Below, piece by piece: positions 1 through 64,000 of a stretch of 64,000 nucleotides of DNA; within the stretch, counting starts at the first letter, position 1, and each line of letters begins with the position of its first letter. The notes beneath the pieces were generated by a model, which was not told the DNA's origin, ran no database searches, and saw nothing but the letters and a program-made list of their open reading frames with translations. The DNA is from a virus, in IMG/VR virus record IMGVR_UViG_3300028394_000070, positions 1 through 64,000 of that record, one strand, 5' to 3'. The translations under genes and the position numbers were made by a program.

Positions 1-854
1 ACCTTTTCACCGTTTAACATCCACATCCACATTGAGATGGTAGCGTCTACATCGGCTTCTAGGGTCTCTGGGTTTCTGATTGCAAACTTCATGGCTGAAT
101 CACGTAGCTCTTTGGCCATCTCAGTGGTTACTTGAACTCGGTGTAATGTCTTGCCTACAAGTGCATTCAATTTATTGTCTAGCTCTTCGACTGAGGTGCG
201 CTCCCTTTTTTCGAATGCTTGGACCTTTTCTTCTTGTTCTTTATAGTTACCTGCGAACTTATCGCTAAGGTTCTTAATACCGTTCTTTGACTCCTGCTCT
301 AGCTTCTCACGGATCGGGTCTATGATCTCAGCCTTCTTTGCAGCACTTAACATCCTGAAGTCATCTAGTGCCTCCTCGATGTCATCCTCGGACAGCTGAT
401 ATCTCTTAGCAATACCGTTACGGTAATTTGCCTCGTACATCTCGTCCATTGACATCTTGTTGATGTCTTTATATCCACCTGTCAACTCATTAACAAAGGC
501 CATCACATCGTTACCTCCAGACTTTCTGAAGTTGTATGCTGCCTCTACTAGTGGATCTGATGTGAATGAAAGGTAATCAGACTCAATGGCTCTAAGCCGT
601 TCTAGTTCTGACTGGTCTACACTAGACTGATTTGATTCGTTCTCTAGTGGTGCTGAAGATGACTTACCAAAGAATGATGGGGTGATAACCCTGCCATCCA
701 GTTCGTCATCAGAGATATCATCATCATCTGATAATAGTGAAACCTCTGGTTCCCCATCGGTCACTACTACATCTTCCTGTTGATCCAATACCTCATTTTC
801 AGGAGTTTGTTCCACTTCGTTTTCTGTTTCAGTTGTCGTTGCTACTTTGCTCAT
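1..854 (-). CDS. Scaffold-like head assembly protein, partial (C-terminus outside window)
   Basis: The reading frame opens at an ATG at 852-854 and stays open to base 1, giving 284 codons with no stop, so the gene continues past the left edge. The N-terminus is very acidic (a run of D/E around residues 40-55, LLSDDDDISDDELDG) and is followed by a charged, helical region rich in E, K and Q (about residues 120-260). An acidic, helical protein directly after the portal gene is the usual position and composition of a capsid scaffolding protein. It would act inside the procapsid and be followed by the major capsid gene, which is not in the window. The role is inferred from position and composition; no catalytic motif is seen, and a capsid protease is less likely. 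Confidence 0.6.
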   Translation of the reverse strand, partial: MSKVATTTETENEVEQTPENEVLDQQEDVVVTDGEPEVSLLSDDDDISDDELDGRVITPSFFGKSSSAPLENESNQSSVDQSELERLRAIESDYLSFTSDPLVEAAYNFRKSGGNDVMAFVNELTGGYKDINKMSMDEMYEANYRNGIAKRYQLSEDDIEEALDDFRMLSAAKKAEIIDPIREKLEQESKNGIKNLSDKFAGNYKEQEEKVQAFEKRERTSVEELDNKLNALVGKTLHRVQVTTEMAKELRDSAMKFAIRNPETLEADVDATISMWMWMLNGEK

Positions 855-888
855 CGGGTGTAAATTTATGGTTAATTTAATAAAAAAA

Positions 889-896
889 CAAATTTA
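889..896 (-). promoter_or_regulatory. Candidate Bacteroidota -7 box before the scaffold-like gene
   Basis: Read on the minus strand, 896 to 889 is TAAATTTG, a match to the Bacteroidota -7 element TAnnTTTG. It lies in the gap between portal and scaffold-like genes, about 35 bases before the ATG. No TTTG -33 box is seen at the right distance, so this is only a partial promoter match. It could raise expression of scaffold and capsid over the portal. Confidence 0.35.
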
Positions 897-901
897 TTGC
901 T

Positions 902-3190
902 TTACATAGGAGGTTGTGGAGGTTCTGGTGCTGATGGAGTTCCTTCCATCGGACCTTTTGATTCCAAATCCATAGCCTTAGCTGCTAGCTTTGTATCGTT
1001 ATTTACCTGCGTTGCATACTCCTTACTTTCAAGATTAGACTCTTGCATGTCAGCTTGTGCATCCAACTGTTGTTGTTGCATCATCATCTGCTGTTGCTGT
1101 TGCATTTCCTGCTGCTCTGCTGCCTCACGTTTCGCTTTGTTAACAATATAGTTAATAGCATTCTTAAGTCCTGTCTTAGTAGGCTGAGAAGATAAGTCAA
1201 CCATCATCTCTAGAGCAGCTAGGTTTCCTGTAGGTATAATTGTTTGAGCTAACATCATCAACTCTTTACGCTCAGTCTGGTCTATGTTATCTAGTATGTC
1301 AACTATTACAGAAAGATCCTCAAAACGTGCATCAGCTGACAACTCCAATAGATAAAGCGTTCTTGGGTTAAATAACTCCTTAGCTGCCTCCTGCCCTTCT
1401 TTAGATGTATAATATTTCTTCGCAGCATTAATTGCGTATTGTAAAACATTCGCTAAGAACTGTATGTGCGTTTGTGTATCGTTAATGATACTCATAGTCG
1501 CCTGTGATATAGCAGCCTGCTGTGTACCATAGCCTGTATATGTCTGCTGTGTACCCATCACGATAGGTGAAGTGTTGTACATATCGTTCATCAGACGCTC
1601 TTCCTCTTGCTTTAGGTTAATTAAAGCAGATACGTCAGCATCCATTGTAAAGTCGGCATATTGTACTAGCGTTGCTCTAGTTGGATCCCCTGGTTCTGTA
1701 CTAGCTAGGTTAACAACGCTAAATCCTAGTTTCTTGAAATCTTCTTCCAGATCTAGTGCGCTCATACCCTGTAGCTGTGAACCGTCAATGATCGGAACTT
1801 TACCGTGAGCCTTAGCCATCTTATCTCTGATACGTAACGAGATAGCATCATGCATATCCTGATGTGCTTTTAGCCTATCTACTACAGATTTACTAGTCCC
1901 ACCTACCATGTTAGGGCAGATAATATGCAGTGGGAACAATGGTTGTTTCTTGTCTGACGGATGATATACGATATCATCACAGAACTTATTGTCACGTACG
2001 TACTTGTTTCCTATAAGAGATCCCTGACGTGGAACGGTTAAGAAGAACTCACCTGCTCTAGGGTCATCTTTCTTAAGTATCTTATATTCATAAGGTACTT
2101 TAATCTTTCCATTAGCATCTCTCTTGTATACGAATCTAGTGTCCACTAGCTGCATCCAATACATGGTAACAACAGCCATCTGGCGATTTGTTGGTGACCA
2201 CCATCTGAAATTGATTGGGTCAGAGAAACTATTAAATGGAGCCATGAACGTATTCAGTCCTCCTGCGTTTGCTAGTATCTCTTCTCTCTCTATTTCGTTG
2301 AATGGATATCGTTCAAATATTTCCTCTGGAGTCATGTACTCAATCATCCCACGGAAACGAGCCATAGAGTTAAGGTCGTCGTCAACTCGGTTGTCTATGA
2401 TTAGCTGATACCCAGGGATAGTCTGTATGTCAATACGACCATTTAGAAGTCTAACAATCATACCCGAATAACGACCGACCTTAGTATCGAAATAGCTTCT
2501 TATGCTTTTTGTTGTGAAGTCATTATCCCTAGTAATCATCTCGATAAGATCATTACCTAGTTTTTCTGATGATTCAAATGGTGTCTCCTCCATATACTTA
2601 TGGATTGACTCTTTTGACTCCATCTTTTGTTCAGGCATTGGATCTAACCTGACTTCAGACGTTTCTTCTATTATATTAAATAAGTCTTTGTTATCATACT
2701 TCAACATAGCTAGACTCATCATCACATATCTTCTGCCTGCTGCTTCTTTTGACAAAGAACGTGTTCTTAACTTCGCTCCTCTGATAACCTGTGCGTATGA
2801 ACCCTTTAAGTATTCTATGATCTGGTAGATCTTCTGTCCAGGAATAAACGGAGCAGGTATCTCATCACCACTAACCGTCTTGGATAAGAACGAGTAGTTA
2901 AAGTTGATCTGTTCTCCATTATAGTATCTATAGTTTTCAAGTATCTGTATGACTGGTGCGAAGCTTCTATTGTATAAAGCAGACTTAACTGATGCCTGCT
3001 GCTGGTAGAAGCTGTCGTAGAATTCGTTAGGTCTGTTGTAGAACGTACTACAATACCTAATCATCTGTCTATCGTAACGGTCCCAACCACCATACTCCTC
3101 AAGAATTTGATTTTCGGTCATATCTTGTCTCGGAGGCTGGTAGCTAATTACGTCCGCTGCCTGTGTATTTGTAGAATTTTTCTTCGCCAT
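902..3190 (-). CDS. Portal protein
   Basis: This 762-residue protein sits between the packaging genes and the scaffold-like gene, the standard place for the portal that forms the dodecameric DNA channel at the capsid vertex. The length fits the large portals (700-800 aa) of podoviruses and crAss-like phages. The central part is mixed and the C-terminus is a glutamine/methionine-rich helical tail (residues about 680-720, MQQQQQMMMQQQQ) followed by a P/E-rich end, as in portals with a long barrel helix. The ATG at 3188-3190 is preceded by AAGGA inside a small hairpin. The call rests on position, size and helix-rich composition. Confidence 0.75.
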   Translation of the reverse strand: MAKKNSTNTQAADVISYQPPRQDMTENQILEEYGGWDRYDRQMIRYCSTFYNRPNEFYDSFYQQQASVKSALYNRSFAPVIQILENYRYYNGEQINFNYSFLSKTVSGDEIPAPFIPGQKIYQIIEYLKGSYAQVIRGAKLRTRSLSKEAAGRRYVMMSLAMLKYDNKDLFNIIEETSEVRLDPMPEQKMESKESIHKYMEETPFESSEKLGNDLIEMITRDNDFTTKSIRSYFDTKVGRYSGMIVRLLNGRIDIQTIPGYQLIIDNRVDDDLNSMARFRGMIEYMTPEEIFERYPFNEIEREEILANAGGLNTFMAPFNSFSDPINFRWWSPTNRQMAVVTMYWMQLVDTRFVYKRDANGKIKVPYEYKILKKDDPRAGEFFLTVPRQGSLIGNKYVRDNKFCDDIVYHPSDKKQPLFPLHIICPNMVGGTSKSVVDRLKAHQDMHDAISLRIRDKMAKAHGKVPIIDGSQLQGMSALDLEEDFKKLGFSVVNLASTEPGDPTRATLVQYADFTMDADVSALINLKQEEERLMNDMYNTSPIVMGTQQTYTGYGTQQAAISQATMSIINDTQTHIQFLANVLQYAINAAKKYYTSKEGQEAAKELFNPRTLYLLELSADARFEDLSVIVDILDNIDQTERKELMMLAQTIIPTGNLAALEMMVDLSSQPTKTGLKNAINYIVNKAKREAAEQQEMQQQQQMMMQQQQLDAQADMQESNLESKEYATQVNNDTKLAAKAMDLESKGPMEGTPSAPEPPQPPM

Positions 3191-3192
3191 TT

Positions 3193-3220
3193 TTGTAATC
3201 CTTTACAAGGACCAAATATA
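3193..3220 (-). promoter_or_regulatory. Portal leader: hairpin with the ribosome site in its loop, plus a -7 box
   Basis: On the minus strand the portal leader reads TTGTAA-AGGA-TTACAA (plus positions 3208-3193), a perfect 6-bp stem whose 4-base loop is the Shine-Dalgarno-like AGGA, three bases before the ATG. Just upstream, 3220-3213 is TATATTTG, matching the Bacteroidota -7 consensus TAnnTTTG; no clear -33 box is seen. The arrangement suggests a separate transcript start for the portal and possible control of its translation. Confidence 0.4.
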
Positions 3221-3250
3221 CATTTTATTGCTTATAATCAGAAGCTAAGA

Positions 3251-3709
3251 TCACTTCACGTATCGCCTACAGAATTCAGCTATTAGGAAAGCGTCTGCGT
3301 TCCAAAGGGTTACCTTCTGGTCTGGAAATAATTCTTGCGCCCTAGCTTTTAGTCTATTCTTCCACTGTGTACCCGACTCAGTCTTTTCTTTTTTGAGCAT
3401 ATACATCTTCATCCATGTCTGTGGTGTCACGTCCTGGAATGGTATCTTAGCTACCGTTAGGCACGTCTCTAGCACTCCGATGTTGTATCCGAAGGTAAAG
3501 TTAGCCTTACCTCCATTAACAGGCTGAGAATGCACCTTTTCCTTTATAAGGAATATCTGGCCTTCCATCTTCTTTATTGCCATCATCTTCTCGATGAAGT
3601 CAACTCGGTTGTCTGGGGTCTTGAACACAGACAATACATTTTGGTCCTGATCGATGATAACAAATCCTCCAGACTGACCTGGGTCGCATCCTATGAATAC
3701 TTTTCTCAT
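3251..3709 (-). CDS. RuvC-like Holliday junction resolvase
   Basis: The 152-aa protein has the RuvC/RNase H-fold order of acidic residues: D9 in strand 1 (GCDPGQSGG), E57 in IKEKVHS, and D139 in the C-terminal NADAFLIAEF helix, the usual (D/A)DA-L-IA signature. Length and the short basic stretch K-R-L-K-A before LFPD are as in phage resolvases. Such enzymes cut four-way or branched junctions and are often placed next to the terminase to clear branches before packaging. The stop overlaps the next portal-side gap by no genes, and the start overlaps the upstream gene by ATGA (3706-3709), so the two are translationally coupled. Confidence 0.85.
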   Translation of the reverse strand: MRKVFIGCDPGQSGGFVIIDQDQNVLSVFKTPDNRVDFIEKMMAIKKMEGQIFLIKEKVHSQPVNGGKANFTFGYNIGVLETCLTVAKIPFQDVTPQTWMKMYMLKKEKTESGTQWKNRLKARAQELFPDQKVTLWNADAFLIAEFCRRYVK

Positions 3710-4080
3710 CTTCCCATCGGCTTTAATAGCTCCTTACCATAAAGTTTTTTTATGCTATACTCAAGGAGTATGTCATATTTCTCTCTCATGGTCATAGACT
3801 CTTCACCACCTAGCAAGTACATCACTTGATTTCTTTGGTCTCTGTCTAGGTAGAATATTGTTTTAACAGACCTTCCTGATAGCTCAGATGTCTCGATTTT
3901 ATCCCCAGGCTTGATGTTAGATATAGCGTATATGACTAGGTCTTGATATAACTCAGGAATCCTTTTCTTCTCTCCTGACTCGATCAGGATGCTATCACAT
4001 ATGTTTCGTATTGTAAGATGAATCTCAACAGGGGAGTCATAGTTTACATTTAAAAATCTTCTATCCATGCCGACAAACAT
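3706..4080 (-). CDS. Hypothetical protein coupled to the resolvase gene
   Basis: A 124-aa protein with no motif I recognise. It is mixed alpha/beta in composition and has a charged C-terminus. Two starts are possible: the ATG at 4078-4080 and an internal ATG four codons later (4066-4068). It is the first gene after the terminator at 4095-4132 and overlaps the resolvase gene by four bases, so both probably form one unit with it. On the minus strand TATGTTTG (4081-4074) overlaps the first ATG and resembles a -7 box, which would favour the second start, but a -33 box is lacking. Confidence 0.7.
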   Translation of the reverse strand: MFVGMDRRFLNVNYDSPVEIHLTIRNICDSILIESGEKKRIPELYQDLVIYAISNIKPGDKIETSELSGRSVKTIFYLDRDQRNQVMYLLGGEESMTMREKYDILLEYSIKKLYGKELLKPMGR

Positions 4081-4094
4081 ACATAAAATTTTTT

Positions 4095-4132
4095 TATTAA
4101 AAAAAAATTGCCGACCCTTTCAAGTCGGCAAT
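4095..4132 (-). terminator. Rho-independent terminator after the TerL gene cluster
   Basis: Bases 4107-4115 (ATTGCCGAC) and 4124-4132 (GTCGGCAAT) form a perfect 9-bp stem with an 8-base loop. On the minus strand the stem is followed at once by a run of nine T (plus 4107-4099). It lies in the only gap in the packaging cluster and separates the TerL transcript from resolvase, portal and scaffold. Confidence 0.85.
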
Positions 4133-4175
4133 CTCAAAACCAATCAGTCCACCCTGAGCAAGTAGATGGACAAAT

Positions 4176-4511
4176 CTATGATATTTTTTTGAAAAAGTAA
4201 CCTAGTCTAGCTAATCTATTTTTGACACCGTCTTTACTAGTACCGTCATAGAACAACATCTCGATCCTAGTCTGGTGACCATAGAAAACTACCATGCAGT
4301 ATTTCTTACCTTTCTCGTTTTCTTGTAGTGGATGTATCTTAAACGAGTACTCTATGTCCATGCCGTCCTTACCCTTAAACAGATTATATTTAACCTCCTT
4401 AGGTTCAGAGAGTGTCTTGGCTGGTGTAGCGTTACTGATTACCTCAGTTTCACTCGAATACGAATCGAATTGATTTTGGTTCACGATAGCAGACTTTACC
4501 TTGTTTGTCAA
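4176..4511 (-). CDS. Hypothetical protein, last gene before the terminator
   Basis: A 111-aa reading frame with no ATG near its 5' end; it opens with TTG (4509-4511), and an in-frame GTG at 4482-4484 is an alternative that reduces overlap with the upstream gene from 62 to 35 bases. The product has a lysine-rich, strand-rich second half (residues 40-100). No family is recognised. It ends about 40 bases before the terminator, so it closes the TerL transcription unit. Confidence 0.55.
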   Translation of the reverse strand: MTNKVKSAIVNQNQFDSYSSETEVISNATPAKTLSEPKEVKYNLFKGKDGMDIEYSFKIHPLQENEKGKKYCMVVFYGHQTRIEMLFYDGTSKDGVKNRLARLGYFFKKIS

Positions 4512-4665
4512 TTATCACAGCAACCAAACCTACTGCATTCACTCCCTCTGGCTTAAACTCAGCGAATCTCATAAAGTACCCTATCTCTGTCACCTTATCG
4601 TTAGTAGTATAAACTACTTTCTGCGACTGTGACCTCAAGTCATTTATGATAAAACTATCTTCCAT
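4450..4665 (-). CDS. Hypothetical small protein downstream of TerL
   Basis: A 71-aa protein whose ATG (4663-4665) lies inside the last codons of the TerL gene (11-base overlap), indicating translational coupling. It looks like a short beta-rich domain (VGLVAVIIDKQGKVCY). No family is recognised. Confidence 0.6.
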   Translation of the reverse strand: MEDSFIINDLRSQSQKVVYTTNDKVTEIGYFMRFAEFKPEGVNAVGLVAVIIDKQGKVCYREPKSIRFVFE

Positions 4666-6541
4666 GGTTGAACGAATCTATTCGATTTAAATGGCTGTTA
4701 TCATCGTCGCTAATATACACCTTCTTTCTTTCGACAATCCGCTCTCCGTTTTTTATTGTTACCACAATCGTCTCTCTAGCAACGGTATTCATATTTGCTT
4801 TCTTGGCAAGACGCTCATAGTAATCCCTAGCGTATAGCAGGAACGATACCCAGGCATCGGCAACGTCAGTGTTCTCGATGATGAAAACCTTGATCTCATC
4901 GATCAGCCTTTTAAAATATATCCTGTCAGAGTATTTAGTAATATATGTTACTAGCTCTGCATTAGCTAGTATGGAAGAGTGTGCGTCCTTGTACCACCCG
5001 TGCTTAATACGCTTGTCGTATCCAGAGCTTCCTAGGAACTTAGGTTGAGGTGCTAGTAAGTTAGCATAGCCATAGTTCTTGATCTTGTCGATCAGAGTCC
5101 CTCCCCTGTTACGCTCGATAAGCACACATGCGTTGTTATAATATTTTAGTAGCAATAACATCTTACTTGCAGCTAAGTCAGCGTCGTGTGTCCTTTCAGA
5201 GTAATATGCATGCATCTTCATCTCTAGCAAACTGCCTATAACTAGAGCGTTCTCAGATCGTCTGTATGTGATGTCGTCAGTCTGTCCAAATGGGATAGGG
5301 TCATTACCTGCTCCATACGCAACATCTTTAGTAGGATGGTCTAGTATATAGAAATCACCAGTTGAGTTGTTCACACGGGCTGTAATGCCCCCTCTGTTGT
5401 CTTCTATCAGATCGAATCTATTCACAGGGTAGTTCTCCTTAGTAATCCTCATCGAAGCAGTCTGGATCATCTCCATCACATCCTCTGTAAATACACCCTG
5501 TGTGTTAACATCAAACACCTCCTCGATGGTCAGTGGATATGCCTTGATGAACTGTAATAGCTTCTTCTTGTTCTTAGCCTTCTCAAACCTGCCACGCATG
5601 GTCATGATCCAATCGAAAGCAGCCTTCTCATTACTCCTACCGTTAGGACAGAAGTTAAGCATCTTTCCTGTTGGTCTACCATCCTCGTCAAGTTCTGGCG
5701 CATCTACAATGCACAATGTCCCAGGGATAAATATGGTTCGCACCATGTTATTCTCTGCATCTAGCCAATACTCCTGCATCTTACTAGCACCTTCCGTAGA
5801 AGCTACACCGCAACTACCTCCTAGCACTACTGGATTAATCTTCCTGAATCCGTCCTGTAGCGATGCCTGTGTGGAGGCAACAACCATGTCTGGACGTGGA
5901 TGGAGGAATACCTCATCGATGAATGCCGTGGTAGCACGGTAAGCCTCGAACGCTGTAGCATCCTTAGGAGACTCGGTAGTCTGGATGCAAAGGATCTTAG
6001 AGTTTAGACCTGTGATGTCGTTACCCACCTTCTTGCCGAAGTGTAGGTATCCATGCTGCCTAGAGGAGACAATGGACGGCTTAATCTTCTCCTGCATCTC
6101 AGAATAGAACACCATAGCCTTGTCCTTATACAACTCCTCTAGTCGGTTCTTATCGGCAGATGTGATCAGGTTTGTGGATCCTGGATAGGTGATGGAAGCA
6201 TGCATGGGGATGGCAGCTCCGAAGATACTAGACAATGCAAATCCCCTTCGCTTGGCAATGAACAAGTCCTCCATTGTCCTACGGCACTCGTTGTACTCCT
6301 CAAATACTAGCATATCACCATCCCTTACAGAAGGTCTAACGTACTTGTTGGAAGCGTTCTTGTATGTACCCTGGGTGATGGTAAAGTAGTGCTGACCAGT
6401 AAGACCACCAAATCCTGTCTCCCATCTATTACGTTCCCTGTCCCACCATGCTGCCTCTTCAGACTTAGTCCTAAAGGTAGGCATCCCGTCCCATTCAAAG
6501 ATGGGCTTCTCTTTCATTCCTGACGTTATGATATTGATCAT
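4655..6541 (-). CDS. terL: Terminase large subunit (TerL)
   Basis: A 628-aa packaging motor. The ATPase half carries a deviant Walker A with arginines (K97-R-R-G-F-A-L-S105), a known TerL style, and a Walker B ending in the catalytic pair D209-E210 (TTAFIDE). The nuclease half has the RNase H-like acidic residues: D414 in GAGNDPI, an acidic residue in VLIERNRGG near 478, and D near 570 in VADAWVSFLL. It would bind the portal, pump DNA into the procapsid and cut concatemers. Its start overlaps the upstream gene by four bases (ATGA-type). Confidence 0.92.
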   Translation of the reverse strand: MINIITSGMKEKPIFEWDGMPTFRTKSEEAAWWDRERNRWETGFGGLTGQHYFTITQGTYKNASNKYVRPSVRDGDMLVFEEYNECRRTMEDLFIAKRRGFALSSIFGAAIPMHASITYPGSTNLITSADKNRLEELYKDKAMVFYSEMQEKIKPSIVSSRQHGYLHFGKKVGNDITGLNSKILCIQTTESPKDATAFEAYRATTAFIDEVFLHPRPDMVVASTQASLQDGFRKINPVVLGGSCGVASTEGASKMQEYWLDAENNMVRTIFIPGTLCIVDAPELDEDGRPTGKMLNFCPNGRSNEKAAFDWIMTMRGRFEKAKNKKKLLQFIKAYPLTIEEVFDVNTQGVFTEDVMEMIQTASMRITKENYPVNRFDLIEDNRGGITARVNNSTGDFYILDHPTKDVAYGAGNDPIPFGQTDDITYRRSENALVIGSLLEMKMHAYYSERTHDADLAASKMLLLLKYYNNACVLIERNRGGTLIDKIKNYGYANLLAPQPKFLGSSGYDKRIKHGWYKDAHSSILANAELVTYITKYSDRIYFKRLIDEIKVFIIENTDVADAWVSFLLYARDYYERLAKKANMNTVARETIVVTIKNGERIVERKKVYISDDDNSHLNRIDSFNHGR

Positions 6542-6951
6542 CGTACCTGCTTTGTTATTAAGTAATTCTCTTGCCTAAACCCTAGTGGCCTCAGGATCGA
6601 ATTTACGTATTCTGAACCTAACTTCTCTATGCACTTGGCTAGCTCTAGCACAAACTCCCAGTATGCCGTCTCGTTCTGCTCCCTCTTAAGTTCACTACAC
6701 TCCATTATCTCATACATCTCATTGTCAATGTACAATCTTTTTAATCTATTCAGGTTAAGCATGATTAGTGTCTCGTCTAGTGTGAGCGGACGGTCCTCGT
6801 GCCATAACTCTTCTGGGGTTAGGTCTGCCTTCTTGCCTACATATCTCAGGGCATTCACGTCAGCTATCTCGTACTGCATGATTCGCCTAACGAATGGGCA
6901 GTTAGATGCTAGTGCCTTCCTTACAGTATTTCCACCTTCCTTGGTCTCCAT
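6538..6951 (-). CDS. Hypothetical protein upstream of TerL
   Basis: The frame is open to 7101, but the ATG at 6949-6951 (METKEGG) is the likely start because a longer form would overlap the upstream gene by 180 bases; the chosen start overlaps it by 31. The product is 137 aa, helical and charged. No family is recognised. Its stop overlaps the TerL ATG, so it belongs to the packaging operon and could be a packaging accessory protein. Confidence 0.6.
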   Translation of the reverse strand: METKEGGNTVRKALASNCPFVRRIMQYEIADVNALRYVGKKADLTPEELWHEDRPLTLDETLIMLNLNRLKRLYIDNEMYEIMECSELKREQNETAYWEFVLELAKCIEKLGSEYVNSILRPLGFRQENYLITKQVR

Positions 6952-7292
6952 GTCATTGTGTTTTCTATCTCCTGCACACTTGTTGCCATGAGATGTGGGT
7001 TCTTTACAAACTTCTTCTTTAGGTACGGAGCCATCTCCTTGTACAGCTCCCTGCGGTTCTCGTAAGGCATGAACTCGATGGTAGACATAAACAGCCTGCA
7101 TGCGATCACCTGGTTGCCGTTGTGGTCTATGTAGCTCATGTATGCGAATAGGTACTTGTCGTCTAGGATATAGAACCCGTATATCTCAAACAGGTGATGT
7201 ATCATCTGCCTGATCTGGTTAGGGGTCAGTCTCTTCGGAGCCTTCTCCTTGGGTTCCTTTATTTGGACCCTTTCCTCTTGTCGTTTGCCCAT
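6921..7292 (-). CDS. Hypothetical basic protein in the packaging operon
   Basis: A 123-aa protein with a lysine/arginine/glutamate-rich N-terminus (residues 1-25) followed by a compact region (residues 26-110) rich in tyrosine and phenylalanine. No catalytic motif is seen. It overlaps its upstream neighbour by 34 bases, in line with coupled expression. It may bind nucleic acid through the basic leader, but that is a guess. Confidence 0.6.
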   Translation of the reverse strand: MGKRQEERVQIKEPKEKAPKRLTPNQIRQMIHHLFEIYGFYILDDKYLFAYMSYIDHNGNQVIACRLFMSTIEFMPYENRRELYKEMAPYLKKKFVKNPHLMATSVQEIENTMTWRPRKVEIL

Positions 7293-7678
7293 GTGTCAGA
7301 TAATGATTCGTTAGACAATCCTGTCTCGTCGTCCTCGCTAAATAGGTCGTTACGCATGCTGATCAGGTCAGCATTTATCTTAGGGATAGACTGCACAACC
7401 TTCAAGATCGCATCAAACTCCTTCTCCTTGTTGTTGTCTAGCAACTTTGGTCTTTCTTCCTTAGGTAAGGCTGCTATCTCCTTGAGTGAGTCGTTAAGGA
7501 AACCTAGCGTTTCGTTAATGGTCTGATAGCTTTCGATATGCGCCCTGCTGAATATTGTCTTGATGATATGTAGCGCACTCCATACCACTGGATGCTGCTC
7601 TGCTAAGGCTTCTAGAGTTTCCCAGTCTTCTTTGCTGAATCCTGATCCGTTGATACCTGTCGGTTTCTTCTTTGCCAT
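7259..7678 (-). CDS. Candidate terminase small subunit
   Basis: A 139-aa, mostly helical protein two genes upstream of TerL. Small terminase subunits are typically 130-180 aa, helical, oligomeric and placed just before TerL; this is the best candidate by size and composition, with acidic C-terminus (residues 110-130) and basic tip (NDKRKGSK). I see no clear helix-turn-helix, so the call is positional. The gene starts at the ATG 7676-7678 and overlaps the upstream gene by 67 bases. Confidence 0.4.
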   Translation of the reverse strand: MAKKKPTGINGSGFSKEDWETLEALAEQHPVVWSALHIIKTIFSRAHIESYQTINETLGFLNDSLKEIAALPKEERPKLLDNNKEKEFDAILKVVQSIPKINADLISMRNDLFSEDDETGLSNESLSDTWANDKRKGSK

Positions 7679-7905
7679 ATTTTTTCTAGTCTTAAGTAAA
7701 CATTGCTACTATATATGATACCGCCCTCAGCCTCAACCTTTAGCAGGTGGGCTGTGTCGATATGCTTGGTCCTTAGTTTATTCAAAATATCTTCAACAAC
7801 CTCCGACATCTGTTTAGTTGTCGTAACAACTATACAGTGCCTGACTCCAAAGACAGACACTGTTACAGCTAAGGTCCTACTCAGGTTTGATTTTATACTA
7901 GCCAT
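7612..7905 (-). CDS. Hypothetical protein
   Basis: Starting from the ATG at 7903-7905 (MASIKSN) the product is 97 aa. The N-terminal half is strand-rich (TVSVFGVRHCIVVTTT) and the C-terminus is basic. A TTG two codons upstream is possible but less likely. The AT-rich gap before it (7906-7927) has an inverted AT stretch but no convincing promoter. No family is recognised. Confidence 0.6.
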   Translation of the reverse strand: MASIKSNLSRTLAVTVSVFGVRHCIVVTTTKQMSEVVEDILNKLRTKHIDTAHLLKVEAEGGIIYSSNVYLRLEKIWQRRNRQVSTDQDSAKKTGKL

Positions 7906-7927
7906 GTGCAAAAATATAAAAATTTTT

Positions 7928-8131
7928 TTATATTATAAGGTCATCTATTACTATTCCTTGTTGCTCGCACTCTTTTAGGATCTTGTCATATAACTCAGCG
8001 AAGTTATTACATCTATGGCCGTTATTAATAAGCTCCCATATCACTAGTGCCATACCAGTGGAGTGGATACATCTCTTGTGCGCCATCGCATCATCAGGGT
8101 CATTTAAGTCGAATGTTAGTCTTGCTTTCAT
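7928..8131 (-). CDS. Small conserved-looking phage protein
   Basis: A 67-aa protein beginning MKARLTFDLNDPDDAMAHKR, a style (short strand, acidic turn, helix with ALVIWEL) that I have seen in small proteins of many phages next to replication or packaging genes; function unknown. It overlaps the upstream gene by ATGA (8128-8131). Confidence 0.65.
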   Translation of the reverse strand: MKARLTFDLNDPDDAMAHKRCIHSTGMALVIWELINNGHRCNNFAELYDKILKECEQQGIVIDDLII

Positions 8132-8319
8132 TTGTTGTATTCTTTATAGTTAAATTCATATCCGTCAATCTTACCTTCTTTGTAAGCATCTTTTTTCTGT
8201 TCACTCTCCATCTTTAAGGCTTGCTGGAATATCTCCTCTTTATGCCAGATAAATAATCCATTCCATGAGGCTGAGTTAACCTGCTCTATAAGCCATTCGG
8301 TTGCTGTTTGCTTTTTCAT
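8128..8319 (-). CDS. Small protein with an EWL motif (paralogue of 8515-8736)
   Basis: A 63-aa protein starting MKKQTATEWLIEQV. The same opening (KKQTAVEWLVEQL) and a similar middle (helix with Q-A-x-x-M-E-x-x-Q) occur in the protein at 8515-8736, so the two are likely duplicates. Proteins of this shape are frequent in Bacteroidota phages; function unknown. Confidence 0.65.
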   Translation of the reverse strand: MKKQTATEWLIEQVNSASWNGLFIWHKEEIFQQALKMESEQKKDAYKEGKIDGYEFNYKEYNK

Positions 8320-8321
8320 AG

Positions 8322-8525
8322 TTAATATTTTAGTTCATTAACCATTAAAGGAGCAAATGCTAAATAGCAAAAAGCAAAAAATACCATCTCACCTCTCCAA
8401 AGTTGCGACCACATAAATGGGTTTGCTTCTGATTTTATAAATGCAATTGCTACATAAAGAAATCCAATCCAAATTAATAGTCCTATAAAAACTATTCCTA
8501 TTGCTTTTAATGTTTTAGTTTCCAT
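8322..8525 (-). CDS. Small membrane protein with two helices
   Basis: A 67-aa protein with two hydrophobic segments, residues about 8-30 (IGIVFIGLLIWIGFLYVAIAF) and 45-63, joined by a short polar loop. It lies between two paralogous EWL-motif genes. It could be an inner-membrane accessory protein; function unknown. Confidence 0.6.
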   Translation of the reverse strand: METKTLKAIGIVFIGLLIWIGFLYVAIAFIKSEANPFMWSQLWRGEMVFFAFCYLAFAPLMVNELKY

Positions 8526-8736
8526 AGGTTTCGTTGTAGTAATGTTCGGGTGTTAAATATTCATCGTCATTTAAATAATCATTTGTAAAATCTATTGTTT
8601 GTTGCTTTTCCATTGCTTTGGCTTGGTCAACTAATTCATCTACTGTAGCCCAAGACAATTGTAATTCATGTTTATTTCCAAAACATTCTAATTGTTCTAC
8701 TAACCACTCAACTGCTGTTTGTTTTTTAGCATCCAT
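8515..8736 (-). CDS. Small protein with an EWL motif (paralogue of 8128-8319)
   Basis: A 73-aa acidic protein that shares its first 15 residues and a Q-A-K-A-M-E-K-Q-Q segment with the protein at 8128-8319. Its start overlaps the end of the upstream gene by 11 bases and its end overlaps the membrane protein by 11 bases, typical of a compact early operon. Function unknown. Confidence 0.65.
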   Translation of the reverse strand: MDAKKQTAVEWLVEQLECFGNKHELQLSWATVDELVDQAKAMEKQQTIDFTNDYLNDDEYLTPEHYYNETYGN

Positions 8737-8932
8737 ATTCCCCTCCTTTCACATCCTTAGCACTGGTGAAATTAACATACTGATGTAGGTGTGCGTACAC
8801 CAGTCGTTTGACCTCTTCCTTCTTGGATGTAGGCACACGTAGTGTAATGTTACATGTTTCTTCCCCGTACTTAAATTTAGGTCCTGCGCCTACACGCTTG
8901 CCACCTCGGTTTTCTTTTTTTTCTTCTGTCAT
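8726..8932 (-). CDS. Small basic protein with an RGGKRVGAGPK leader
   Basis: A 68-aa protein beginning with a charged leader and the glycine/arginine motif RGGKRVGAGPK, followed by a strand (CNITLRVPTSKKEEVKRL) and a helix. This pattern is common in small phage proteins that may bind nucleic acid: AT-hook-like leader followed by a strand and helix as in ribbon-helix-helix proteins. Function is not established. Confidence 0.6.
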   Translation of the reverse strand: MTEEKKENRGGKRVGAGPKFKYGEETCNITLRVPTSKKEEVKRLVYAHLHQYVNFTSAKDVKGGEYGC

Positions 8933-8950
8933 GATTTCTATATTTATCTG

Positions 8951-9370
8951 TTAATGTTCAATGTATTCGTTAGGCATCGGGATGGTGATATCTAGCACCG
9001 TTGCCGACCATGCCCTGATCTTGGTTATGTAGTTCTCCCACTGTGCGGTGTCTAGCTCGGTTGTGCTACCGATCTTCTCGATAAACTCACCGTCTAGGTT
9101 GATAAGCATCGACTTCTTTAGGAACTGATTCCTCATCATCAGATGAGTATCGCTGTCGGTCCACTCGTTACCTGTCTCGATAACAGCCCTAGTGATGCTA
9201 GGCACGACAACACCCCAGTAGAAGGAGTTCTGGTTAGTACTTCTCTTCCTCACAAACTTCTCGATTGTAAGGGTCACATCCTGAGACTCGAACACGTTCA
9301 CAGCGTCAATGATGTAGGGTAGATTCTCTGAGAACCTGCCGTTCTTGATTTTGGTTTTGATTTTTATCAT
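8951..9370 (-). CDS. NinB-like recombination protein
   Basis: A 139-aa protein with the signature of the lambda NinB/Orf family: K-R-S-T-N-Q-N-S-F-Y-W-G-V-V near residues 42-55, followed by an acidic helix, a K-K-S segment, S-T-T-x-L-x-T near residue 100 and an end with W-A-A/S...I-P-M-P. The family binds single-stranded DNA and acts in recombination as a mediator. It sits two bases after the primase-helicase gene, consistent with a joint role in replication and recombination. Confidence 0.75.
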   Translation of the reverse strand: MIKIKTKIKNGRFSENLPYIIDAVNVFESQDVTLTIEKFVRKRSTNQNSFYWGVVVPSITRAVIETGNEWTDSDTHLMMRNQFLKKSMLINLDGEFIEKIGSTTELDTAQWENYITKIRAWSATVLDITIPMPNEYIEH

Positions 9371-9372
9371 GG

Positions 9373-11529
9373 TTAGTAAGGGAATTCGTCTTCGGGAGTA
9401 AATACGTCAAAAAATGATTGTCTTGCCTGCTGTAGTCCTGGGGTGTTAGGCTTCACATAGTCCTCAGGTGTGATGTCTGGCTTCTGCTCTACCTCTGGAG
9501 GTCTTGAGTTTGGATACGCATGCTTACCTACCTTGTACTGGTTAATAGGATCGAACGAGTGTGACGTGCCGATGGTGCTGCCCATGAACCTACCCATCTC
9601 AGGGAAGAACCTCAACGTGATAGGCTTATCCTCAGCAGTCGGCCTACCTCCCGTTTCCTGGGTCTTAATCTTATCCACATGCACCTCGGTTATCATCCAT
9701 GAACCCTCGTCCTTGGTGTTACGATGCACGGTGATAAAGTCATCGGCACGTGCAGCGAACTTGTTACCTCCCTCAACCTCGTACATCTTGGGTGGCTTGC
9801 TTGGATCCTTAGCCACACGTCTTGCACCCTCGGTTCCTGTGTGGACGTTGAGGTACACACTCAGTCCTGTCTTACGGCAGAACACCCTCAGCTCAGTAGT
9901 AACCATGTAGTCATAGTCGTGCTTGTTACCAGACAAGACCTTAATCTGTTTTGCGATAGTATCATCGACAACTAACGAGTTGTAAGGGTCTACCATTATA
10001 GCATCGAAGTGCTGTTCCTCCATCAGTTTAGAAACGATATCAAGCAGGTCTTTGTAGGAGTAAGTGAAGTCGTTTGTGATGAACACAAAGTGCGTACGAA
10101 CGAATATCTCAGCAAGGTCCCATTCCTGTTGTGTCAAGGTGTGCAATGACTTACCAGAGTAGGTCTCCATCATCCTGCGGATCACGAACTCGTAGTCGTT
10201 CTCACCCGTGTAGATAACCCATCTCCAACCGTGTGCCATAGCAGCTAGGATAGCGATGTACCACATGAACGTAGACTTACCCACGTTGGCTAGTCCGTGT
10301 ACGATTACAAGCGAACCCTTTTTCAGTCTCCAGTGGTTGTCCAACTTGTCATAGCCGAACTTCAACCCCTCTGGTAGAGAGTTACTCCTAGCCATGTTAA
10401 GATACCCAACAGCGTTGTTAAAGTCACCGATATACCTAGACACATCAGAGTCTTGATTGCTTGGGTCCTCCATGCGTGATGGCTCCTCTTTCTCCACCTT
10501 GGCTGTGATACTAAGCATCGGTGTCTTGATGCTGATTTCTGTTTTGTAGTTATTGCTACCAAATCCATTCTCTCTGAGCATTGACACGGCCTGCTGGATA
10601 TCCCCGTTGTGTTCATACACGGCATAGATACCGAACGCTGTGTAGGCAACCTTCTCTGTCTCGAATGGTGTGGATGTGGAGAACACAACCAGCTTACCAT
10701 TGTCGGTGTGGAAATATGCACTATGCTCACCTGTCACAGTCTTTCCTGGACGCTGCAATTTCAGTGTGTTAGCGTTGATTTGACCCGTCACCTTCCATCC
10801 ATAACTCTCTAACAAAACAACCCCATCGGTTCGTTGGTTATAATCCTCCCATGGACTAACCCCAGTAGAAGCGTTGTGCTGCATTATCTTTTTATCTTGG
10901 ACATCATATACCACATCGGGTACGATAAGCTCACTGAGCGAACGGCAGGTGGCAAAAACGGCATCTAGTTCGTCCCCCGATAACACCCCGATGTTTGTCA
11001 GGTCGTTTTTTAGGATTCGATACCCTGGGGTCGGAGCAATCAGGAAATATCCCCCCTCGCCTCTGGTTTCTATCAGAACCCTTTCCGACTTTCTTAGCTT
11101 CGGGTTGTTAGCCCTATCAAGCTCCAACTCCTCATCGGTAGTGTTCCGCATAGCAAGTTTCTTATTCCCCCCAACCTTAGCTTCCTGCTCCACTCGGAAG
11201 ATCAAATGGAATCCCCCCGTCCGTGTCTGCTGTAGCACAACCCTCTTGAAAAAGTCAGGGATGACCTCGATCAACCTATCCTTCAGCCGTGACATCAAGT
11301 CACCGCTGATGTCGTACTTCAGATCCACATCGATGCAGATCAAGTTCCCCGACACATCCCCAGCAATGATAGCTATCCCATGGCTCTGGCTATACAGCAC
11401 ATCGAGTTCACTCCCTGGCAGGCTCTGGGTATAGCCCGACCGCTTGAAGGCAACCATCGGCTGCTTCTTGTCGTTCACTGGGATAACCGAATATCCACTA
11501 GCAATCAGTTTCTTGGCTTCGTTTAACAT
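9373..11529 (-). CDS. Fused primase-polymerase and DnaB-type helicase
   Basis: A 718-aa protein read from the ATG at 11527-11529 (a GTG directly before it is also in frame). Residues 1-200 form an archaeo-eukaryotic-type primase (Prim-Pol) domain: GYSVIPVND, the metal pair D67-x-D69 in CIDVDLKYD, and GGFHLIF (H108). Residues about 390-640 form a RecA-like hexameric helicase with Walker A G412-L-A-N-V-G-K-S-T, a Walker B-like FDAIMVDPYNS and an arginine-rich end. It would prime and unwind at the replication fork. The gene lies directly after the initiator-like gene, and no separate DNA polymerase is visible. Confidence 0.9.
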   Translation of the reverse strand: MLNEAKKLIASGYSVIPVNDKKQPMVAFKRSGYTQSLPGSELDVLYSQSHGIAIIAGDVSGNLICIDVDLKYDISGDLMSRLKDRLIEVIPDFFKRVVLQQTRTGGFHLIFRVEQEAKVGGNKKLAMRNTTDEELELDRANNPKLRKSERVLIETRGEGGYFLIAPTPGYRILKNDLTNIGVLSGDELDAVFATCRSLSELIVPDVVYDVQDKKIMQHNASTGVSPWEDYNQRTDGVVLLESYGWKVTGQINANTLKLQRPGKTVTGEHSAYFHTDNGKLVVFSTSTPFETEKVAYTAFGIYAVYEHNGDIQQAVSMLRENGFGSNNYKTEISIKTPMLSITAKVEKEEPSRMEDPSNQDSDVSRYIGDFNNAVGYLNMARSNSLPEGLKFGYDKLDNHWRLKKGSLVIVHGLANVGKSTFMWYIAILAAMAHGWRWVIYTGENDYEFVIRRMMETYSGKSLHTLTQQEWDLAEIFVRTHFVFITNDFTYSYKDLLDIVSKLMEEQHFDAIMVDPYNSLVVDDTIAKQIKVLSGNKHDYDYMVTTELRVFCRKTGLSVYLNVHTGTEGARRVAKDPSKPPKMYEVEGGNKFAARADDFITVHRNTKDEGSWMITEVHVDKIKTQETGGRPTAEDKPITLRFFPEMGRFMGSTIGTSHSFDPINQYKVGKHAYPNSRPPEVEQKPDITPEDYVKPNTPGLQQARQSFFDVFTPEDEFPY

Positions 11530-11531
11530 CA

Positions 11532-12374
11532 CTACAAATTTAAATTTCCTAACACCTTGCGGTTAACCTCATCCCGTATCACATCGATATCCCTCGGCTG
11601 ATTGTTCTCGTCCACCATCTCAACACCATAACCAGCAGGGCCATACTCAGCCTTGCCATGGTAGTACTTGTCGATGATGTACTGCTCTGCCTCAGCCTTG
11701 CTTGTGAACTTCAACTGGTTGTCACTCACCTTCTGCTTGCTGCCGAACTTCTCAGCATTGCGTTGGAACGTATCCAGCCTCCGTGTGATCTCAAAGGCAC
11801 TCTCACCATTCATCCGCATCTTACCACTCGCTGTCGGCTCTGACCAGTAACGATAGAATTCATTGCACAGCTCTCTGCCATACTTTTCCACGTGAGGCAT
11901 CAAAGCCATTTTCAAATCCTCAGGCTTCCACTGCTTGAAAGTTTTCGTCACCGACCCGTCGGCCCCCAGAGAATATGTTACCTCCTTTTTTTTCTTAGCC
12001 TCTTTTTTAGGAATCGATTCAATTTCTGAAAATTCCGCATATATAGTTTTTATATCTTTATCCTTATCTTTATCCTTATCCTTATCCTTATAGGCTTGCT
12101 GTTCGCTTCCAAGTCGCTTCGGTTTCGCTTCTGTTTCGCTTATTAGCAATTTTGTTTTCGGTCTGGAACCGTTGATGTAATTGGTGTTTGCCTTCTCAAG
12201 CACTGGTCTAATTACCCTCCAAAATGTCATCGATAGACCCCCTAAAACAGGCTCAGTGAAGTCTAATGAGTACTCAAAAATGGCATTATATAGCTCCGCT
12301 TGCACCTCGATTGGAAGCTCTTTTATCGACTCAAACATCGAGCGATAGAATATACATGTGTCTCTTTTATACAT
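11532..12374 (-). CDS. Replication initiator-like protein (DUF6291-like N-terminus)
   Basis: A 280-aa protein. Residues 1-65 (RDTCIFYRSMFESIKELP, then F-W-R-V-I-R-P) resemble the N-terminal region of DUF6291-type proteins found beside phage helicases, which are thought to act in replication initiation. A highly charged linker of alternating K and D (about residues 95-107) follows, then a C-terminal helical region (residues 150-275). Its DNA contains a four-unit 11-bp repeat (12101-12143), and a second array lies just before its start codon, as in lambda O where the origin is inside the initiator gene. Initiator function is inferred. Confidence 0.6.
   Translation of the reverse strand: MYKRDTCIFYRSMFESIKELPIEVQAELYNAIFEYSLDFTEPVLGGLSMTFWRVIRPVLEKANTNYINGSRPKTKLLISETEAKPKRLGSEQQAYKDKDKDKDKDKDIKTIYAEFSEIESIPKKEAKKKKEVTYSLGADGSVTKTFKQWKPEDLKMALMPHVEKYGRELCNEFYRYWSEPTASGKMRMNGESAFEITRRLDTFQRNAEKFGSKQKVSDNQLKFTSKAEAEQYIIDKYYHGKAEYGPAGYGVEMVDENNQPRDIDVIRDEVNRKVLGNLNL
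12044..12093 (-). repeat. Hexanucleotide repeat coding for alternating Lys-Asp
   Basis: A tandem 6-base repeat (CTTTAT or CCTTAT on the plus strand) codes for six K-D dipeptides in the linker of the initiator-like protein. Such repeats change length easily by slippage in steps of two residues, so the linker length may vary between relatives. Confidence 0.8.
12101..12143 (-). repeat. Iteron array A: four 11-bp units inside the initiator-like gene
   Basis: The core TCGCTT occurs at 12103, 12114, 12125 and 12136, exactly 11 bp apart, with flanking bases TTCNG partly conserved (AAGCGA on the minus strand). An exact period close to one helical turn is typical of iterons bound by a replication initiator. 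The array overlaps codons for SETEAKPKRLGSEQQ. Confidence 0.75.
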
Positions 12375-12390
12375 ATTTTTATTGGCTTTT

Positions 12391-12434
12391 TATTCGCTTC
12401 GATTTCGCTTCGGTTTCGCTTCCGATTCGCTTTT
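12391..12434 (-). repeat. Iteron array B: four 11-bp units just before the initiator-like gene
   Basis: TCGCTT occurs at 12394, 12405, 12416 and 12427, again exactly 11 bp apart, and ends in a T-run and an A-run (12431-12450) that would melt easily. The array begins 20 bases upstream of the ATG of the initiator-like gene, so it could serve both as an origin and as an operator for self-regulation. Confidence 0.8.
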
Positions 12435-12460
12435 TTTGAGATAAAAAAACCCATTAAAGA

Positions 12461-12545
12461 CTGCGGTAGTAGCGGAAAGTTGGACTTTCCTCGCAGCCTT
12501 TAACAGGCTAAAATGTTTTCTGGTTAATGCTAACAGGCTACTACC
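12461..12545. other. Cloverleaf-like inverted-repeat element
   Basis: GGTAGTAG (12465-12472) pairs perfectly with CTACTACC (12538-12545). Inside lie three hairpins: GGAAAG/CTTTCC (12474-12490), AGCCT/AGGCT (12495-12509) and GTTA/TAAC (12523-12534), giving a four-way junction. TAACAGGCTA occurs twice within it. The element adjoins iteron array B. It may be a structured RNA on either strand, or a DNA cruciform belonging to an origin. It does not fit a tRNA. Confidence 0.6.
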
Positions 12546-12600
12546 TCTGTTCGCTCGACAAAGATAATGTAATAATATTCAAACATCCAAATAAAATTTT

Positions 12601-12608
12601 TATTTTTG
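12601..12608 (+). promoter_or_regulatory. Candidate -7 box before the small membrane peptide
   Basis: TATTTTTG matches the Bacteroidota -7 consensus TAnnTTTG, but it ends only four bases before the ATG at 12613 and has no TTTG at the -33 distance. A transcript from here would be nearly leaderless. Weak support. Confidence 0.25.
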
Positions 12609-12612
12609 TGGC

Positions 12613-12786
12613 ATGGATATCCTGATTCTTTTAAAGGTAATAATATTTACTCTGAGCTTCATAGCATTGATACTAGTGGCTTTCGTGTACTCCTGCGTGT
12701 ACAACCACCTGGAAGATAAAGACAAGGCTATAGCCGTTATTTCGATCCTACTGCTTCTTATTATATGTGTATGTACAAAATCATAA
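12613..12786 (+). CDS. 57-aa peptide with two membrane helices
   Basis: An ATG at 12613 opens a 57-codon frame. Residues 2-30 and 38-54 are strongly hydrophobic, separated by the polar turn YNHLEDKDKA. This is the first plus-strand gene after the divergent control region, so it may be expressed very early. Small two-helix membrane peptides of phages can affect host membrane functions or superinfection, but nothing specific can be said here. Confidence 0.5.
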   Translation: MDILILLKVIIFTLSFIALILVAFVYSCVYNHLEDKDKAIAVISILLLLIICVCTKS

Positions 12787-13107
12787 ATTTCACTAAAGGG
12801 GGTGGGTAATGCTATTTTTTTTTGGAAAAAAATCGAAAAAAAGACTCCCCCCTCCCATTTTCGCTACAGCCCTACAGCAACAAGCGATTCAGCCGTTCGT
12901 TGTCACTGCTACCACGCTACAACCAAGACCATGACCACCAACCTAGCACCACCTATATGATATCAGCCACCCACCTACCACCATTCACTCCGCTCCACCT
13001 AGGTAGTCAAGGTGTTCAGCCCATTACACCACCAACGTCATGTAATATAGTATACATTACTACTACATTCGACCCGTTATTCACCAACCAAACAAGCGGA
13101 AACCCCT
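12787..13107. other. Non-coding, C-rich and G-poor stretch
   Basis: About 320 bases with no convincing gene. A G-rich piece (AGGGGGTGGG, 12797-12806) is followed by a T9 run, then A-rich and C-rich pieces. From 12841 to 13080 the plus strand has only about 30 G in 240 bases and is rich in CCA/ACC units. A weak TTG-started frame (12822-13118) is of unnatural composition. The strong strand bias could mark an unstructured leader for the gene at 13108 or a single-stranded loading site. Confidence 0.5.
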
Positions 13108-13689
13108 ATGAATGCTGAGGAATTGTGGCTACATGTGGCACTCAAGGTCACCAATCTACTGACATGCAAGTCAGAGTTCCGCATCCAAGCCGATGCAACC
13201 CTTGATAATAGGGCAAAAGAGGTTGCGTCCTACCCTCACAGACCTCTACCTAGACCTCCAATTGGTAGTAGATATTACCAACAATTTAACTTAAAGGCTC
13301 GTAATCAGTCAGTTACAACAGGTCAAGCAGTTAGACAGGCAGTAGAATCAAGCCTTCTAGCAGCTAGTAACAATGACTACTTGTTAGCCTATCATAACAT
13401 CACTGCTCAGTCCATGTTCACATACCTAGTAGACCAAGGTATACGTATAACTGAAAAAAGTTATACGGCATTGAAGCAGGGAAAGTATTGGAATATTGGT
13501 CTTGTGACCCTCTCAGCCATGGCTCTTTTTTGGGGCGAACCTCTAGCTAGGTTTCTGACTCAAGACTATGCCCATTTAAAACTCAAGCCGATAAAGGCTC
13601 AACCACCCAAAAATCTAGCACCTAGGGGTAGCATCAATGCCAATCATCTGAGGACAATTTACAACCTATCGGGAAACCCTTGTTACTAG
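13108..13689 (+). CDS. Possible DNA-binding regulator
   Basis: A 193-aa protein from the ATG at 13108. Residues about 105-150 (VDQGIRITEKSYTALKQGKY, then GLVTLSAMALFWGEPLARFL) have the spacing of an XRE-type helix-turn-helix: a serine/threonine-rich recognition segment followed by a hydrophobic helix that ends W-G-x-P-L. It is the first larger gene of the rightward arm and is followed by nearly 1 kb of DNA with repeated palindromes that could be its binding sites. The regulator role is inferred from this fold impression and position. Confidence 0.5.
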   Translation: MNAEELWLHVALKVTNLLTCKSEFRIQADATLDNRAKEVASYPHRPLPRPPIGSRYYQQFNLKARNQSVTTGQAVRQAVESSLLAASNNDYLLAYHNITAQSMFTYLVDQGIRITEKSYTALKQGKYWNIGLVTLSAMALFWGEPLARFLTQDYAHLKLKPIKAQPPKNLAPRGSINANHLRTIYNLSGNPCY

Positions 13690-13771
13690 CGGAAAACTCA
13701 CATCTCCTAGTGGTTGATACTACGATACCATTTCGACCATAAAGTGTCTTAAATCGCTTCTTTGACCCCTT

Positions 13772-13911
13772 AAATGCCATTTGTCAATTTACTAGTAAAA
13801 TTGGCTCTGCACACGCACGCTCACACGTGGCACGCACGCCTACGTACACGCACGTCACGTACGCACACGACGTACGCACGCACGTACATATATATGCAAA
13901 ATGGCATTTTC
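13772..13911. repeat. Inverted repeat around an alternating purine-pyrimidine tract
   Basis: AAATGCCATTTG (13772-13783) and its near reverse complement CAAAATGGCATTT (13897-13909) flank a tract (13809-13897) made of ACGC, ACGT and CGTACG words that alternate purine and pyrimidine almost throughout and end in ATATATAT. Such tracts favour left-handed or easily melted DNA. The arrangement resembles a structural switch or an origin element. Confidence 0.6.
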
Positions 13912-13943
13912 TCAATTTATTACCTAGGGTGCATTTTATTTAT

Positions 13944-13990
13944 CTGATTATCAGCGAATTATAAAACCTCTGTATCAGTCTGATTATCAG
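13944..13990. promoter_or_regulatory. Two identical palindromes, candidate operators
   Basis: CTGATTATCAG, an 11-base palindrome with one central base, occurs at 13944-13954 and 13980-13990, both followed by CG and an AT-rich piece. Centres are 36 bp apart. A half-site (GTATCAG) lies between them. Related arms recur at 14182-14214. These are plausible operators for a dimeric repressor such as the product of 13108-13689. Confidence 0.55.
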
Positions 13991-14146
13991 CGCAATAAAA
14001 TCACATGCCTTCTGTACTAGCAGTAAAATCAACCCTTTCAGACACCAAAAAATAGCTAATTGATTTTTGTATGTCAATATATTGTCGGACACTTGCAATG
14101 TCGAACAACGACAGCGTTCTTTATCCTATTGAAATGACAGCCAAAA

Positions 14147-14160
14147 GGCACTTCGGTGTC
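14147..14160 (+). other. RNA hairpin with a UUCG loop
   Basis: GGCAC-TTCG-GTGTC forms a five-pair stem (one wobble) closed by C-G around the exceptionally stable UUCG tetraloop. A competing longer pairing TGACA/TGTCA encloses it. It suggests that this non-coding region is transcribed into a structured RNA. Confidence 0.45.
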
Positions 14161-14181
14161 AATGGCACAACTATGCTCTGA

Positions 14182-14214
14182 TGTGATATCACAGCTATAC
14201 TGATGAGATATCAG
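14182..14214. promoter_or_regulatory. Perfect palindrome and related site, candidate operators
   Basis: TGTGATATCACA (14182-14193) is a perfect 12-base palindrome. Directly after it CTGAT-GAGAT-ATCAG (14200-14214) has the same arms as the sites at 13944 and 13980 but with a five-base spacer. Together they look like a cluster of related binding sites. Confidence 0.5.
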
Positions 14215-14564
14215 CATAAGAATGCCTCTAAGTCGTAGGGAAGGATTTAACCCGATGTCGATTGCGTACCACGATATGGTCGATGCCGAGCGCTACACTC
14301 GATAAATAGTTAGCCGATGCAATCTCTGTAGTATTGCCATTCGCATGTGTATAAAGTCAGCCTAGCTGATGTGACAACAAGCAATGTAACCGATGGACTC
14401 CAAGTGAATTAAAGATTTATGGGGTTGGCTCTTAATCGATAGCAGAAATGCTTGGCAATTGGGTCTTGAAGGGGAGGGGTCATATCCAATAAATAGACGT
14501 GTGGGGTTGTTAAAATAGACACGATAAAGTCACCCGTTGCAGTAACCAAGGCGGTCAACCTCAG

Positions 14565-14634
14565 AGAGCAGTCTAGCATCTAGCTAGAGACATGGCTCTG
14601 AGGTCGATGGCGGTTCGAGTCCGCCTGCTGCTCT
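14565..14634 (+). other. tRNA-like element with degenerate 5' half
   Basis: AGAGCAG (14565-14571) pairs with CTGCTCT (14628-14634). A perfect T-arm, GGCGG-TTCGAGT-CCGCC (14609-14625), precedes the 3' strand, and TAGAG/CTCTG can form an anticodon-like stem around ACATGG, followed by the usual variable-loop word AGGTC. The 3' half closely resembles elongator tRNA-Met genes. However, the D-arm is shortened and lacks GG, the loop lacks U33, GAT and TG are inserted next to the T-arm, and no CCA follows. It is probably a tRNA remnant or mimic rather than a working tRNA. The next gene starts 18 bases later. Confidence 0.4.
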
Positions 14635-14651
14635 AACCAAATTTATATATC

Positions 14652-14891
14652 ATGATTATCGCAATCAACAAAGCAAACCAAGTACAAGTTAACAAGGTAG
14701 TTCGTTCACTAATCAGCTACAACAAGTACAATGACCTCAGAGACATCGCATACGACAATGATGATGAAAAGGAGGTTGCAAAATACAATAGAATATGTGA
14801 GAAGAAATTCAATGATTTCCTTGAAAACATGTACTATTTGCCTAGCAATCAACAACAAGCAATCTACAATTCAGAACTTTACAATTCCTAA
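14652..14891 (+). CDS. Small charged helical protein
   Basis: A 79-aa protein starting at the ATG 14652, 18 bases after the tRNA-like element. It is rich in N, K, D and E and predicted helical (residues 15-60). No family is recognised. It is the first gene of the long plus-strand accessory operon. Confidence 0.6.
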   Translation: MIIAINKANQVQVNKVVRSLISYNKYNDLRDIAYDNDDEKEVAKYNRICEKKFNDFLENMYYLPSNQQQAIYNSELYNS

Positions 14892-14904
14892 TTTACTAGA
14901 AACC

Positions 14905-15063
14905 ATGTACACCCCGTCAAAAACCCTCCTTTACACGTTCATCACCTTCGGCTTGGCATCAGTTGTATGCATAGCCTTGAGAGACGCAAACTCATTTATT
15001 TTCACCTCTAGCATTGCAGATGCACTAGGCATCTACATGGCAGTTAAAACATTCAAGTCATGA
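14905..15063 (+). CDS. 52-aa small membrane protein
   Basis: The frame is open further upstream, but the ATG at 14905 is the likely start because it avoids overlap with the preceding gene. Residues 7-25 (TLLYTFITFGLASVVCIAL) form one membrane helix and residues 32-47 a possible second. It overlaps the next gene by ATGA. Function unknown. Confidence 0.6.
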   Translation: MYTPSKTLLYTFITFGLASVVCIALRDANSFIFTSSIADALGIYMAVKTFKS

Positions 15064-15374
15064 ACCAAGAACAAATTGACCTACAGAAATTATTATACAA
15101 TTGTGACCTCTACGAACTTAGACGAACGTATCGAGGCTATTGGATTGATGAATCGCACGAAGGCTTCATTGCCATTGATAAACAAGGCGAAAGGCTTGGC
15201 GGTTGGGAATTTTGGGGAGAAGACTTCTCAGAGACCAACCTAGAGAAGATGTTCGCCAAGTATCCTACCGCATCTGAGATAATATTCTCCACTAGATTGA
15301 ATGGTTGCTCTGATGAGGACGAAAATGAATCGGGAGAGGCACTTGACCATGCAATAATGACATTCAAGCCATGA
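15060..15374 (+). CDS. Acidic hypothetical protein
   Basis: A 104-aa protein with a strand-rich first half (YRGYWIDESHEGFIAIDKQG) and an acidic stretch near the C-terminus (DEDENESGE). It is coupled by ATGA overlaps on both sides. No family is recognised. Confidence 0.65.
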   Translation: MNQEQIDLQKLLYNCDLYELRRTYRGYWIDESHEGFIAIDKQGERLGGWEFWGEDFSETNLEKMFAKYPTASEIIFSTRLNGCSDEDENESGEALDHAIMTFKP

Positions 15375-15463
15375 ACGAACAAGAAACCACTAAGAGCATC
15401 GGCATCTTGTATGCCATGCTCATTTTAATCATCCTTGCAAACTTAATTTTACTAGCACTATGA
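15371..15463 (+). CDS. 30-aa membrane peptide
   Basis: An ATG at 15371 overlaps the previous stop, and its own stop TGA overlaps the ATG of the ATPase gene at 15460, so the frame fits the operon exactly. The peptide has a polar start (MNEQETTKS) and a single hydrophobic helix (residues 10-30). Its fit between two ATGA overlaps supports it in spite of its size. Confidence 0.55.
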   Translation: MNEQETTKSIGILYAMLILIILANLILLAL

Positions 15464-16650
15464 ATTACTACGTAATCAACACAAACGATGGTTTCTTTAT
15501 TGATACCACTAATGGTCGTGAGGCATGTCAATTCCTTTATGACAATGGATGCCTTCCCAAGGCTCAACGCAGACCTTTGCTCACAGACAAATTCAACCCC
15601 GTTATGATGATGCAAGGTGCGGTTAACTGCACCATCAACATCAACGGCAACCCTCTTAAGACATCAACTAAACCAACCCCTACAAGCCCGAGCATAGACT
15701 CGTTATCAGATTCATTTCGTTCACTAGAAACCAAACCAAGCACACCAATGACCTCAACAAGCACCAACCCCCAAGACCTTATCGCATCTGCAATTGCGCA
15801 GATGGTTGCATCTTCCAAGCCGACTCTCGATGAGGGTCGTGTCATCGAATTGATTGGTCGTGCTATCGACCAAATCGAGTTCCCGAAAGCTACTGCTCTA
15901 GAGATTAAAATCGCAGACCTACCCGTGGTGACCACTAGCCGTCAGCATTACAAGTTCAGTCAGCTACTCACCCTCATCACCAATGGTGTTCATACCATGT
16001 TGTATGGAGAGGCAGGCAGCGGTAAGTCTACTAGTGCTAGCAAGGTTGCTGAGGTGCTTGGCAGACCTTTCCACTTCTTAAGTGTTGGGGCTACGACCAC
16101 CAAGTTTGAGTTCTTTGGATACAACGATGCGAACGGCAAAGTTGTAGAGACTGAATTCAGAAAGGCTTTCATCAATGGCGGTATCTTCCTAGTGGATGAA
16201 TTCGATAGCGGTTCTGCTAACGTAGGTATCGCATTGAACGAGGCTTTGGCGAATCGCAAGGCTGCGTTTCCCGATGGCATCTTCGAAGCGCATGCCGACT
16301 TCGTTTGCTTGGCAGCAGGTAACACTAGTGGCAACGGGGCTACTACTGAATTCAGAGGACGAAACGCAATGGATAAAGCAACCTTGGATAGGTTCTTTAT
16401 GCTAGAGTGGAACATCGATGAGTCATTCGAATCCGACCTTGCTAGTAACAAGGAATGGGCTAGGAAAGTGCAGTCTATCAGAAAGGCTTTTAAGGATATG
16501 GGGATTAAGCAGCCTTGCACACCTAGAGCGACATTCGATGGACAGAAGCTACTAGCATGTGGCATGTCACAAAATGATGTGCTTAGAGGTACTATATTCA
16601 AAGGTGCTTTATCCGAAGATACAATCAACCAAGTTTTAAACCGCATATAA
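15460..16650 (+). CDS. MoxR/CobS-like AAA+ ATPase
   Basis: A 396-aa protein. The N-terminal 150 residues are a variable part with a Ser/Thr/Pro-rich linker (66-105). The AAA+ core has Walker A G183-E-A-G-S-G-K-S-T, Walker B GIFLVDEFD (241-249), a sensor segment AAGNTSGNG near 285 and an R-F-F-M-L-E-W segment holding the arginine-rich second sensor region. This is the pattern of MoxR/CobS ATPases, which remodel protein complexes together with a VWA-type partner. The next gene, 8 bases downstream, has the look of such a partner. The pair's target is unknown. Confidence 0.8.
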   Translation: MNYYVINTNDGFFIDTTNGREACQFLYDNGCLPKAQRRPLLTDKFNPVMMMQGAVNCTININGNPLKTSTKPTPTSPSIDSLSDSFRSLETKPSTPMTSTSTNPQDLIASAIAQMVASSKPTLDEGRVIELIGRAIDQIEFPKATALEIKIADLPVVTTSRQHYKFSQLLTLITNGVHTMLYGEAGSGKSTSASKVAEVLGRPFHFLSVGATTTKFEFFGYNDANGKVVETEFRKAFINGGIFLVDEFDSGSANVGIALNEALANRKAAFPDGIFEAHADFVCLAAGNTSGNGATTEFRGRNAMDKATLDRFFMLEWNIDESFESDLASNKEWARKVQSIRKAFKDMGIKQPCTPRATFDGQKLLACGMSQNDVLRGTIFKGALSEDTINQVLNRI

Positions 16651-16658
16651 TTACAGAC

Positions 16659-17414
16659 ATGAAAACAATCAACTTGCAGTTCTCATTCTCAGACTTTGTA
16701 GCTGAGGTTAGAAATATCAAAAACCCTCACAACCCTAAGACTAAAGACTACACTGAGTTCACGCTCACCAAGTCTCTAGAAGATGCGCTAGTAATTATGG
16801 ACAAAGGTCATAGCCCCAAAGGGGGCTTTGAACCTTTCGATGTCCCTGCTACTGACTTCGAAACGCAATCAGCTACATGGGATGTGGTTGGTTCAGTTCC
16901 CGACATTGGGGTGTATCTATCGGGCATGCCGATGAATATGATAGACATCGCTCCCATTACAGAACAGAAGCGGTTCGTTAAACTAGCCGTGCAAGTCAAT
17001 TGCAATGGCGGTACTAGTGCTGATAAGATGCAGCGTTTCAATGACAAAGTTTACCACGCTATCTCTAGCCTCAAGGCTCAAGGGGTTGAGGTTGAGTTAT
17101 CGGCATTGGTTTATAACGATGTTAACAAGAGCCGTATCGAATGCATGCTCATCGACATCCTAAAGCAAGGCGAGGTGTTCAACCCTAGTATGCTTAGTGC
17201 TGCGATGCATGTGAGTTTCTTCCGTCGTGTATGGTTCGCATGGACATACCACCACTACGATACATGTGGCGGTTCTTTGAACCCTCCTAGTGTAGTGGGC
17301 GATGGCTACCATGTCATCCCTAGCACAGAGTTTCAAGGTAGAGACTTTGACCTCAAACAATTTATCCTAGACTGCGCTGATAAAGATGAGCAGTCTAGAT
17401 TAGAACTAGCATAA
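16659..17414 (+). CDS. Putative VWA-like partner of the AAA+ ATPase
   Basis: A 251-aa protein. The middle (residues about 75-180) resembles proteins found next to CobS-like ATPases in large phages: VPDIGVYLSGMPMNMIDIAP, then strand VKLAVQVNCNGGTSADKMQ, a helix and strand VEVELSALVY, i.e. an alternating alpha/beta order as in VWA domains. The canonical metal motif DxSxS is replaced by N-x-N-G-G-T-S, so metal binding is uncertain. The gene lies 8 bases after the ATPase. Its 3' end is embedded in a tRNA-like sequence. Confidence 0.6.
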   Translation: MKTINLQFSFSDFVAEVRNIKNPHNPKTKDYTEFTLTKSLEDALVIMDKGHSPKGGFEPFDVPATDFETQSATWDVVGSVPDIGVYLSGMPMNMIDIAPITEQKRFVKLAVQVNCNGGTSADKMQRFNDKVYHAISSLKAQGVEVELSALVYNDVNKSRIECMLIDILKQGEVFNPSMLSAAMHVSFFRRVWFAWTYHHYDTCGGSLNPPSVVGDGYHVIPSTEFQGRDFDLKQFILDCADKDEQSRLELA

Positions 17415-17451
17415 ATGGATTATCGGAGGGGTTCGACTCCCCTCCTATGCT
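17408..17451 (+). other. tRNA 3'-end-like minihelix
   Basis: AGCATA (17408-17413) pairs with TATGCT (17446-17451) and encloses a 7-bp T-arm-like hairpin, GGAGGGG-TTCGACT-CCCCTCC (17425-17445). The T-loop TTCGACT is canonical for bacterial tRNAs, but D and anticodon arms are absent. The first bases are the last codons and stop of the upstream gene. It resembles a tRNA acceptor/T-arm remnant. The next gene starts 18 bases later, as for the element at 14565-14634. Confidence 0.45.
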
Positions 17452-17468
17452 CTAAACTTTTAAACATT

Positions 17469-17642
17469 ATGAAGCCAACAACCTATCTGCTATCATTCAA
17501 GAAGGCAGGACAGAAATGGAAAGATGTCACCAAGGAATTCCAAGATGACAAGCACCTCAACAACTACCTTGCTAAGATGCAGGAGTACGGGTGGAAGAAC
17601 ACCCACATTGAACTAGTAACTAAACCAACCCCCAATAAATAG
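17469..17642 (+). CDS. 57-aa basic protein
   Basis: The frame also opens at 17415 but those codons belong to the tRNA-like hairpin, so the ATG at 17469 (MKPTTYLLSF) is preferred. The product is lysine-rich and has a helix (residues 15-45). No family is recognised. Confidence 0.6.
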   Translation: MKPTTYLLSFKKAGQKWKDVTKEFQDDKHLNNYLAKMQEYGWKNTHIELVTKPTPNK

Positions 17643-17646
17643 AGCC

Positions 17647-17772
17647 ATGAAAAAAGTAGCTTTCACTATCATCTTTCTTGCCGTGCTGTCAGCATGCAAG
17701 TCATCCAAAGTAAATCCACTAACCAAATGCTCATTCGAAGCATCTAAACAAATCTCTTACAACAAACGCTAG
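17647..17772 (+). CDS. 41-aa lipoprotein
   Basis: An ATG at 17647 opens a 41-codon frame. The peptide has a classical lipoprotein signal: MKK, a hydrophobic core (VAFTIIFLAV) and the lipobox L-S-A-C with the cysteine at residue 17. The mature part would be about 25 residues. It lies in the accessory operon and far from the lysis genes, so a role in superinfection exclusion (as with the Llp protein of phage T5) fits better than an outer spanin. Function is inferred from the signal alone. Confidence 0.7.
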   Translation: MKKVAFTIIFLAVLSACKSSKVNPLTKCSFEASKQISYNKR

Positions 17773-17777
17773 AAACC

Positions 17778-17963
17778 ATGAACTACGCAAGCCAAACCAA
17801 ATCAGAACTCATCACGTTCATCGTGAGCAATACACCGACCGATTCACTCTTCGACTTGGAATTTGACCAAGCCGATATCGAGATGAGCATACGGGCATTA
17901 TACAACCTCAAAAAGGCTGAACTAGTCGAGGTGGTTGAATACATCAAACCTTATATTCTCTAA
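17778..17963 (+). CDS. Small acidic helical protein
   Basis: A 61-aa protein with two predicted helices separated by an acidic turn (LFDLEFDQADIEM). No family is recognised. It begins five bases after the lipoprotein gene. Confidence 0.6.
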   Translation: MNYASQTKSELITFIVSNTPTDSLFDLEFDQADIEMSIRALYNLKKAELVEVVEYIKPYIL

Positions 17964-17967
17964 AGCC

Positions 17968-18264
17968 ATGGAAAACGAAGATAAATACGCACGTAAGTGC
18001 GACATCACGGGACTGGGCATGAACGAGGGTTACTGCATCAGAGATGGTGAAATGTACATTGCCTCCAAAGATGACCTCCTAATACATCTCATAGGTCTTC
18101 ATTGGGAAGATGCCGATGGAAACGAGGTAAACGAACTAGGACTTGACGATGATTCATTTATCGAATACTTCTACAACGAGGAGTATTTGTATTGGACTGA
18201 ATGGGAGGAACTCGATGAAGACGGGTACTACCTAGAAGACGGAACTCATATCGAAACACTATAA
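17968..18264 (+). CDS. Very acidic protein with a CDITGLGMNEG motif
   Basis: A 98-aa protein from the ATG at 17968 (codons upstream overlap the previous gene). About a third of its residues are D or E, especially in the second half (YWTEWEELDEDGYYLEDG). The opening K-C-D-I-T-G-x-G-M-N-E-G and the closing tyrosine/glutamate pattern occur in small proteins of several Bacteroidota phages; function unknown. The charge would suit a DNA-mimic protein, but that is speculation. Confidence 0.65.
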   Translation: MENEDKYARKCDITGLGMNEGYCIRDGEMYIASKDDLLIHLIGLHWEDADGNEVNELGLDDDSFIEYFYNEEYLYWTEWEELDEDGYYLEDGTHIETL

Positions 18265-18282
18265 ACCAAACAAACTAACCCC

Positions 18283-19233
18283 ATGAAAAAAGTATTTTCA
18301 ATCAGCGAACTGCCCCACGTGTGGGCATCGCAGCGACAAGATGAGGGTCGCACACCTAATCAGAGCATGTACTTCTACAAGCACACTATCTACAGCTACG
18401 GGAATCACTTCCCGATAGCTGAGATAAGACCCAACGGCAAGGTGCTGATGACATGGAGAGGCTACTCCGTTTCAACTGCCAAGCATATCAGCAAGGTACG
18501 TGCAGCTATCAGCCACATGGATGTGGTGTACTGCTATAGTCCGCAGCTAGGCATCAGTCACAACCTAGAGCATGAATCGTTGCGCTTGCGTGGTGAGATT
18601 AACATCATAAAAAACAAGCGCACTCGATCCCACACCAAGGACAATGCTAGGATTAAGCTAGATGGTCTCATCAGCAATGCCAAGCGTTACTGCGAAGCCA
18701 TGGACACCACCCTAGACATTCAGCTAGAGGTTTTGCATAGCACTCCCGATGATGAGATGCAATCAGCATACGAGTTGTTTCAGTACGCTATGAATCTTGA
18801 GGACTTCGACTACGAGAAGGCGGTTGCTGATAGAGAGAAGCGTGTGGCTAAGTTGACCAAGAAGCGCAATGCTGAGATACTAGCCAAGAACCAAGAGAAC
18901 CTAGCAGCATGGCTAGAGGGTGCAAATAACTCATGGTCACTACGAGGTGATTTGACTCCGATACTATTAAGGGTTTCTGCTGACAAGACGCAAGTTGAGA
19001 CAACAATGGGTGCGAAAGTCTCTTACGAGTCAGCTAAGGCACTCTACATGGCTATCCAAACGGGTGATGATGTGCGAGGGTTTGAGATTGATGGCTACAA
19101 GGTCATCAGCAATGAGAGTAAACTCAAGATAGGGTGTCACGACATCCCTCACGATGAGGTTGAGCGGTTCGCATCCGCACAGAAATGGAATACAATTAAA
19201 GAACGCTTACTAAGTAAACTAACTAAAAACTAA
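18283..19233 (+). CDS. Conserved phage protein of unknown function
   Basis: A 316-aa protein whose start, HVWASQRQ...NQSMYFYKHTIYSYGNHFPIAEI and Y-S-V-T/S-T-A-K-H-I-S-K-V-R-x-A-I, I recognise from uncharacterised proteins present in many large phages. A helical middle (residues 140-215) is followed by a strand-rich C-terminal part with a typical G-C-H-x-I/V-P-x-D-E-I/V-E-R-x-A end. No catalytic residues stand out. Function unknown; its wide occurrence suggests a general role in phage takeover of the cell. Confidence 0.75.
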   Translation: MKKVFSISELPHVWASQRQDEGRTPNQSMYFYKHTIYSYGNHFPIAEIRPNGKVLMTWRGYSVSTAKHISKVRAAISHMDVVYCYSPQLGISHNLEHESLRLRGEINIIKNKRTRSHTKDNARIKLDGLISNAKRYCEAMDTTLDIQLEVLHSTPDDEMQSAYELFQYAMNLEDFDYEKAVADREKRVAKLTKKRNAEILAKNQENLAAWLEGANNSWSLRGDLTPILLRVSADKTQVETTMGAKVSYESAKALYMAIQTGDDVRGFEIDGYKVISNESKLKIGCHDIPHDEVERFASAQKWNTIKERLLSKLTKN

Positions 19234-19238
19234 ACCAC

Positions 19239-19748
19239 ATGAACACAATCTTTCAAATTGTCAAACAAACAGAGTACCACCGCTATTTATTTCTACACAG
19301 ATGGGATGGTCAAATTGTCGGTCTAAACTTCCACTTCGATAGTGGAGAAGAGCCAATGGAGTCGTACTACGAACTCGATTGTAAATTGACAACTATCTAC
19401 AACTTGCTATCTGATATCAAAGACGAAGAGCAACGTATCAATGCAAGCATCGAGATGTTTCTATTCGATAGGAGTCAAAAATCAGAACCACCTAAGGTGG
19501 ATGGCAATGTGATTAAAATCCCCCAGTCTCAGATTCAGTTAGTGCGTAATGCGATAAGTTTCTACATCCAATCATTGGATACGCTCAGACCTAGCTTTGT
19601 AAAAAGCGAAGACGAGGAGTACACTTGCTTCGACCTAAGACAACTCGACGGGATGCTTCAATACGAGGTTTCGGTTAAGTTTACCGAAGATGAATCCAAT
19701 AACTTTACAAGTCGACATGGTGTTGACTTGCCCGAATACATTTACTAA
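19239..19748 (+). CDS. Hypothetical acidic protein
   Basis: A 169-aa protein beginning at the ATG 19239, five bases after the previous stop. It is acidic, with a strand-rich start (YHRYLFLHRWDGQIVGLNFH) and a helical middle. No family is recognised. Confidence 0.65.
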   Translation: MNTIFQIVKQTEYHRYLFLHRWDGQIVGLNFHFDSGEEPMESYYELDCKLTTIYNLLSDIKDEEQRINASIEMFLFDRSQKSEPPKVDGNVIKIPQSQIQLVRNAISFYIQSLDTLRPSFVKSEDEEYTCFDLRQLDGMLQYEVSVKFTEDESNNFTSRHGVDLPEYIY

Positions 19749-19755
19749 TTTAACT

Positions 19756-19779
19756 AGGGGCGAGGCATCCTACACCTCA
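19756..19779 (+). repeat. Leader repeat, copy 1
   Basis: A 24-base element, AGGGG-C-GAGGCATCC followed by TACACCTCA, ends exactly nine bases before the ATG at 19789. GAGG and CCTC inside it can pair. Copy 2 is at 20604-20627 with one base changed and the same nine-base distance to an ATG. Confidence 0.8.
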
Positions 19780-19788
19780 TTTAATACC

Positions 19789-20337
19789 ATGAACTACGCT
19801 GAATATAAATTCGCCCAATTACTATGCGTCTATGATGATGAATTCAAGAACGCACCATATGATGACCAATTCTTTACTGCCATGAGGTTGTATAATGAAT
19901 TCAAGGCTAGTGAATACAATCATACATCCAAGGCTGAGTATGACTGCATGTGCGATTACCTTAGTGCTAATCAGCACAAGAAGGTTAAGCTAGGTGATGA
20001 GATTGTCGAGTCGCTCAAGCAATTCGATGGTATCAATGCTGAGGTTTGGAATTATGTATCTGAGAAGCTAGGCTATGCTCTACAAGATAAATATGATGTA
20101 TTGCATGAACAACTCGATGCTGAATACACTAAGGAACTAGAGCATCGCCTTGACATGGTACGTGATGATTTAAATCAGTTACGCAAGTTCATCTGCGACA
20201 AAGGGATAGTCAAGTACTTCCAAGACTCTGATGATGCCGAAGAAGGGTATGTATACTTGAATAATATTGATGTTGCATGTGACCTAAAATCTGATGAATC
20301 TATTTCTTGGAAACTATACAAAATAATAACAGACTAG
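19789..20337 (+). CDS. Hypothetical protein, long paralogue of the next gene
   Basis: The ATG at 19789 lies nine bases after leader repeat copy 1 and gives 182 aa. Residues about 115-182 (YTKELEHRLDMVRDDLNQLR then KFICDKGIVKYF and YVYLNNIDVACDL) align well with the whole of the next protein, so the C-terminal part and the next gene arose by duplication. The N-terminal 110 residues are helical and unrelated to anything I recognise. Confidence 0.65.
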   Translation: MNYAEYKFAQLLCVYDDEFKNAPYDDQFFTAMRLYNEFKASEYNHTSKAEYDCMCDYLSANQHKKVKLGDEIVESLKQFDGINAEVWNYVSEKLGYALQDKYDVLHEQLDAEYTKELEHRLDMVRDDLNQLRKFICDKGIVKYFQDSDDAEEGYVYLNNIDVACDLKSDESISWKLYKIITD

Positions 20338-20342
20338 AAACC

Positions 20343-20585
20343 ATGGACAGAACACCCGAAGAGCAGCTAGAGTACATCAAGGAACTAGAGCGCAGGCTAA
20401 AGATTGTAGACTTCTATGCCGAAGACCTACGCAAGTTCATCTACAAAAACAATCTACAGAAACATTTCAAAGTCCCCGACATAGACGAGGTTGATGATGG
20501 CGAACTAGAGGGCTTCCATTACTTGGATGCTATCGATATCGCATGCAACCTAGATGACGAGGAGTGCTTTGAGTGGCTATTTTAA
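20343..20585 (+). CDS. Hypothetical acidic protein, short paralogue of the previous gene
   Basis: An 80-aa acidic protein from the ATG at 20343. Y-I-K-E-L-E-R-R-L, L-R-K-F-I-Y-K-N-N, and Y-L-D-A-I-D-I-A-C-N-L match the C-terminal region of the preceding protein in the same order. It lies five bases after that gene. The pair may interact or one may regulate the other, but nothing is known. Confidence 0.65.
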   Translation: MDRTPEEQLEYIKELERRLKIVDFYAEDLRKFIYKNNLQKHFKVPDIDEVDDGELEGFHYLDAIDIACNLDDEECFEWLF

Positions 20586-20603
20586 ATCTAATACTAAACT
20601 AAA

Positions 20604-20627
20604 AGGGGAGAGGCATCCTACACCTCA
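20604..20627 (+). repeat. Leader repeat, copy 2
   Basis: The second copy of the 24-base leader element differs from copy 1 by one base (A for C) and again ends nine bases before an ATG (20637). The fixed distance suggests a role in translation initiation or binding of a regulator at the mRNA. Confidence 0.8.
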
Positions 20628-20636
20628 ACAGAAATT

Positions 20637-20957
20637 ATGGAGAATTTAACAGACGAGCAGTTCTACGAACGCTACACACCACAGATTAACCACATCTTGT
20701 GGGATAAGTACAAGGATGTCTATGAGGGGACACCGACTAGCCAAGAGGATATCACGTCCTTTGGTGGCTGCATGTACGAGACCTTTGGCGAAGAGGTTGA
20801 TTACGTCATTAGCATGGCGGTCAAGGGTCGAGTAGCGACCATTGTGGATGAGGATGGAGGCATGTTCATCTATAGTGGATTCTGGCGGTTTAACCGCATG
20901 GGATACCTTGTGCTTGATAAAGAAATAACAGAAGAATTCATTGTTAAACTAGACTAA
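20637..20957 (+). CDS. Hypothetical acidic protein
   Basis: A 106-aa protein with leader repeat copy 2 before its ATG. It has a helical acidic start and a strand-rich second half (GRVATIVDEDGGMFIYSGFW). No family is recognised. Confidence 0.65.
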   Translation: MENLTDEQFYERYTPQINHILWDKYKDVYEGTPTSQEDITSFGGCMYETFGEEVDYVISMAVKGRVATIVDEDGGMFIYSGFWRFNRMGYLVLDKEITEEFIVKLD

Positions 20958-20966
20958 TACAAAGCC

Positions 20967-21275
20967 ATGAACACAACAAGATTAATATCATCCTATGGAG
21001 AGGTTTCGATAGAGACCCCCACGGGGAAAATAGTAGAGACAAACATATCAGAGCCGAGTTACTTCGATGACATCGAGTGCTTCGACATCTGCGAGTTCAA
21101 CGATTGGTTCTTTCGTCGATACGGATTTCAACCCGACCTAGACACATTGGATGTGCTAGAGTTAGGATACACCACCATGAGCGGTGACTATGTCAAGGCT
21201 ACCAATTGGAGATACGAGATACGAGAAGAGTTAGAGAAAGAAGGAGTTTTAATATCATATATACAGAAACCATGA
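20967..21275 (+). CDS. Hypothetical acidic protein
   Basis: A 102-aa protein with strand-rich N-terminus and acidic middle (FDDIECFDICEFNDWFF). Its stop overlaps the next ATG (ATGA at 21272-21275). No family is recognised. Confidence 0.65.
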   Translation: MNTTRLISSYGEVSIETPTGKIVETNISEPSYFDDIECFDICEFNDWFFRRYGFQPDLDTLDVLELGYTTMSGDYVKATNWRYEIREELEKEGVLISYIQKP

Positions 21276-21475
21276 GCGCAAGCAGAATCAGAAGCGTTGG
21301 CGAGTTACGAGAGGAACTAGCCAAGTATGACGACAACAACTTAATCCTCCTAGAGGTGCGAGATGAGTGGGGTGCAGTCCATGACTACTCCCCATTCTAC
21401 ATCGATGTTGTGGAGTGGAATAATAACACGGAGGTGAGGCTCTGTCAGATCGAAAACACTAGAGTTAAGTACTGA
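21272..21475 (+). CDS. Hypothetical small protein with a SVGELREELAKYDD motif
   Basis: A 67-aa protein from the ATG at 21272, which overlaps the previous stop; the longer frame from 21206 is not needed. The start (RSVGELREELAKYDDNNLIL) followed by an acidic strand resembles small phage proteins with a helix and a beta-hairpin. It shares its last base with the next ATG. Function unknown. Confidence 0.65.
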   Translation: MSASRIRSVGELREELAKYDDNNLILLEVRDEWGAVHDYSPFYIDVVEWNNNTEVRLCQIENTRVKY

Positions 21476-21699
21476 TGAGAGCGTTCAGAGTAATGGTGGA
21501 GGTCAGAGGATACTTTGAGACCCACACAGATGAACTAAATTACGAGGATGCTAGTCAACTACTAAGCGACCTTAAGTCCTACTTTCCCGATAAGTTATAC
21601 ATGCTTGAGCCTTACGAGTACGAGGAGAAAGAGGAGAGGGTTTACAACGAGGATGCTTGCGATGGATGGGAGGACATCTACCCTCTCGATGAGGATTGA
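21475..21699 (+). CDS. Small, strongly acidic protein
   Basis: A 74-aa protein with a strand-helix-strand start and an end rich in E, D and Y (EPYEYEEKEERVYNEDACDG). The composition would suit a DNA-mimic or an inhibitor, but no family is recognised. It is the last gene before the promoter at 21733-21762. Confidence 0.6.
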   Translation: MRAFRVMVEVRGYFETHTDELNYEDASQLLSDLKSYFPDKLYMLEPYEYEEKEERVYNEDACDGWEDIYPLDED

Positions 21700-21732
21700 T
21701 TGATTTTAATTTATTTTTTTTTGCCCATGTAT

Positions 21733-21762
21733 GTTGGGTGTATCTTTAATTATTTACATTTG
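21733..21762 (+). promoter_or_regulatory. Bacteroidota-type promoter inside the accessory operon
   Basis: GTTG (21733-21736) and TACATTTG (21755-21762) match the -33 TTG and -7 TAnnTTTG elements of Bacteroidota promoters with an 18-base spacer. Transcription would start near 21768, about 15 bases before the ATG at 21783. A T-rich piece upstream (21714-21722) may end the previous transcript, although no good stem is seen. Confidence 0.65.
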
Positions 21763-21782
21763 TCAAACAAAACTAATCCCCT

Positions 21783-22181
21783 ATGAAAACACTTGAATTA
21801 ACAATCACCATGCCCGTAACTTACGAGGTGTTCGAGAACATTATCGTGACCGCCATTGAGGGTGGGTCTAATTATTGGTATCTGTTAGGCGACCTTGACC
21901 CCGTGAGAGCGTGGTGCAAGGAGAATGGCATCGAACGAGGAGAGCCTATGTCTGTTAAGATAGCAAAGGCTTTATTTAATGACCCCGAATTTACGTTGGA
22001 CGTGTATGACCTAGAGAACGAAGATGATGTCTTAGGTGCGATTACACAAGCATCCCTGCTTAAGGCGATGGCTACGCATCCCGAAGAGGCTCTTAAGTTC
22101 ATCAACGAGGAGGACTTCGATGCTTGGACGGCTGACACGCTATTCCAAACTGCGGTGATGGGAGAGGTGGTCTTCGGATGA
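21783..22181 (+). CDS. Conserved-looking phage protein
   Basis: A 132-aa protein following a predicted promoter. It starts with a strand and helix (LELTITMPVTYEVFENIIVT then A-I-E-G-G-S-N-Y-W-Y) and has an acidic helical end (LLKAMATHPEEALKFINEED). The pattern E-G-G-S-N-Y-W-Y...A is seen in uncharacterised proteins of other phages. Overlaps the next gene by ATGA. Confidence 0.7.
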   Translation: MKTLELTITMPVTYEVFENIIVTAIEGGSNYWYLLGDLDPVRAWCKENGIERGEPMSVKIAKALFNDPEFTLDVYDLENEDDVLGAITQASLLKAMATHPEEALKFINEEDFDAWTADTLFQTAVMGEVVFG

Positions 22182-22471
22182 GGACATACAAAGCAACAAG
22201 GGTAAGCCCAGGCTCTAGTCTAGTACTAGAGTTTGAGGCTGACTCTCAGATGAATCTAGATGACATCACCAAGAGAACTATCGAAGAGATTCGGAAGTAC
22301 TACAAGAGCATATACAAGGAGGTCATCGATGAGTTCAGCCACGTGTTTAAGAACATACATCCCCCGTACGTGACCATCGTGATTGCGTTGAGCATAGGTT
22401 ACGGGGATGCATACCTAGAGTACCATACATTTATAGCACATAAACCAAATAAACTACATAACAATGATTAA
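22178..22471 (+). CDS. Hypothetical protein
   Basis: A 97-aa protein overlapping the previous gene by four bases and the next by eight. Mixed charge with a helix in the middle (residues 30-55) and a hydrophobic strand (YVTIVIALSIG). No family is recognised. Confidence 0.6.
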   Translation: MRTYKATRVSPGSSLVLEFEADSQMNLDDITKRTIEEIRKYYKSIYKEVIDEFSHVFKNIHPPYVTIVIALSIGYGDAYLEYHTFIAHKPNKLHNND

Positions 22472-23015
22472 ACAACCAATTATCACAAGACTAGCTGCGT
22501 TCTGTGACGCTAAGATTAACAACAATAACATCCTAACAGAGCAGGAGAATGAGACCTTGCTACTACTGATGAGTAAGTGCATATCTCCAAGTGCTGAGTA
22601 TTGCAACGCTACCACTGACGAGGACATCGAAAATTGCAAGGTGTTCGTGAATTCCATGGACGATAAGTTCGGTGATGAGGCTGCGGATATCCTAGCCTCG
22701 ACATGCACCACGCTAGCCACCGCCCTTGGGAAGATGATTGCTGAGTCCTTAGTACCTCTAATGGAGCGTGAGAAGACTGACGAGCCGTCATTCGAGTTAC
22801 TGCAAGAGGCGATGAGAGAGATGAACAAGACCTACGGGTTAATGCCCGACTTGTTGAGCAAGCCGATTATCCTAGGTCTGTTTGTCTTTAGCACAATCGA
22901 AGACCCACTCCTTGCTATGCTGCATGCGTACAAGTGTATCGAGATTGGTGAGAAGCTATCTGCGGATTGCATCAAGATATCTGCTAAGTTCACCCACGAA
23001 ATTTTGCATCCATAA
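22464..23015 (+). CDS. Hypothetical helical protein
   Basis: A 183-aa protein, mostly helical, with several cysteines and a hydrophobic segment near residues 130-160 (LLSKPIILGLFVFSTIEDPL) that is too broken for a clear membrane helix. Its stop shares a base with the next ATG (TAATG). No family is recognised. Confidence 0.65.
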   Translation: MIKQPIITRLAAFCDAKINNNNILTEQENETLLLLMSKCISPSAEYCNATTDEDIENCKVFVNSMDDKFGDEAADILASTCTTLATALGKMIAESLVPLMEREKTDEPSFELLQEAMREMNKTYGLMPDLLSKPIILGLFVFSTIEDPLLAMLHAYKCIEIGEKLSADCIKISAKFTHEILHP

Positions 23016-23254
23016 TGGAAGACGTGCTATTTGAATTCATCGGTTGCCGTGAGGTGACCGATGATGAGTACGACCTAGAGAACGTACGGGTGGTGTTCGT
23101 GTGGCACGACCAAACGGCTAAGGACTACATCGAGATATATGCCGATGAGAAGGGTTCGCAATGGGGTCAGCCCGTGCATATCCTTAAGATGAATCTACAA
23201 TACCTAATGTCTTGGATGGAAGATATACAAGATGATGAAGAATTTATTAACTAA
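23015..23254 (+). CDS. Small acidic protein
   Basis: A 79-aa acidic protein (about a quarter D/E) with alternating strands (VRVVFVWHDQTAKDYIEIYA) and an acidic helical end (WMEDIQDDEEFIN). Function unknown. Confidence 0.6.
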   Translation: MEDVLFEFIGCREVTDDEYDLENVRVVFVWHDQTAKDYIEIYADEKGSQWGQPVHILKMNLQYLMSWMEDIQDDEEFIN

Positions 23255-23272
23255 CCCCCTAAATAAAACACC

Positions 23273-23698
23273 ATGAAAAAAGAGTCAAGAGAGAGAATCA
23301 AGGACATGATTAGCCTAATGGATGATGGATACGGCAAGAGTATCGTATGCTTCGATGACCTACTTAACACGGGTCTGAGTATATCCCACGATGGCGGTAC
23401 TGCTGCTATCCTCAAGTCCACGAGCGCATGGATTGAAATCATGTCATCTGTAGCCAAGGTATGCATCGGACTGCGTATCGCAATCACCAACTTCGCTCCT
23501 CATATAGACATGTCCAACGTGAAAACTAGCGACATGGTTAAGGTAAACATCCGATACATGGAGTCAGAAAATGAGGCAGGTATGCGATTAGAGATACGTG
23601 CAGGTGAGACGGGTATCGATGACTTAGATAGATTAGTTGAACGTGTGATGCCTATCCTACTTAGTGATGAGGTTAACTCTTTATCTGTAATGGAATGA
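23273..23698 (+). CDS. Hypothetical helical protein
   Basis: A 141-aa protein, helical with an amphipathic end. It overlaps the recombinase gene by ATGA (23695-23698), so the two may be expressed together. No family is recognised. Confidence 0.6.
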   Translation: MKKESRERIKDMISLMDDGYGKSIVCFDDLLNTGLSISHDGGTAAILKSTSAWIEIMSSVAKVCIGLRIAITNFAPHIDMSNVKTSDMVKVNIRYMESENEAGMRLEIRAGETGIDDLDRLVERVMPILLSDEVNSLSVME

Positions 23699-24426
23699 AC
23701 GATGAACCACTATTGCTGATTCCGTATCTGCGAGTAAGTACGGACGACCAAGAGAACTCCATGGAGATGCAGTTGGCTGCCGTTGAGCGGTACTGCAAGT
23801 ACCATGGGCATATCATGGGTACTCCATTCGCAGATACGGACGTGAGTGCGTATACCGAGATGAACAACCGCCCTGCTGGGAAGAAACTCCTAGCAGAGGT
23901 TAACTACCTAGTGTCCAAGGGTACTAGGTGTGGTGTGGTGACGCTCAAGGTTGATCGGATGTTCCGCAACTCGATCGATGCACAACTGATCGTGCGTGGA
24001 TGGAATGACGATGGCATCCCCTTGTATGTGATTGCTATGGGCGGTGCATCGTTTAATACATCCACATCTATCGGATGGCTATTCTTCCAAACGCTAGTTA
24101 GCTTCGCTGAGTTCGAACGCAATCAGATATCTGAGCGGACGAAGGCAGTCAAGCAGCATCTCAAGGACAACCTCAAGAAGAATGGGGCGGTGGTCTATGG
24201 ATGGGTGGCTGACGTTGAGGGTAACCTCAGCGAGCATCCCGAAGAGGCTCAAGCGGTACGTATGGCATTCAAACTAAAGGGAGATGGCTATAGCCTACAA
24301 TACATCGCTGATGAGTTCAACATGCTAGGATACAAGACTAAGTCTGGTTCTCAATTCCAACCCGTTACCATCATGCGTATACTTAATTATGAACCGAATC
24401 TAAAACTACTTAGAAATGATGACTGA
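23695..24426 (+). CDS. Serine recombinase (resolvase/invertase type)
   Basis: A 243-aa protein. Residues 1-150 form the catalytic domain: YLRVSTDDQ with the nucleophile S15 and R13, the KVDRMFRN motif with D87, R88 and R91, and a helix E-F-E-R-N-Q-I-S-E-R-T (about 140-150). Residues 155-235 look like the start of a Recombinase (large serine recombinase) DNA-binding part with a final helix-turn-helix-like GYSLQYIADEFNMLGYKTKS. The protein is shorter than phage integrases (450+ aa). It could invert or resolve DNA, or resolve genome multimers. Target sites are not known. Confidence 0.88.
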   Translation: MNDEPLLLIPYLRVSTDDQENSMEMQLAAVERYCKYHGHIMGTPFADTDVSAYTEMNNRPAGKKLLAEVNYLVSKGTRCGVVTLKVDRMFRNSIDAQLIVRGWNDDGIPLYVIAMGGASFNTSTSIGWLFFQTLVSFAEFERNQISERTKAVKQHLKDNLKKNGAVVYGWVADVEGNLSEHPEEAQAVRMAFKLKGDGYSLQYIADEFNMLGYKTKSGSQFQPVTIMRILNYEPNLKLLRNDD

Positions 24427-24676
24427 AGAAACAACCCCTAAGGTGGGACGGCCCACCAAGTACGACTTCTCCTGCTTGGAGATGGTCGGAGACTATATTA
24501 CCATAGAGCCTAAAAAACTAGGTTACTTCCGTATACGTGAGGTGCATACTATAGCTGCATCCTTGTCTCAGCACAAGAAGAAGCACGCTCCTAACAATAT
24601 CTACACCCTCAAGTCTATCTATGACGAGAAGGGTCGCACAAAGGAGGTACGTATATTCTTAATTGCTGTGATATGA
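24416..24676 (+). CDS. Small protein with an AT-hook-like GRP motif
   Basis: An 86-aa protein starting at ATG 24416 (or 24419). K-V-G-R-P-T-K-Y near the N-terminus resembles an AT-hook and is a frequent opening of phage DNA-binding proteins. A basic middle (SQHKKKHAPNN) follows. It overlaps the recombinase gene by 11 bases and might be an accessory factor. Confidence 0.6.
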   Translation: MMTEETTPKVGRPTKYDFSCLEMVGDYITIEPKKLGYFRIREVHTIAASLSQHKKKHAPNNIYTLKSIYDEKGRTKEVRIFLIAVI

Positions 24677-24897
24677 AAGATGCATTTCGTACGCTGATGA
24701 TGGTTGCCATGTGTATACTATCGTTCTATTGCATGTGTTTGTACACAGAGTTGATGTTCAAGGGTGATGCCCCGATCAACTCATGCTTCATGCCGTTCAT
24801 CCTATACATGGCAGGTCTGACATTGTCTGTAATTATTCCATTGTTTGTCACAGAATATCTGTGGAAATTTTTTGGATTATTCAAGATTAAGATTTAA
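24673..24897 (+). CDS. Small membrane protein with two helices
   Basis: A 74-aa protein with two hydrophobic segments, residues about 8-27 and 41-66, and a basic tail (FKIKI). ATGA overlap with the upstream gene. Function unknown. Confidence 0.65.
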   Translation: MKDAFRTLMMVAMCILSFYCMCLYTELMFKGDAPINSCFMPFILYMAGLTLSVIIPLFVTEYLWKFFGLFKIKI

Positions 24898-24946
24898 ATT
24901 CGCATAAATAAATAAATTTTTTTGTTCAATTCTAATCAATTCAATT

Positions 24947-25660
24947 ATGTTATCAAATTCAGAATCAAAGAAGACTACCTACGTCAAGATGTTCTCTAGA
25001 GAACCTGGTACTAAAGACGCTAATGCCTTTTTCGGTATATCCGAGAAGGTTGATGGTCAGTGGAAAACAACAAAACGATTCGACACCCTAGAGGGGTATC
25101 TCGATTCAATCTCTGTCGGAGAGTTCGTCTTCGATGGCAAGTCTAACAAAACCGTGAAGATGGTATTCACTAGCGCAGACGGAGAACGTGTGCAGGTGGA
25201 AAGCACATTCACGCTGCTAGCCTATAGTACAATCAACTCCCTTGCTGGATGCGACTACACTAAGAGAATCAAACTTAAGCTATACGTACGTACACGCAAG
25301 GACACGGGCGACAAGAACGCTGCCATCTTTATCGAGTGCGATGGGGTGAGAGCGGATTGGAAGTATACTCCCGACGAACTCCCTAAGATTGTTAAGGTTA
25401 TGGTAGGCAAGAAGGAAGTTATAGATGATAGTGAAGTAGTCGAATTCTACGAAAATTTAATCCATGAAATCAATGGATATGTAAGCGTGTCTCTTAAGAC
25501 CCGTAGCACAGACATCATGATGGCACTACCTAACCGAGTTGCTGAACTACCTAAGGTGGAAATGTCAGCTAAGGTGGTATCAGCATTAGAGGTACTAGGA
25601 GCTAAACAAACAACCCAAGAACTATTCGCAAATGAAGAAGATTCTGACCTCCCTTTTTAA
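24947..25660 (+). CDS. Single-stranded DNA-binding-like protein
   Basis: A 237-aa protein, strand-rich in its first 170 residues, ending in the acidic tip EEDSDLPF. An acidic C-terminus closed by (D)LPF/IPF is the protein-interaction tail of bacterial and phage SSBs. A 49-base AT-rich gap precedes it, so it may have its own promoter. Together with the nuclease downstream it belongs to the recombination and replication part of the accessory operon. The OB-fold itself cannot be confirmed by eye. Confidence 0.6.
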   Translation: MLSNSESKKTTYVKMFSREPGTKDANAFFGISEKVDGQWKTTKRFDTLEGYLDSISVGEFVFDGKSNKTVKMVFTSADGERVQVESTFTLLAYSTINSLAGCDYTKRIKLKLYVRTRKDTGDKNAAIFIECDGVRADWKYTPDELPKIVKVMVGKKEVIDDSEVVEFYENLIHEINGYVSVSLKTRSTDIMMALPNRVAELPKVEMSAKVVSALEVLGAKQTTQELFANEEDSDLPF

Positions 25661-25808
25661 TCCGAAGCCTAGCCCATATGTGATGTACAAAGAGCATTGC
25701 AGGGTTGTTAAGGCGATATTGACAGCTGACCCAGGATTTGTGTCTACTAACGCTAGACATGACCACATAGTTGAGCAGAGAGCCATCCTGAGCGGTATGC
25801 TCGATTAA
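25632..25808 (+). CDS. 58-aa hypothetical protein
   Basis: An ATG at 25632 opens a 58-codon frame overlapping the end of the SSB-like gene by 29 bases and ending just before a terminator hairpin. The peptide (MKKILTSLFNPKPSPYVMYK, then a basic helix) looks natural, but no family is recognised. Confidence 0.5.
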   Translation: MKKILTSLFNPKPSPYVMYKEHCRVVKAILTADPGFVSTNARHDHIVEQRAILSGMLD

Positions 25809-25814
25809 CTAATC

Positions 25815-25850
25815 AGCCCCGATGACCTAGCCTTGTCGGGGCTTAATTTT
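25815..25850 (+). terminator. Terminator hairpin before the nuclease gene
   Basis: AGCCCCGA (25815-25822) and TCGGGGCT (25836-25843) form a perfect 8-bp stem with a 13-base loop, followed by TAATTTTCT. It follows the plus-strand genes that end at 25808. The short T-run suggests partial termination or an mRNA 3' end. Confidence 0.65.
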
Positions 25851-25857
25851 CTAAAAC

Positions 25858-26805
25858 ATGTCTGAGCAAGGTAAAGTAGAACACGTATCGGCTTTCTTCA
25901 GTAAGCTAGAGCCACTAGGATACACCCTGAGGAGGGTAAACACCAACCAAGGAAGGTACTACGTAGTAGATGATAGAATGTTCATCTCCGTGACTTCCCT
26001 AATAGATATGACGACCAAGACCGATGAGGGTCTGGTTAGAAAGATGTGCGATACTGGTTACAACGAGTGGATGCGGTTCTTGAATGAACGTGCCACCTAC
26101 GGGACAATCATGCACATATTGATTGCAGACTTCCTTAACGACACCTTTATCAACTTCGGTATCCTAGACGCTAGGATCGAGGAGTTGTTTGAGGAGCATC
26201 GTGTGGAGGAGCGCAAGCGTTTCCATTTCATGGATGACCTGCGTAAAGATTTACTAGCCTTTGCCGAGTTTGCTGCCGAGCATCAGATTCTTCCGCTCTG
26301 CGCTGAACTTCCTATGGTTAGTTTCAAGTACGGATTCGCAGGTACACTAGACCTCATCTGCTTGATGGATATCAAGGAGAAGGGATTCTTCGGTGAGGTA
26401 TACAAGTCGGGTGCTAACAAGGGTGCGCCTAAGGAGACGTACAACGTCAAGCGTGTGATGGCAATCATAGACTTTAAGTCGGGTCGTAACGGGTTCACAG
26501 ACAAGCATGCTGACCAACTAACGCTGTGTCGGATGCTAGTAGATGAGAACTACCCGAACCTATTGGAGGACTATGATGCTTCCGAACTGCATACATTCAA
26601 TTGGTCTCCTAAGGATTGGAGGACTGAGCCTAGCTACACGTTGAAGAATCAGACGGGTGCGACACCTGATGCGGTGGCAATAGCTAAGATACTGATTGCT
26701 AAGGAGAAGGTGAAGGATACTATACCTACGTTCCTGAAGACATCAGGCATGGTGGAGCTAGGGCAACGACCTACAGAGAATTATCATTTTAAAAGAGTAA
26801 TATAA
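25858..26805 (+). CDS. PD-(D/E)XK nuclease
   Basis: A 315-aa protein with the residues of RecB/Cas4-type nucleases: YGTIMHILI with H86, E150 in CAELPM, D165 in GTLDLICLM, and D205-F-K207 in AIIDFKSG, followed by a Q-L-x-L-C helix. The family cuts or resects DNA in recombination, DNA breakdown or replication. Its position after the SSB-like gene supports a recombination role. The insert G-A-N-K-G-A-P-K-E before the last motif is a probable loop. Confidence 0.85.
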   Translation: MSEQGKVEHVSAFFSKLEPLGYTLRRVNTNQGRYYVVDDRMFISVTSLIDMTTKTDEGLVRKMCDTGYNEWMRFLNERATYGTIMHILIADFLNDTFINFGILDARIEELFEEHRVEERKRFHFMDDLRKDLLAFAEFAAEHQILPLCAELPMVSFKYGFAGTLDLICLMDIKEKGFFGEVYKSGANKGAPKETYNVKRVMAIIDFKSGRNGFTDKHADQLTLCRMLVDENYPNLLEDYDASELHTFNWSPKDWRTEPSYTLKNQTGATPDAVAIAKILIAKEKVKDTIPTFLKTSGMVELGQRPTENYHFKRVI

Positions 26806-27050
26806 TGTTAGAGAAAATACTAGAGTGGTTCCCTGAGGAAGAAATCCTTAAGGCTGATGGATATGATGATGCCATCATCGGCATAGACGACTCATCCATG
26901 CGACTGATTTATTCAGTCAGTAAGTGTATTCAGATACTCATTGAGGATGAGGGTATGACCGAGGAGGACGCACTAGAGCATTTTCACTACAACACCAAAG
27001 GTTCATGGGTCGGGGAGCAAACCCCGATCTGGTGTACCGACGACCTTTAA
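26805..27050 (+). CDS. Conserved small phage protein
   Basis: An 81-aa acidic protein. A-I-I-G-I-D-D-S-S-M-R-L-I-Y-S and E-E-D-A-L-E-H-F-H-Y-N-T-K-G-S-W-V-G-E-x-T-P-I are stretches I recognise from uncharacterised proteins of many unrelated phages. Its ATG overlaps the nuclease stop. Function unknown. Confidence 0.75.
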   Translation: MLEKILEWFPEEEILKADGYDDAIIGIDDSSMRLIYSVSKCIQILIEDEGMTEEDALEHFHYNTKGSWVGEQTPIWCTDDL

Positions 27051-27068
27051 CCCCCTAAACTAGTTACA

Positions 27069-27377
27069 ATGATAAACAAGATGAAGAATCTCAAGCCTAA
27101 GGTTGAATCGATTCTAAGGCAAAACATGCGCTGTCGTGACAGCGATAGCATCCTATACGCTACCCTATTATTCTACGAGATGGGTGACTCAAGACTAAAT
27201 GCGATGAGTGGATACGAACTACTCAAGGTGATATCCGAGGACGTATATCCATCCTATGACACCATTGCTAGGGTGAGGCGCAAGCTTCAGAACGAAGACG
27301 AGACCCTACGTGGAAAGAACTACAACGAGAGACATCATCTAGAGGCTGAGGTACGAACTAATATATCTTCCCTATGA
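27069..27377 (+). CDS. Conserved phage protein, helical and basic
   Basis: A 102-aa protein with K-P-K-V-E-S-I-L near the start, an R-D-S-D-S segment and the end R-V-R-R-K-L-Q-x-E-D-E-T-L-R-G-K-x-Y-N-E-R. This arrangement recurs in small phage proteins beside replication genes and suggests a helix-turn-helix-like DNA-binding protein, but function is unproven. Overlaps the next gene by ATGA. Confidence 0.7.
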   Translation: MINKMKNLKPKVESILRQNMRCRDSDSILYATLLFYEMGDSRLNAMSGYELLKVISEDVYPSYDTIARVRRKLQNEDETLRGKNYNERHHLEAEVRTNISSL

Positions 27378-27538
27378 ACTGCCCTAAATGTAAGTCCACT
27401 AGCAGAAAATATCTATCTTACCAACGTAAGATTGAGAAGAGGGTCATGATGATTGAGAATAAATGGGAGTGTCAGAAATGTACGTACAAGTTTTACGTGA
27501 TGATGCCTGAGCAGGTAGTAGCAATCGTAAATAACTAA
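27374..27538 (+). CDS. 54-aa zinc-ribbon protein
   Basis: An ATG at 27374 overlaps the preceding stop. The 54-residue product has two CxxC pairs, C3-P-K-C6 and C33-Q-K-C36, spaced as in a zinc ribbon, with a basic linker between. It may bind nucleic acid or a host protein. Confidence 0.7.
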   Translation: MNCPKCKSTSRKYLSYQRKIEKRVMMIENKWECQKCTYKFYVMMPEQVVAIVNN

Positions 27539-27548
27539 AAATAAAAAC

Positions 27549-28001
27549 ATGGAAAGCATGAAAAAATATAAATTCAAAACGTATACCCTACTAATGAGTT
27601 ATAATCCTTGTGACATATTTACATATTACAATGTTGTAGAAATGCATGGGCTTAATCTTGTGGATTGTATGAAGCACAAGAATAATACTCAACAGGCATA
27701 CATTGCAGGGTGGTGTAACTATATACCTAAACCTAAGAAAGATTATAAAGAGGGTGACCCTAAATTTCTTTTTATTAATCTAAGCAGATGTGGAGATGAC
27801 ATTGAAGCCTTTGGATTAATCATGCATGAATTAATGCACCAATCATTTGATATATATAATGAAGATATATCTAAAGAAGAAGATATTATCACTTGGGCAG
27901 AGGAGGAAGCATATAAAGTTTTCAAATTAGTAAAAAAAGCTAAGAAGGATTCAACGTCATCTCACCCTTCGCCTAAATCAATTAATGGAATGCATTACTA
28001 A
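27549..28001 (+). CDS. Zincin-like metalloprotease candidate
   Basis: A 150-aa protein with the motif I-M-H93-E94-L-M-H97 and a downstream acidic helix (EEDIITWAEEEAYKVF) that could supply the third zinc ligand. Small phage zincins of this kind resemble ImmA/IrrE-type or DUF-type peptidases, so cutting of a host or phage regulator is possible. The gene is visibly more A/T-rich than its neighbours, which may mean a recent gain. The C-terminus (STSSHPSPKS) is a flexible tail. Confidence 0.65.
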   Translation: MESMKKYKFKTYTLLMSYNPCDIFTYYNVVEMHGLNLVDCMKHKNNTQQAYIAGWCNYIPKPKKDYKEGDPKFLFINLSRCGDDIEAFGLIMHELMHQSFDIYNEDISKEEDIITWAEEEAYKVFKLVKKAKKDSTSSHPSPKSINGMHY

Positions 28002-28249
28002 TGACCCTAGAAGAACGAATCATATCCCACATGAACACCAAGTACCCTGAGGAAGGCTCTATGCCATTCGATTCAGGCAAATGCCCCGATGTTCAGTTCA
28101 CGCACGAATCGTTCATGAGGACGCTTAATCACGCTAAAAAAGGTAGCAGTTATTACTTTGATTGCCTGAGCCGTTGCTATGACTGGCTGAAGGCATTGAA
28201 ACAGAATGGGATTAATCTAATAGACAACCCTAGTCCTTCAGAATCTTGA
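28001..28249 (+). CDS. Hypothetical protein, last plus-strand gene
   Basis: An 82-aa protein joined to the zincin gene by TAATG. It has H-x-N-x-K-Y-P-E-E-G-S-M-P-F at the start and a helical end (YDWLKALKQNGINLID). Its 3' end overlaps the convergent minus-strand gene by 20 bases. No family is recognised. Confidence 0.65.
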   Translation: MTLEERIISHMNTKYPEEGSMPFDSGKCPDVQFTHESFMRTLNHAKKGSSYYFDCLSRCYDWLKALKQNGINLIDNPSPSES

Positions 28250-28847
28250 TGGAATCCGTTTCTCTGAATGTTACGTTAGGACAGGTTGAAACAACACTAG
28301 TGGAGTAAACCTTCCTTCCGTATCTGAACAGCCCCCACAACGATTGCTTCTTGCGTTTCCATTTGGTTACCACGTTCACATCCATCGACTGATCGATCGT
28401 GAACTCACCTATGTCTGTAGAATCGTTGATGATGGCGGTCAGGGCTAGGCATCCGTCATCAAATTGGATGTACCTAGCAAGGATTGGCATCGTCTGATAC
28501 ATAACAACGGTGTCATGTACAGCAGCTAGTTGTTTGGTTTTGTATATAACCTTGGTTGTTACAATGGATTCAATCTGCTTAGGCTTGGCATCTACAGAGT
28601 CCTTGATTAGCTTCACTAGGTCTGGCCTTAGTTCGATCAGGTCGTCCAGGCTGATGGTCTTCACTAGTCCTAGGAGTGTATCCGACTGAGCCTTGAAGTT
28701 ATCCTCCCAACGATCACGATCCTCACGTGCCTTTTCCACATCACAGCCTAGCTTTAAGAATGTAAGGATGATAAGGATGACGATGACGGCTCCTAGCTTT
28801 GCTAGTGGATTCATTAACTTAATTGATTGCTTAGTGATAAAGCCCAT
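28230..28847 (-). CDS. Inner-membrane spanin-like protein
   Basis: A 205-aa protein with one N-terminal membrane helix (residues about 14-33, LAKLGAVIVILIILTFLKLG), then a charged helical stretch, then a strand-rich C-terminal part (VVTKWKRKKQSLWGLFRYGR, TSVVSTCPNVTF). The layout of anchor, helical stem and periplasmic end resembles i-spanins or Bacteroidota phage lysis-region proteins with the same SLWGLF/Y motif. It is the last gene of the long minus-strand late operon. Spanin function is inferred from topology. Confidence 0.5.
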   Translation of the reverse strand: MGFITKQSIKLMNPLAKLGAVIVILIILTFLKLGCDVEKAREDRDRWEDNFKAQSDTLLGLVKTISLDDLIELRPDLVKLIKDSVDAKPKQIESIVTTKVIYKTKQLAAVHDTVVMYQTMPILARYIQFDDGCLALTAIINDSTDIGEFTIDQSMDVNVVTKWKRKKQSLWGLFRYGRKVYSTSVVSTCPNVTFRETDSIKILKD

Positions 28848-29026
28848 GTTAGTTCTAGTTGTCGCTTGTCTTCAAAACTAAAAACCCCTGAGGATGTTTT
28901 CCACGTGTCGTGGGCTATCTCAAGGGCGGTATTTTCTGTAATCGATTCATTCAGAACACGTTCAATCAACATATCTACTAGTCTCTTATTGTGCTGGTGG
29001 ATGCACGTAATGAATCGATTGTCCAT
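28814..29026 (-). CDS. Hypothetical small helical protein
   Basis: The ATG at 29024-29026 (MDNRFITCIHQHNKRL) starts just after the stop of the PAS/DHp gene and is preferred to a longer frame that would overlap it. The product is 70 aa and helical. It overlaps the spanin-like gene by 34 bases. No family is recognised. Confidence 0.55.
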   Translation of the reverse strand: MDNRFITCIHQHNKRLVDMLIERVLNESITENTALEIAHDTWKTSSGVFSFEDKRQLELTWALSLSNQLS

Positions 29027-29027
29027 T

Positions 29028-29591
29028 TTATTTGCTTGACTTACTGCTAAGTTCGACAATTTCTTTGACAACTTCATCAAGTTCTTTTGATGAATCGTAA
29101 AGCATCTTAATTATCATCTTATCCTCGTCGTTAGCATTCTTGCTTATAAGCTCTGATAATGCTAGGATGTTAGCCAATGGCTTGCGTACCTTATGCGACT
29201 GAACCCAGGATATTTTTTCTAGTAATCTCTGCTGCTCCTCGTACTCCTGAGCAGTGATGGATACAACATCGAATAGTTGTATTCCTATCATGTGGTATAG
29301 TCCTTTGCCGTATGCAATCTCCCACGTACTCCATCGCTTTGCCCCGTTCTTTTGATTTAGTCTGCACTGGAACGATGAGGGAAACGGACTTGAGTCAACA
29401 GCTCTCTTCATCGCCTTCGTCATTTCTTCCTGATCTTGGGTATGCGTGATGAAGTGGTCTACGTTTTCTGGTTGGATGTGAGAGGCGAAACTAGAGAATA
29501 ACTCGTTTGTGTATTCCAATTTGCCCTCGTTATCACAACGCACGTAAAACAGGTTTAACGAGTTCTCTAGTAAAACACTTGCTGGTATCAT
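29028..29591 (-). CDS. PAS-domain and histidine-kinase dimerisation (DHp) protein without a catalytic domain
   Basis: A 187-aa protein. Residues 5-115 have the shape of a PAS sensor domain (LFYVRCDNEGKLEYTNELF near the start, a final strand around 95-110). Residues 118-180 form two helices with the H-box of histidine kinases: W129-V-Q-S-H133-K-V-R-K-P-L-A-N-I-L-A-L, where H133 is the residue normally phosphorylated. The protein stops before any N-box or G-box, so it cannot bind ATP. Bacteroidota hosts use very similar PAS/DHp units. It could titrate, inhibit or redirect a host two-component pathway. Confidence 0.75.
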   Translation of the reverse strand: MIPASVLLENSLNLFYVRCDNEGKLEYTNELFSSFASHIQPENVDHFITHTQDQEEMTKAMKRAVDSSPFPSSFQCRLNQKNGAKRWSTWEIAYGKGLYHMIGIQLFDVVSITAQEYEEQQRLLEKISWVQSHKVRKPLANILALSELISKNANDEDKMIIKMLYDSSKELDEVVKEIVELSSKSSK

Positions 29592-29631
29592 TGCCTCTTA
29601 TCTGCTCGCTAATTTAAGGCAAATACTGAAA

Positions 29632-30135
29632 TTAACAAGACATTATTTCACTAAAGAAATTGCCCCATGAGTTCTTCACCACTGCACGATAAGCATAAGC
29701 TATGGTCATCAGCACTAGGACAGGTAGGGACGCAACATCAATAACATTGTCATAGTTATTACTAGTAGCATTAACTGATTCTGCATGGGTATAGTAATGA
29801 GGAACGAAAGGTGTAGCAGATGGATATACCTTGTCACCTACCTTGATGGTATCAAATGAATTCAATTGCACCTCGTTTATTTCTGTTGCCTCTTCCTCTG
29901 GATCCATGTAGAAGATATTACCGAACATGTCCTTGTATAGATTTCTGCAATCTACGGAAGAATCCATTTCGGACGGCATCACCTTGAAATAAGTTTTCGA
30001 TGTTCCAACATTCGCATAGAAATAGAAGGTCGTGTCTATGATACCATGGTCATGATTAACACAGTTAACCCCTTCTAGGCAATAGTTAAACACCATAATG
30101 GTATCTATTGTTGTCTGGCTATTGGGTTTCATCAT
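29632..30135 (-). CDS. Hypothetical protein with a C-terminal membrane helix
   Basis: A 167-aa protein read from the ATG at 30133-30135. The N-terminal part is polar and cysteine-bearing; residues about 130-155 (VIDVASLPVLVLMTIAYAYR) form one membrane helix. Its start overlaps the holin-like gene end by 17 bases. Because it lies in the lysis cluster it may take part in lysis or membrane control. No family is recognised. Confidence 0.55.
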   Translation of the reverse strand: MMKPNSQTTIDTIMVFNYCLEGVNCVNHDHGIIDTTFYFYANVGTSKTYFKVMPSEMDSSVDCRNLYKDMFGNIFYMDPEEEATEINEVQLNSFDTIKVGDKVYPSATPFVPHYYTHAESVNATSNNYDNVIDVASLPVLVLMTIAYAYRAVVKNSWGNFFSEIMSC

Positions 30136-30376
30136 CACCTTTATTTTTATAATTGCCTAGGTACTTAAAGAAACCTATCAAGTCAATTGTATTGTTTATA
30201 AAACCTCCTGCCACTAGAAGAACAAGGCCGAATACCGCCTTCTGCTCCGTTATCATATCGAAATACCACATGTAGAGTGTCACGAGTATAAATAAACTCC
30301 CTACGGTCTCCTTCCAGTTCTTAAGGATTACCATAGCAATCTTCACCCACCTAGGTAATTCTTCTGGTTTCTTCAT
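30119..30376 (-). CDS. Holin candidate
   Basis: The ATG at 30374-30376 gives 85 aa; the longer frame overlaps the upstream gene. Two membrane helices (about residues 25-43 and 49-67) are framed by a basic N-terminus and a charged, lysine/acid-rich tail (NYKNKGDDETQ). Small two-helix proteins with such a tail in a lysozyme cluster are typical holins. The lysozyme gene is about 2 kb upstream in the same operon. Confidence 0.55.
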   Translation of the reverse strand: MKKPEELPRWVKIAMVILKNWKETVGSLFILVTLYMWYFDMITEQKAVFGLVLLVAGGFINNTIDLIGFFKYLGNYKNKGDDETQ

Positions 30377-30377
30377 T

Positions 30378-31139
30378 TCAACGAGGACTAATGTAGTACA
30401 TATATTGTGAGCTTGAAACACTTCTGCCTAGTATATCATAGCCAGACTGCTTCTTCTCTGTATACGGAACCTCACAGAACACGATGTCTGATATGTTCGC
30501 CTTTCCATTAACATCAATCTCACGCACAGCGAAGTAGTTCATCCCTCCGTTATCGAATGGGATTGCTAGGTTGTACTCCGACTGCTTAGAGTTCGTCTCT
30601 TGGATCGGAGCCACCTCACGTATCGTCCTCCAATTGACCGCATCAGTTGATGTGATGACCTCAAACTTATGTGTACCAGAATTGCTGCACGTAATCCATC
30701 TGACTCTTACATCACCATCTGAGTAGTATGAGTAGATACCACACCAATCCACGGCTAATCCACCTGCCAAAACAGTGTAAGGACAGAAGTTGTCAATCAG
30801 TACGGCTTGGATGGTATAGCAGAGTGTTAGCGTGTCCGTACCTGCTGGTATCATCGTGCCGTCACCTATGTAAATACACTGAGCATTGTACTGCTTGACG
30901 CTAGTAACGAACGCAGGTTGTCCCGATGGAGATGAATAACTAAATGCGGACACCTGTGTCTGGTTGGTCTTAGCAACCTTAACGCAGATGGTCGTGTCAC
31001 GGATCTGACCTGAGATACATTGGTTGGAGAAGTACAGACCAAAGAAGCTAGGTAGTCCGTAATAGGCTTGAGCTATCCTGCTAGTGTTACACTGTGCGGA
31101 TGCTGTTATCGATAGTAATAAGAGTATGATTGTCTTCAT
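30378..31139 (-). CDS. Secreted cysteine-rich protein with a type IX secretion-like C-terminus
   Basis: A 253-aa protein with a signal peptide (MKTIILLLLSITASA, cleavage near residue 15-17) and about ten cysteines. Residues 145-230 (VRVRWITCSNSGTHKFEVIT, then Y-F-A-V-R-E-I-D-V-N-G-K) match the fibronectin-III-like domain that precedes the sorting domain in many Bacteroidota secreted proteins. The end, SGYDILGRSV...YYISPR, resembles the Y-x-x-L-G-R...G-x-Y core of type IX secretion C-terminal domains. A phage protein with this design would be exported by the infected cell. Function unknown. Confidence 0.65.
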   Translation of the reverse strand: MKTIILLLLSITASAQCNTSRIAQAYYGLPSFFGLYFSNQCISGQIRDTTICVKVAKTNQTQVSAFSYSSPSGQPAFVTSVKQYNAQCIYIGDGTMIPAGTDTLTLCYTIQAVLIDNFCPYTVLAGGLAVDWCGIYSYYSDGDVRVRWITCSNSGTHKFEVITSTDAVNWRTIREVAPIQETNSKQSEYNLAIPFDNGGMNYFAVREIDVNGKANISDIVFCEVPYTEKKQSGYDILGRSVSSSQYMYYISPR

Positions 31140-31203
31140 GACTAAGTATACGACCTAGTACATGAGAGGTTTTTTCTGATTTAATTTTAAACTTACAAGG
31201 GTG

Positions 31204-31683
31204 TTATTTTAGCTTCCGCTTAGGAACCTTGGTGATATTTAAGTCACCCTTTCTTTGCTTAGGTTTACTCTTCCATGAACCTTCAGCGAATCTATTTGCC
31301 TGTCTGTCGTTTCTGAATGTGATGTATTCATTCTTGTCGATGATATCTTTTTTTAAGTCCTTCATCTGACGAAGGTTTCCCGTAGAGTCTCTGACAATAT
31401 TAGGGTATGCAACAGGCTTGCCGTTGACTCTTCCAGATGACATCAGGTGAGTTCCTGTCGACTTCCAATCTTCAGTCTTAGGTGTCTTACTAGCCCTAGT
31501 GGTTCCAGGAATAACTTTACTATCTCTTCCCTCTCCTTGTACACGTATAACCTGAGGATCTTTGTCGTACATACGTTTAACAAAGTCCTTGTCTTTACTC
31601 TTCCGAAGAGTCTTTCTAGCGGATGCGAACCCAGTTCTCTTAGGTTCGTTGTCCTTTTTTACTACGGTTACTTTCTTTGCCAT
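31204..31683 (-). CDS. Basic internal or head-associated protein
   Basis: A 159-aa, lysine/arginine-rich protein beginning MAKKVTVVKK, as do the next two genes. The segment K-D-F-V-K-R-M-Y-D-K-D-P-x-V-I ... S-T-G-T-H-L-M-S and a late A-Y-P-N-I-V, then N-E-Y-I-x-F-x-N-D, match a domain of unknown function that recurs in phage virion-associated proteins. It may be packaged in the head or bind DNA. Confidence 0.55.
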   Translation of the reverse strand: MAKKVTVVKKDNEPKRTGFASARKTLRKSKDKDFVKRMYDKDPQVIRVQGEGRDSKVIPGTTRASKTPKTEDWKSTGTHLMSSGRVNGKPVAYPNIVRDSTGNLRQMKDLKKDIIDKNEYITFRNDRQANRFAEGSWKSKPKQRKGDLNITKVPKRKLK

Positions 31684-31694
31684 GATTTATATAT

Positions 31695-31961
31695 TTAGCA
31701 TGCCCATCGTTTCAGGGCTGCACCTTTTCTAGTTAGCTTACCACCCTTAGATGTGGGTCCTTTAACACCGCTCATCCTAGCGCAGAATGACTTCTTTCTA
31801 GCACCTCCACCAGGCTGTGGTGCTTGGAGGTTCGATCCGTTGGCCTTGTTGTACGCAGCACGACCTGCTGCTGTCATACCTGCACCCTGATCCGTTGGCA
31901 GGTAATTCTTTCCTTTTCCTTTTGTGGTCTTAGGGATCGACACAGATGTCTTCTTTGCCAT
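31695..31961 (-). CDS. Small basic protein (DUF6321-like)
   Basis: An 88-aa basic protein. G-A-G-M-T-x-A-G-R-x-x-Y-N-x-x-N-G-S-N-L-Q-A-P and K-K-S-F-C-A-R-M-S-G-V-K-G-P...A-L-K-R-W-x-C are the signature of DUF6321-type phage proteins, small basic proteins thought to bind nucleic acid or to be internal virion components. MAKK start as in its neighbours. Confidence 0.8.
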   Translation of the reverse strand: MAKKTSVSIPKTTKGKGKNYLPTDQGAGMTAAGRAAYNKANGSNLQAPQPGGGARKKSFCARMSGVKGPTSKGGKLTRKGAALKRWAC

Positions 31962-31962
31962 G

Positions 31963-32319
31963 TTATTTCTTTTTAGCTACTGGTTTTCTTGTAGGCTTAC
32001 CTAATTTCTTTGGTGTCTTAACACCTAGTCCATATCTTGGCTTCTCTTTATATTCTTCCATGGATGGGGCTTCAATACCCCCTGGCTTTGATGGACCTTT
32101 TTCCATACCTTTTTGAAATCTATATTTACTAGATACCCCTCCTCCAAATCCTGCCCCACCTAGAACTCTTAATCCAGCTTTTCCTGCTAATAACAATTGA
32201 CCTGTTGGGTCAAAGTCAGCCCTACCTGATGCCTTAGGCATTCTATCCATCCTTTTGGATTCCTTTTGGAATGAAGGACTTTTCATGTTTACTTTCTTAG
32301 TTGCGATTTTCTTTGCCAT
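31963..32319 (-). CDS. Basic glycine-rich protein with an MAKK start
   Basis: From the ATG at 32317-32319 the protein has 118 residues: a lysine-rich N-terminus, a glycine-rich hydrophobic middle (residues 43-63, LLLAGKAGLRVLGGAGFGGG) and a proline/lysine-rich end (KKLGKPTRKPVAKKK). No family is recognised. It belongs to a run of three small basic MAKK genes which may encode internal or packaged proteins. Confidence 0.6.
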   Translation of the reverse strand: MAKKIATKKVNMKSPSFQKESKRMDRMPKASGRADFDPTGQLLLAGKAGLRVLGGAGFGGGVSSKYRFQKGMEKGPSKPGGIEAPSMEEYKEKPRYGLGVKTPKKLGKPTRKPVAKKK

Positions 32320-32330
32320 GTTATATCTTT

Positions 32331-32477
32331 TTAGCTCCACATATGCCTGAATGCGTAGTCTGTTTCTATTTTGTTCTTGAACTGTTCTAGGCTAAGGTTC
32401 ATCTCGTCTAGCATCACGAACGGCTCCGTATGATGTCTAGATAGATATATTGCATATAGCTTATTTATACGTTTCAT
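32331..32477 (-). CDS. 48-aa peptide coupled to the lysozyme gene
   Basis: An ATG at 32475-32477 overlaps the lysozyme stop (ATGA) and gives 48 codons (MKRINKLYAIYLSRHHTEPF, then a helix). The tight overlap supports it as a real gene. No family is recognised. Confidence 0.6.
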   Translation of the reverse strand: MKRINKLYAIYLSRHHTEPFVMLDEMNLSLEQFKNKIETDYAFRHMWS

Positions 32478-32932
32478 GTGAAATATAGCTCAGATTCTTC
32501 TTTTCTACGTCTTACTAGTCCCTTCAGCACCTTTCCTCCACCCTTGTTCCATTTAGCAAACTCATTGGCTATGGTCGGATCGTTTGGGTTGATGTTCACC
32601 TTCTTTAGTAGCGTGGATGACTTCAATGCATTCGGCCCTACATTGTAGCAGAACGAAACTAGAGCATCAAACTGGTTCTGGTTTATATCATCACGGCAGT
32701 ATGCGTCAACATTACGCTCGAATGCCTTCATGTCGAAGATAAGATACTCCAATGCCTTAGCTTCTGTGATAGGAGCATCGTTCATTGATACCTTATTACC
32801 GTTAGGATATCTCGTTGTTCCGAAACCTATAGTGCATACATTAGCAGGACACATGTACGGCTTGGATGAGAACCCTTCGAATGACTTTACTAGGTCTATT
32901 CCATTCTTGCTAGTGGTGATTATCTTGGTCAT
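32474..32932 (-). CDS. Lysozyme / endolysin (GH24)
   Basis: A 152-aa muramidase. E19 in KSFEGF and T34 in CTIGFGTT sit at the spacing of T4/P22-type lysozymes; the middle catalytic residue is C28 (PYMCPANV) as in the P21/lambda-type group that has Cys in place of the Asp of T4. N-Q-N-Q-F-D-A-L-V-S-F-C-Y-N-V-G and G-L-x-x-R-R complete the family signature. There is no signal anchor, so release would depend on a holin. It cleaves peptidoglycan at the end of infection. Confidence 0.93.
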   Translation of the reverse strand: MTKIITTSKNGIDLVKSFEGFSSKPYMCPANVCTIGFGTTRYPNGNKVSMNDAPITEAKALEYLIFDMKAFERNVDAYCRDDINQNQFDALVSFCYNVGPNALKSSTLLKKVNINPNDPTIANEFAKWNKGGGKVLKGLVRRRKEESELYFT

Positions 32933-33129
32933 AGTTCTGTGACTATTGGATTGTAATCAATCAAAGATAGTTCTTTCACCCAATCAATAGAGCATTGGGT
33001 TACTTCTTCTACTGAGATTATCCAGTTACCATTGGCATCTTGGATCGGGTTGAAGTAGCTATCAGGCATAAACTCTGTCCCTGCAATAGACTGAGCTTGC
33101 TCTTCCGTGAGTAAGTGTACTTGTATCAT
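32929..33129 (-). CDS. Small acidic protein between fibre and lysozyme genes
   Basis: A 66-aa protein overlapping both neighbours by four bases. N-P-I-Q-D-A-N-G-N-W-I-I-S is a pattern seen in short proteins downstream of phage tail fibres, e.g. fibre assembly or accessory proteins. Function unknown. Confidence 0.6.
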   Translation of the reverse strand: MIQVHLLTEEQAQSIAGTEFMPDSYFNPIQDANGNWIISVEEVTQCSIDWVKELSLIDYNPIVTEL

Positions 33130-36100
33130 ACTTGTCGGTTTAAAGTTATTTGAAAATACTGAATTATGGTATATAGGTTACTTTGTTCCTCATCTGTTAA
33201 TCCATCACCAATTGTGGCAAATGCACACTGCCTATCGCTCCAATTACCAGGCTGTCCGTTATTTGCAGCTAACCAAATAGTCAATGGTGATAATGCAGGA
33301 GATGCTGATGCGTCTATACTTGTCAAAACTAATTGAGCATTTTTAAACATTGTGGTTTGAGTTGGAGAAATTCTATTCCCAACATAATAACCTCTTGTAT
33401 CTGCTATTGTTGTTGTTGTTGTAATGGTTCTTTGATTAATTAATGGAGATGTTATACCCAATCTTAATAAAGTTAATCCAAAATAATATGGTGGACTAAT
33501 GGATAAATAATTCGCTCCAATCTCATATTGAAATTTAGTACCAGCAACAGGACTTGTTGTATTGCTTCTTGAATAGTAACTATTATGCGTACTATCTTGA
33601 GTTAATGAATTAACTGGTAAAAATGTATCAGCATATGCGTTAGTACCATTAGGTAACGCTCCCGTTGCTGAATGAGTCCATCCACCTGAAAATAATAAAC
33701 GATATGCAGCATTAGTGTCAGCAGGGTTCTTTAAGTTGAACTTATGCGCCAATGCTGTACCACCAACCATAGGATATATGGCTTTCATCTTTGGCCACAA
33801 CTGTGCAATTTTTAGATTAGTAACAAGAGTATTTATTGCACTAACTTGTGTTAGATCAGTTATCCCTGCTGCAATAATAAATAAATTTGCATCAGGATCC
33901 AATGTAACAGGAAATCCTAGATACCTTCCTAGTTCCATTTGAAATCCTTGAACAATATTATATAATGCAAGAGCCTCTTCATCATTCATTCCTGTGCCTC
34001 CTAGTGTAGTGAATGCTACTTGCCTATTTGACCATCTAGAAAATAATGCTGTTTGTTCCCTAAAAGCTCCAATTGCCATTGGATTTGTAGATATACCAGC
34101 TGCTGCATTTGTTGCATTTACTAGTATAGTATTATTTTTATATGTCTTAATAGCATTGCTTGCAGTACGAGCTGTTATATAATAGCCTGTTGAATTAAGA
34201 TTAGGAACATTTGCATCACTAGCTTGATTTATACCTGAATATATTTCATTCAAGTATCTAATCATAATAATTGAATAAGGAGACCCATTTGTAGCACCTC
34301 CTACATCCACAAATAATCCATTTGAATCTGTGCGAGAATAAAATGAAAGATGACCAGTATTAAGCACTGGATATAGATAAAATGTATTAGCGTAGGTATT
34401 AGATGCGTTTGGCAATGCGCCATTGGTTGAATGTACCCAACCTCCTGAAAAGAATAATCTATACGCTACATCTAAATCTCTTGGGTCTTTTAAATTAAAC
34501 TTATGTGTAGTAGCTGTTCCACCAACAAATGGATATATAGCATCCATCCTAGTCCATAATCCGTTTCCTTTAAGGTTTAATACTAGATTGTTTATTGCTG
34601 TTGTTTGAACTTGATCTATTATGACTGCTGCATTAATAAATGCCTGTGCGTTAGAATCAGTTACTGTCTGTGTTCCTATAGATCTTCCTAGTGCTACTTG
34701 GAATGCTTGTACTATAGTATAATAATTTCCAGCTTCTGCGTCTGTTAGTCCTGTACCAATAGATGCAAAGGCACATTGTTTTGACGAAAAATTAGCAGCA
34801 ACTCCACTATTATTATTCGCTCCAATATAAATATTATTATTTGGTCTTCCGTTTGTTGCAGTTGTTCCAGTAGCTACTTTTACTCCGCTTTTCCAACCAT
34901 TGACAACATTTACAGCAGTTCTATTAGCGATATAAAACCCTCTTGAATCTGTATCAGTAAATGTTGCATATGGTGTAGTTTGATTTATTACAAAGAATGT
35001 TGTACTTGTCGTTCTTATTTGTAATACATTTTGATTTGGCAAAATTTGATTACCAATTTCAACCTGACCTGCTGTTGTATCTGTTCTTGAATAATAACTT
35101 ATATGGTGGTCATTCTGAATTCCAGATATTGAACTATTGAAAAATGTATTTGCATAAGCATTAGTTCCATTGGGCAATGCTCCATTTACTGAATGAGTCC
35201 ATGTATTAACAAATAGAAGCCTAAATGCTGCATCTGTATCTAATGGATTTTTTAAATTAAACTTATGAGCAAGTGCAGTACCTCCAACCATAGGATAGAT
35301 TGCATTGAACTTAGTCCATAGTCCATTTGATTTAAGACTTGTAACGAGAGTATTGACAGCATTAGCTTGAGTAATGTTAGTGATATTAGCAGCATTTATA
35401 AATGCTTGAGCATCTGTATCAGTTACATAAGAAGAACCTATTTGTCTACCTAATGCTACTTGATATTGTTGAACAAGTGATGCTAGACTACTAGATTCTG
35501 TATCATTTAATCCTTGACCAATATAAGCAAATCTGAATTCTGAATTAATCCAGCCGACACTATATGGAACACCATTTAAGTTTAAATTGCCTAAAAATAT
35601 AGAAAGATTAGGCAAAACACCACCCGAATTTATAGTTTGAATAGGTACACCATTTTTATAATATTTAGTAATTGTTGCAGCAGTCCTATGAACATCAAAA
35701 TTTCCAGCTCCTCCAGTTATTGTCGTAACAACATTTGCGGCATTTAACCTTGAACTCATTGATGTAGGAGTTACAACATTGGTTGAAGCTGAAGTCAAAA
35801 AGTTTACTAAGCATCCCATTTGTACTGGGTCAGTTCCTGCAACTGTTCTCTCTGTTATATACATCCCCATTCCATTGTTATTTACAGACTGAACAAGGCT
35901 AGGGCTTAAAAATGTATTTGCATATCCATTAGTTCCATTAGGCTGCGCTCCTGTTTGGCTATGTGTCCAACCTCCAACAAAACTTAATCTGAAAGCAGCA
36001 TCTGTATTAAGAGGGTTTTTTAAGTTATACTTATGTGTAGTTGCAGTTGCTCCTACAAATGGGTAGATGGCACTACATTTTGCCCATGTTCCATTAGCCT

Positions 36101-36233
36101 TCATTCCTGCCACTAATGCACATAGTGCAGAAGCAATAGTTTGGTCTGTGATGCCTGTTACTTTTAAAAATAAAAGCACATCATAATCTGTGCATGGATA
36201 CTTATACCAATATGGAGCAATTAAAAAACTCAT
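33126..36233 (-). CDS. Tail fibre / adhesin with four internal repeats
   Basis: A 1035-aa protein made of four units of about 258 residues, starting at residues 1, 269, 524 and 779. Each unit has A-x-x-x-I-T-x-x-x-x-x-x-A-x-x-x-L-V, then Y-P-x-V-G-G-T-A, H-K-F-N-L-K-x-P, W-T-H-S, N-G-T-N-A-Y-A-x-T-F and an end F-Q-x-x-L-G-R-x-x-G/V. The fold is probably lectin-like (jelly roll). Such repeats present several copies of a binding surface, so a receptor-binding or decoration role is likely. It is one of eight fibre-type genes in a row. Confidence 0.7.
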   Translation of the reverse strand: MSFLIAPYWYKYPCTDYDVLLFLKVTGITDQTIASALCALVAGMKANGTWAKCSAIYPFVGATATTHKYNLKNPLNTDAAFRLSFVGGWTHSQTGAQPNGTNGYANTFLSPSLVQSVNNNGMGMYITERTVAGTDPVQMGCLVNFLTSASTNVVTPTSMSSRLNAANVVTTITGGAGNFDVHRTAATITKYYKNGVPIQTINSGGVLPNLSIFLGNLNLNGVPYSVGWINSEFRFAYIGQGLNDTESSSLASLVQQYQVALGRQIGSSYVTDTDAQAFINAANITNITQANAVNTLVTSLKSNGLWTKFNAIYPMVGGTALAHKFNLKNPLDTDAAFRLLFVNTWTHSVNGALPNGTNAYANTFFNSSISGIQNDHHISYYSRTDTTAGQVEIGNQILPNQNVLQIRTTSTTFFVINQTTPYATFTDTDSRGFYIANRTAVNVVNGWKSGVKVATGTTATNGRPNNNIYIGANNNSGVAANFSSKQCAFASIGTGLTDAEAGNYYTIVQAFQVALGRSIGTQTVTDSNAQAFINAAVIIDQVQTTAINNLVLNLKGNGLWTRMDAIYPFVGGTATTHKFNLKDPRDLDVAYRLFFSGGWVHSTNGALPNASNTYANTFYLYPVLNTGHLSFYSRTDSNGLFVDVGGATNGSPYSIIMIRYLNEIYSGINQASDANVPNLNSTGYYITARTASNAIKTYKNNTILVNATNAAAGISTNPMAIGAFREQTALFSRWSNRQVAFTTLGGTGMNDEEALALYNIVQGFQMELGRYLGFPVTLDPDANLFIIAAGITDLTQVSAINTLVTNLKIAQLWPKMKAIYPMVGGTALAHKFNLKNPADTNAAYRLLFSGGWTHSATGALPNGTNAYADTFLPVNSLTQDSTHNSYYSRSNTTSPVAGTKFQYEIGANYLSISPPYYFGLTLLRLGITSPLINQRTITTTTTIADTRGYYVGNRISPTQTTMFKNAQLVLTSIDASASPALSPLTIWLAANNGQPGNWSDRQCAFATIGDGLTDEEQSNLYTIIQYFQITLNRQV

Positions 36234-38296
36234 ACAGTTGTACCTATTAAATATATTTTTAAACCTCTTGCAGTACCATCACCAACTTGATCCACATCAA
36301 CAGTCATCTCTGCATCATCAGCAAGATTAACATCACTAATGATTGGTAGACTAGCAGCCGTTGTACTTGTTTTTTCATTGTTGTCAATAGTAATCTTAGT
36401 GCTTAATATTGATACTCCATTTTCATTTATATCAACAGTAAATATTGACCCAGCTCCTTGTGCAGTTCCTAGAGATGCTCTAACAGATGTAAGTGTAACC
36501 CCCCTAGGCATTCTAAATGTTACTTTAGATGTTCCTGTTGTTAATGGAGTAGTTTCATCAGATGCAGCTACGACTAATTGAAATAAATTTGTAGGGTCTG
36601 CTTTCCATCCTCTAACTCCAGATGCATCAGTACCATATACTTTGCTATTTCCAGGAGTTATTAAATCATTATCAAGTTCAACATTGTTAGATAAAATCTT
36701 TACTGACTTTGTAGTTCCAAGAGCATCCTGCTTACCATTAAATGTATTGTAATTGGTATTACTAATTAATCCTGCTGTTACACCTGATGTACTAGCTAAT
36801 GGAATGTTGAATGTATGGGTATTACTACTAGACACAATAGCGAAGGCGGTTCCACTTGTTCCTGTTGCTAGTGTCTGCGTTGCTCCTGTCTGTATGTTAC
36901 CTGATGTACCCAATCCTGTGATACCGCTAGCACTAGGAATAGCTGTAGTACTTAACTTTCCATTAGCATCAGCAGTAACCATTCTTGAACCAGTCCCTGC
37001 TAAACTTGTAAGAGTTACATCTATAGTATTTGTAGTAACTTCGATTGCTCTACCAACAGATGCTCCTGTTGAAGGATTATAACTAGATATTACATAGTTA
37101 TTAGCTGCATCTACCCCTGCTGCAAATGTAGTTATATTGTTTTTTTGAAAAAATAATAGATTTACAGTACCTCCTGGAGGAACTTTTAAAAATAAACGAG
37201 AATCTGTACTAGATGTAATTGTAACATCACCTGAGCCATTATCAGATATACTACTATCGGTTAATACACCACTTGTTGCGCTCCATTTAGAAATAGTATT
37301 AGTAGTACCTGTTCCTGCGCTAGCTCCTGTAGTTGTAAACACATTACCACTAGCATCAACACCTAATACTTTAACTACTGCTCCATCAAATGTGGCTCCT
37401 GTATAATTATTCAGTTTAAGTTGTCCTGTTCCATTAAGTGTAAATAATTCACTTTCTACTGCACCATCAACACCTGATATCGCAAGTTGTGATAATCCTG
37501 TTGAAGGAAACCTTGACTTAATTCTATTTGATATAGCGTTTACTCCACCGTCATCTGTTTCAAATGACATACTAGCACCTGGACTTGCTCCAATCCTGAT
37601 AAGTCTTATAACATCAAGAGCATCTTTTCCTGTTGTATTAAAACATCTAAAAAGCCCTGCTGTTATATAATTCCCTGTTGCTACTAAAGGATAATTAGCA
37701 TCTGCTTCAGCTTGGACACCTACACTATTTTCTGAATAACCTCTAATACCATAGTTATCAACTGAATTTCCAAATACAGCTACACCACTTTCAGTGTCTG
37801 ATCTTATCCCACATGTTGATGGATCTTCGAAAGATGTAACAATTGGATTACTTACATAAAATAAAGCACCACCATTATATTCACCAATTACGGATAAATT
37901 ATAAGAGTTAGCATTATCAATAATAGTATTTTCAATTAAGTCACCTCCTAATTGAAAGTTATTAGGGTCGCCAGGTTGAGGTGATAGTCCATTATTTACG
38001 GTGTATGTTCCTCCTGTTCCACCCGTAGAAGTGATAGTGATATTCCCTACATTGTCATCACTCAGCGTGATGCCTGGACCAGCTACTAGGTTTAAAAGGT
38101 TCTGGTTGCCATTATCAACCCCGTCGGTCTTTAGTAAAATAAGCGAACCGCCCCCAGAGAAGACCTCTGAAAGAGCGGTAAGCAGTTGTTGATACGTCAG
38201 GTCAAGAACAGCGTCCTTGTTCTGCGTTGGCCTGATTACCTGGAATATATCCGTGGGTATCAGGGGGAGGACGATTCTCTTCCTGACTAGTGACAT
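36230..38296 (-). CDS. Tail fibre protein with beta-repeat shaft
   Basis: A 688-aa protein rich in G, S, T, N and V. The start (residues 1-75) is likely the baseplate-attachment part. The rest has shaft-like repeats, S-G-x-V-x-A-x-x-G-x-L and T-x-A-I-P-S-A-S-G-I-T-G-L (about residues 445-460), as in trimeric beta-solenoid fibres. There is no chaperone (peptidase S74) domain at the C-terminus. The start overlaps the next gene by four bases on the downstream side. Confidence 0.7.
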   Translation of the reverse strand: MSLVRKRIVLPLIPTDIFQVIRPTQNKDAVLDLTYQQLLTALSEVFSGGGSLILLKTDGVDNGNQNLLNLVAGPGITLSDDNVGNITITSTGGTGGTYTVNNGLSPQPGDPNNFQLGGDLIENTIIDNANSYNLSVIGEYNGGALFYVSNPIVTSFEDPSTCGIRSDTESGVAVFGNSVDNYGIRGYSENSVGVQAEADANYPLVATGNYITAGLFRCFNTTGKDALDVIRLIRIGASPGASMSFETDDGGVNAISNRIKSRFPSTGLSQLAISGVDGAVESELFTLNGTGQLKLNNYTGATFDGAVVKVLGVDASGNVFTTTGASAGTGTTNTISKWSATSGVLTDSSISDNGSGDVTITSSTDSRLFLKVPPGGTVNLLFFQKNNITTFAAGVDAANNYVISSYNPSTGASVGRAIEVTTNTIDVTLTSLAGTGSRMVTADANGKLSTTAIPSASGITGLGTSGNIQTGATQTLATGTSGTAFAIVSSSNTHTFNIPLASTSGVTAGLISNTNYNTFNGKQDALGTTKSVKILSNNVELDNDLITPGNSKVYGTDASGVRGWKADPTNLFQLVVAASDETTPLTTGTSKVTFRMPRGVTLTSVRASLGTAQGAGSIFTVDINENGVSILSTKITIDNNEKTSTTAASLPIISDVNLADDAEMTVDVDQVGDGTARGLKIYLIGTTV

Positions 38297-38304
38297 AATT
38301 TATC

Positions 38305-39744
38305 TTATCCTATTCGTGTCCATGTTTGTGTAGCCCCGTTGGTGCATACTGCAACTATTCCTGTAAATGCTGGGATATTACATGTGAAATACTCAGTCAA
38401 AAGACTAGGACTTTTAAATCTAAATGTCCCTATGGTTAGATTACTGTATATGTGTATCTTTTTCCCTGTGTATGCAAAAAGAGGTGCTTTGCTAACATAT
38501 GAAGTAATACTAGCACTAGCTGACTTCAATTCTAAACTAGATACATTATAGTTAATTTGATCAGATCCATTATTAACGATTGCTGCTAGTAATTGAAATC
38601 CATTATCCTCAGTAACCTGATCCCATATAGCAGCTCCTACAGTATTACTACGGCATATATATGTCCTCTGTAACGTACCTGTGTTGCGTGCAACCGAACC
38701 AAGAGAATACCCTTGGCTTGAATCATTACTTGCAGTAGGAGTTACATCTCCGCTCATTGATAACACCTTCGCTCCATTCAATGTAATCTCAGCAGTACTG
38801 CCATTTAATACTACAGGAACTTCTGAGAACATAGAACCTTTAAAATCGAATCCACCTATTGTAGACCCTGGGCCTGTTATGGTAGTTCCATCTGTTTTAA
38901 TTGCTAATTTAGATACATAGGCTATATTAGCTACTCCAGCAGCTCCTGTAAGAGCGAAGTTGTTCGTAAATGTAATCTCCTGAGCTGCTGTCACTGTTGT
39001 ACCTCCTCTAGTAACATCAACACCTGCCAATGGATTGATTGTGATATTAGTCCCTCCTATCCCATCATCTGCAACTACGGCCCCAGTGCCTAGGAATGTT
39101 AGATTATTCGTACCTGTTGTCACTGTCCCACCTGAATCACTAACATCAACACCAGAAGATGAACCAGCGGTTGTGTTGTTCACACCCACAATCTCCCATG
39201 CCGTTCCGCTATATGAGAATGTATATTGTTGTGCAGCAGGGATTGTTAAGGAACTCGCACCTACCACATTAACCCCTGCTGAATCTTTAACTGTAAATTG
39301 ACTAATAGCATCTTTAAAATACACTAATACAGTCTTACCAATAAATGGATTAGGTGGTAGTTTTATTCCACATAAAACATTAGCAAGATTAGTATTTGTA
39401 GTTTTTATAACAGATACATTTGCATCTGTAGATACAATATCAAATGATGCCTTATAATTTATTGTTGAGAATTTAGCATCTGTCGGAATTAGTATCCAAC
39501 TTGCATTCCCTGATAATGCTGTTTCGCAGATATAAAACCTTTCAGTAATAGTATCATAACCAACAGACCCTGGACGATAACCAAATGTCTCGTCGGTAGT
39601 ATTACTAGGAGGAACACCACCAACATACAAAGGTCCGTATGCTGCTGCTAATATATCAGTTAGCAACTTATTCATCTTGGTCGCAGGATAGTCTGCTGCT
39701 GGCTGTATCTCGTTTATTAACGCTAAAATGTCGCTCTGTTTCAT
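38305..39744 (-). CDS. Tail fibre protein
   Basis: A 479-aa protein: helical start (residues 1-35, MKQSDILALINEIQP) followed by G/T/S-rich repeated strands such as G-x-x-V-x-D-x-G-I/G-G-T-N-I-T-I (about residues 230-250). Similar in design to the neighbouring fibres. The ATG shares a base with the upstream stop (TAATG). Confidence 0.65.
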   Translation of the reverse strand: MKQSDILALINEIQPAADYPATKMNKLLTDILAAAYGPLYVGGVPPSNTTDETFGYRPGSVGYDTITERFYICETALSGNASWILIPTDAKFSTINYKASFDIVSTDANVSVIKTTNTNLANVLCGIKLPPNPFIGKTVLVYFKDAISQFTVKDSAGVNVVGASSLTIPAAQQYTFSYSGTAWEIVGVNNTTAGSSSGVDVSDSGGTVTTGTNNLTFLGTGAVVADDGIGGTNITINPLAGVDVTRGGTTVTAAQEITFTNNFALTGAAGVANIAYVSKLAIKTDGTTITGPGSTIGGFDFKGSMFSEVPVVLNGSTAEITLNGAKVLSMSGDVTPTASNDSSQGYSLGSVARNTGTLQRTYICRSNTVGAAIWDQVTEDNGFQLLAAIVNNGSDQINYNVSSLELKSASASITSYVSKAPLFAYTGKKIHIYSNLTIGTFRFKSPSLLTEYFTCNIPAFTGIVAVCTNGATQTWTRIG

Positions 39745-40607
39745 TATCTGTAGTCTTTACTGTTAAAGTCTGGTGTGTTAAAGTCTCTTCTTCGCTGTCC
39801 TGGACCACCGCCTCCTGGTGGGGTGAATGGAATGACTGATGCGAATGTTGGTGATGTAAATGTTATGATATTGGGGATCGTGTCAGTTAGGAATATGTTA
39901 GGATCGCATCCACATGGCGCACCTGCTAGTAGTTCTATATTTAGAACGATAGCCTGAATCTGCTCATCTGTTAAGCATCTGTCTGCGTAATTAACAGACG
40001 TGTTATACTTTGTAACACTAGACCCTTGAGTTATTAGTGTAATTACTTGTGATGGACTCCCTTGCTCTAGTGTAAAAAATGGTGTGCTAGAGTTTGCAGT
40101 TATGATAATCTCATTAGATTGCATCCCGTTTGATGCTACTACATCTATAGTGTTCTCTGTAAAGAAATCTCCTGGTTCAAAGTCCTCTGGATCGAAGTCT
40201 ATTCCTGTTGTATTTATCTGGTTTATCAACTCATTTACAACAGTCGCCATTGTATCTCCTGGATTCGATGTATAACTAGGATTTGTTATAACCTGGTTCC
40301 CGTTAGAGTCTGTTTGTATTATGGTAAATGCATATAATTCGTTATCAGAATAGCTACCTAGCGTAATACTAGACACCTGACTAACCGTTTCGGTACTTAC
40401 CTCTGTCCTTGTCTCCCCTATCGATGGGTCAACGCATTTAATACGCTGACTAAGCCAATGAAGATTTGCAACCTTGTTTATAAGACAATGGAATGTATTA
40501 ATATCACCGTTATATGACGCAGCAATAGCCTCGATCATGATATCGGCTTGGACAGAATCAGCGATCCATGCCCTCTTTAATAACTCTTCTTTTGTATATA
40601 GTTGCAT
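39744..40607 (-). CDS. Tail fibre-associated protein
   Basis: A 287-aa protein with a helical start (YTKEELLKRAWIADSVQADI), an acidic middle and a glycine/proline/arginine-rich end (FTPPGGGGPGQRRRDFN). It may link fibres to the tail or to each other. No family is recognised. Confidence 0.6.
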   Translation of the reverse strand: MQLYTKEELLKRAWIADSVQADIMIEAIAASYNGDINTFHCLINKVANLHWLSQRIKCVDPSIGETRTEVSTETVSQVSSITLGSYSDNELYAFTIIQTDSNGNQVITNPSYTSNPGDTMATVVNELINQINTTGIDFDPEDFEPGDFFTENTIDVVASNGMQSNEIIITANSSTPFFTLEQGSPSQVITLITQGSSVTKYNTSVNYADRCLTDEQIQAIVLNIELLAGAPCGCDPNIFLTDTIPNIITFTSPTFASVIPFTPPGGGGPGQRRRDFNTPDFNSKDYR

Positions 40608-40623
40608 CTGACGTTACTATTGA

Positions 40624-41781
40624 TTACATGTATTCAAAGAAGAAGCGATATTTAACCCCTACTGCTGCTTGGCTTGCTAATAGATTCCCTGATAGCAACA
40701 ATGATACATAGTCATCACAAGGTGTTGTTGTAGGGCCAAACGTATAAGTACCAACTCCAATATATTTATCACCTACTATTGATGTAGTTATAAATGATAA
40801 TGGGTCGGGGAATATATAATCTACTCCAATATTAAATATCTTATAACACGTACCTGGATCTCCAACATTTGCAGTAACTCCTGGGGCAGGAACTATCCCT
40901 GGAACTACTTGATCTAACTCTGCATATAAGTATGTAAATGCCGATGCAGCCCCTTGGGCAAGAAAGTTATTATAATCTAATGGGTCAGATCCAAGAACAT
41001 ATTTATTGATACTGGATGATCCTGATATTGAAAATGAAGGTAAATCACCAGCTCCTACATCAGAACTTATGTTTGTGTATACTTTTATTTTTGTTATAGC
41101 ATTCCAATTATTACCAACACCAATAGGCTTGAAATATGCAGATACACTATCTAATTGATAAGCATATCCTAAAGGTGATATTGGTGTGTTAATAGAAGGA
41201 GATGCATTTGAACCTAATGTACTATAACTAGGGCTATTAGAAACTGTACTAATACCTGTTTGAACACCAAGAATTACACTATATGTCTGATTCGTAGTTC
41301 CTGTAATATCACCAGAATCATATTGTGCTATAGCAGGAGGTGACCACACCCAAGCACCTGGTAGTGGATTGTCTATACAAGTGAAATCATAAGCATTTCC
41401 ATCAGGAGGAATGATTGCAGGCTGGCCCGTTAAATAATTATTAATCCTGCCTGCCACACCTTCATTATAATCAGGATATAAAAATACTGTCATCAAAGAG
41501 TTGTTGACAATAGTTATTCGTTTCCCTGTTGTTGGCACTGGCAATCTGCATGCATAATCAATATTAGTTGCAGTTACAACAATATTCACCCCATAGTTCA
41601 ATACTAGTGTAGTGTCCTCCATTGTGGTGTTGTTAGCAACCAATCCGTCAAACACTTGCGTCTGACCTGCTGAAGCAAACTCTAGCATCGAGGTTAGTAA
41701 TGGACGCATTTCGTTAGCACGGTACTTACCGCCTGCTACAATCTCGTCTATTTGTGCTTGTATTTCCGCTTGTGATGCCAT
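40624..41781 (-). CDS. Tail fibre or adhesin protein
   Basis: A 385-aa protein. The N-terminal 40 residues (A-E-I-Q-A-Q-I-D-E-I-V-A-G-G-K-Y-R-A-N-E-M-R-P-L) have the short helical attachment segment often found at the head of fibre proteins in Bacteroidota phages (GG-x-Y-x-A-x-x-M-R). The remainder is strand-rich (T, S, Y, P, G). It is likely a trimeric fibre piece. Confidence 0.65.
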   Translation of the reverse strand: MASQAEIQAQIDEIVAGGKYRANEMRPLLTSMLEFASAGQTQVFDGLVANNTTMEDTTLVLNYGVNIVVTATNIDYACRLPVPTTGKRITIVNNSLMTVFLYPDYNEGVAGRINNYLTGQPAIIPPDGNAYDFTCIDNPLPGAWVWSPPAIAQYDSGDITGTTNQTYSVILGVQTGISTVSNSPSYSTLGSNASPSINTPISPLGYAYQLDSVSAYFKPIGVGNNWNAITKIKVYTNISSDVGAGDLPSFSISGSSSINKYVLGSDPLDYNNFLAQGAASAFTYLYAELDQVVPGIVPAPGVTANVGDPGTCYKIFNIGVDYIFPDPLSFITTSIVGDKYIGVGTYTFGPTTTPCDDYVSLLLSGNLLASQAAVGVKYRFFFEYM

Positions 41782-41790
41782 TTTATTATG

Positions 41791-43005
41791 TTATGAGTTA
41801 ATAGTTTGATATACAACAGTTACTTTTATAGTTCCGTCTCCTGTCATTGGGTCACCTAAGTCTGCTTGAAGAAATATTGGTGCATTGGCTACCAATTGAA
41901 ATTGTTGTGTCGCTGAATCAAGGCTATATAATTTTGATATACCAGAACTTAAAAATCCTAATAAATCAATACCCATATAATATCCAATTGTTCCAGCAGC
42001 ATAAAAAGCAGAAACAGTTGTACTTGTATCATACGGAGTAGTATTAAAATTACACGTCACAGTGATACTTGATATTACGTTTACAGTATTAACTCCTGAT
42101 GCAGGTACTATAACAACAGGTGTCGTCCCTAGTGCTAATATCTGTGCAGATGTTAAATTTACTACAGATACTTTATTTAACACAACTAGTGAAGTGTCAA
42201 AATTATTTGAAGTTAGTAATGAAGTGGTCAATGTCGATCCACTACGCTGTAGTACACCGTAGTTAGTGCTGAATGTTATATCAGTAGGTGATGCCGATAC
42301 GTTAGTGTAGTTACCCATAACAGACAAAGCAGCAGATGGATTTAAATCTGCCGTTGAAATAGGTCTAGATGTCGATGCAGCAATCCATGATGTTGTTAGT
42401 ACGTCATAGGTAGCGATAATGATAACACCGCCATTCAATGCTTGGTTAGCATTGATGCTGATACCGAAAACTGTTAGTGTATTAGCACCTATCGTGATAC
42501 CTCCTGCAAGCTCAATCTGAAACTGACTACCTGCCTTTACTCCTGTACCAGCAATTACAGTGTAGTTACTTGTTAATGTAACAGGACCTTTTAAACGCTG
42601 ATATGCTTCGCTTACACCTGCTGTTAATGTCAATGTACCTCCAACAGGAACCGTAACCGTCTTAACACCCTGTGCGATCTGTGGCTGGTCTTTACCATCA
42701 GCGTAATACTGAACATTCCATGTCAAACCATCATAGACACATGTAAACGTGCCTGTCTGATTTAATTGGTCTTGTGTGATGGTTATCCCACAGATTGTTG
42801 CAGTGAAACCTCCTAGCAATACGTTAGCATTCCAACGGATATTGAATGTCTGAAAGTTTAATGTACCTGATGTTGTTATTGACACCGATCCTGTTAACGT
42901 AACAAGACCTGATGTGTACATCTCGAATGCCTCATATCCAAACATTGATGCTGCCGATGTGAATGTACCTCCAGGGGCTGTAATGGTTTGTCTAATGTAA
43001 TTCAT
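41791..43005 (-). CDS. Tail fibre protein
   Basis: The frame is open to 43071, but the ATG at 43003-43005 (MNYIRQTI) begins four bases after the upstream stop and is preferred; the product is then 404 aa. It is strand-rich with repeats of the type L-T-x-G-x-x-x-x-x-x-x-x-G (residues 20-240) and no clear enzymatic motif. It belongs to the fibre operon. Confidence 0.65.
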   Translation of the reverse strand: MNYIRQTITAPGGTFTSAASMFGYEAFEMYTSGLVTLTGSVSITTSGTLNFQTFNIRWNANVLLGGFTATICGITITQDQLNQTGTFTCVYDGLTWNVQYYADGKDQPQIAQGVKTVTVPVGGTLTLTAGVSEAYQRLKGPVTLTSNYTVIAGTGVKAGSQFQIELAGGITIGANTLTVFGISINANQALNGGVIIIATYDVLTTSWIAASTSRPISTADLNPSAALSVMGNYTNVSASPTDITFSTNYGVLQRSGSTLTTSLLTSNNFDTSLVVLNKVSVVNLTSAQILALGTTPVVIVPASGVNTVNVISSITVTCNFNTTPYDTSTTVSAFYAAGTIGYYMGIDLLGFLSSGISKLYSLDSATQQFQLVANAPIFLQADLGDPMTGDGTIKVTVVYQTINS

Positions 43006-43009
43006 ATTA

Positions 43010-43933
43010 TTATTGTTTATATGATGTAACAGAGGCTTGAACACATTCGGCATATTCTCCACTTGAAGCATTAAGTGGTAGTGTACCGAATATCTGTATG
43101 CTTATTGGATTATCTAAATCTTCAGTAAGTCCAGTTCCACCAGGAGTACCCCATGATGATGTTTGTCCCATACTATCTGTATATGTTACAGTGTATCTTA
43201 TTACAAATTGAGTAATTCTATATACCTCAATTCTAACATTAGAACTTCTTCCTGGGGATAATACTAAATTTGTATTTGATGGATTGTAAAAATAAGAAGA
43301 TACGATACTGGTATTAGCTCCAATTAATACAACGTAAAAATATGACATCAATCCTTTAGCAGACCCTATATTGTTATTAAATAGAGCATCAATAACAATC
43401 TTATCATTGTCTTGAGGAAAGACTAACAACCCATTACCTAGACTAAATGCACCCCATACACTTGTCCATAGGTTATTTGTAACTACCCCTCCTTGGCTTG
43501 ATACCAACAACCCTGATCCAGAAGTCCCTGCTGGGCCTTGGCTACCTGGATTTCCATTTTGTCCATTCTGACCTGCTGCCCCTGTTGCTCCTATTGGCCC
43601 CGATGGTGACACACTAGCACCTGATAAAATAGGTAAACCATCAGATGTGTTACTAGCATATCCTAGGTTAGTAATGGTAATAGAGTCATTACCTGTGATA
43701 GAAACAACCTGATAATAACCTCCGTTGCCTGATGAATCAACGATAAATATAATCTGTCCTGGACTAGCCCAAGCATTAGAAAACTGACCTAGGGTAGATA
43801 CATTTATGGAAACAGATGAGCCAGGTACTGGCTGTGTAAATTGTGATGTTGTTCTTGTAAATGCATTCTTACCATCTACACCATCTTGTCCTAATGGTAG
43901 GGTAATCTCGTCGCATCCTCCGCAGTTAGACAT
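43010..43933 (-). CDS. Fibre protein with a collagen-like segment
   Basis: A 307-aa protein. Residues about 110-140 contain G-x-y triplets (G-P-I-G-A-T-G-A-A-G-Q-N-G-Q-N-G-N-P-G-S-Q-G), a short collagen-like triple-helix segment. An earlier stretch with a beta-rich Ig-like region and a C-terminal beta-rich domain flank it. A cysteine motif at the N-terminus (MSNCGGCDEITLPLGQ) could anchor metal or a disulfide. Suitable for a thin trimeric fibre. Confidence 0.7.
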   Translation of the reverse strand: MSNCGGCDEITLPLGQDGVDGKNAFTRTTSQFTQPVPGSSVSINVSTLGQFSNAWASPGQIIFIVDSSGNGGYYQVVSITGNDSITITNLGYASNTSDGLPILSGASVSPSGPIGATGAAGQNGQNGNPGSQGPAGTSGSGLLVSSQGGVVTNNLWTSVWGAFSLGNGLLVFPQDNDKIVIDALFNNNIGSAKGLMSYFYVVLIGANTSIVSSYFYNPSNTNLVLSPGRSSNVRIEVYRITQFVIRYTVTYTDSMGQTSSWGTPGGTGLTEDLDNPISIQIFGTLPLNASSGEYAECVQASVTSYKQ

Positions 43934-43936
43934 ATC

Positions 43937-44506
43937 TTAGCAGGTTTTACAGGTTTTTTGATCGCATAGCGACTGTGCGTACACGAATATTTGGTTTGCT
44001 CTCTCGAACTTCTGGCTTAAGAAAGCCTTACGGAGAGTGAATAATGTATATTGAAGTATTGAAGCGTTGGTTAGTCTTCCGCTCTCGCAAGAGCAGCCTG
44101 GGGCTTGTCCATCTAGCATCTGGTCAGCACAGCATTGTAACTGCCCTATCAGAAATACCCGACGTGTTCTAGTGTATGTTACACCATCAGTTATTGTTGT
44201 TCTAACAAACTGATACTGTCCGTCAGTTATCTGCTGTAATGGAGATAAGCCTAGGTTGACATTGGTTATAATTTGAGGCTGGTCAATAACATTTGGAAGC
44301 GTACCAATCATCTGAACTGTAAATATTACACTACCATTAGTGTCCTGTATTGACATCTCATCTGACGTTGCTGAACCTAGTTCGGGGTTAGGATTTCCCC
44401 AACCCCCAAGGTTATTCGTTGAGTTATATATCCCCGTAGTGTCGTAAATCTCAATCGACTTAAGATCACTACTTTGTGCGTATGAAAAATCGATCTTTAA
44501 TGCCAC
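43937..44506 (-). CDS. First fibre-operon protein, GTG start
   Basis: A 189-aa protein starting with GTG (44504-44506); no ATG is near. The first 110 residues are strand-rich, and the C-terminus has a helical, cysteine-rich part (CCADQMLDGQ, C-x-C-E, C-D-Q-K-T-C-K-T-C at the very end). It directly follows the strong promoter at 44529-44559, so it may link the fibre to the tail tip. Confidence 0.6.
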   Translation of the reverse strand: MALKIDFSYAQSSDLKSIEIYDTTGIYNSTNNLGGWGNPNPELGSATSDEMSIQDTNGSVIFTVQMIGTLPNVIDQPQIITNVNLGLSPLQQITDGQYQFVRTTITDGVTYTRTRRVFLIGQLQCCADQMLDGQAPGCSCESGRLTNASILQYTLFTLRKAFLSQKFERANQIFVYAQSLCDQKTCKTC

Positions 44507-44528
44507 CTTTTTTCCCTATTGATGTGTC

Positions 44529-44559
44529 CAAAGATATGCATTTTAGGATATAAATCAAA
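44529..44559 (-). promoter_or_regulatory. Strong Bacteroidota-type promoter for the fibre operon
   Basis: On the minus strand TTTG (plus 44559-44556) and TATCTTTG (plus 44536-44529) are separated by exactly 19 bases, an ideal match to the Bacteroidota -33/-7 consensus (TTTG, 19 bases, TAnnTTTG). Transcription would start near 44522, about 16 bases before the GTG. It lies just after the stop of the giant protein gene, so the fibre and lysis genes can be expressed more strongly than the genes above. Confidence 0.8.
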
Positions 44560-44561
44560 TG

Positions 44562-47500
44562 TTAATCTCTAATCCTAAATTGTTCATCTATTTTATCCTC
44601 AATCTTTTCATCTATAGTCTCGTCTATAAACGCATTCTCACCTATTACCTTCTTAAGGATGTAGTCTTTGTAGCCAGATTCATTCTCATCATAGTTAGCT
44701 AAGAATTGATCCAGTTCTAAATCAAACTCCATTTTAGATATACCTGATTTAAGTTCGTCATATCTGTCGTCGCAGAACTGTCTCATTATCTTCTTATACT
44801 CGTCACGAACTAGATTTTTTTGCTCTAGTGTAAGAGACTTAACCTTGCTTTCTCCTTCTTCATCATTAGGATCTCTCTCTACATAACTAAATATTCCTGG
44901 CTTGTCAAACTGGTCGTTGTCGTACTTCTTGAACATAGCATAATACTTGCCTCCTGGGCCATTCATGATTTGGTCTACCTGTGGGAATTGCAATACACCA
45001 TCAGCACCTCTAACATACAGCAAGCCTTGGGTCCCAACAGGAAGGACACGTTTCGTCTTCTCCTCGATAGGAAAGTCAAATGCATCGGTCTTTTCCTTTC
45101 TAATGATATTCTCTATGACTGGAACACGGAATGTTACAAAATCATACCACTCCCTAGGATCTTTGCCTGCTATACCCTGTAATGACTTCATGTCTTGGTT
45201 AAAGTTCTTAACCTCAGCTGCAACGAAGAAGTTGCTAATCAGATTACTTACTTTTTTAGTAAATAATAACTGCGCTCGGTCTCCCATATCCTCTAGCCCT
45301 GGCGCACTGTATGAAGATTTCGCTCCAATTGCATCAGCTATCTCCATTACAGGCTTAATAGCTGCCTGATCTTTTACTAGCATTAGTTGCAAGAATGAAG
45401 ACTGCATCATCTGCTGAGTCCATGTTTCTGTAGGTTTCTCTGGGTTGTTGTTAAACAATACAACGTCGTTGTTTGCACCTATACTTCCAAACACAGCTGC
45501 TAGTAAAGGGTTGTCATTATACCTAGTTACTAGTTTTCCATAACTATACACGCAATAAGGCTCTATACCATACATAGACTTCATGGCACTCATCTTAGAA
45601 TATGCTCCAGGATCTGTATATCCATACATAGGGCCTGTCACATAGGTCTTAAGGTTCTTCCACTGCCCATTAAACTCTTCACTACCTTCTTCAGCGGTCT
45701 TATCTCCAAAGAATAGCATATGACGTTCGTTCTCACTTATCTTACCTACGGCCATGATGCCGTCTTTTAGTATTCCTTCTTTTCTCTCATCGTCATCGTC
45801 TAGTGCCTTTCCTATCGCACCTACTATCGCAGTGGTTGATAATATTGACAATGGAACCAATACAGCCTGTAGCATGGTATAACGAACGATCATCTCCTTC
45901 TTTTCCATGTTAACATCTCTACCAAGTACGGTGGATGTTACCCTTCCATACATCTCTGTACGAATGCCTTCATTGGTATAGAATTCAGATGTTGCCTTAT
46001 TTGAATTTAAGAGACCTCTTTGATTTTTTAACAATCTTGTTATTAACACAATCCCTCCTATAAGCGTATTACCCTGTAGGATCTTCTCTGCTGCGTTCAT
46101 CGGAGCATTAGCGAACATATTACCAATCAAAACCTGAGAACCTGGCATAGCCTTTCCTGGTAACTTAAGGAAATGAGCTAGTATACCAAACGTACCTGGA
46201 GGGTTACCAACCAAACCTACTTTACTAGCTAGTTCTTTTGCTGTTGATATAATCTCATCGATACGTGCGCCATCTAGTTCTGATGCCCATCCATTATTTA
46301 CGATATAGGCAGCTGCTCTGTCTTTAGCACCCTCTCTAACAATCTCCATCACCCTTGCTCTGAATAATTTTACATTACGCTTTGCATTGATATCAAGTTC
46401 TGCCTCTGTGAATTCAATCTTTGCCTGAGCAATTGCTTTTACTACTGGAGAATCGCCTAAACCTGGTGTGAATTTAACTCCTTGGATATTAGCCACAGTA
46501 TCTGCAATCTGTTTGGTAGATAGTGTGATGCCATTTTGTTTCGCTAGGTATTTAATCTCATCATACAATAAGTCAGATATCCTTGCTCCTGTTGCTGCCG
46601 ATGTAAACAATGTATCGATAGACCCTAGGAACCTGTTAGACTTTCTAGCGTATTTACCCCATGCTTTTAATGCAGGAGATTCATTTTGCTTAGATAATAT
46701 TTCTGCTGTATTTGTTGTATTGAAGTTCTCTGTTTCAACCATCCCTGCTAGGGTTAGTTTAGCATTGTTCATTCCTTCTTTAAACCAAACCTCAGTATTC
46801 TTCTCTCCTTTTCTTCCAAAGTATGACTTTGCAATCAATGGAATCAATCTAAAATCCCCCTCAAATGTTGCTCTAATAGCCTGTGTTACGAACTCATGTG
46901 GCATATTAATAACATTGGAGTTGAATGCCTTCACCATCGTATCCATTGAAAACAATACATTATGATATATCTGTGAAAGGATAATACTTCCAGCCAGTGA
47001 ATCCCTTATCTTCTGGAATTCGATGTATGACATCATATCATTATAAAACTGCTGTCTTAGGATACTATTCGGCTTTGTCTTAGCAATCTGTTCTGCGAAT
47101 ATCTTTAGGTTATCACGAATCTCTTGGTTCATCTTTGGAAGACCGAAGATGTCAGAGAACAAATCATTCAGGTCGGTTAAGTTACCATCCTTATCTGTCA
47201 ACGATGCATTTTGGTCGATGGCTCCGTACTTAATCATTTCGAATGCTCTTTCAGCACTTGACTTTTTAAGTATCTTATCCTTACTCTTGGTTCTAGGAAC
47301 CGACCTTGCTAGTACCTTCTCTGCTGTCTTTTGTGCAAGCTTATCGTATTCCTTAGTAAACGCTTCGGTAATAGCCTGTGCGTCAGAATATGATATCCCT
47401 GTCTGAGAAACTAATCTATCAACCAAGTCCGCTACAAAATCTTCTCTGTTTGATGCAATAGTCTCATTAGGCAGAAGGAGAATATCCTGTATCTTAAGTT

Positions 47501-50500
47501 GCTTATCCTTTACATCCTCTGCGAACGTAGCTGTAATCTTTTTTTCTGACCGTGGAAGAGCGTTCGCTATCGTGTCGTTAAAGAACGAATCTAGCTTTCT
47601 TCTCAACTCTGCCTTAGCTGCATCTGTATATTTAGTAGGGTCAAGTGCTTCAATCTGTCTTTCAACAGCAGCTTTCGACTCGTTCCATATAGGCTTAGTC
47701 ATTGTTCCGTAGTGGTACAACAACCTTCTTAGCTTATCGAACTCAGTCTCATTTTCTACATCAAAATCTTTTATGTCCTGTGTCGCACGTTTAAACAACT
47801 CGTCCTTAATCAACTTGATAGGATCGGTCATCGGTGCTGAGGTTGGAGCCGTCTGTTTTGTTTTGAATACAATCCTCTTGGCTAATATCTCAGCGTTGTA
47901 TGCTATCTGTGCGTTACCTGCCTCTCTCCAGATGTCATTCCACATCTCAGTGTAATGAGCATCAGAAATACTCATATTGTCTTTAGCTAGTTTTTTGGCG
48001 ATGGCATCCTTGATATCATAGAAATCAAATATACCTCTCTCAAAATTCACCCTTGCTATTTCAGCTAGGATATCTACCACATCAGCATCCACACCAGCAG
48101 GATATTGTCTCCTAGCTCTTGTGTTTCCTAGTGCCTTTAATCTATCCTTAAGCTGCTGAAACAATGAGCGTTCCTTCTTAAGATTTTCTTGTGTTGGTGT
48201 TGCAGGTGTCGTCTGAGGCTTCGGTGGTTTAGGTGGCTTTGGTGTTGTCGGCTTCCCTGGCTTTGGTGGTGTTGTTACTGGGCCTCCTGTAGCAGTTGCT
48301 ATAGTAGCTCTTACCGCATCAACCTCTAAAGCTAGTCTAGCTGCCTCAGCCTTGGCATCCTTCAACTCTTTTATTAGTGCGTCTATCTTTGCCTTTTGTG
48401 ACTTATCCGTAAATGCAGCCTCAACGTCCTGTAAGAACTTCTTCGCCTCAATGGTATACATACCCTCAGGGCTATTTAGATATAGCTTATACAATGCTGC
48501 AATTTCACGACCATTTTCTCTAGCACGTTCTGCTAGTAATGATGACGAACTGTTTATAATTTGCTGATACCTCAACTGCTCTGCGGACCCCTTTGCTGCC
48601 TTCTTAGCTAGTTTATATGCCTCATTAAGCACATTACCTACTATGAATGTTTTAACAGCACCAGAGAACTCGTTTGAAAGGTCATACAGATCTTGTACAT
48701 CTTGAGGTCCATCGATACCACCGAACTCGTCTACAACCATCTGAGCTATTCTCATAGCATCGTCTTGGTTCTGTACCGTGTAGTGTAATGACTCTTTTAG
48801 CTTGTTTATAATCTTACGATTTAAGCTCTTGTCAGAACCTAGTTTCTCAAGCTTTGTTTTAATTCTATCTAATACACTTGACTTTCTAGTCTTTGTTCCT
48901 TCTTGTTGAGCGAATCCCTGACCGCCTTTATTCTCACCGAACTTAGGTCTATTGCCCTCTTTTATGTCAAACCTTAATTGGAAAAGGTCATTAGGATTTA
49001 GATCAATTCCATCATCTGATAGGCCGATATACAATGCCTCGTGTTCGTCATCTTTTATACCACCTGAAGCGTAAAAATTATCTAAGAATGCCTTTGCCTT
49101 GTCGTATATTTTAACCTGATTGTCACGGTCTGCCTTTGTACCCTGATCAGTAGCCCTAGCTGTGTTGTAGTACTGTTGGCTAGACTGAGTCCTTCTGGCT
49201 CTGGTGGTAGGTTCATCCTCTCTATATTGAACCTTTCCTGTAATTAAATTCTCGTCTTCTATATAGTTTTTAGCAGCTTTTAATGACCCTTTAAACACAA
49301 CATCTCCATCAACTTCAGTAGTTACTTCCCATGTTCTGCTGTTTTTATTAGCCCTTTCCATTTGAAGTCTGCTAATATTATCAACAATTACATTAGGAGT
49401 AATCTGCTCTAATTCTAAACCCTCTTCATTTAATTCTATAATCTTAGGGTTATCACGGCTATACTCATTGTATGTTGACTTTCTAGCTCTAGTGGAAGGT
49501 TCTGCTTGCCCCTTCTCTTGCTCTAGCAACGGAGTGATTAACTTATCGTACCTGTCGTATATCTCTTTCAGCTTCGCTTCGTCATTAGGATCGGTAGCAT
49601 CATTTTCAGCCTGCTCCTGCTCTCTTAACTGCGCTATCTGGTCTGTGACATTTACTTGGGTTCTCCTTGCCCTTGTCGTTGACTCCGCATTAGCGACTCC
49701 ACGAACACCTCCATTTGGTCCTTGGTCAGGTGCTGTGCTAGTTCGCTCGGCTCCTCCACCTCTAATCTCTTTTGCGACTGCTTCGGCTTGCTCTCCAAGC
49801 CCTCTGTCTGTTGCGATTTCGATGAATTGTTTGTCATATGATAATTTTAAGTTTGATGGTTCTTCTCCACGTAGCTTCGCCCAGATATCTTTTTCTGGAT
49901 ACCATAATATCGCTTGTACGTCAGCATTTGTTACGTCATAACCTCTTTCAACAAGACCCTTGCGTATATTATTTACTACACGTGTTATGACTCTTCGGTC
50001 TTGGTTACTAGGAATATCTATAGGATTTAAATCCATTATAATATTCTTAGCTGCATTACCCCATTCTGGTTTCTTTGCGCTTATCTCTTCATTGGTTGGA
50101 ATAAATGTCCTTCCATCTTTTTCATTTTGTAAAGATATCCAACCTTTTATAGTTTCGCCATCTTTTACTTTTTTATCATTTTGCGCTAATGGCTTTAATC
50201 CTTTTGCTTTCTGAGCTGCTGCGTATACTTTATACTTTTCTTTTTGACGCTCATTAAGTGCTTTTAATTTATTAGATGCTTGAACATATGACATCTCTCC
50301 AGACAAGAACTTAGCATACATCTCCTTTGACATTGGGATATAATGTATATTCTTATAGTGATTATCTGCAATTAATCTAATTTCATCTGATATCGAATTT
50401 AATGCAGCAACAAAGTCTAGATCATTCTCTCTATCAAATGTGAACTTATCGTCCATTGTCCAATTCAACTCACCTTTTTCATTTTTTACTTGGACTGGCT

Positions 50501-53500
50501 TATGTTTTTTAAATTCTTTTGGTAATTTGATATTTAATTCTTTGTTTTTAATGCCTTGCGTTACAGTCATATATAGCTTTGCCATACGATCTTCTGTAAC
50601 ACCATCTCCAACAACATCACCTGTCCATCTACCCCATGTCCTTCTCATCCATAAATCAATGGTTACAGGATCAAATTTACCCATAAGGTTCTGTAAGAAT
50701 CCTTGACCAATCTTTGGACCAAAAATAGCTGCTCCATTTACATCATCATTTCTTAACCCTGATATCTTTACTTTATTTCCTGTGGCTTCTTTAAAAGCAG
50801 TTTCAAGATCAGCTACAGTAAATCCTTTTGAGATAAACTCTTCCGCAGCATTAAGACCCATCTTATCTATGATGGTATTGGCTAGTTCTAGATTGGATGA
50901 AATAGCAGGGGCTTTCGCTCCATATTTCTTTTTAGAATTAAATCTTCCATTCTTTTTAAAATAGTCGAATTGCTCTTCTGCATATTTTGTATTTACATCA
51001 ACATTTAAATTTTGTGATGTAATAGCTAATGCCATTCTTAGGGCCATTCTAGCAGCTCCTTCAGGATCTTTTTCTTTAGAAAAGACTTCGTACTTCATCG
51101 CACTAGCTCTTGATACTAATTCAGGATGAATGACCCCTGCTACTGCAATTGCTACTTGTATTGCCGTTGAATACCAATTGGCTGCACTCTCATTTTCATT
51201 ATCTTCAAGAGCATCTATTGCTTCTTGAATACCATTATTAGTTATTAACTCTTCTTGTTCAGGTGTTATATCATCACTTGTAACAATAGAACCTCCCCAA
51301 TAATTAGCTGCTGCATTTTGCAATTCTATTGCAACCGCAGCATTCTTTACCTTCTTTTCTGGTTTTGGTAATTCTTCGCTGTCTTTATATAAAATATTAC
51401 TAGCAGACATTGGCATCTGTTCACTTGCAACTTTAGCAGGATCTGCTTCTATTGGTGCTGATCTTCTAGCTCTAGTAGTTGTGGTTTCATTTACATTGTT
51501 TTCAATATCATATTCAAGTCTTTTTACAGCTTGCTGCTTCATTACCTCTTCGGCAGAGTCGTATCCATCTTTATCAAATGATTTTGTATTAGCCTTTTCA
51601 ACTTCAACTATCTCCTTATTAGTATTTACTGTTGTATACACTTGAAACTGACCAATTCTATCTTCAATTGTATTTCTATTACCGCCATCGTATATAATGA
51701 ATACTACATCTGGTCTTCCATTATTAAATTTTTTGAATGTTTCATAATCCCAATCTTTAGTAGTATTACCATTCTCAACCATTGGCTTATATTCATCATT
51801 AAATGCAGTTCTTGATACTGCTTTAAATCCAAAATCAGCATAATAATTAGGTAATATAGTATCAAAACATTCTGCTGTTGAAGCCCCTTCTTTAATACCA
51901 AGTATTAGTAATTGAGATACATTTTTTGGTCTTGTAGGCGATGAAAATGCTCCTCCTAGGAATCCATCTTTTGTTATTGTAACACCTGTACTTCCATCTT
52001 CAGTGACAAACATTCTCATGTCATTGAATTCTTCTGGAGTATGTATCGTTACAGCTGCTGCAAATTTGTTGTCTTTTAATGAATTAATCATTAATTTCTT
52101 ATACGCAACACCATCAGTAATTTCATATACCTTTTGAACACCCATAAAATCAGGGAATGCTTTTTTGATCCCTTCATCTATTTTGTTATCAAGTGTATAT
52201 TCTGCAATAGTATTTACAGTAAGCCCTCCAAGTCTTTTAGTTCCTCGTACGTCTCTTTTATCGATTCCCCTCGTACCGCTGCTTCTGCTAATGTAACTCT
52301 CCAATAACTTGGGTAAGTCTTCAACTCTTCTATCTGGTCGTCTGTCAATTTCTTGCTGCTCTTTGATTCTTCTTGCTGTTTCATTTTTCTTTACAGTTGA
52401 TTCTTCAAAAATAGTATTTATATTTTTAGATTCTTCTTTTTCAGGTGTTCTCCTTGGTCTACTTACTGCAACTTGCTCATTTTCAGTTACAATATTTTTT
52501 GTTTGTTGCTTTAATAAAGGCTCTGCTTTACCTTGAACACCCTGTACGATTCCTGTACGTGTAGACTCAGCCATTGTGTTAAAGAAGTCAATGACATCAT
52601 TCGTATCGTTCGTGTTCTTAAACAATAGATTCGGATCTACAGATATTTTAAGCTTTCTAGCAGCTGATACAATTGTGTTGTTAATCAACTGAGCAATTCT
52701 AGAAAGGATAGGCTTAGGTATCTTTCTTCCCTCTGCCGACATCATACCTCCAAGCTCCGCTAGGAACTCTTCGGCTGTGACATCCTCTTTATTAGGATCT
52801 CTATAGTTTTCAATAAAGTCATTTAAGGAAGCTAAATCAGCTGACTCTAATACCTTGCTTAGTTTACCTTGGAATGACTTGAATAGCTTCTGGTCGTTAC
52901 CAAATATAGTATGCAAACCAACATGCATCGCTTCGTGTGCAAACGTACGTATAGCCTCTGCCCTTTCCTTAGGATCTTTCTTACCTAGCATTGTCTCTAG
53001 GTTAAAATGGACTGCCTTAGGCTTGCCATTATTACCCATCACAAAAGCTGCATCGTCAGTAAGATTATGTTCATTTGCCCCTGACGTAGAATATACAGAA
53101 TCATAAAATTCTTGTGATGTAGAATGTACGTATATCTTTACATTGGGAGCTATCTTATTAATGAACTTTATAGCATTATTAAGAAGCTTGTATATCTTAG
53201 AGGCATCAGCCTGCTCGTCGATCATACTGGTAACAGACTCAGATGGATTAGAGTAGTCGTACTCCATCTCTGCCAACTCCTGTTCAGATAATTTTCCTTG
53301 TTTTTCAGTTGGTTCCTGCTGCGTTTGCTTCTGTTGTCTTTCTTGCTTTACTACAGGCTTTGTCCTAGATTCAGGTTTCAGTCCAGTAGCCTCCTCGTTG
53401 ATACGTGTTTCTTTTTTATATCTATCAAGCATGGTGATATCCTCGCCTAGTTTCGCTTGGATCTCACTTATAGCTTCTATGGACTCAGTTAACTTCTGTT

Positions 53501-56243
53501 GCTTTTCTTTACTAGTGGTGTTCTCAAGCTTATCCTGTATTCTTTGTTTTACATCAGATAGCTCATTATACTTCGAATAAAGAACCTCTTGTACATTGTT
53601 AGCATCATCAGATGATATTTCATCACCATTCATTATGCCTTGGTATGTCTCCTGTATATCAGCAGGAACATCACCCATAAAGTCTAGGTCAGCTATAGGA
53701 ACACCTAAAGCAATACGATCAGCTACTAGGCTTATGTCTAGACCTGGGATTATTTTCTCTTCTACAGTCTCTTCTATATAGCTATATGACTTCAGCTGGT
53801 CTGCTATTTCCTGAGCTTGCTGTGCAGCCTTCTCTGTTAATTCAGTTTTTACAGGTGCTGATGAAAATGACTTTGCTAGTGTTTCTAAAGCATTTACAGT
53901 TCTTTCAACCTTATTCTTAGGTATAGGCTCACTATTTTCTAATGAACTAACTAAGTTACTTATAAATCCCTTCCCTGATTGAACAGTAGATACAAATGTT
54001 CCAGCTGCATTCTGTTTTGATGAGTTACTCACTAAAGCTTTTGTCATAGCCTCTAGTCCAGCGACAGATTCGAACAGTACAGGATTAGCTGGAGCCTTCC
54101 ACTTCTGGTCAGCTATAGACTTTAATTCTGCTTGTATCGATATTAACCTAGCTCTATAACCATCTAACATACTAGGGTCTGCGGTAGCCATGTCAGTTTC
54201 TATTCGCTTCTTGTCTAGTATCAGTTCTATAGAACGCTGTCTTACGGCATCGTCCTTTATGTATTTTGGTATAGCAGCCTTTGCCTCTTTAGCTATCTTT
54301 AGATTCTCAACGAAACTATCTCGTTGTTGCTGTGTTATCTTTCCAGACGTTAGTAATCCATCTGCAACAAGATTCAAGTTATTAAATGCTTCATTATCTC
54401 GTATGGCAGCTGATGCTATCTTTTCGTATGATTGATTATCTGATATCACATCTCCAGCTACAGATATACCACCAGTTCCGAACATACCTAGTACAAATTG
54501 TTCAACTGATTGCTTGCCAAATTCTGCCATTGTAGGAATCTGGAATCCTGGATCTTCTTTATCTTTTACGAATTCGTTAAATGCTAACTTAGTTACCTGT
54601 TCCTGTGTATTTTGCAATACCTCTGTAGTTCCTTCTGGTATTCCTCTTACAAGTGCCTTTTGAGCAGATTCGTATGTTTTTTTAAATAAACTATTAATTA
54701 TTTCTGCTTTAGGAACACCTGCTTTTGTCTGAGATCTAATAAATTGCTTTGTACTATTCTTTAGCATCTCTCTTTCCCATCCTTTTAGCAAGCCTTGGAC
54801 AGGAAGATATTCAAGAAAACCTGATCCAATAGCTACCGTTTTAGCGAATATCTCTGCTTCATCTTCTTCAAATCCAGCTAATCTTGCATCATCTTTAAGG
54901 TCGCCAAACATCATACCGTAACCTGCCATAAAACCTCCTACAGGACCACCTCTATATGTAGCAGCTATAACCGTTCCCATACTAGAAACTAATTGCCCAA
55001 CAGCATGGCCTCCGTTTGCAGCATTTAATCCATCCAATATACTCACCTCTGATGCTAGTGCTGTTATTGGATTTGATTTCTTATAGTCTTCTAATTCTTT
55101 TTTTCTATTTACAACAAATTGCTTTACAGCTACAGCTATAGGGTCTGGATTATTTTTTAGTTTTTCGTTATATTTAGGATCGTCAAATACAAATGCTCCA
55201 GGTCCAGTCATGGATTCCGCAACTGAATTAGCTAGAGATAATGCCATTCCATAAAGATCCTCTACATTACTTTCTAAAAATACAGCAGCTCTATATCCAG
55301 CTGGCATACTATCTAGAAAGTCTGAGGCGAATTGTACATCTTTTTTATGTTGCTTTTTCTGAAAAGGTTCTTGTACCTCGTTAGATACCCTATTGATTAT
55401 AATCTGGTCGTATAATTCATCCTGCTTCTTTTTCAATAGAGCCTTGTCTGCCTGTGGGTCTTTTAACATTTTAGTGACCTCAGTAGTCAGATTAAACATA
55501 TTCTTTGTAGACTCTTCTTGTAATGCTTTTATCGTAGCGTAGCTTGATATAAAATCAACAGTACCTTTCGCTGAATGATTTCTTCTAACTGCTATCTTTA
55601 ATTGTTCTTTTTCTGGTTGAGTCAATTTAGCAATCTCTGCTCCTGATAATCCTAGTATTTTATTTTCTAGTGGAGCTTGTCCCAAATAATTACCAACTGC
55701 TGATATTTCAGCTCCTGGAATTTTCCCATTATCAATTGCATCAAATATCCACTCAAGGTCTTTATCAGCAGCTTTATATTCATCAATCATCGTCTGAGAG
55801 ATATTCAGATTTATCTCTTCTTCTGACTTTGGCCTAGCTATCTCTCTTCCTATTGTATTGAGTGTGAAGTCAGGTAATTCTTTTTTTGGTGCAGCTACAA
55901 GTGGATATTCTTCTTGCATAGATTGCTCTTCTTGCTGCATCGGTTGAAACGATGATGGTATCCTACTAGACTCCAGCTTAGGTCTAAGGTAGTTACTAGT
56001 CAATGCCTGTGCTTCTTCCATCGACTTACCGCTAACCATGCCAGCTATATCTCTTGTCTGTGTGTCCGTCAATGTCACACCTGCATTTGAGAAGTATCTC
56101 TTAACCTGCTGGGGGTTCATATTAGCAGGAAGCTTTGGTTTAGCAGGTGGTTTTTTATATGATCCTGCCATAGATGGAAGCCCATCTTCTTCGCCATTAT
56201 TATAGTCAACCATGCTTGGCAATACTAATTCTTCATCATCCAT
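44562..56243 (-). CDS. Giant polyvalent internal virion protein (3893 aa)
   Basis: The largest gene. Features in order: a hydrophobic glycine-rich stretch near residues 415-450; a zincin motif A-H-E-A-M-H near 1105 with a following E-E-F-L-A-E helix; a domain near 1360-1530 (L-I-L-G-I-K-E-G...D-x-I-L-P-x-Y-Y-x-x-F-G-F and P-D-V-V-F) found in many phage polyvalent proteins; a helix-hairpin-helix-like part near 1850-1880 (G-P-K-I-G-Q-G-F...W-x-R-R-T-W-G-R-W-T-G); a proline-rich linker near 2655-2690; a long helical region; and a hydrophobic helix near 3450-3475. The motif T-R-A-R-R/K recurs between domains. Such proteins are thought to be ejected with the DNA. Individual functions are inferred. 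Confidence 0.75.
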   Translation of the reverse strand: MDDEELVLPSMVDYNNGEEDGLPSMAGSYKKPPAKPKLPANMNPQQVKRYFSNAGVTLTDTQTRDIAGMVSGKSMEEAQALTSNYLRPKLESSRIPSSFQPMQQEEQSMQEEYPLVAAPKKELPDFTLNTIGREIARPKSEEEINLNISQTMIDEYKAADKDLEWIFDAIDNGKIPGAEISAVGNYLGQAPLENKILGLSGAEIAKLTQPEKEQLKIAVRRNHSAKGTVDFISSYATIKALQEESTKNMFNLTTEVTKMLKDPQADKALLKKKQDELYDQIIINRVSNEVQEPFQKKQHKKDVQFASDFLDSMPAGYRAAVFLESNVEDLYGMALSLANSVAESMTGPGAFVFDDPKYNEKLKNNPDPIAVAVKQFVVNRKKELEDYKKSNPITALASEVSILDGLNAANGGHAVGQLVSSMGTVIAATYRGGPVGGFMAGYGMMFGDLKDDARLAGFEEDEAEIFAKTVAIGSGFLEYLPVQGLLKGWEREMLKNSTKQFIRSQTKAGVPKAEIINSLFKKTYESAQKALVRGIPEGTTEVLQNTQEQVTKLAFNEFVKDKEDPGFQIPTMAEFGKQSVEQFVLGMFGTGGISVAGDVISDNQSYEKIASAAIRDNEAFNNLNLVADGLLTSGKITQQQRDSFVENLKIAKEAKAAIPKYIKDDAVRQRSIELILDKKRIETDMATADPSMLDGYRARLISIQAELKSIADQKWKAPANPVLFESVAGLEAMTKALVSNSSKQNAAGTFVSTVQSGKGFISNLVSSLENSEPIPKNKVERTVNALETLAKSFSSAPVKTELTEKAAQQAQEIADQLKSYSYIEETVEEKIIPGLDISLVADRIALGVPIADLDFMGDVPADIQETYQGIMNGDEISSDDANNVQEVLYSKYNELSDVKQRIQDKLENTTSKEKQQKLTESIEAISEIQAKLGEDITMLDRYKKETRINEEATGLKPESRTKPVVKQERQQKQTQQEPTEKQGKLSEQELAEMEYDYSNPSESVTSMIDEQADASKIYKLLNNAIKFINKIAPNVKIYVHSTSQEFYDSVYSTSGANEHNLTDDAAFVMGNNGKPKAVHFNLETMLGKKDPKERAEAIRTFAHEAMHVGLHTIFGNDQKLFKSFQGKLSKVLESADLASLNDFIENYRDPNKEDVTAEEFLAELGGMMSAEGRKIPKPILSRIAQLINNTIVSAARKLKISVDPNLLFKNTNDTNDVIDFFNTMAESTRTGIVQGVQGKAEPLLKQQTKNIVTENEQVAVSRPRRTPEKEESKNINTIFEESTVKKNETARRIKEQQEIDRRPDRRVEDLPKLLESYISRSSGTRGIDKRDVRGTKRLGGLTVNTIAEYTLDNKIDEGIKKAFPDFMGVQKVYEITDGVAYKKLMINSLKDNKFAAAVTIHTPEEFNDMRMFVTEDGSTGVTITKDGFLGGAFSSPTRPKNVSQLLILGIKEGASTAECFDTILPNYYADFGFKAVSRTAFNDEYKPMVENGNTTKDWDYETFKKFNNGRPDVVFIIYDGGNRNTIEDRIGQFQVYTTVNTNKEIVEVEKANTKSFDKDGYDSAEEVMKQQAVKRLEYDIENNVNETTTTRARRSAPIEADPAKVASEQMPMSASNILYKDSEELPKPEKKVKNAAVAIELQNAAANYWGGSIVTSDDITPEQEELITNNGIQEAIDALEDNENESAANWYSTAIQVAIAVAGVIHPELVSRASAMKYEVFSKEKDPEGAARMALRMALAITSQNLNVDVNTKYAEEQFDYFKKNGRFNSKKKYGAKAPAISSNLELANTIIDKMGLNAAEEFISKGFTVADLETAFKEATGNKVKISGLRNDDVNGAAIFGPKIGQGFLQNLMGKFDPVTIDLWMRRTWGRWTGDVVGDGVTEDRMAKLYMTVTQGIKNKELNIKLPKEFKKHKPVQVKNEKGELNWTMDDKFTFDRENDLDFVAALNSISDEIRLIADNHYKNIHYIPMSKEMYAKFLSGEMSYVQASNKLKALNERQKEKYKVYAAAQKAKGLKPLAQNDKKVKDGETIKGWISLQNEKDGRTFIPTNEEISAKKPEWGNAAKNIIMDLNPIDIPSNQDRRVITRVVNNIRKGLVERGYDVTNADVQAILWYPEKDIWAKLRGEEPSNLKLSYDKQFIEIATDRGLGEQAEAVAKEIRGGGAERTSTAPDQGPNGGVRGVANAESTTRARRTQVNVTDQIAQLREQEQAENDATDPNDEAKLKEIYDRYDKLITPLLEQEKGQAEPSTRARKSTYNEYSRDNPKIIELNEEGLELEQITPNVIVDNISRLQMERANKNSRTWEVTTEVDGDVVFKGSLKAAKNYIEDENLITGKVQYREDEPTTRARRTQSSQQYYNTARATDQGTKADRDNQVKIYDKAKAFLDNFYASGGIKDDEHEALYIGLSDDGIDLNPNDLFQLRFDIKEGNRPKFGENKGGQGFAQQEGTKTRKSSVLDRIKTKLEKLGSDKSLNRKIINKLKESLHYTVQNQDDAMRIAQMVVDEFGGIDGPQDVQDLYDLSNEFSGAVKTFIVGNVLNEAYKLAKKAAKGSAEQLRYQQIINSSSSLLAERARENGREIAALYKLYLNSPEGMYTIEAKKFLQDVEAAFTDKSQKAKIDALIKELKDAKAEAARLALEVDAVRATIATATGGPVTTPPKPGKPTTPKPPKPPKPQTTPATPTQENLKKERSLFQQLKDRLKALGNTRARRQYPAGVDADVVDILAEIARVNFERGIFDFYDIKDAIAKKLAKDNMSISDAHYTEMWNDIWREAGNAQIAYNAEILAKRIVFKTKQTAPTSAPMTDPIKLIKDELFKRATQDIKDFDVENETEFDKLRRLLYHYGTMTKPIWNESKAAVERQIEALDPTKYTDAAKAELRRKLDSFFNDTIANALPRSEKKITATFAEDVKDKQLKIQDILLLPNETIASNREDFVADLVDRLVSQTGISYSDAQAITEAFTKEYDKLAQKTAEKVLARSVPRTKSKDKILKKSSAERAFEMIKYGAIDQNASLTDKDGNLTDLNDLFSDIFGLPKMNQEIRDNLKIFAEQIAKTKPNSILRQQFYNDMMSYIEFQKIRDSLAGSIILSQIYHNVLFSMDTMVKAFNSNVINMPHEFVTQAIRATFEGDFRLIPLIAKSYFGRKGEKNTEVWFKEGMNNAKLTLAGMVETENFNTTNTAEILSKQNESPALKAWGKYARKSNRFLGSIDTLFTSAATGARISDLLYDEIKYLAKQNGITLSTKQIADTVANIQGVKFTPGLGDSPVVKAIAQAKIEFTEAELDINAKRNVKLFRARVMEIVREGAKDRAAAYIVNNGWASELDGARIDEIISTAKELASKVGLVGNPPGTFGILAHFLKLPGKAMPGSQVLIGNMFANAPMNAAEKILQGNTLIGGIVLITRLLKNQRGLLNSNKATSEFYTNEGIRTEMYGRVTSTVLGRDVNMEKKEMIVRYTMLQAVLVPLSILSTTAIVGAIGKALDDDDERKEGILKDGIMAVGKISENERHMLFFGDKTAEEGSEEFNGQWKNLKTYVTGPMYGYTDPGAYSKMSAMKSMYGIEPYCVYSYGKLVTRYNDNPLLAAVFGSIGANNDVVLFNNNPEKPTETWTQQMMQSSFLQLMLVKDQAAIKPVMEIADAIGAKSSYSAPGLEDMGDRAQLLFTKKVSNLISNFFVAAEVKNFNQDMKSLQGIAGKDPREWYDFVTFRVPVIENIIRKEKTDAFDFPIEEKTKRVLPVGTQGLLYVRGADGVLQFPQVDQIMNGPGGKYYAMFKKYDNDQFDKPGIFSYVERDPNDEEGESKVKSLTLEQKNLVRDEYKKIMRQFCDDRYDELKSGISKMEFDLELDQFLANYDENESGYKDYILKKVIGENAFIDETIDEKIEDKIDEQFRIRD

Positions 56244-56254
56244 GATTCCTTATA

Positions 56255-57970
56255 TTAAAATGCAAATTGATATTTTTGATCTTTTAAAAATTGCTTATAC
56301 TTAGCACGGTCAGCATTTGGATCTTTCTTTAATTCTTTCGCAAAAGCGGCATCGAATTCAGCTTTGGTTATTTTTTTATTGCTACTAGTACCAGTTGATG
56401 CTCCACTAGATCCTCCTCCAGATTTTCTTGCAATCCATTCATCTATAGTTCCGTATCCTTTAACTTTGTAATTTTTTGAATTACCGTCTATTTGCATTAA
56501 TGCATCTTCTAATCCTTTGTCTTTTACTGCTGCATTTTTCAAATGATTAAGATCAGATATTTTTAATGGCACGTCTAATTCAAACATTATAAGCGATGAT
56601 CCACTTCCAGCTACTGTTGATGACATCTTAGCGTAGTATTGGTCTTTATCTTGATTGTAATATATCTCATCTATCTTTTGTAGTTTTTTATTTGGACTAC
56701 TTGGTATAGTAAGAACGTCATTTGTTTGTGATACTTGCGCTGTTGGATATCTAGAATGAGCCACTTCTGCACCTGCCTTATCTAAGGCTTTAAATCCAGG
56801 TAGCATTTTCTTTTCTTCTGTAGTAAGTGAATTAGGATCACTTTTATATTTATTATATGCTTTTATTATTTTAGCATCTGACATACCAGAAACTTTGGGG
56901 TAATATATTTTAACTGTGTTCCTTACATTTGGTCCCACATGCTCGCCTCCTAAAATAGCTGTTGGATTAGGCTTAGGATCAGTGTCCTTAGGAGGTCTAG
57001 GCCCTGGTGTTGCTTTTGGAACAGGATTCATATTCTCATCAACAGTATGCTCCATGATCCATTTAGCTTTATGATTTTTGTCGTAATCATCTCTAACTAT
57101 CTGCTTGTTAACCATTTCATAGGTCACCTTACCATCTAGTGTAGGGTCATTAAGAATCATTTGCTTCTGTGTCTCTAGGGCTAGATCGCCATATTTCATT
57201 TTTCTATCTCTAGAAATTCTATTGACAGCATTAGCAACGAAATCATTATCTGATATCATTCTTTCTCTATGTGCGTTATACATATCGTCATTTGGCACAT
57301 ATACTTGAGTCACTTGTGACAATTGTCCTTTTACATCTGCCTGTTGCCTTATAATAGGATCTATTTTGTTTTGTCTAAATACTTCTATGTCTGGCTTGTA
57401 GTTTTCAAATTCAGCAAGATCGTTTCTTACTTTAATGCCTCTATAGTCAATCGTATTTGTTTTTGGATCGTATGGTATCCCTAATGAATTCCATTGCTCA
57501 ACTTGTGTCTGTGTTGGCCTTCTTTTAGCAGGGTCGGTACTTGATGACCATTCTGCTACATCCTCGATCACAAGGTTGCTTGGATCTTGATTCTTCAAAT
57601 TTATATTATCAAAACCAGCAGATTCTTTTTCTAGTTGATTCATGTACTGGGCCATTGCTACAAATTCTTTCGTAGCACCTTCCATATCATCTTCTTGAAC
57701 TCTCTCTGTTATTCTTTCTCTAGCTCCTGCCATATATTTATTGGCATCATCTTGAACTTTTTTATTGAGATTTTTAATTTCATATGGCACAATTCTCTCA
57801 AGTTGTTTATCTCCCTCAAGCTTCTTCTCTTTTTTCGCTATAGCTCTTTCCTGAGATTTTCTTGCAAGGTCAGCAGCCTGGAATTGCATAAGCTGAGGTG
57901 TAATATCTTTAGCTCTATATCCTAGACCTATAGACTCTCCCATAGATGCTGCTGTAACTTCTTCTGCCAT
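56255..57970 (-). CDS. Internal virion protein, coiled-coil
   Basis: A 571-aa protein, helical and rich in K, E and Q (residues 25-120: AADLARKSQERAIAKKEKKL), with a lysine-rich, glycine/serine-rich C-terminal part. It lies between the small glycine-rich protein and the giant protein, in the order of T7-type ejection proteins (gp14, gp15, gp16). Role inferred from order and composition. Confidence 0.6.
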   Translation of the reverse strand: MAEEVTAASMGESIGLGYRAKDITPQLMQFQAADLARKSQERAIAKKEKKLEGDKQLERIVPYEIKNLNKKVQDDANKYMAGARERITERVQEDDMEGATKEFVAMAQYMNQLEKESAGFDNINLKNQDPSNLVIEDVAEWSSSTDPAKRRPTQTQVEQWNSLGIPYDPKTNTIDYRGIKVRNDLAEFENYKPDIEVFRQNKIDPIIRQQADVKGQLSQVTQVYVPNDDMYNAHRERMISDNDFVANAVNRISRDRKMKYGDLALETQKQMILNDPTLDGKVTYEMVNKQIVRDDYDKNHKAKWIMEHTVDENMNPVPKATPGPRPPKDTDPKPNPTAILGGEHVGPNVRNTVKIYYPKVSGMSDAKIIKAYNKYKSDPNSLTTEEKKMLPGFKALDKAGAEVAHSRYPTAQVSQTNDVLTIPSSPNKKLQKIDEIYYNQDKDQYYAKMSSTVAGSGSSLIMFELDVPLKISDLNHLKNAAVKDKGLEDALMQIDGNSKNYKVKGYGTIDEWIARKSGGGSSGASTGTSSNKKITKAEFDAAFAKELKKDPNADRAKYKQFLKDQKYQFAF

Positions 57971-58002
57971 GACTTATTGAATTTTATTATAATTCGATTT
58001 TA

Positions 58003-58608
58003 TTATCCTTGACCTATGCCTGCACCAAGACCAACACCACCCATTCCACCTTGTAGTGCCAAGCCTGATAGACCAGATATAGTATCTCTAGTAGATTTAT
58101 AAGATTCCGATATTACATTACCGTAATTAGCAACCTGCTGATCATATTTTTGACCTGCATCCTGCTCGTTAGCTGTTTGGTATTTACCGATATCAGTTGC
58201 ATAAGCATCTGCTGCATTTAAGTCTTGAGCTTGGCCTGCCCTGTTCATACGAGCTGATTCAGCTGCCATTTGTACATTAGCTCTTGCATTTTGGTTCGCA
58301 AATCCTGCTTGTATTGCTTGAGCAGAACCGCCCATTCCTTGCATTTGTTTTGCTAGTCCTGCATTAGTTGATGCTATATCTTGTCTACTTCGATTTCTTT
58401 CAGCGTCTGTAAAACCTTGGTATTGTTTTGATCTGTTTAATCTATTTTGATATGCAGCTAATACCTCTTTAGGGGTTGTAAGCTGAGGTCTTTTCCCCAT
58501 TCGGTCTAATGCTCTTTGAGCTTTTTTCCTTCTTTGTGCATCCATGACCAATCCATAGGTCATCCCTATACCACCTAGTACTAAACTTGCTACACCTGCT
58601 GCTGACAT
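58003..58608 (-). CDS. Internal virion or ejection protein, glycine- and alanine-rich
   Basis: A 201-aa protein. The N-terminus has a hydrophobic helix (A-S-L-V-L-G-G-I-G-M-T-Y-G-L-V) followed by basic residues; the middle is Q/N/A-rich and helical; the end is glycine-rich (L-A-L-Q-G-G-M-G-G-V-G-L-G-A-G-I). This resembles T7 gp14-like internal proteins that insert into the host membrane during DNA ejection. It follows the large tail protein gene. Confidence 0.6.
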   Translation of the reverse strand: MSAAGVASLVLGGIGMTYGLVMDAQRRKKAQRALDRMGKRPQLTTPKEVLAAYQNRLNRSKQYQGFTDAERNRSRQDIASTNAGLAKQMQGMGGSAQAIQAGFANQNARANVQMAAESARMNRAGQAQDLNAADAYATDIGKYQTANEQDAGQKYDQQVANYGNVISESYKSTRDTISGLSGLALQGGMGGVGLGAGIGQG

Positions 58609-58629
58609 GATATTTATTTTTTATTGTTA

Positions 58630-58637
58630 CAAATATA
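58630..58637 (-). promoter_or_regulatory. Candidate -7 box in the gap before the internal virion proteins
   Basis: On the minus strand TATATTTG (58637-58630) matches TAnnTTTG and lies about 22 bases before the ATG at 58608. The only nearby TTTG is too close (11 bases) to serve as a -33 box, so support is partial. Confidence 0.35.
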
Positions 58638-58638
58638 G

Positions 58639-61600
58639 TTAACTATTCCAAAGCCTTGCCATCGGATTAAATTTCAATATCATATTTGTTAGTCTCTGAA
58701 ACACACCAGATTGATAATGAAACCTAACCTTTATCCACTGGCCATACAAGAACGTATTATCATTACCTGTGCTACCATTATCTAAGTTGTTAGGTATTGG
58801 AGCTACGTACTGATCTAGCTGCTCTAAGAACTCCACTGGGTTTATTAGTGTCGTGTGATTCTTTGTAAATGCCTCTACTTTATACGGAGCAATTTCTGTA
58901 TTGCATATCAACGATATGAAGTGCTTGGTAGTGTTAGGGTCAATATTAAAGACAATGTCTATATACCCGTCTTCAATTTGGCCACCTGAGCTAGACATAT
59001 ACCACTCTAGATACTTTCCTTCATTATGCTCGTATATCTGATTAGAATTACTAGATGGAGATGGTGACAAGAAAGTGTCCTTGTACTGAAGATAAATTCT
59101 TGGATGAGGTGTCTCTTCAGAAATTATAAACCTATTCTTAACTTCACTCCATACAATAGTTCTTAAACTATAGTACTCAATGTCATCAAATGGAATCGGT
59201 GTATAATATTCCTCCCATCCTGGATCCACTCCTGGATTTAGCGCATTATTAAACTCACTACTCTGGATACATAGGTATAGTATTGGAAACTGCTCGAATC
59301 CATATGTATTAGTTGTATCGTATGTTATAACCAACTTTCCTTCAGCAATGGCCGTTAATGGCTCCCAAATAACGTCTGGCTTTCTATACGCACGACATGT
59401 CCATGAAGCCTCGTTAATACGCTGGTTCCATATACCATGAATACCATAGTTGTCGGCAGGAGTTTGGTAGTTAACTACCCACTTAAATCCATCGTTAGCT
59501 AGCGTTCTAATATTTGTTCTGTCAGAGATTGGCACGGCTCCATCTGCACCAAAGCGCATAAACTTCTTGTTGATTGAGTCATACCAATACAATGTATCAT
59601 CACCTCCAGCAGACTTACCTAGAAACGATGACCACTTGTCTGAGCATCCGTAGCTAGTTATAGTTAAACCTGGTCTAGATAATACACCTGCGTCCCCTAG
59701 TACAACCTGAGAACCATCACTTACAGATAATGTACCTCTGGTATTTACAAACTGCTTTTGGAACTTTTTAGTCTGTAGAGTAAACAACTCACCGTTAACA
59801 ACCTTCATGTCTTCTATTGGGCCGAATGATGGATCTAAGTCTCTCAATGAAAACGGGCCAAATCTTCTGTAGTTGTTTGTTATTGAGCCTTGTGGCTTAT
59901 TGTCAGAGTAAATTATCCTAGTATTTAATGTTTTTGTTTTATTGTTTATCTCACCAGACCTGTATCCAACCTGTAAGTTATTAAGTGAGTAACCGTTGTT
60001 GTATGGATTAGAATCTAGTGTTATTTCTGTATTCTCCCAGGCTCCGAAGTTATTTGGTCCATAGCTGTATGGATATATTTTACTACCATCGCTATCGTCA
60101 ATTAAATAATTATTGACTTTTGATTGTAGCGTTAGGTTTATTGTTTGAGCAGCTGTTGGATACGTACCAGGATTGTTAATAGCTTTGATACGTGTTATAT
60201 GCTTGAAGTATGGATTAACAGTGAAGGTATCCCCACCAAATACATCAATCTTAGTGACATTGTTTTGGTATATATATGCCCCTGTGTAAACATAGTTATC
60301 TAGACCACTATCTGAATATTGCTGTGTTGTACTAGGCTTCTTTTTTATTTGTACAATCCTAAATCCATGATCTTTATCTGTAGGGTTTACTTTAAATGGA
60401 TCCAATCTCGGCAAACCTCCTCCAGGGCTTGGCACTTGGACTACATAACTAGCTGGGCTTTGGAATATGTCAGTTGAAAATATAACTGGTTGCGCACTTC
60501 CTGGTGGAGGAAATGTCCCTACATTACCTGAACCGTTAATGGTTAAGAACGCTCCACTGACCCAACTGCCTGGAGTTAATTTAAATATAACAGCATCATT
60601 ACCATTTCCTTCTACTGTTATACCTACACCACTACTAGCAGCGTCAGTATTAAAATAACTAAAGAAAGTAATATTTGATATACCACCAAAAGGCACAAAA
60701 TATGATGCTACAAATTGATTATTATATGTAAATGTATAGTTACTTCCTCCAATTCCCCCATACGTAACATCATATCCACCCATTGAGTGTAAATTACTTA
60801 CATTCAATACTGTAGGTAGTGCAGATTGGGTAAATCCAGCCCACCCCCAGTTTTTATATGATATCGAATTAAATGTGTTTGCACCTGTCCCCTGCACAAA
60901 TAATGCAGATCCTAGTTGAGGAATAAGTTTTGAGTCAGTTATATTAACATCTTCTTTTACATTATTAGTAATTACATATCCCTTTCCTATAACACCTTGT
61001 CCGTAATTTATTATTGTATCTCCTGCTCCTATATCTTTATTGTATGGTACTCCATCTACGATATTTACCATAGATTCGGCTAGGTAGATACTAAAATAAT
61101 TTTGCGGTGATCCATTTTGTATATCATTATTATTATTACTGATAAATGGATAGTCCGCTATATATCCTTCGTTATTAGTTGTGATATTATTAGGAATCTT
61201 TTCATATACAAACGATCCTAATGTAGGTGATATCTGTACCTCATATAGACCAAATCCAATGTTTGCATCTATTTGTTGTACTGCTATTCCACATCCAGTA
61301 ATTGTCTCATTGGCTTCATTTAACTCAACCCTAAATATTTCAATCTTATCAATAATATCATTAGCTAAATATTCATTTATCAATGTATTGTATACATTAG
61401 AAAAGTCTAACTCTATATAAGGAACTAAATTTTCATCTGTCCCCCCTGGGCCTGTTCCTGGTGATACTAAGTCATAGTCTGTTAGTCCCGATGTTCTTTT
61501 ATTATCAGATGATGATTGATTTGTATCTATAGTAATATCAGAAATCTTATAGACAGGTGTGATGTCTCCATTTTTAAATGTAAACCTAACTCCGATCCTA

Positions 61601-63468
61601 TAGGTCTCATTTATCATGTAACCAGTATAGTAATAGATATTTATTGGGTCTTGATGACCTCCAAATCCAAATCCATTACTTGCCCCTGTTACTTGAACTG
61701 GCCTTGTTATTACTTTCTTTTTAAGTGAATATTTTATTTTGTCTATTAATATTTTGACATCGTATTTTATTGTCTTCAGGTTCGATAAGTAATACCTGTT
61801 ATCTATAATCAGATTATTCTTAGCTGTTGAATAGTTCTCTGTTTGTACACCCAATTCATCCTGATTAAATAGTCTAGGGTTCTCTCTTCCACTATGACTT
61901 ATGTCTAGTGTAGTATTAGTTCCATCTACTAGATATTCACCTATGATTCCATATATAGACGAATCAATACCTATCGTATTTACTATAATACAGGCAACCT
62001 CTATGCTTTTGTATAGGCTACTGTTAATGTTAGTAATCCTTATGTTATTTGTCTTTCCTGACTGATCTCCTGCTGCATTACCCTTTATCTTATACGCAGG
62101 TGGTTGACTCTCTGTATAGACAGAAACAAACCTAGATGGTAATGACCAGTCTGTGTACGAGTTGTCACTTAGCACACCCCTTACGAAATAGACGTGGTTC
62201 CCTACTGATAACGTACCACCTATAGTTTGAGACACTAGCTCTATGTTAAACAATCCCTGACCTAGTATATGTCTTACTTGGTTAGATATGTTTGCATATG
62301 AATATGTTCCAATGTTAGGGTGTAGTATCTTAATAGCTCCGTCTTCAACGTATTCTTCATCTAAAAGGTAGTTAAACAACCTAGGTTCGTTATAGTTATC
62401 TGTAAAATATATAGTATTGTCATACGATGACTTCTCTCCCTGTACGTCGCACTGATGGTATGTGAATAAATTTAATTGCTTAGAACGAAGCAATCTAGTG
62501 TACTTCCAAGTATTGGACGAGATGTCTTTTTGTGCGACACCTATTTCTCCCATACCAAACTTATTAAATGTCATTGTGCCTGTACCTTGGACATATGTCT
62601 GACCTAATACAGCGAATGAATTAAATAATATAAATATTGTTTCGCCTGTTTGAGGAATTTGCGCTACAGTTATAATGAATACTCCATTCGCTTCTGGAAT
62701 ACCTTCTACTCCTGTTATGTATACCTCCGAACCATCTACAACTACTTCGTTTATAATATTTGGATAAACGACTAATGTAGAGACACCTGCAACATTTAAT
62801 ACATCGATGTATAGTATTTCAATATCAAAAGGCTTATCCCGTTTACATGATGAAATAATAAAAAGGTCTCCTAGTAAATCTTTACTACCAATAACCTCTA
62901 GCTTTCCTGTCCTAGATGGGCTTATAGACTCCTGTATAACATCTACTAGTAGACTATTTGCACCTGTTGATATTATGAAGTAGTCATATAAACGAAGGAA
63001 TGGACTATAAGACGCAGGGGTAATTAGTAGTGTATTAGTTCCTATTAATGAAGGGTAAACACTAGAAGCAGGGACAACATCTACAAAATAGCTAGCATTT
63101 GCGAATGCATCTCGTATTGCTGTTGCAGCTTGTGTCCCAGGTGCTATATTTGGATCTCCGAAATATAGAGGTACATCTATTGCTGGAAATAATGGATTGA
63201 TTTGGTCAGCTCTATTTACTTGTAATATATATCCACCATCAGGTTCTATCTCAGGAAATGTTATTACATACCTCTTATCTTGCTCTAGTACCTCTCCTAG
63301 TTCAAACGCATATTCATTTCCCATACGTGGGGTAACAGCAACCGACTCACCCGTAACAGAACTGACATGATCAATATTCTTTGCATCAGGGTAGTCACCG
63401 TTACGCAAGTCCTGTACATGGGTGTCTGTATTGAGTCCACCGAATGATCTTATCTGAACATTAGCCAT
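58639..63468 (-). CDS. Large tail protein (nozzle or stabilisation type, 1609 aa)
   Basis: A 1609-aa strand-rich protein. The start (MANVQIRSFGGLNTDTHVQD, then D-Y-P-D-A-K-N-I) is the pattern of podoviral tail nozzle or stabilisation proteins (T7 gp12/P22 gp10-like and the crAss-like muzzle), which form a beta-propeller tube below the portal. The rest is beta-rich with many Y, N, T, G residues. It shares its last base with the next gene upstream (63468), so they are coupled. Size is above the usual for T7-like nozzle proteins but fits crAss-like muzzles. Confidence 0.7.
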   Translation of the reverse strand: MANVQIRSFGGLNTDTHVQDLRNGDYPDAKNIDHVSSVTGESVAVTPRMGNEYAFELGEVLEQDKRYVITFPEIEPDGGYILQVNRADQINPLFPAIDVPLYFGDPNIAPGTQAATAIRDAFANASYFVDVVPASSVYPSLIGTNTLLITPASYSPFLRLYDYFIISTGANSLLVDVIQESISPSRTGKLEVIGSKDLLGDLFIISSCKRDKPFDIEILYIDVLNVAGVSTLVVYPNIINEVVVDGSEVYITGVEGIPEANGVFIITVAQIPQTGETIFILFNSFAVLGQTYVQGTGTMTFNKFGMGEIGVAQKDISSNTWKYTRLLRSKQLNLFTYHQCDVQGEKSSYDNTIYFTDNYNEPRLFNYLLDEEYVEDGAIKILHPNIGTYSYANISNQVRHILGQGLFNIELVSQTIGGTLSVGNHVYFVRGVLSDNSYTDWSLPSRFVSVYTESQPPAYKIKGNAAGDQSGKTNNIRITNINSSLYKSIEVACIIVNTIGIDSSIYGIIGEYLVDGTNTTLDISHSGRENPRLFNQDELGVQTENYSTAKNNLIIDNRYYLSNLKTIKYDVKILIDKIKYSLKKKVITRPVQVTGASNGFGFGGHQDPINIYYYTGYMINETYRIGVRFTFKNGDITPVYKISDITIDTNQSSSDNKRTSGLTDYDLVSPGTGPGGTDENLVPYIELDFSNVYNTLINEYLANDIIDKIEIFRVELNEANETITGCGIAVQQIDANIGFGLYEVQISPTLGSFVYEKIPNNITTNNEGYIADYPFISNNNNDIQNGSPQNYFSIYLAESMVNIVDGVPYNKDIGAGDTIINYGQGVIGKGYVITNNVKEDVNITDSKLIPQLGSALFVQGTGANTFNSISYKNWGWAGFTQSALPTVLNVSNLHSMGGYDVTYGGIGGSNYTFTYNNQFVASYFVPFGGISNITFFSYFNTDAASSGVGITVEGNGNDAVIFKLTPGSWVSGAFLTINGSGNVGTFPPPGSAQPVIFSTDIFQSPASYVVQVPSPGGGLPRLDPFKVNPTDKDHGFRIVQIKKKPSTTQQYSDSGLDNYVYTGAYIYQNNVTKIDVFGGDTFTVNPYFKHITRIKAINNPGTYPTAAQTINLTLQSKVNNYLIDDSDGSKIYPYSYGPNNFGAWENTEITLDSNPYNNGYSLNNLQVGYRSGEINNKTKTLNTRIIYSDNKPQGSITNNYRRFGPFSLRDLDPSFGPIEDMKVVNGELFTLQTKKFQKQFVNTRGTLSVSDGSQVVLGDAGVLSRPGLTITSYGCSDKWSSFLGKSAGGDDTLYWYDSINKKFMRFGADGAVPISDRTNIRTLANDGFKWVVNYQTPADNYGIHGIWNQRINEASWTCRAYRKPDVIWEPLTAIAEGKLVITYDTTNTYGFEQFPILYLCIQSSEFNNALNPGVDPGWEEYYTPIPFDDIEYYSLRTIVWSEVKNRFIISEETPHPRIYLQYKDTFLSPSPSSNSNQIYEHNEGKYLEWYMSSSGGQIEDGYIDIVFNIDPNTTKHFISLICNTEIAPYKVEAFTKNHTTLINPVEFLEQLDQYVAPIPNNLDNGSTGNDNTFLYGQWIKVRFHYQSGVFQRLTNMILKFNPMARLWNS

Positions 63469-63995
63469 TAGATTGAGAAATTATGGTTGCTTATAATTGC
63501 GCTCACGATAGAGCCGATCTGTTGTCTTTTATTTCTGAAGTCACGTTGCACTGACTCACCGATAAGATATCGTCTCTGAGCAGTCCATTCGGCCATGTAT
63601 TCAGCACGGACATCACGTGGGTATAGGTCATAGAATATCCTAGTGAAGTTCCAGCATAGATATGAACGCACAGCACGTTCCTGCTGCTCATACATTACCA
63701 TCATACAGTCCTCGTCTAGGTTACGTCCGTAGTACGACATCACAGCCTGCGTAGCATTGATATCAGTATTAAATACCCAGTACCCGTCAGACAACTGTCC
63801 TGTAGCCTGTAGGTCAGAATAGTTTCTAAACTGAGTATCCTCGCAGTCGCACTGACGCAAGAAGTCCTGGTTAAAGTACAACACATTGCCTGCAACACCG
63901 TCTGTCTGCGTTCCAACTAGTCGGATTGCTATTGGACGGATAAACCCTTCAGGAAGTTCAAACTTATAGTCTTCGATATCAAAGCATCGAGTCAT
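63468..63995 (-). CDS. Head-tail connector (adaptor) candidate
   Basis: A 175-aa protein directly before the large tail gene. It is helical with basic and acidic segments and a C-terminal helix (Q-R-R-Y-L-I-G-E-S-V-Q-R-D-F-R-N-K-R). T7 gp11-like and crAss-like ring proteins of similar size precede the nozzle gene, which suggests an adaptor or ring role. No sequence motif is decisive. The gene is complete in the window; whatever lies upstream is cut off. Confidence 0.5.
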   Translation of the reverse strand: MTRCFDIEDYKFELPEGFIRPIAIRLVGTQTDGVAGNVLYFNQDFLRQCDCEDTQFRNYSDLQATGQLSDGYWVFNTDINATQAVMSYYGRNLDEDCMMVMYEQQERAVRSYLCWNFTRIFYDLYPRDVRAEYMAEWTAQRRYLIGESVQRDFRNKRQQIGSIVSAIISNHNFSI

Positions 63996-64000
63996 CTTAA

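Follow-up and report, generated by a model that had tools for sequence, protein, structure and literature searches.

The 64,000-nt window analyzed here, which is the whole stretch of DNA under study (positions 1 to 64,000 of the 71,521-bp virus record IMGVR_UViG_3300028394_000070), carries two short arrays of a repeated hexamer, one within an initiator-like gene and one before it, and raises the question of whether arrays and gene together constitute a replication origin and its initiator. The hexamer TCGCTT occurs at 12103, 12114, 12125, and 12136 and again at 12394, 12405, 12416, and 12427; all eight positions, and the placement of the two four-unit arrays that an earlier note had read from the sequence, were recovered. 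The host gene is on the minus strand and the array unit therefore reads AAGCGANNNNN. Each array consists of four exact AAGCGA units in 11-bp steps followed by a truncated fifth unit, AAGCC. The spaced pair TCGCTTN5TCGCTT has six occurrences in the window, every one inside the two arrays, and none in 100 dinucleotide shuffles of the window, and the whole virus record contains no unit triplets beyond the two arrays. When codons 71–97 were redrawn synonymously with the protein kept, four exact 11-bp units arose in 0 of 200,000 draws. Both arrays are genuine and not a product of chance.

The features of the locus are collected in Table 1. Read 5' to 3' on the minus strand, the promoter box is followed by the leader RNA, the upstream array, and the initiator ATG, and inside the gene the N-domain is followed by the array, the tandem tract, and the C-domain. 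The primase-helicase gene (PHROG matches to DNA polymerase/primase and primase/helicase) lies directly 3' of the initiator gene and is followed by a NinB-like gene. The linker of the initiator is written by the DNA of the array and the tract, and because the array lies inside the gene, its sequence dictates this part of the protein, which is charged and predicted to be disordered (pLDDT < 50 in the AF2 model).

Table 1. Coordinates of the features of the initiator locus in the 64,000-nt window.
Feature	Start	End	Strand	Basis or remark
Primase-helicase (Prim-Pol N-domain and DnaB_C domain)	9373	11532	-	Pfam Prim-Pol 3.1e-10, DnaB_C 7.4e-7
Initiator gene, 280 aa (DUF6291 N-domain, linker, C-domain)	11532	12374	-	Pfam, AF2 models, relatives
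Tandem 6-bp AT-rich tract TATAAGGATAAGGATAAGGATAAAGAT..., encoding YKDKDKDKD	12048	12092	-	Proposed unwinding element
In-gene array, 4 x AAGCGAN5 + AAGCC	12093	12141	-	Codons ~78-94
Upstream array, 4 x AAGCGAN5 + AAGCC	12384	12432	-	5' UTR, between leader and ATG
Leader RNA element (P1, 9-bp pseudoknot, long stem P2 enclosing P3, T-run)	12441	12553	-	Covariance model, pair counts
Bacteroidota-type -7 promoter box TATCTTTG	12559	12566	-	Ends 5 nt before helix P1

A scan of viral contigs for relatives returned 55 loci, mostly on metagenomic contigs that are often fragments of uncertain completeness. Among all fetched loci, the in-gene array is kept in 64 of 64 distinct DTCIFYRS-type initiators and in each case ends in the tandem tract (TATAAGGATAAGGAT, directly after the array); as YKDKDKDK was among the peptide patterns used for fetching, the presence of the tract is partly pre-selected, while its codon choice and the array are not. 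The tract starts at gene nucleotide 282 in 55 of these genes, 288 in six, 285 in one, and 315 in two, the last two having arrays that are longer by 33 bp, or three whole units, with frame and phase preserved. The fraction of synonymous differences is 0.03 in the array and 0.14 in the tract compared with 0.45 for codons 2–76 (0.40–0.51 in 17-codon windows across them), and the contrast between the array and the rest of the shared region indicates selection on the DNA. In the array codons of the relatives, Glu is encoded by GAA (185/185), Arg by CGA (44/46), and Ala only by GCG or GCC, and in the tract Asp is encoded by GAT (196/196). The earlier note had proposed looking among related phages for loss of the 11-bp spacing despite a kept protein; the opposite was seen, with the array retained as the protein diverges. 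The locus is a clear example of a protein sequence dictated by the function of its DNA.

The tract, within a region of GC content 0.21 (12040–12092), is not a plain microsatellite: on viral contigs the exact tract was found in 55 stretches versus 2 for its letters reversed, and nearly all of the newly found stretches inspected belong to initiator-like genes. In bacterial genomes, 8 of the 9 tract matches were unrelated, so the tract by itself is not diagnostic. AAGCGA triplets were also rejected as a specific marker, the matches listed including chance sites as well as arrays in many further initiator-like genes, some of them unrelated.

The initiator matches the Pfam family DUF6291 (PF19808; 4.6e-13, 49.6 bits against a curated cut-off of 27.2), as do several of the sister types described below. 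Pfam assigns this family no function, and no paper naming it was found in the open-access literature; origin binding is proposed here as a functional hypothesis for the family. The N-domain is modeled confidently as a three-helix bundle (pLDDT 85.8). Its significant fold matches are to DUF6291 proteins and to a small number of viral models that are unnamed or carry other names; models labeled replisome organizer or DnaD domain are among the weaker matches. The N-domain showed no recognised DNA-binding fold, searches of the PDB by sequence and by fold gave no match that was both significant and plausible, and no O-like family was matched by sequence in PHROG, NCBIfam, or PDB. By the searches run, the protein is not a homologue of lambda O, and our claim is accordingly that it works like lambda O, not that it is one. 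Sister initiator types 3, 4, and 5, behind the same leader, match phrog_678 or phrog_18020 (“replication initiation O-like”). Protein matches among named phages were distant, mostly to Riemerella phages, with none close; together with the promoter type, these matches suggest that the phage infects Bacteroidota.

Placing an origin inside the gene of its initiator is a known strategy, which this phage seems to use with a new protein family. Repeats and an AT-rich region inside the initiator gene have been studied experimentally in lambda (PMC7466680) and SPP1 (PMC6316719). Like ori-lambda in gene O (PMC7466680), the window has repeated putative initiator sites in mid-gene, an AT-rich region adjoining them, and a neighboring gene with helicase function, and 38 of 43 relatives encode a DnaB-like helicase no more than 4 kb downstream. 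It differs from ori-lambda in the 11-bp units with a 6-bp core, the tandem 6-bp tract, the unrelated three-helix DUF6291 N-domain, the fused primase-helicase in place of gene P, and the conserved pseudoknot leader ahead of the gene. SPP1, with oriL inside gene 38 and oriR elsewhere (PMC6316719), is similar in its direct repeats and AT-rich region and in having one site in-gene and a second outside, whereas here the second array, only ~290 bp distant, lies in the initiator gene's own leader and lacks the tandem tract; no sequence relation to SPP1 is claimed.

On comparative evidence, we consider it very probable that the in-gene array and the tract form a lambda-O-like replication origin and that the encircling DUF6291 gene encodes the cognate initiator. 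The earlier proposal of such an origin, which had included both arrays, is the best-supported reading for the in-gene array, with its conservation, tract, and helicase neighbor; the upstream array, absent from the relatives examined, is not a general part of it. The AT-rich DNA and cloverleaf-like repeat placed beside the second array also need revision, as the relevant AT-rich DNA is the tract next to the in-gene array and the cloverleaf is the pseudoknotted leader RNA, a separate conserved element. GC skew, also suggested as a check, gave weak support: the cumulative skew has a local minimum near 16 kb and not at 12.4 kb, ~3.5 kb from the arrays, and the method is too imprecise to serve as proof of an origin.

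In iteron origins, sites one helical turn apart align identical protein domains on one face of the DNA. The N-domain of the initiator described here may bind the AAGCGA sites, and since these are spaced one helical turn apart, the bound proteins would be aligned on one DNA face. Binding to the array would then open the adjoining GATAAG tract, the likely opening point, and the C-domain may pass the primase-helicase encoded by the neighboring gene to the opened strand.

The same leader RNA also precedes initiators with other N-domains, including other DUF6291 subfamilies and winged-helix-like proteins, and nearly every sister initiator has its own periodic linker array at the same place. The period is mostly 11 bp, with 10 bp in the MKKS and MKAS/MKPS groups, and the tracts that follow have units of 6 bp, or 9 bp in the winged-helix types. 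In the 11-bp types, the observed periodicity was reached by 0 or 1 of 200 codon shuffles; by the same test, the MRKS subfamily has no significant array, with the tract present. Periodicity is kept in the sister genes while the linkers that they encode are unrelated. Domain N1 is paired with C1 in 41 cases, C2 in 15, and C3 in 3, and N2 with C2 in 10; as a C-domain is common to several N-types, the N-domain with its array and the C-domain are exchangeable. Distant DUF6291 genes (L052, L053, and L102) have arrays of different sequence before the same tract. The main evolutionary reason to think that the array is read by the N-domain is this joint change of the two. To find origins in uncultured phages, one may search the linkers of initiator genes for a 10–11-bp array together with a short tandem tract.

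Several individual loci are of interest. Initiator-like genes with unrelated N-domains (L185, L190, L192, L197, L218, L230, and L236) have 11-bp arrays such as AAGCGACCANC or AAGCGACACAG and then AAGAATGATAAG-like tracts. Two initiator-array modules occur on one contig in IMGVR_UViG_3300037493_001386 (L078 and L079, with leader copies at 5.5 and 43.8 kb) and on one phage contig in IMGVR_UViG_3300036978_000077 (L093 and L101), representing either two replicons or a joined contig. A DUF6291 gene with the same tract is also present in a gammaproteobacterial MAG (L114, ~1360–1700); its frame opens with MTKTMTKT-type repeats, MTKT recurs ahead of the tract, and the gene may be a second two-array case.

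None of the relatives examined has the upstream array, which is known from this window alone. All 29 core positions are identical between the two arrays, compared with 12 of 20 spacer positions, as expected if the upstream array were a duplicate retaining only its putative binding sites. From this one example, its location in the 5' UTR points to autoregulation or to an additional site for the initiator; most likely, the array binds the same initiator and either represses its own gene or serves as a second, weaker site.

Two other readings of the arrays were weighed. The linker is charged and predicted to be disordered, and the alignment shows a protein repeat of 11 residues, so that the repeats could have been selected as protein, with a charged linker (SExEAKxKRxx, KDKDKD) incidentally giving periodic DNA. 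This reading is largely refuted and has hardly any remaining probability: codon choice is frozen in the array and not elsewhere, the upstream array keeps every core base in non-coding DNA, and sister genes retain the periodicity with different linker sequences. The arrays might instead be operators through which the DUF6291 protein or another regulator controls transcription, with the true origin elsewhere, as would suit an upstream array in a 5' UTR and a GC-skew minimum at some distance. We regard this as improbable, because operators are a poorer fit than origins to a universally conserved array ~230 bp into the coding region, beside an AT-rich tandem tract and a helicase gene, and to an upstream array that is missing from relatives.

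The leader is a 113-nt element found in 81 phage loci, 68 of them distinct, and its covariance model matches the window at 12557–12440 with 82.8 bits. The P1 hairpin pairs 12553–12547 with 12536–12530, and in the pseudoknot the P1 loop (12545–12537) pairs with the strand 3' of P3 (12473–12465). Pairs were first counted in 41 leaders located through the protein only, in which 98.4% of cells are paired and 24 of 33 pairs changed on both sides (166 such cells), with none of 500 shuffles as high. Further leaders were added by a DNA pattern that fixes part of P2 and the last pseudoknot bases, so these positions are pre-selected in the larger set of 68 distinct leaders, where 98.7% of cells pair and two-sided changes are seen in 25 of 33 pairs (243 cells; 0/500 shuffles); slid versions of the structure pair only 29–51%. 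The pseudoknot counts are not forced, since the model to which the larger alignment was fitted did not contain the pseudoknot. Its inner eight pairs are complementary in 81 of 81 leaders, with 19 sequence versions when the outer pair and one truncated row are counted. Between close leaders (6–10 differences elsewhere), the per-site difference is 0.207 in the pseudoknot, 0.038 in other stems, and 0.142 in unpaired positions. Folding was more stable than in shuffles (z ≤ -3.3 in five of six tested leaders and -2.2 in the sixth).

At gathering score, the leader had no match to Rfam 15 in the window, and a search of eight relatives to E = 1 gave one chance snoRNA match outside the leader; a tRNA was likewise sought in the cloverleaf, with none found. 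The leader was found in 0 of 297 bacterial genomes under strict filters and with no positive control. The leader represents a sizeable, covarying RNA class without an Rfam match that is tied to replication genes and, judged by the open-access literature, looks new. Leaders begin a few nt past a TANNTTTG-like box: the exact box lies within 45 nt upstream in 49 of 76 (0.026 expected for each), and most of the others are one base off; a -33 TTG at the expected spacing accompanies only 12 of the 49. The leader usually ends 0–5 nt from the next ATG, and the T-run of the window leader is near the ATG of the initiator. At some loci, a short gene, a methyltransferase gene, or an HNH-type endonuclease gene (the last at L146 and L174) lies directly behind the leader.

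A strong conserved structure beside the initiator gene, common to different initiators, could itself be the origin, with folded single-stranded DNA, and not the arrays, as a priming or primosome-assembly site. A promoter box at its start and a T-run beside the ATG at its end make this very unlikely, and the strand is set by the excess of G-T over A-C pairs (90 versus 13, with 10 of the latter at a single end pair), which agrees with RNA but also allows single-stranded DNA of that strand. Most likely, the leader acts as an RNA that controls the amount of initiator made. The simplest idea, to which we give an even chance, is that it limits initiator expression, since the initiator ATG lies right at its terminator-like end. 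In plasmid incompatibility, loop sequences act as specificity determinants. A more speculative proposal, rather unlikely at present, is that the leader belongs to a novel class of regulatory phage RNAs in which the fast-changing, always complementary pseudoknot is a specificity code, and that the same RNA with varied initiators and their own in-gene origins forms an exchangeable replication cassette. The pseudoknot would then set the initiator level and let related phages in one cell distinguish their replication modules, and its fast change makes replication specificity between related phages directly testable. Plasmid ColIb-P9 likewise has a pseudoknotted leader, that of repZ, directly 5' of the initiator start (Asano and Mizobuchi, 1998, as reviewed in PMC8383071). 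The leader described here has no sequence relation to it and closes at the ATG with a terminator-like stem followed by a T-run, and antisense boxes of the TANNTTTG type, looked for as a sign of an antisense promoter, are not enriched (5 of 76 leaders, with ~0.15 expected for each).

Elsewhere in the window, an AAA+ ATPase gene (AAA_5, phrog_249) is followed by one for a DUF7192 protein (15460–17414), and a low-complexity tract rich in CACGCACG/ACGT is located at 13831–13888. A single open frame of 3893 codons at 44562–56243 represents a giant gene.
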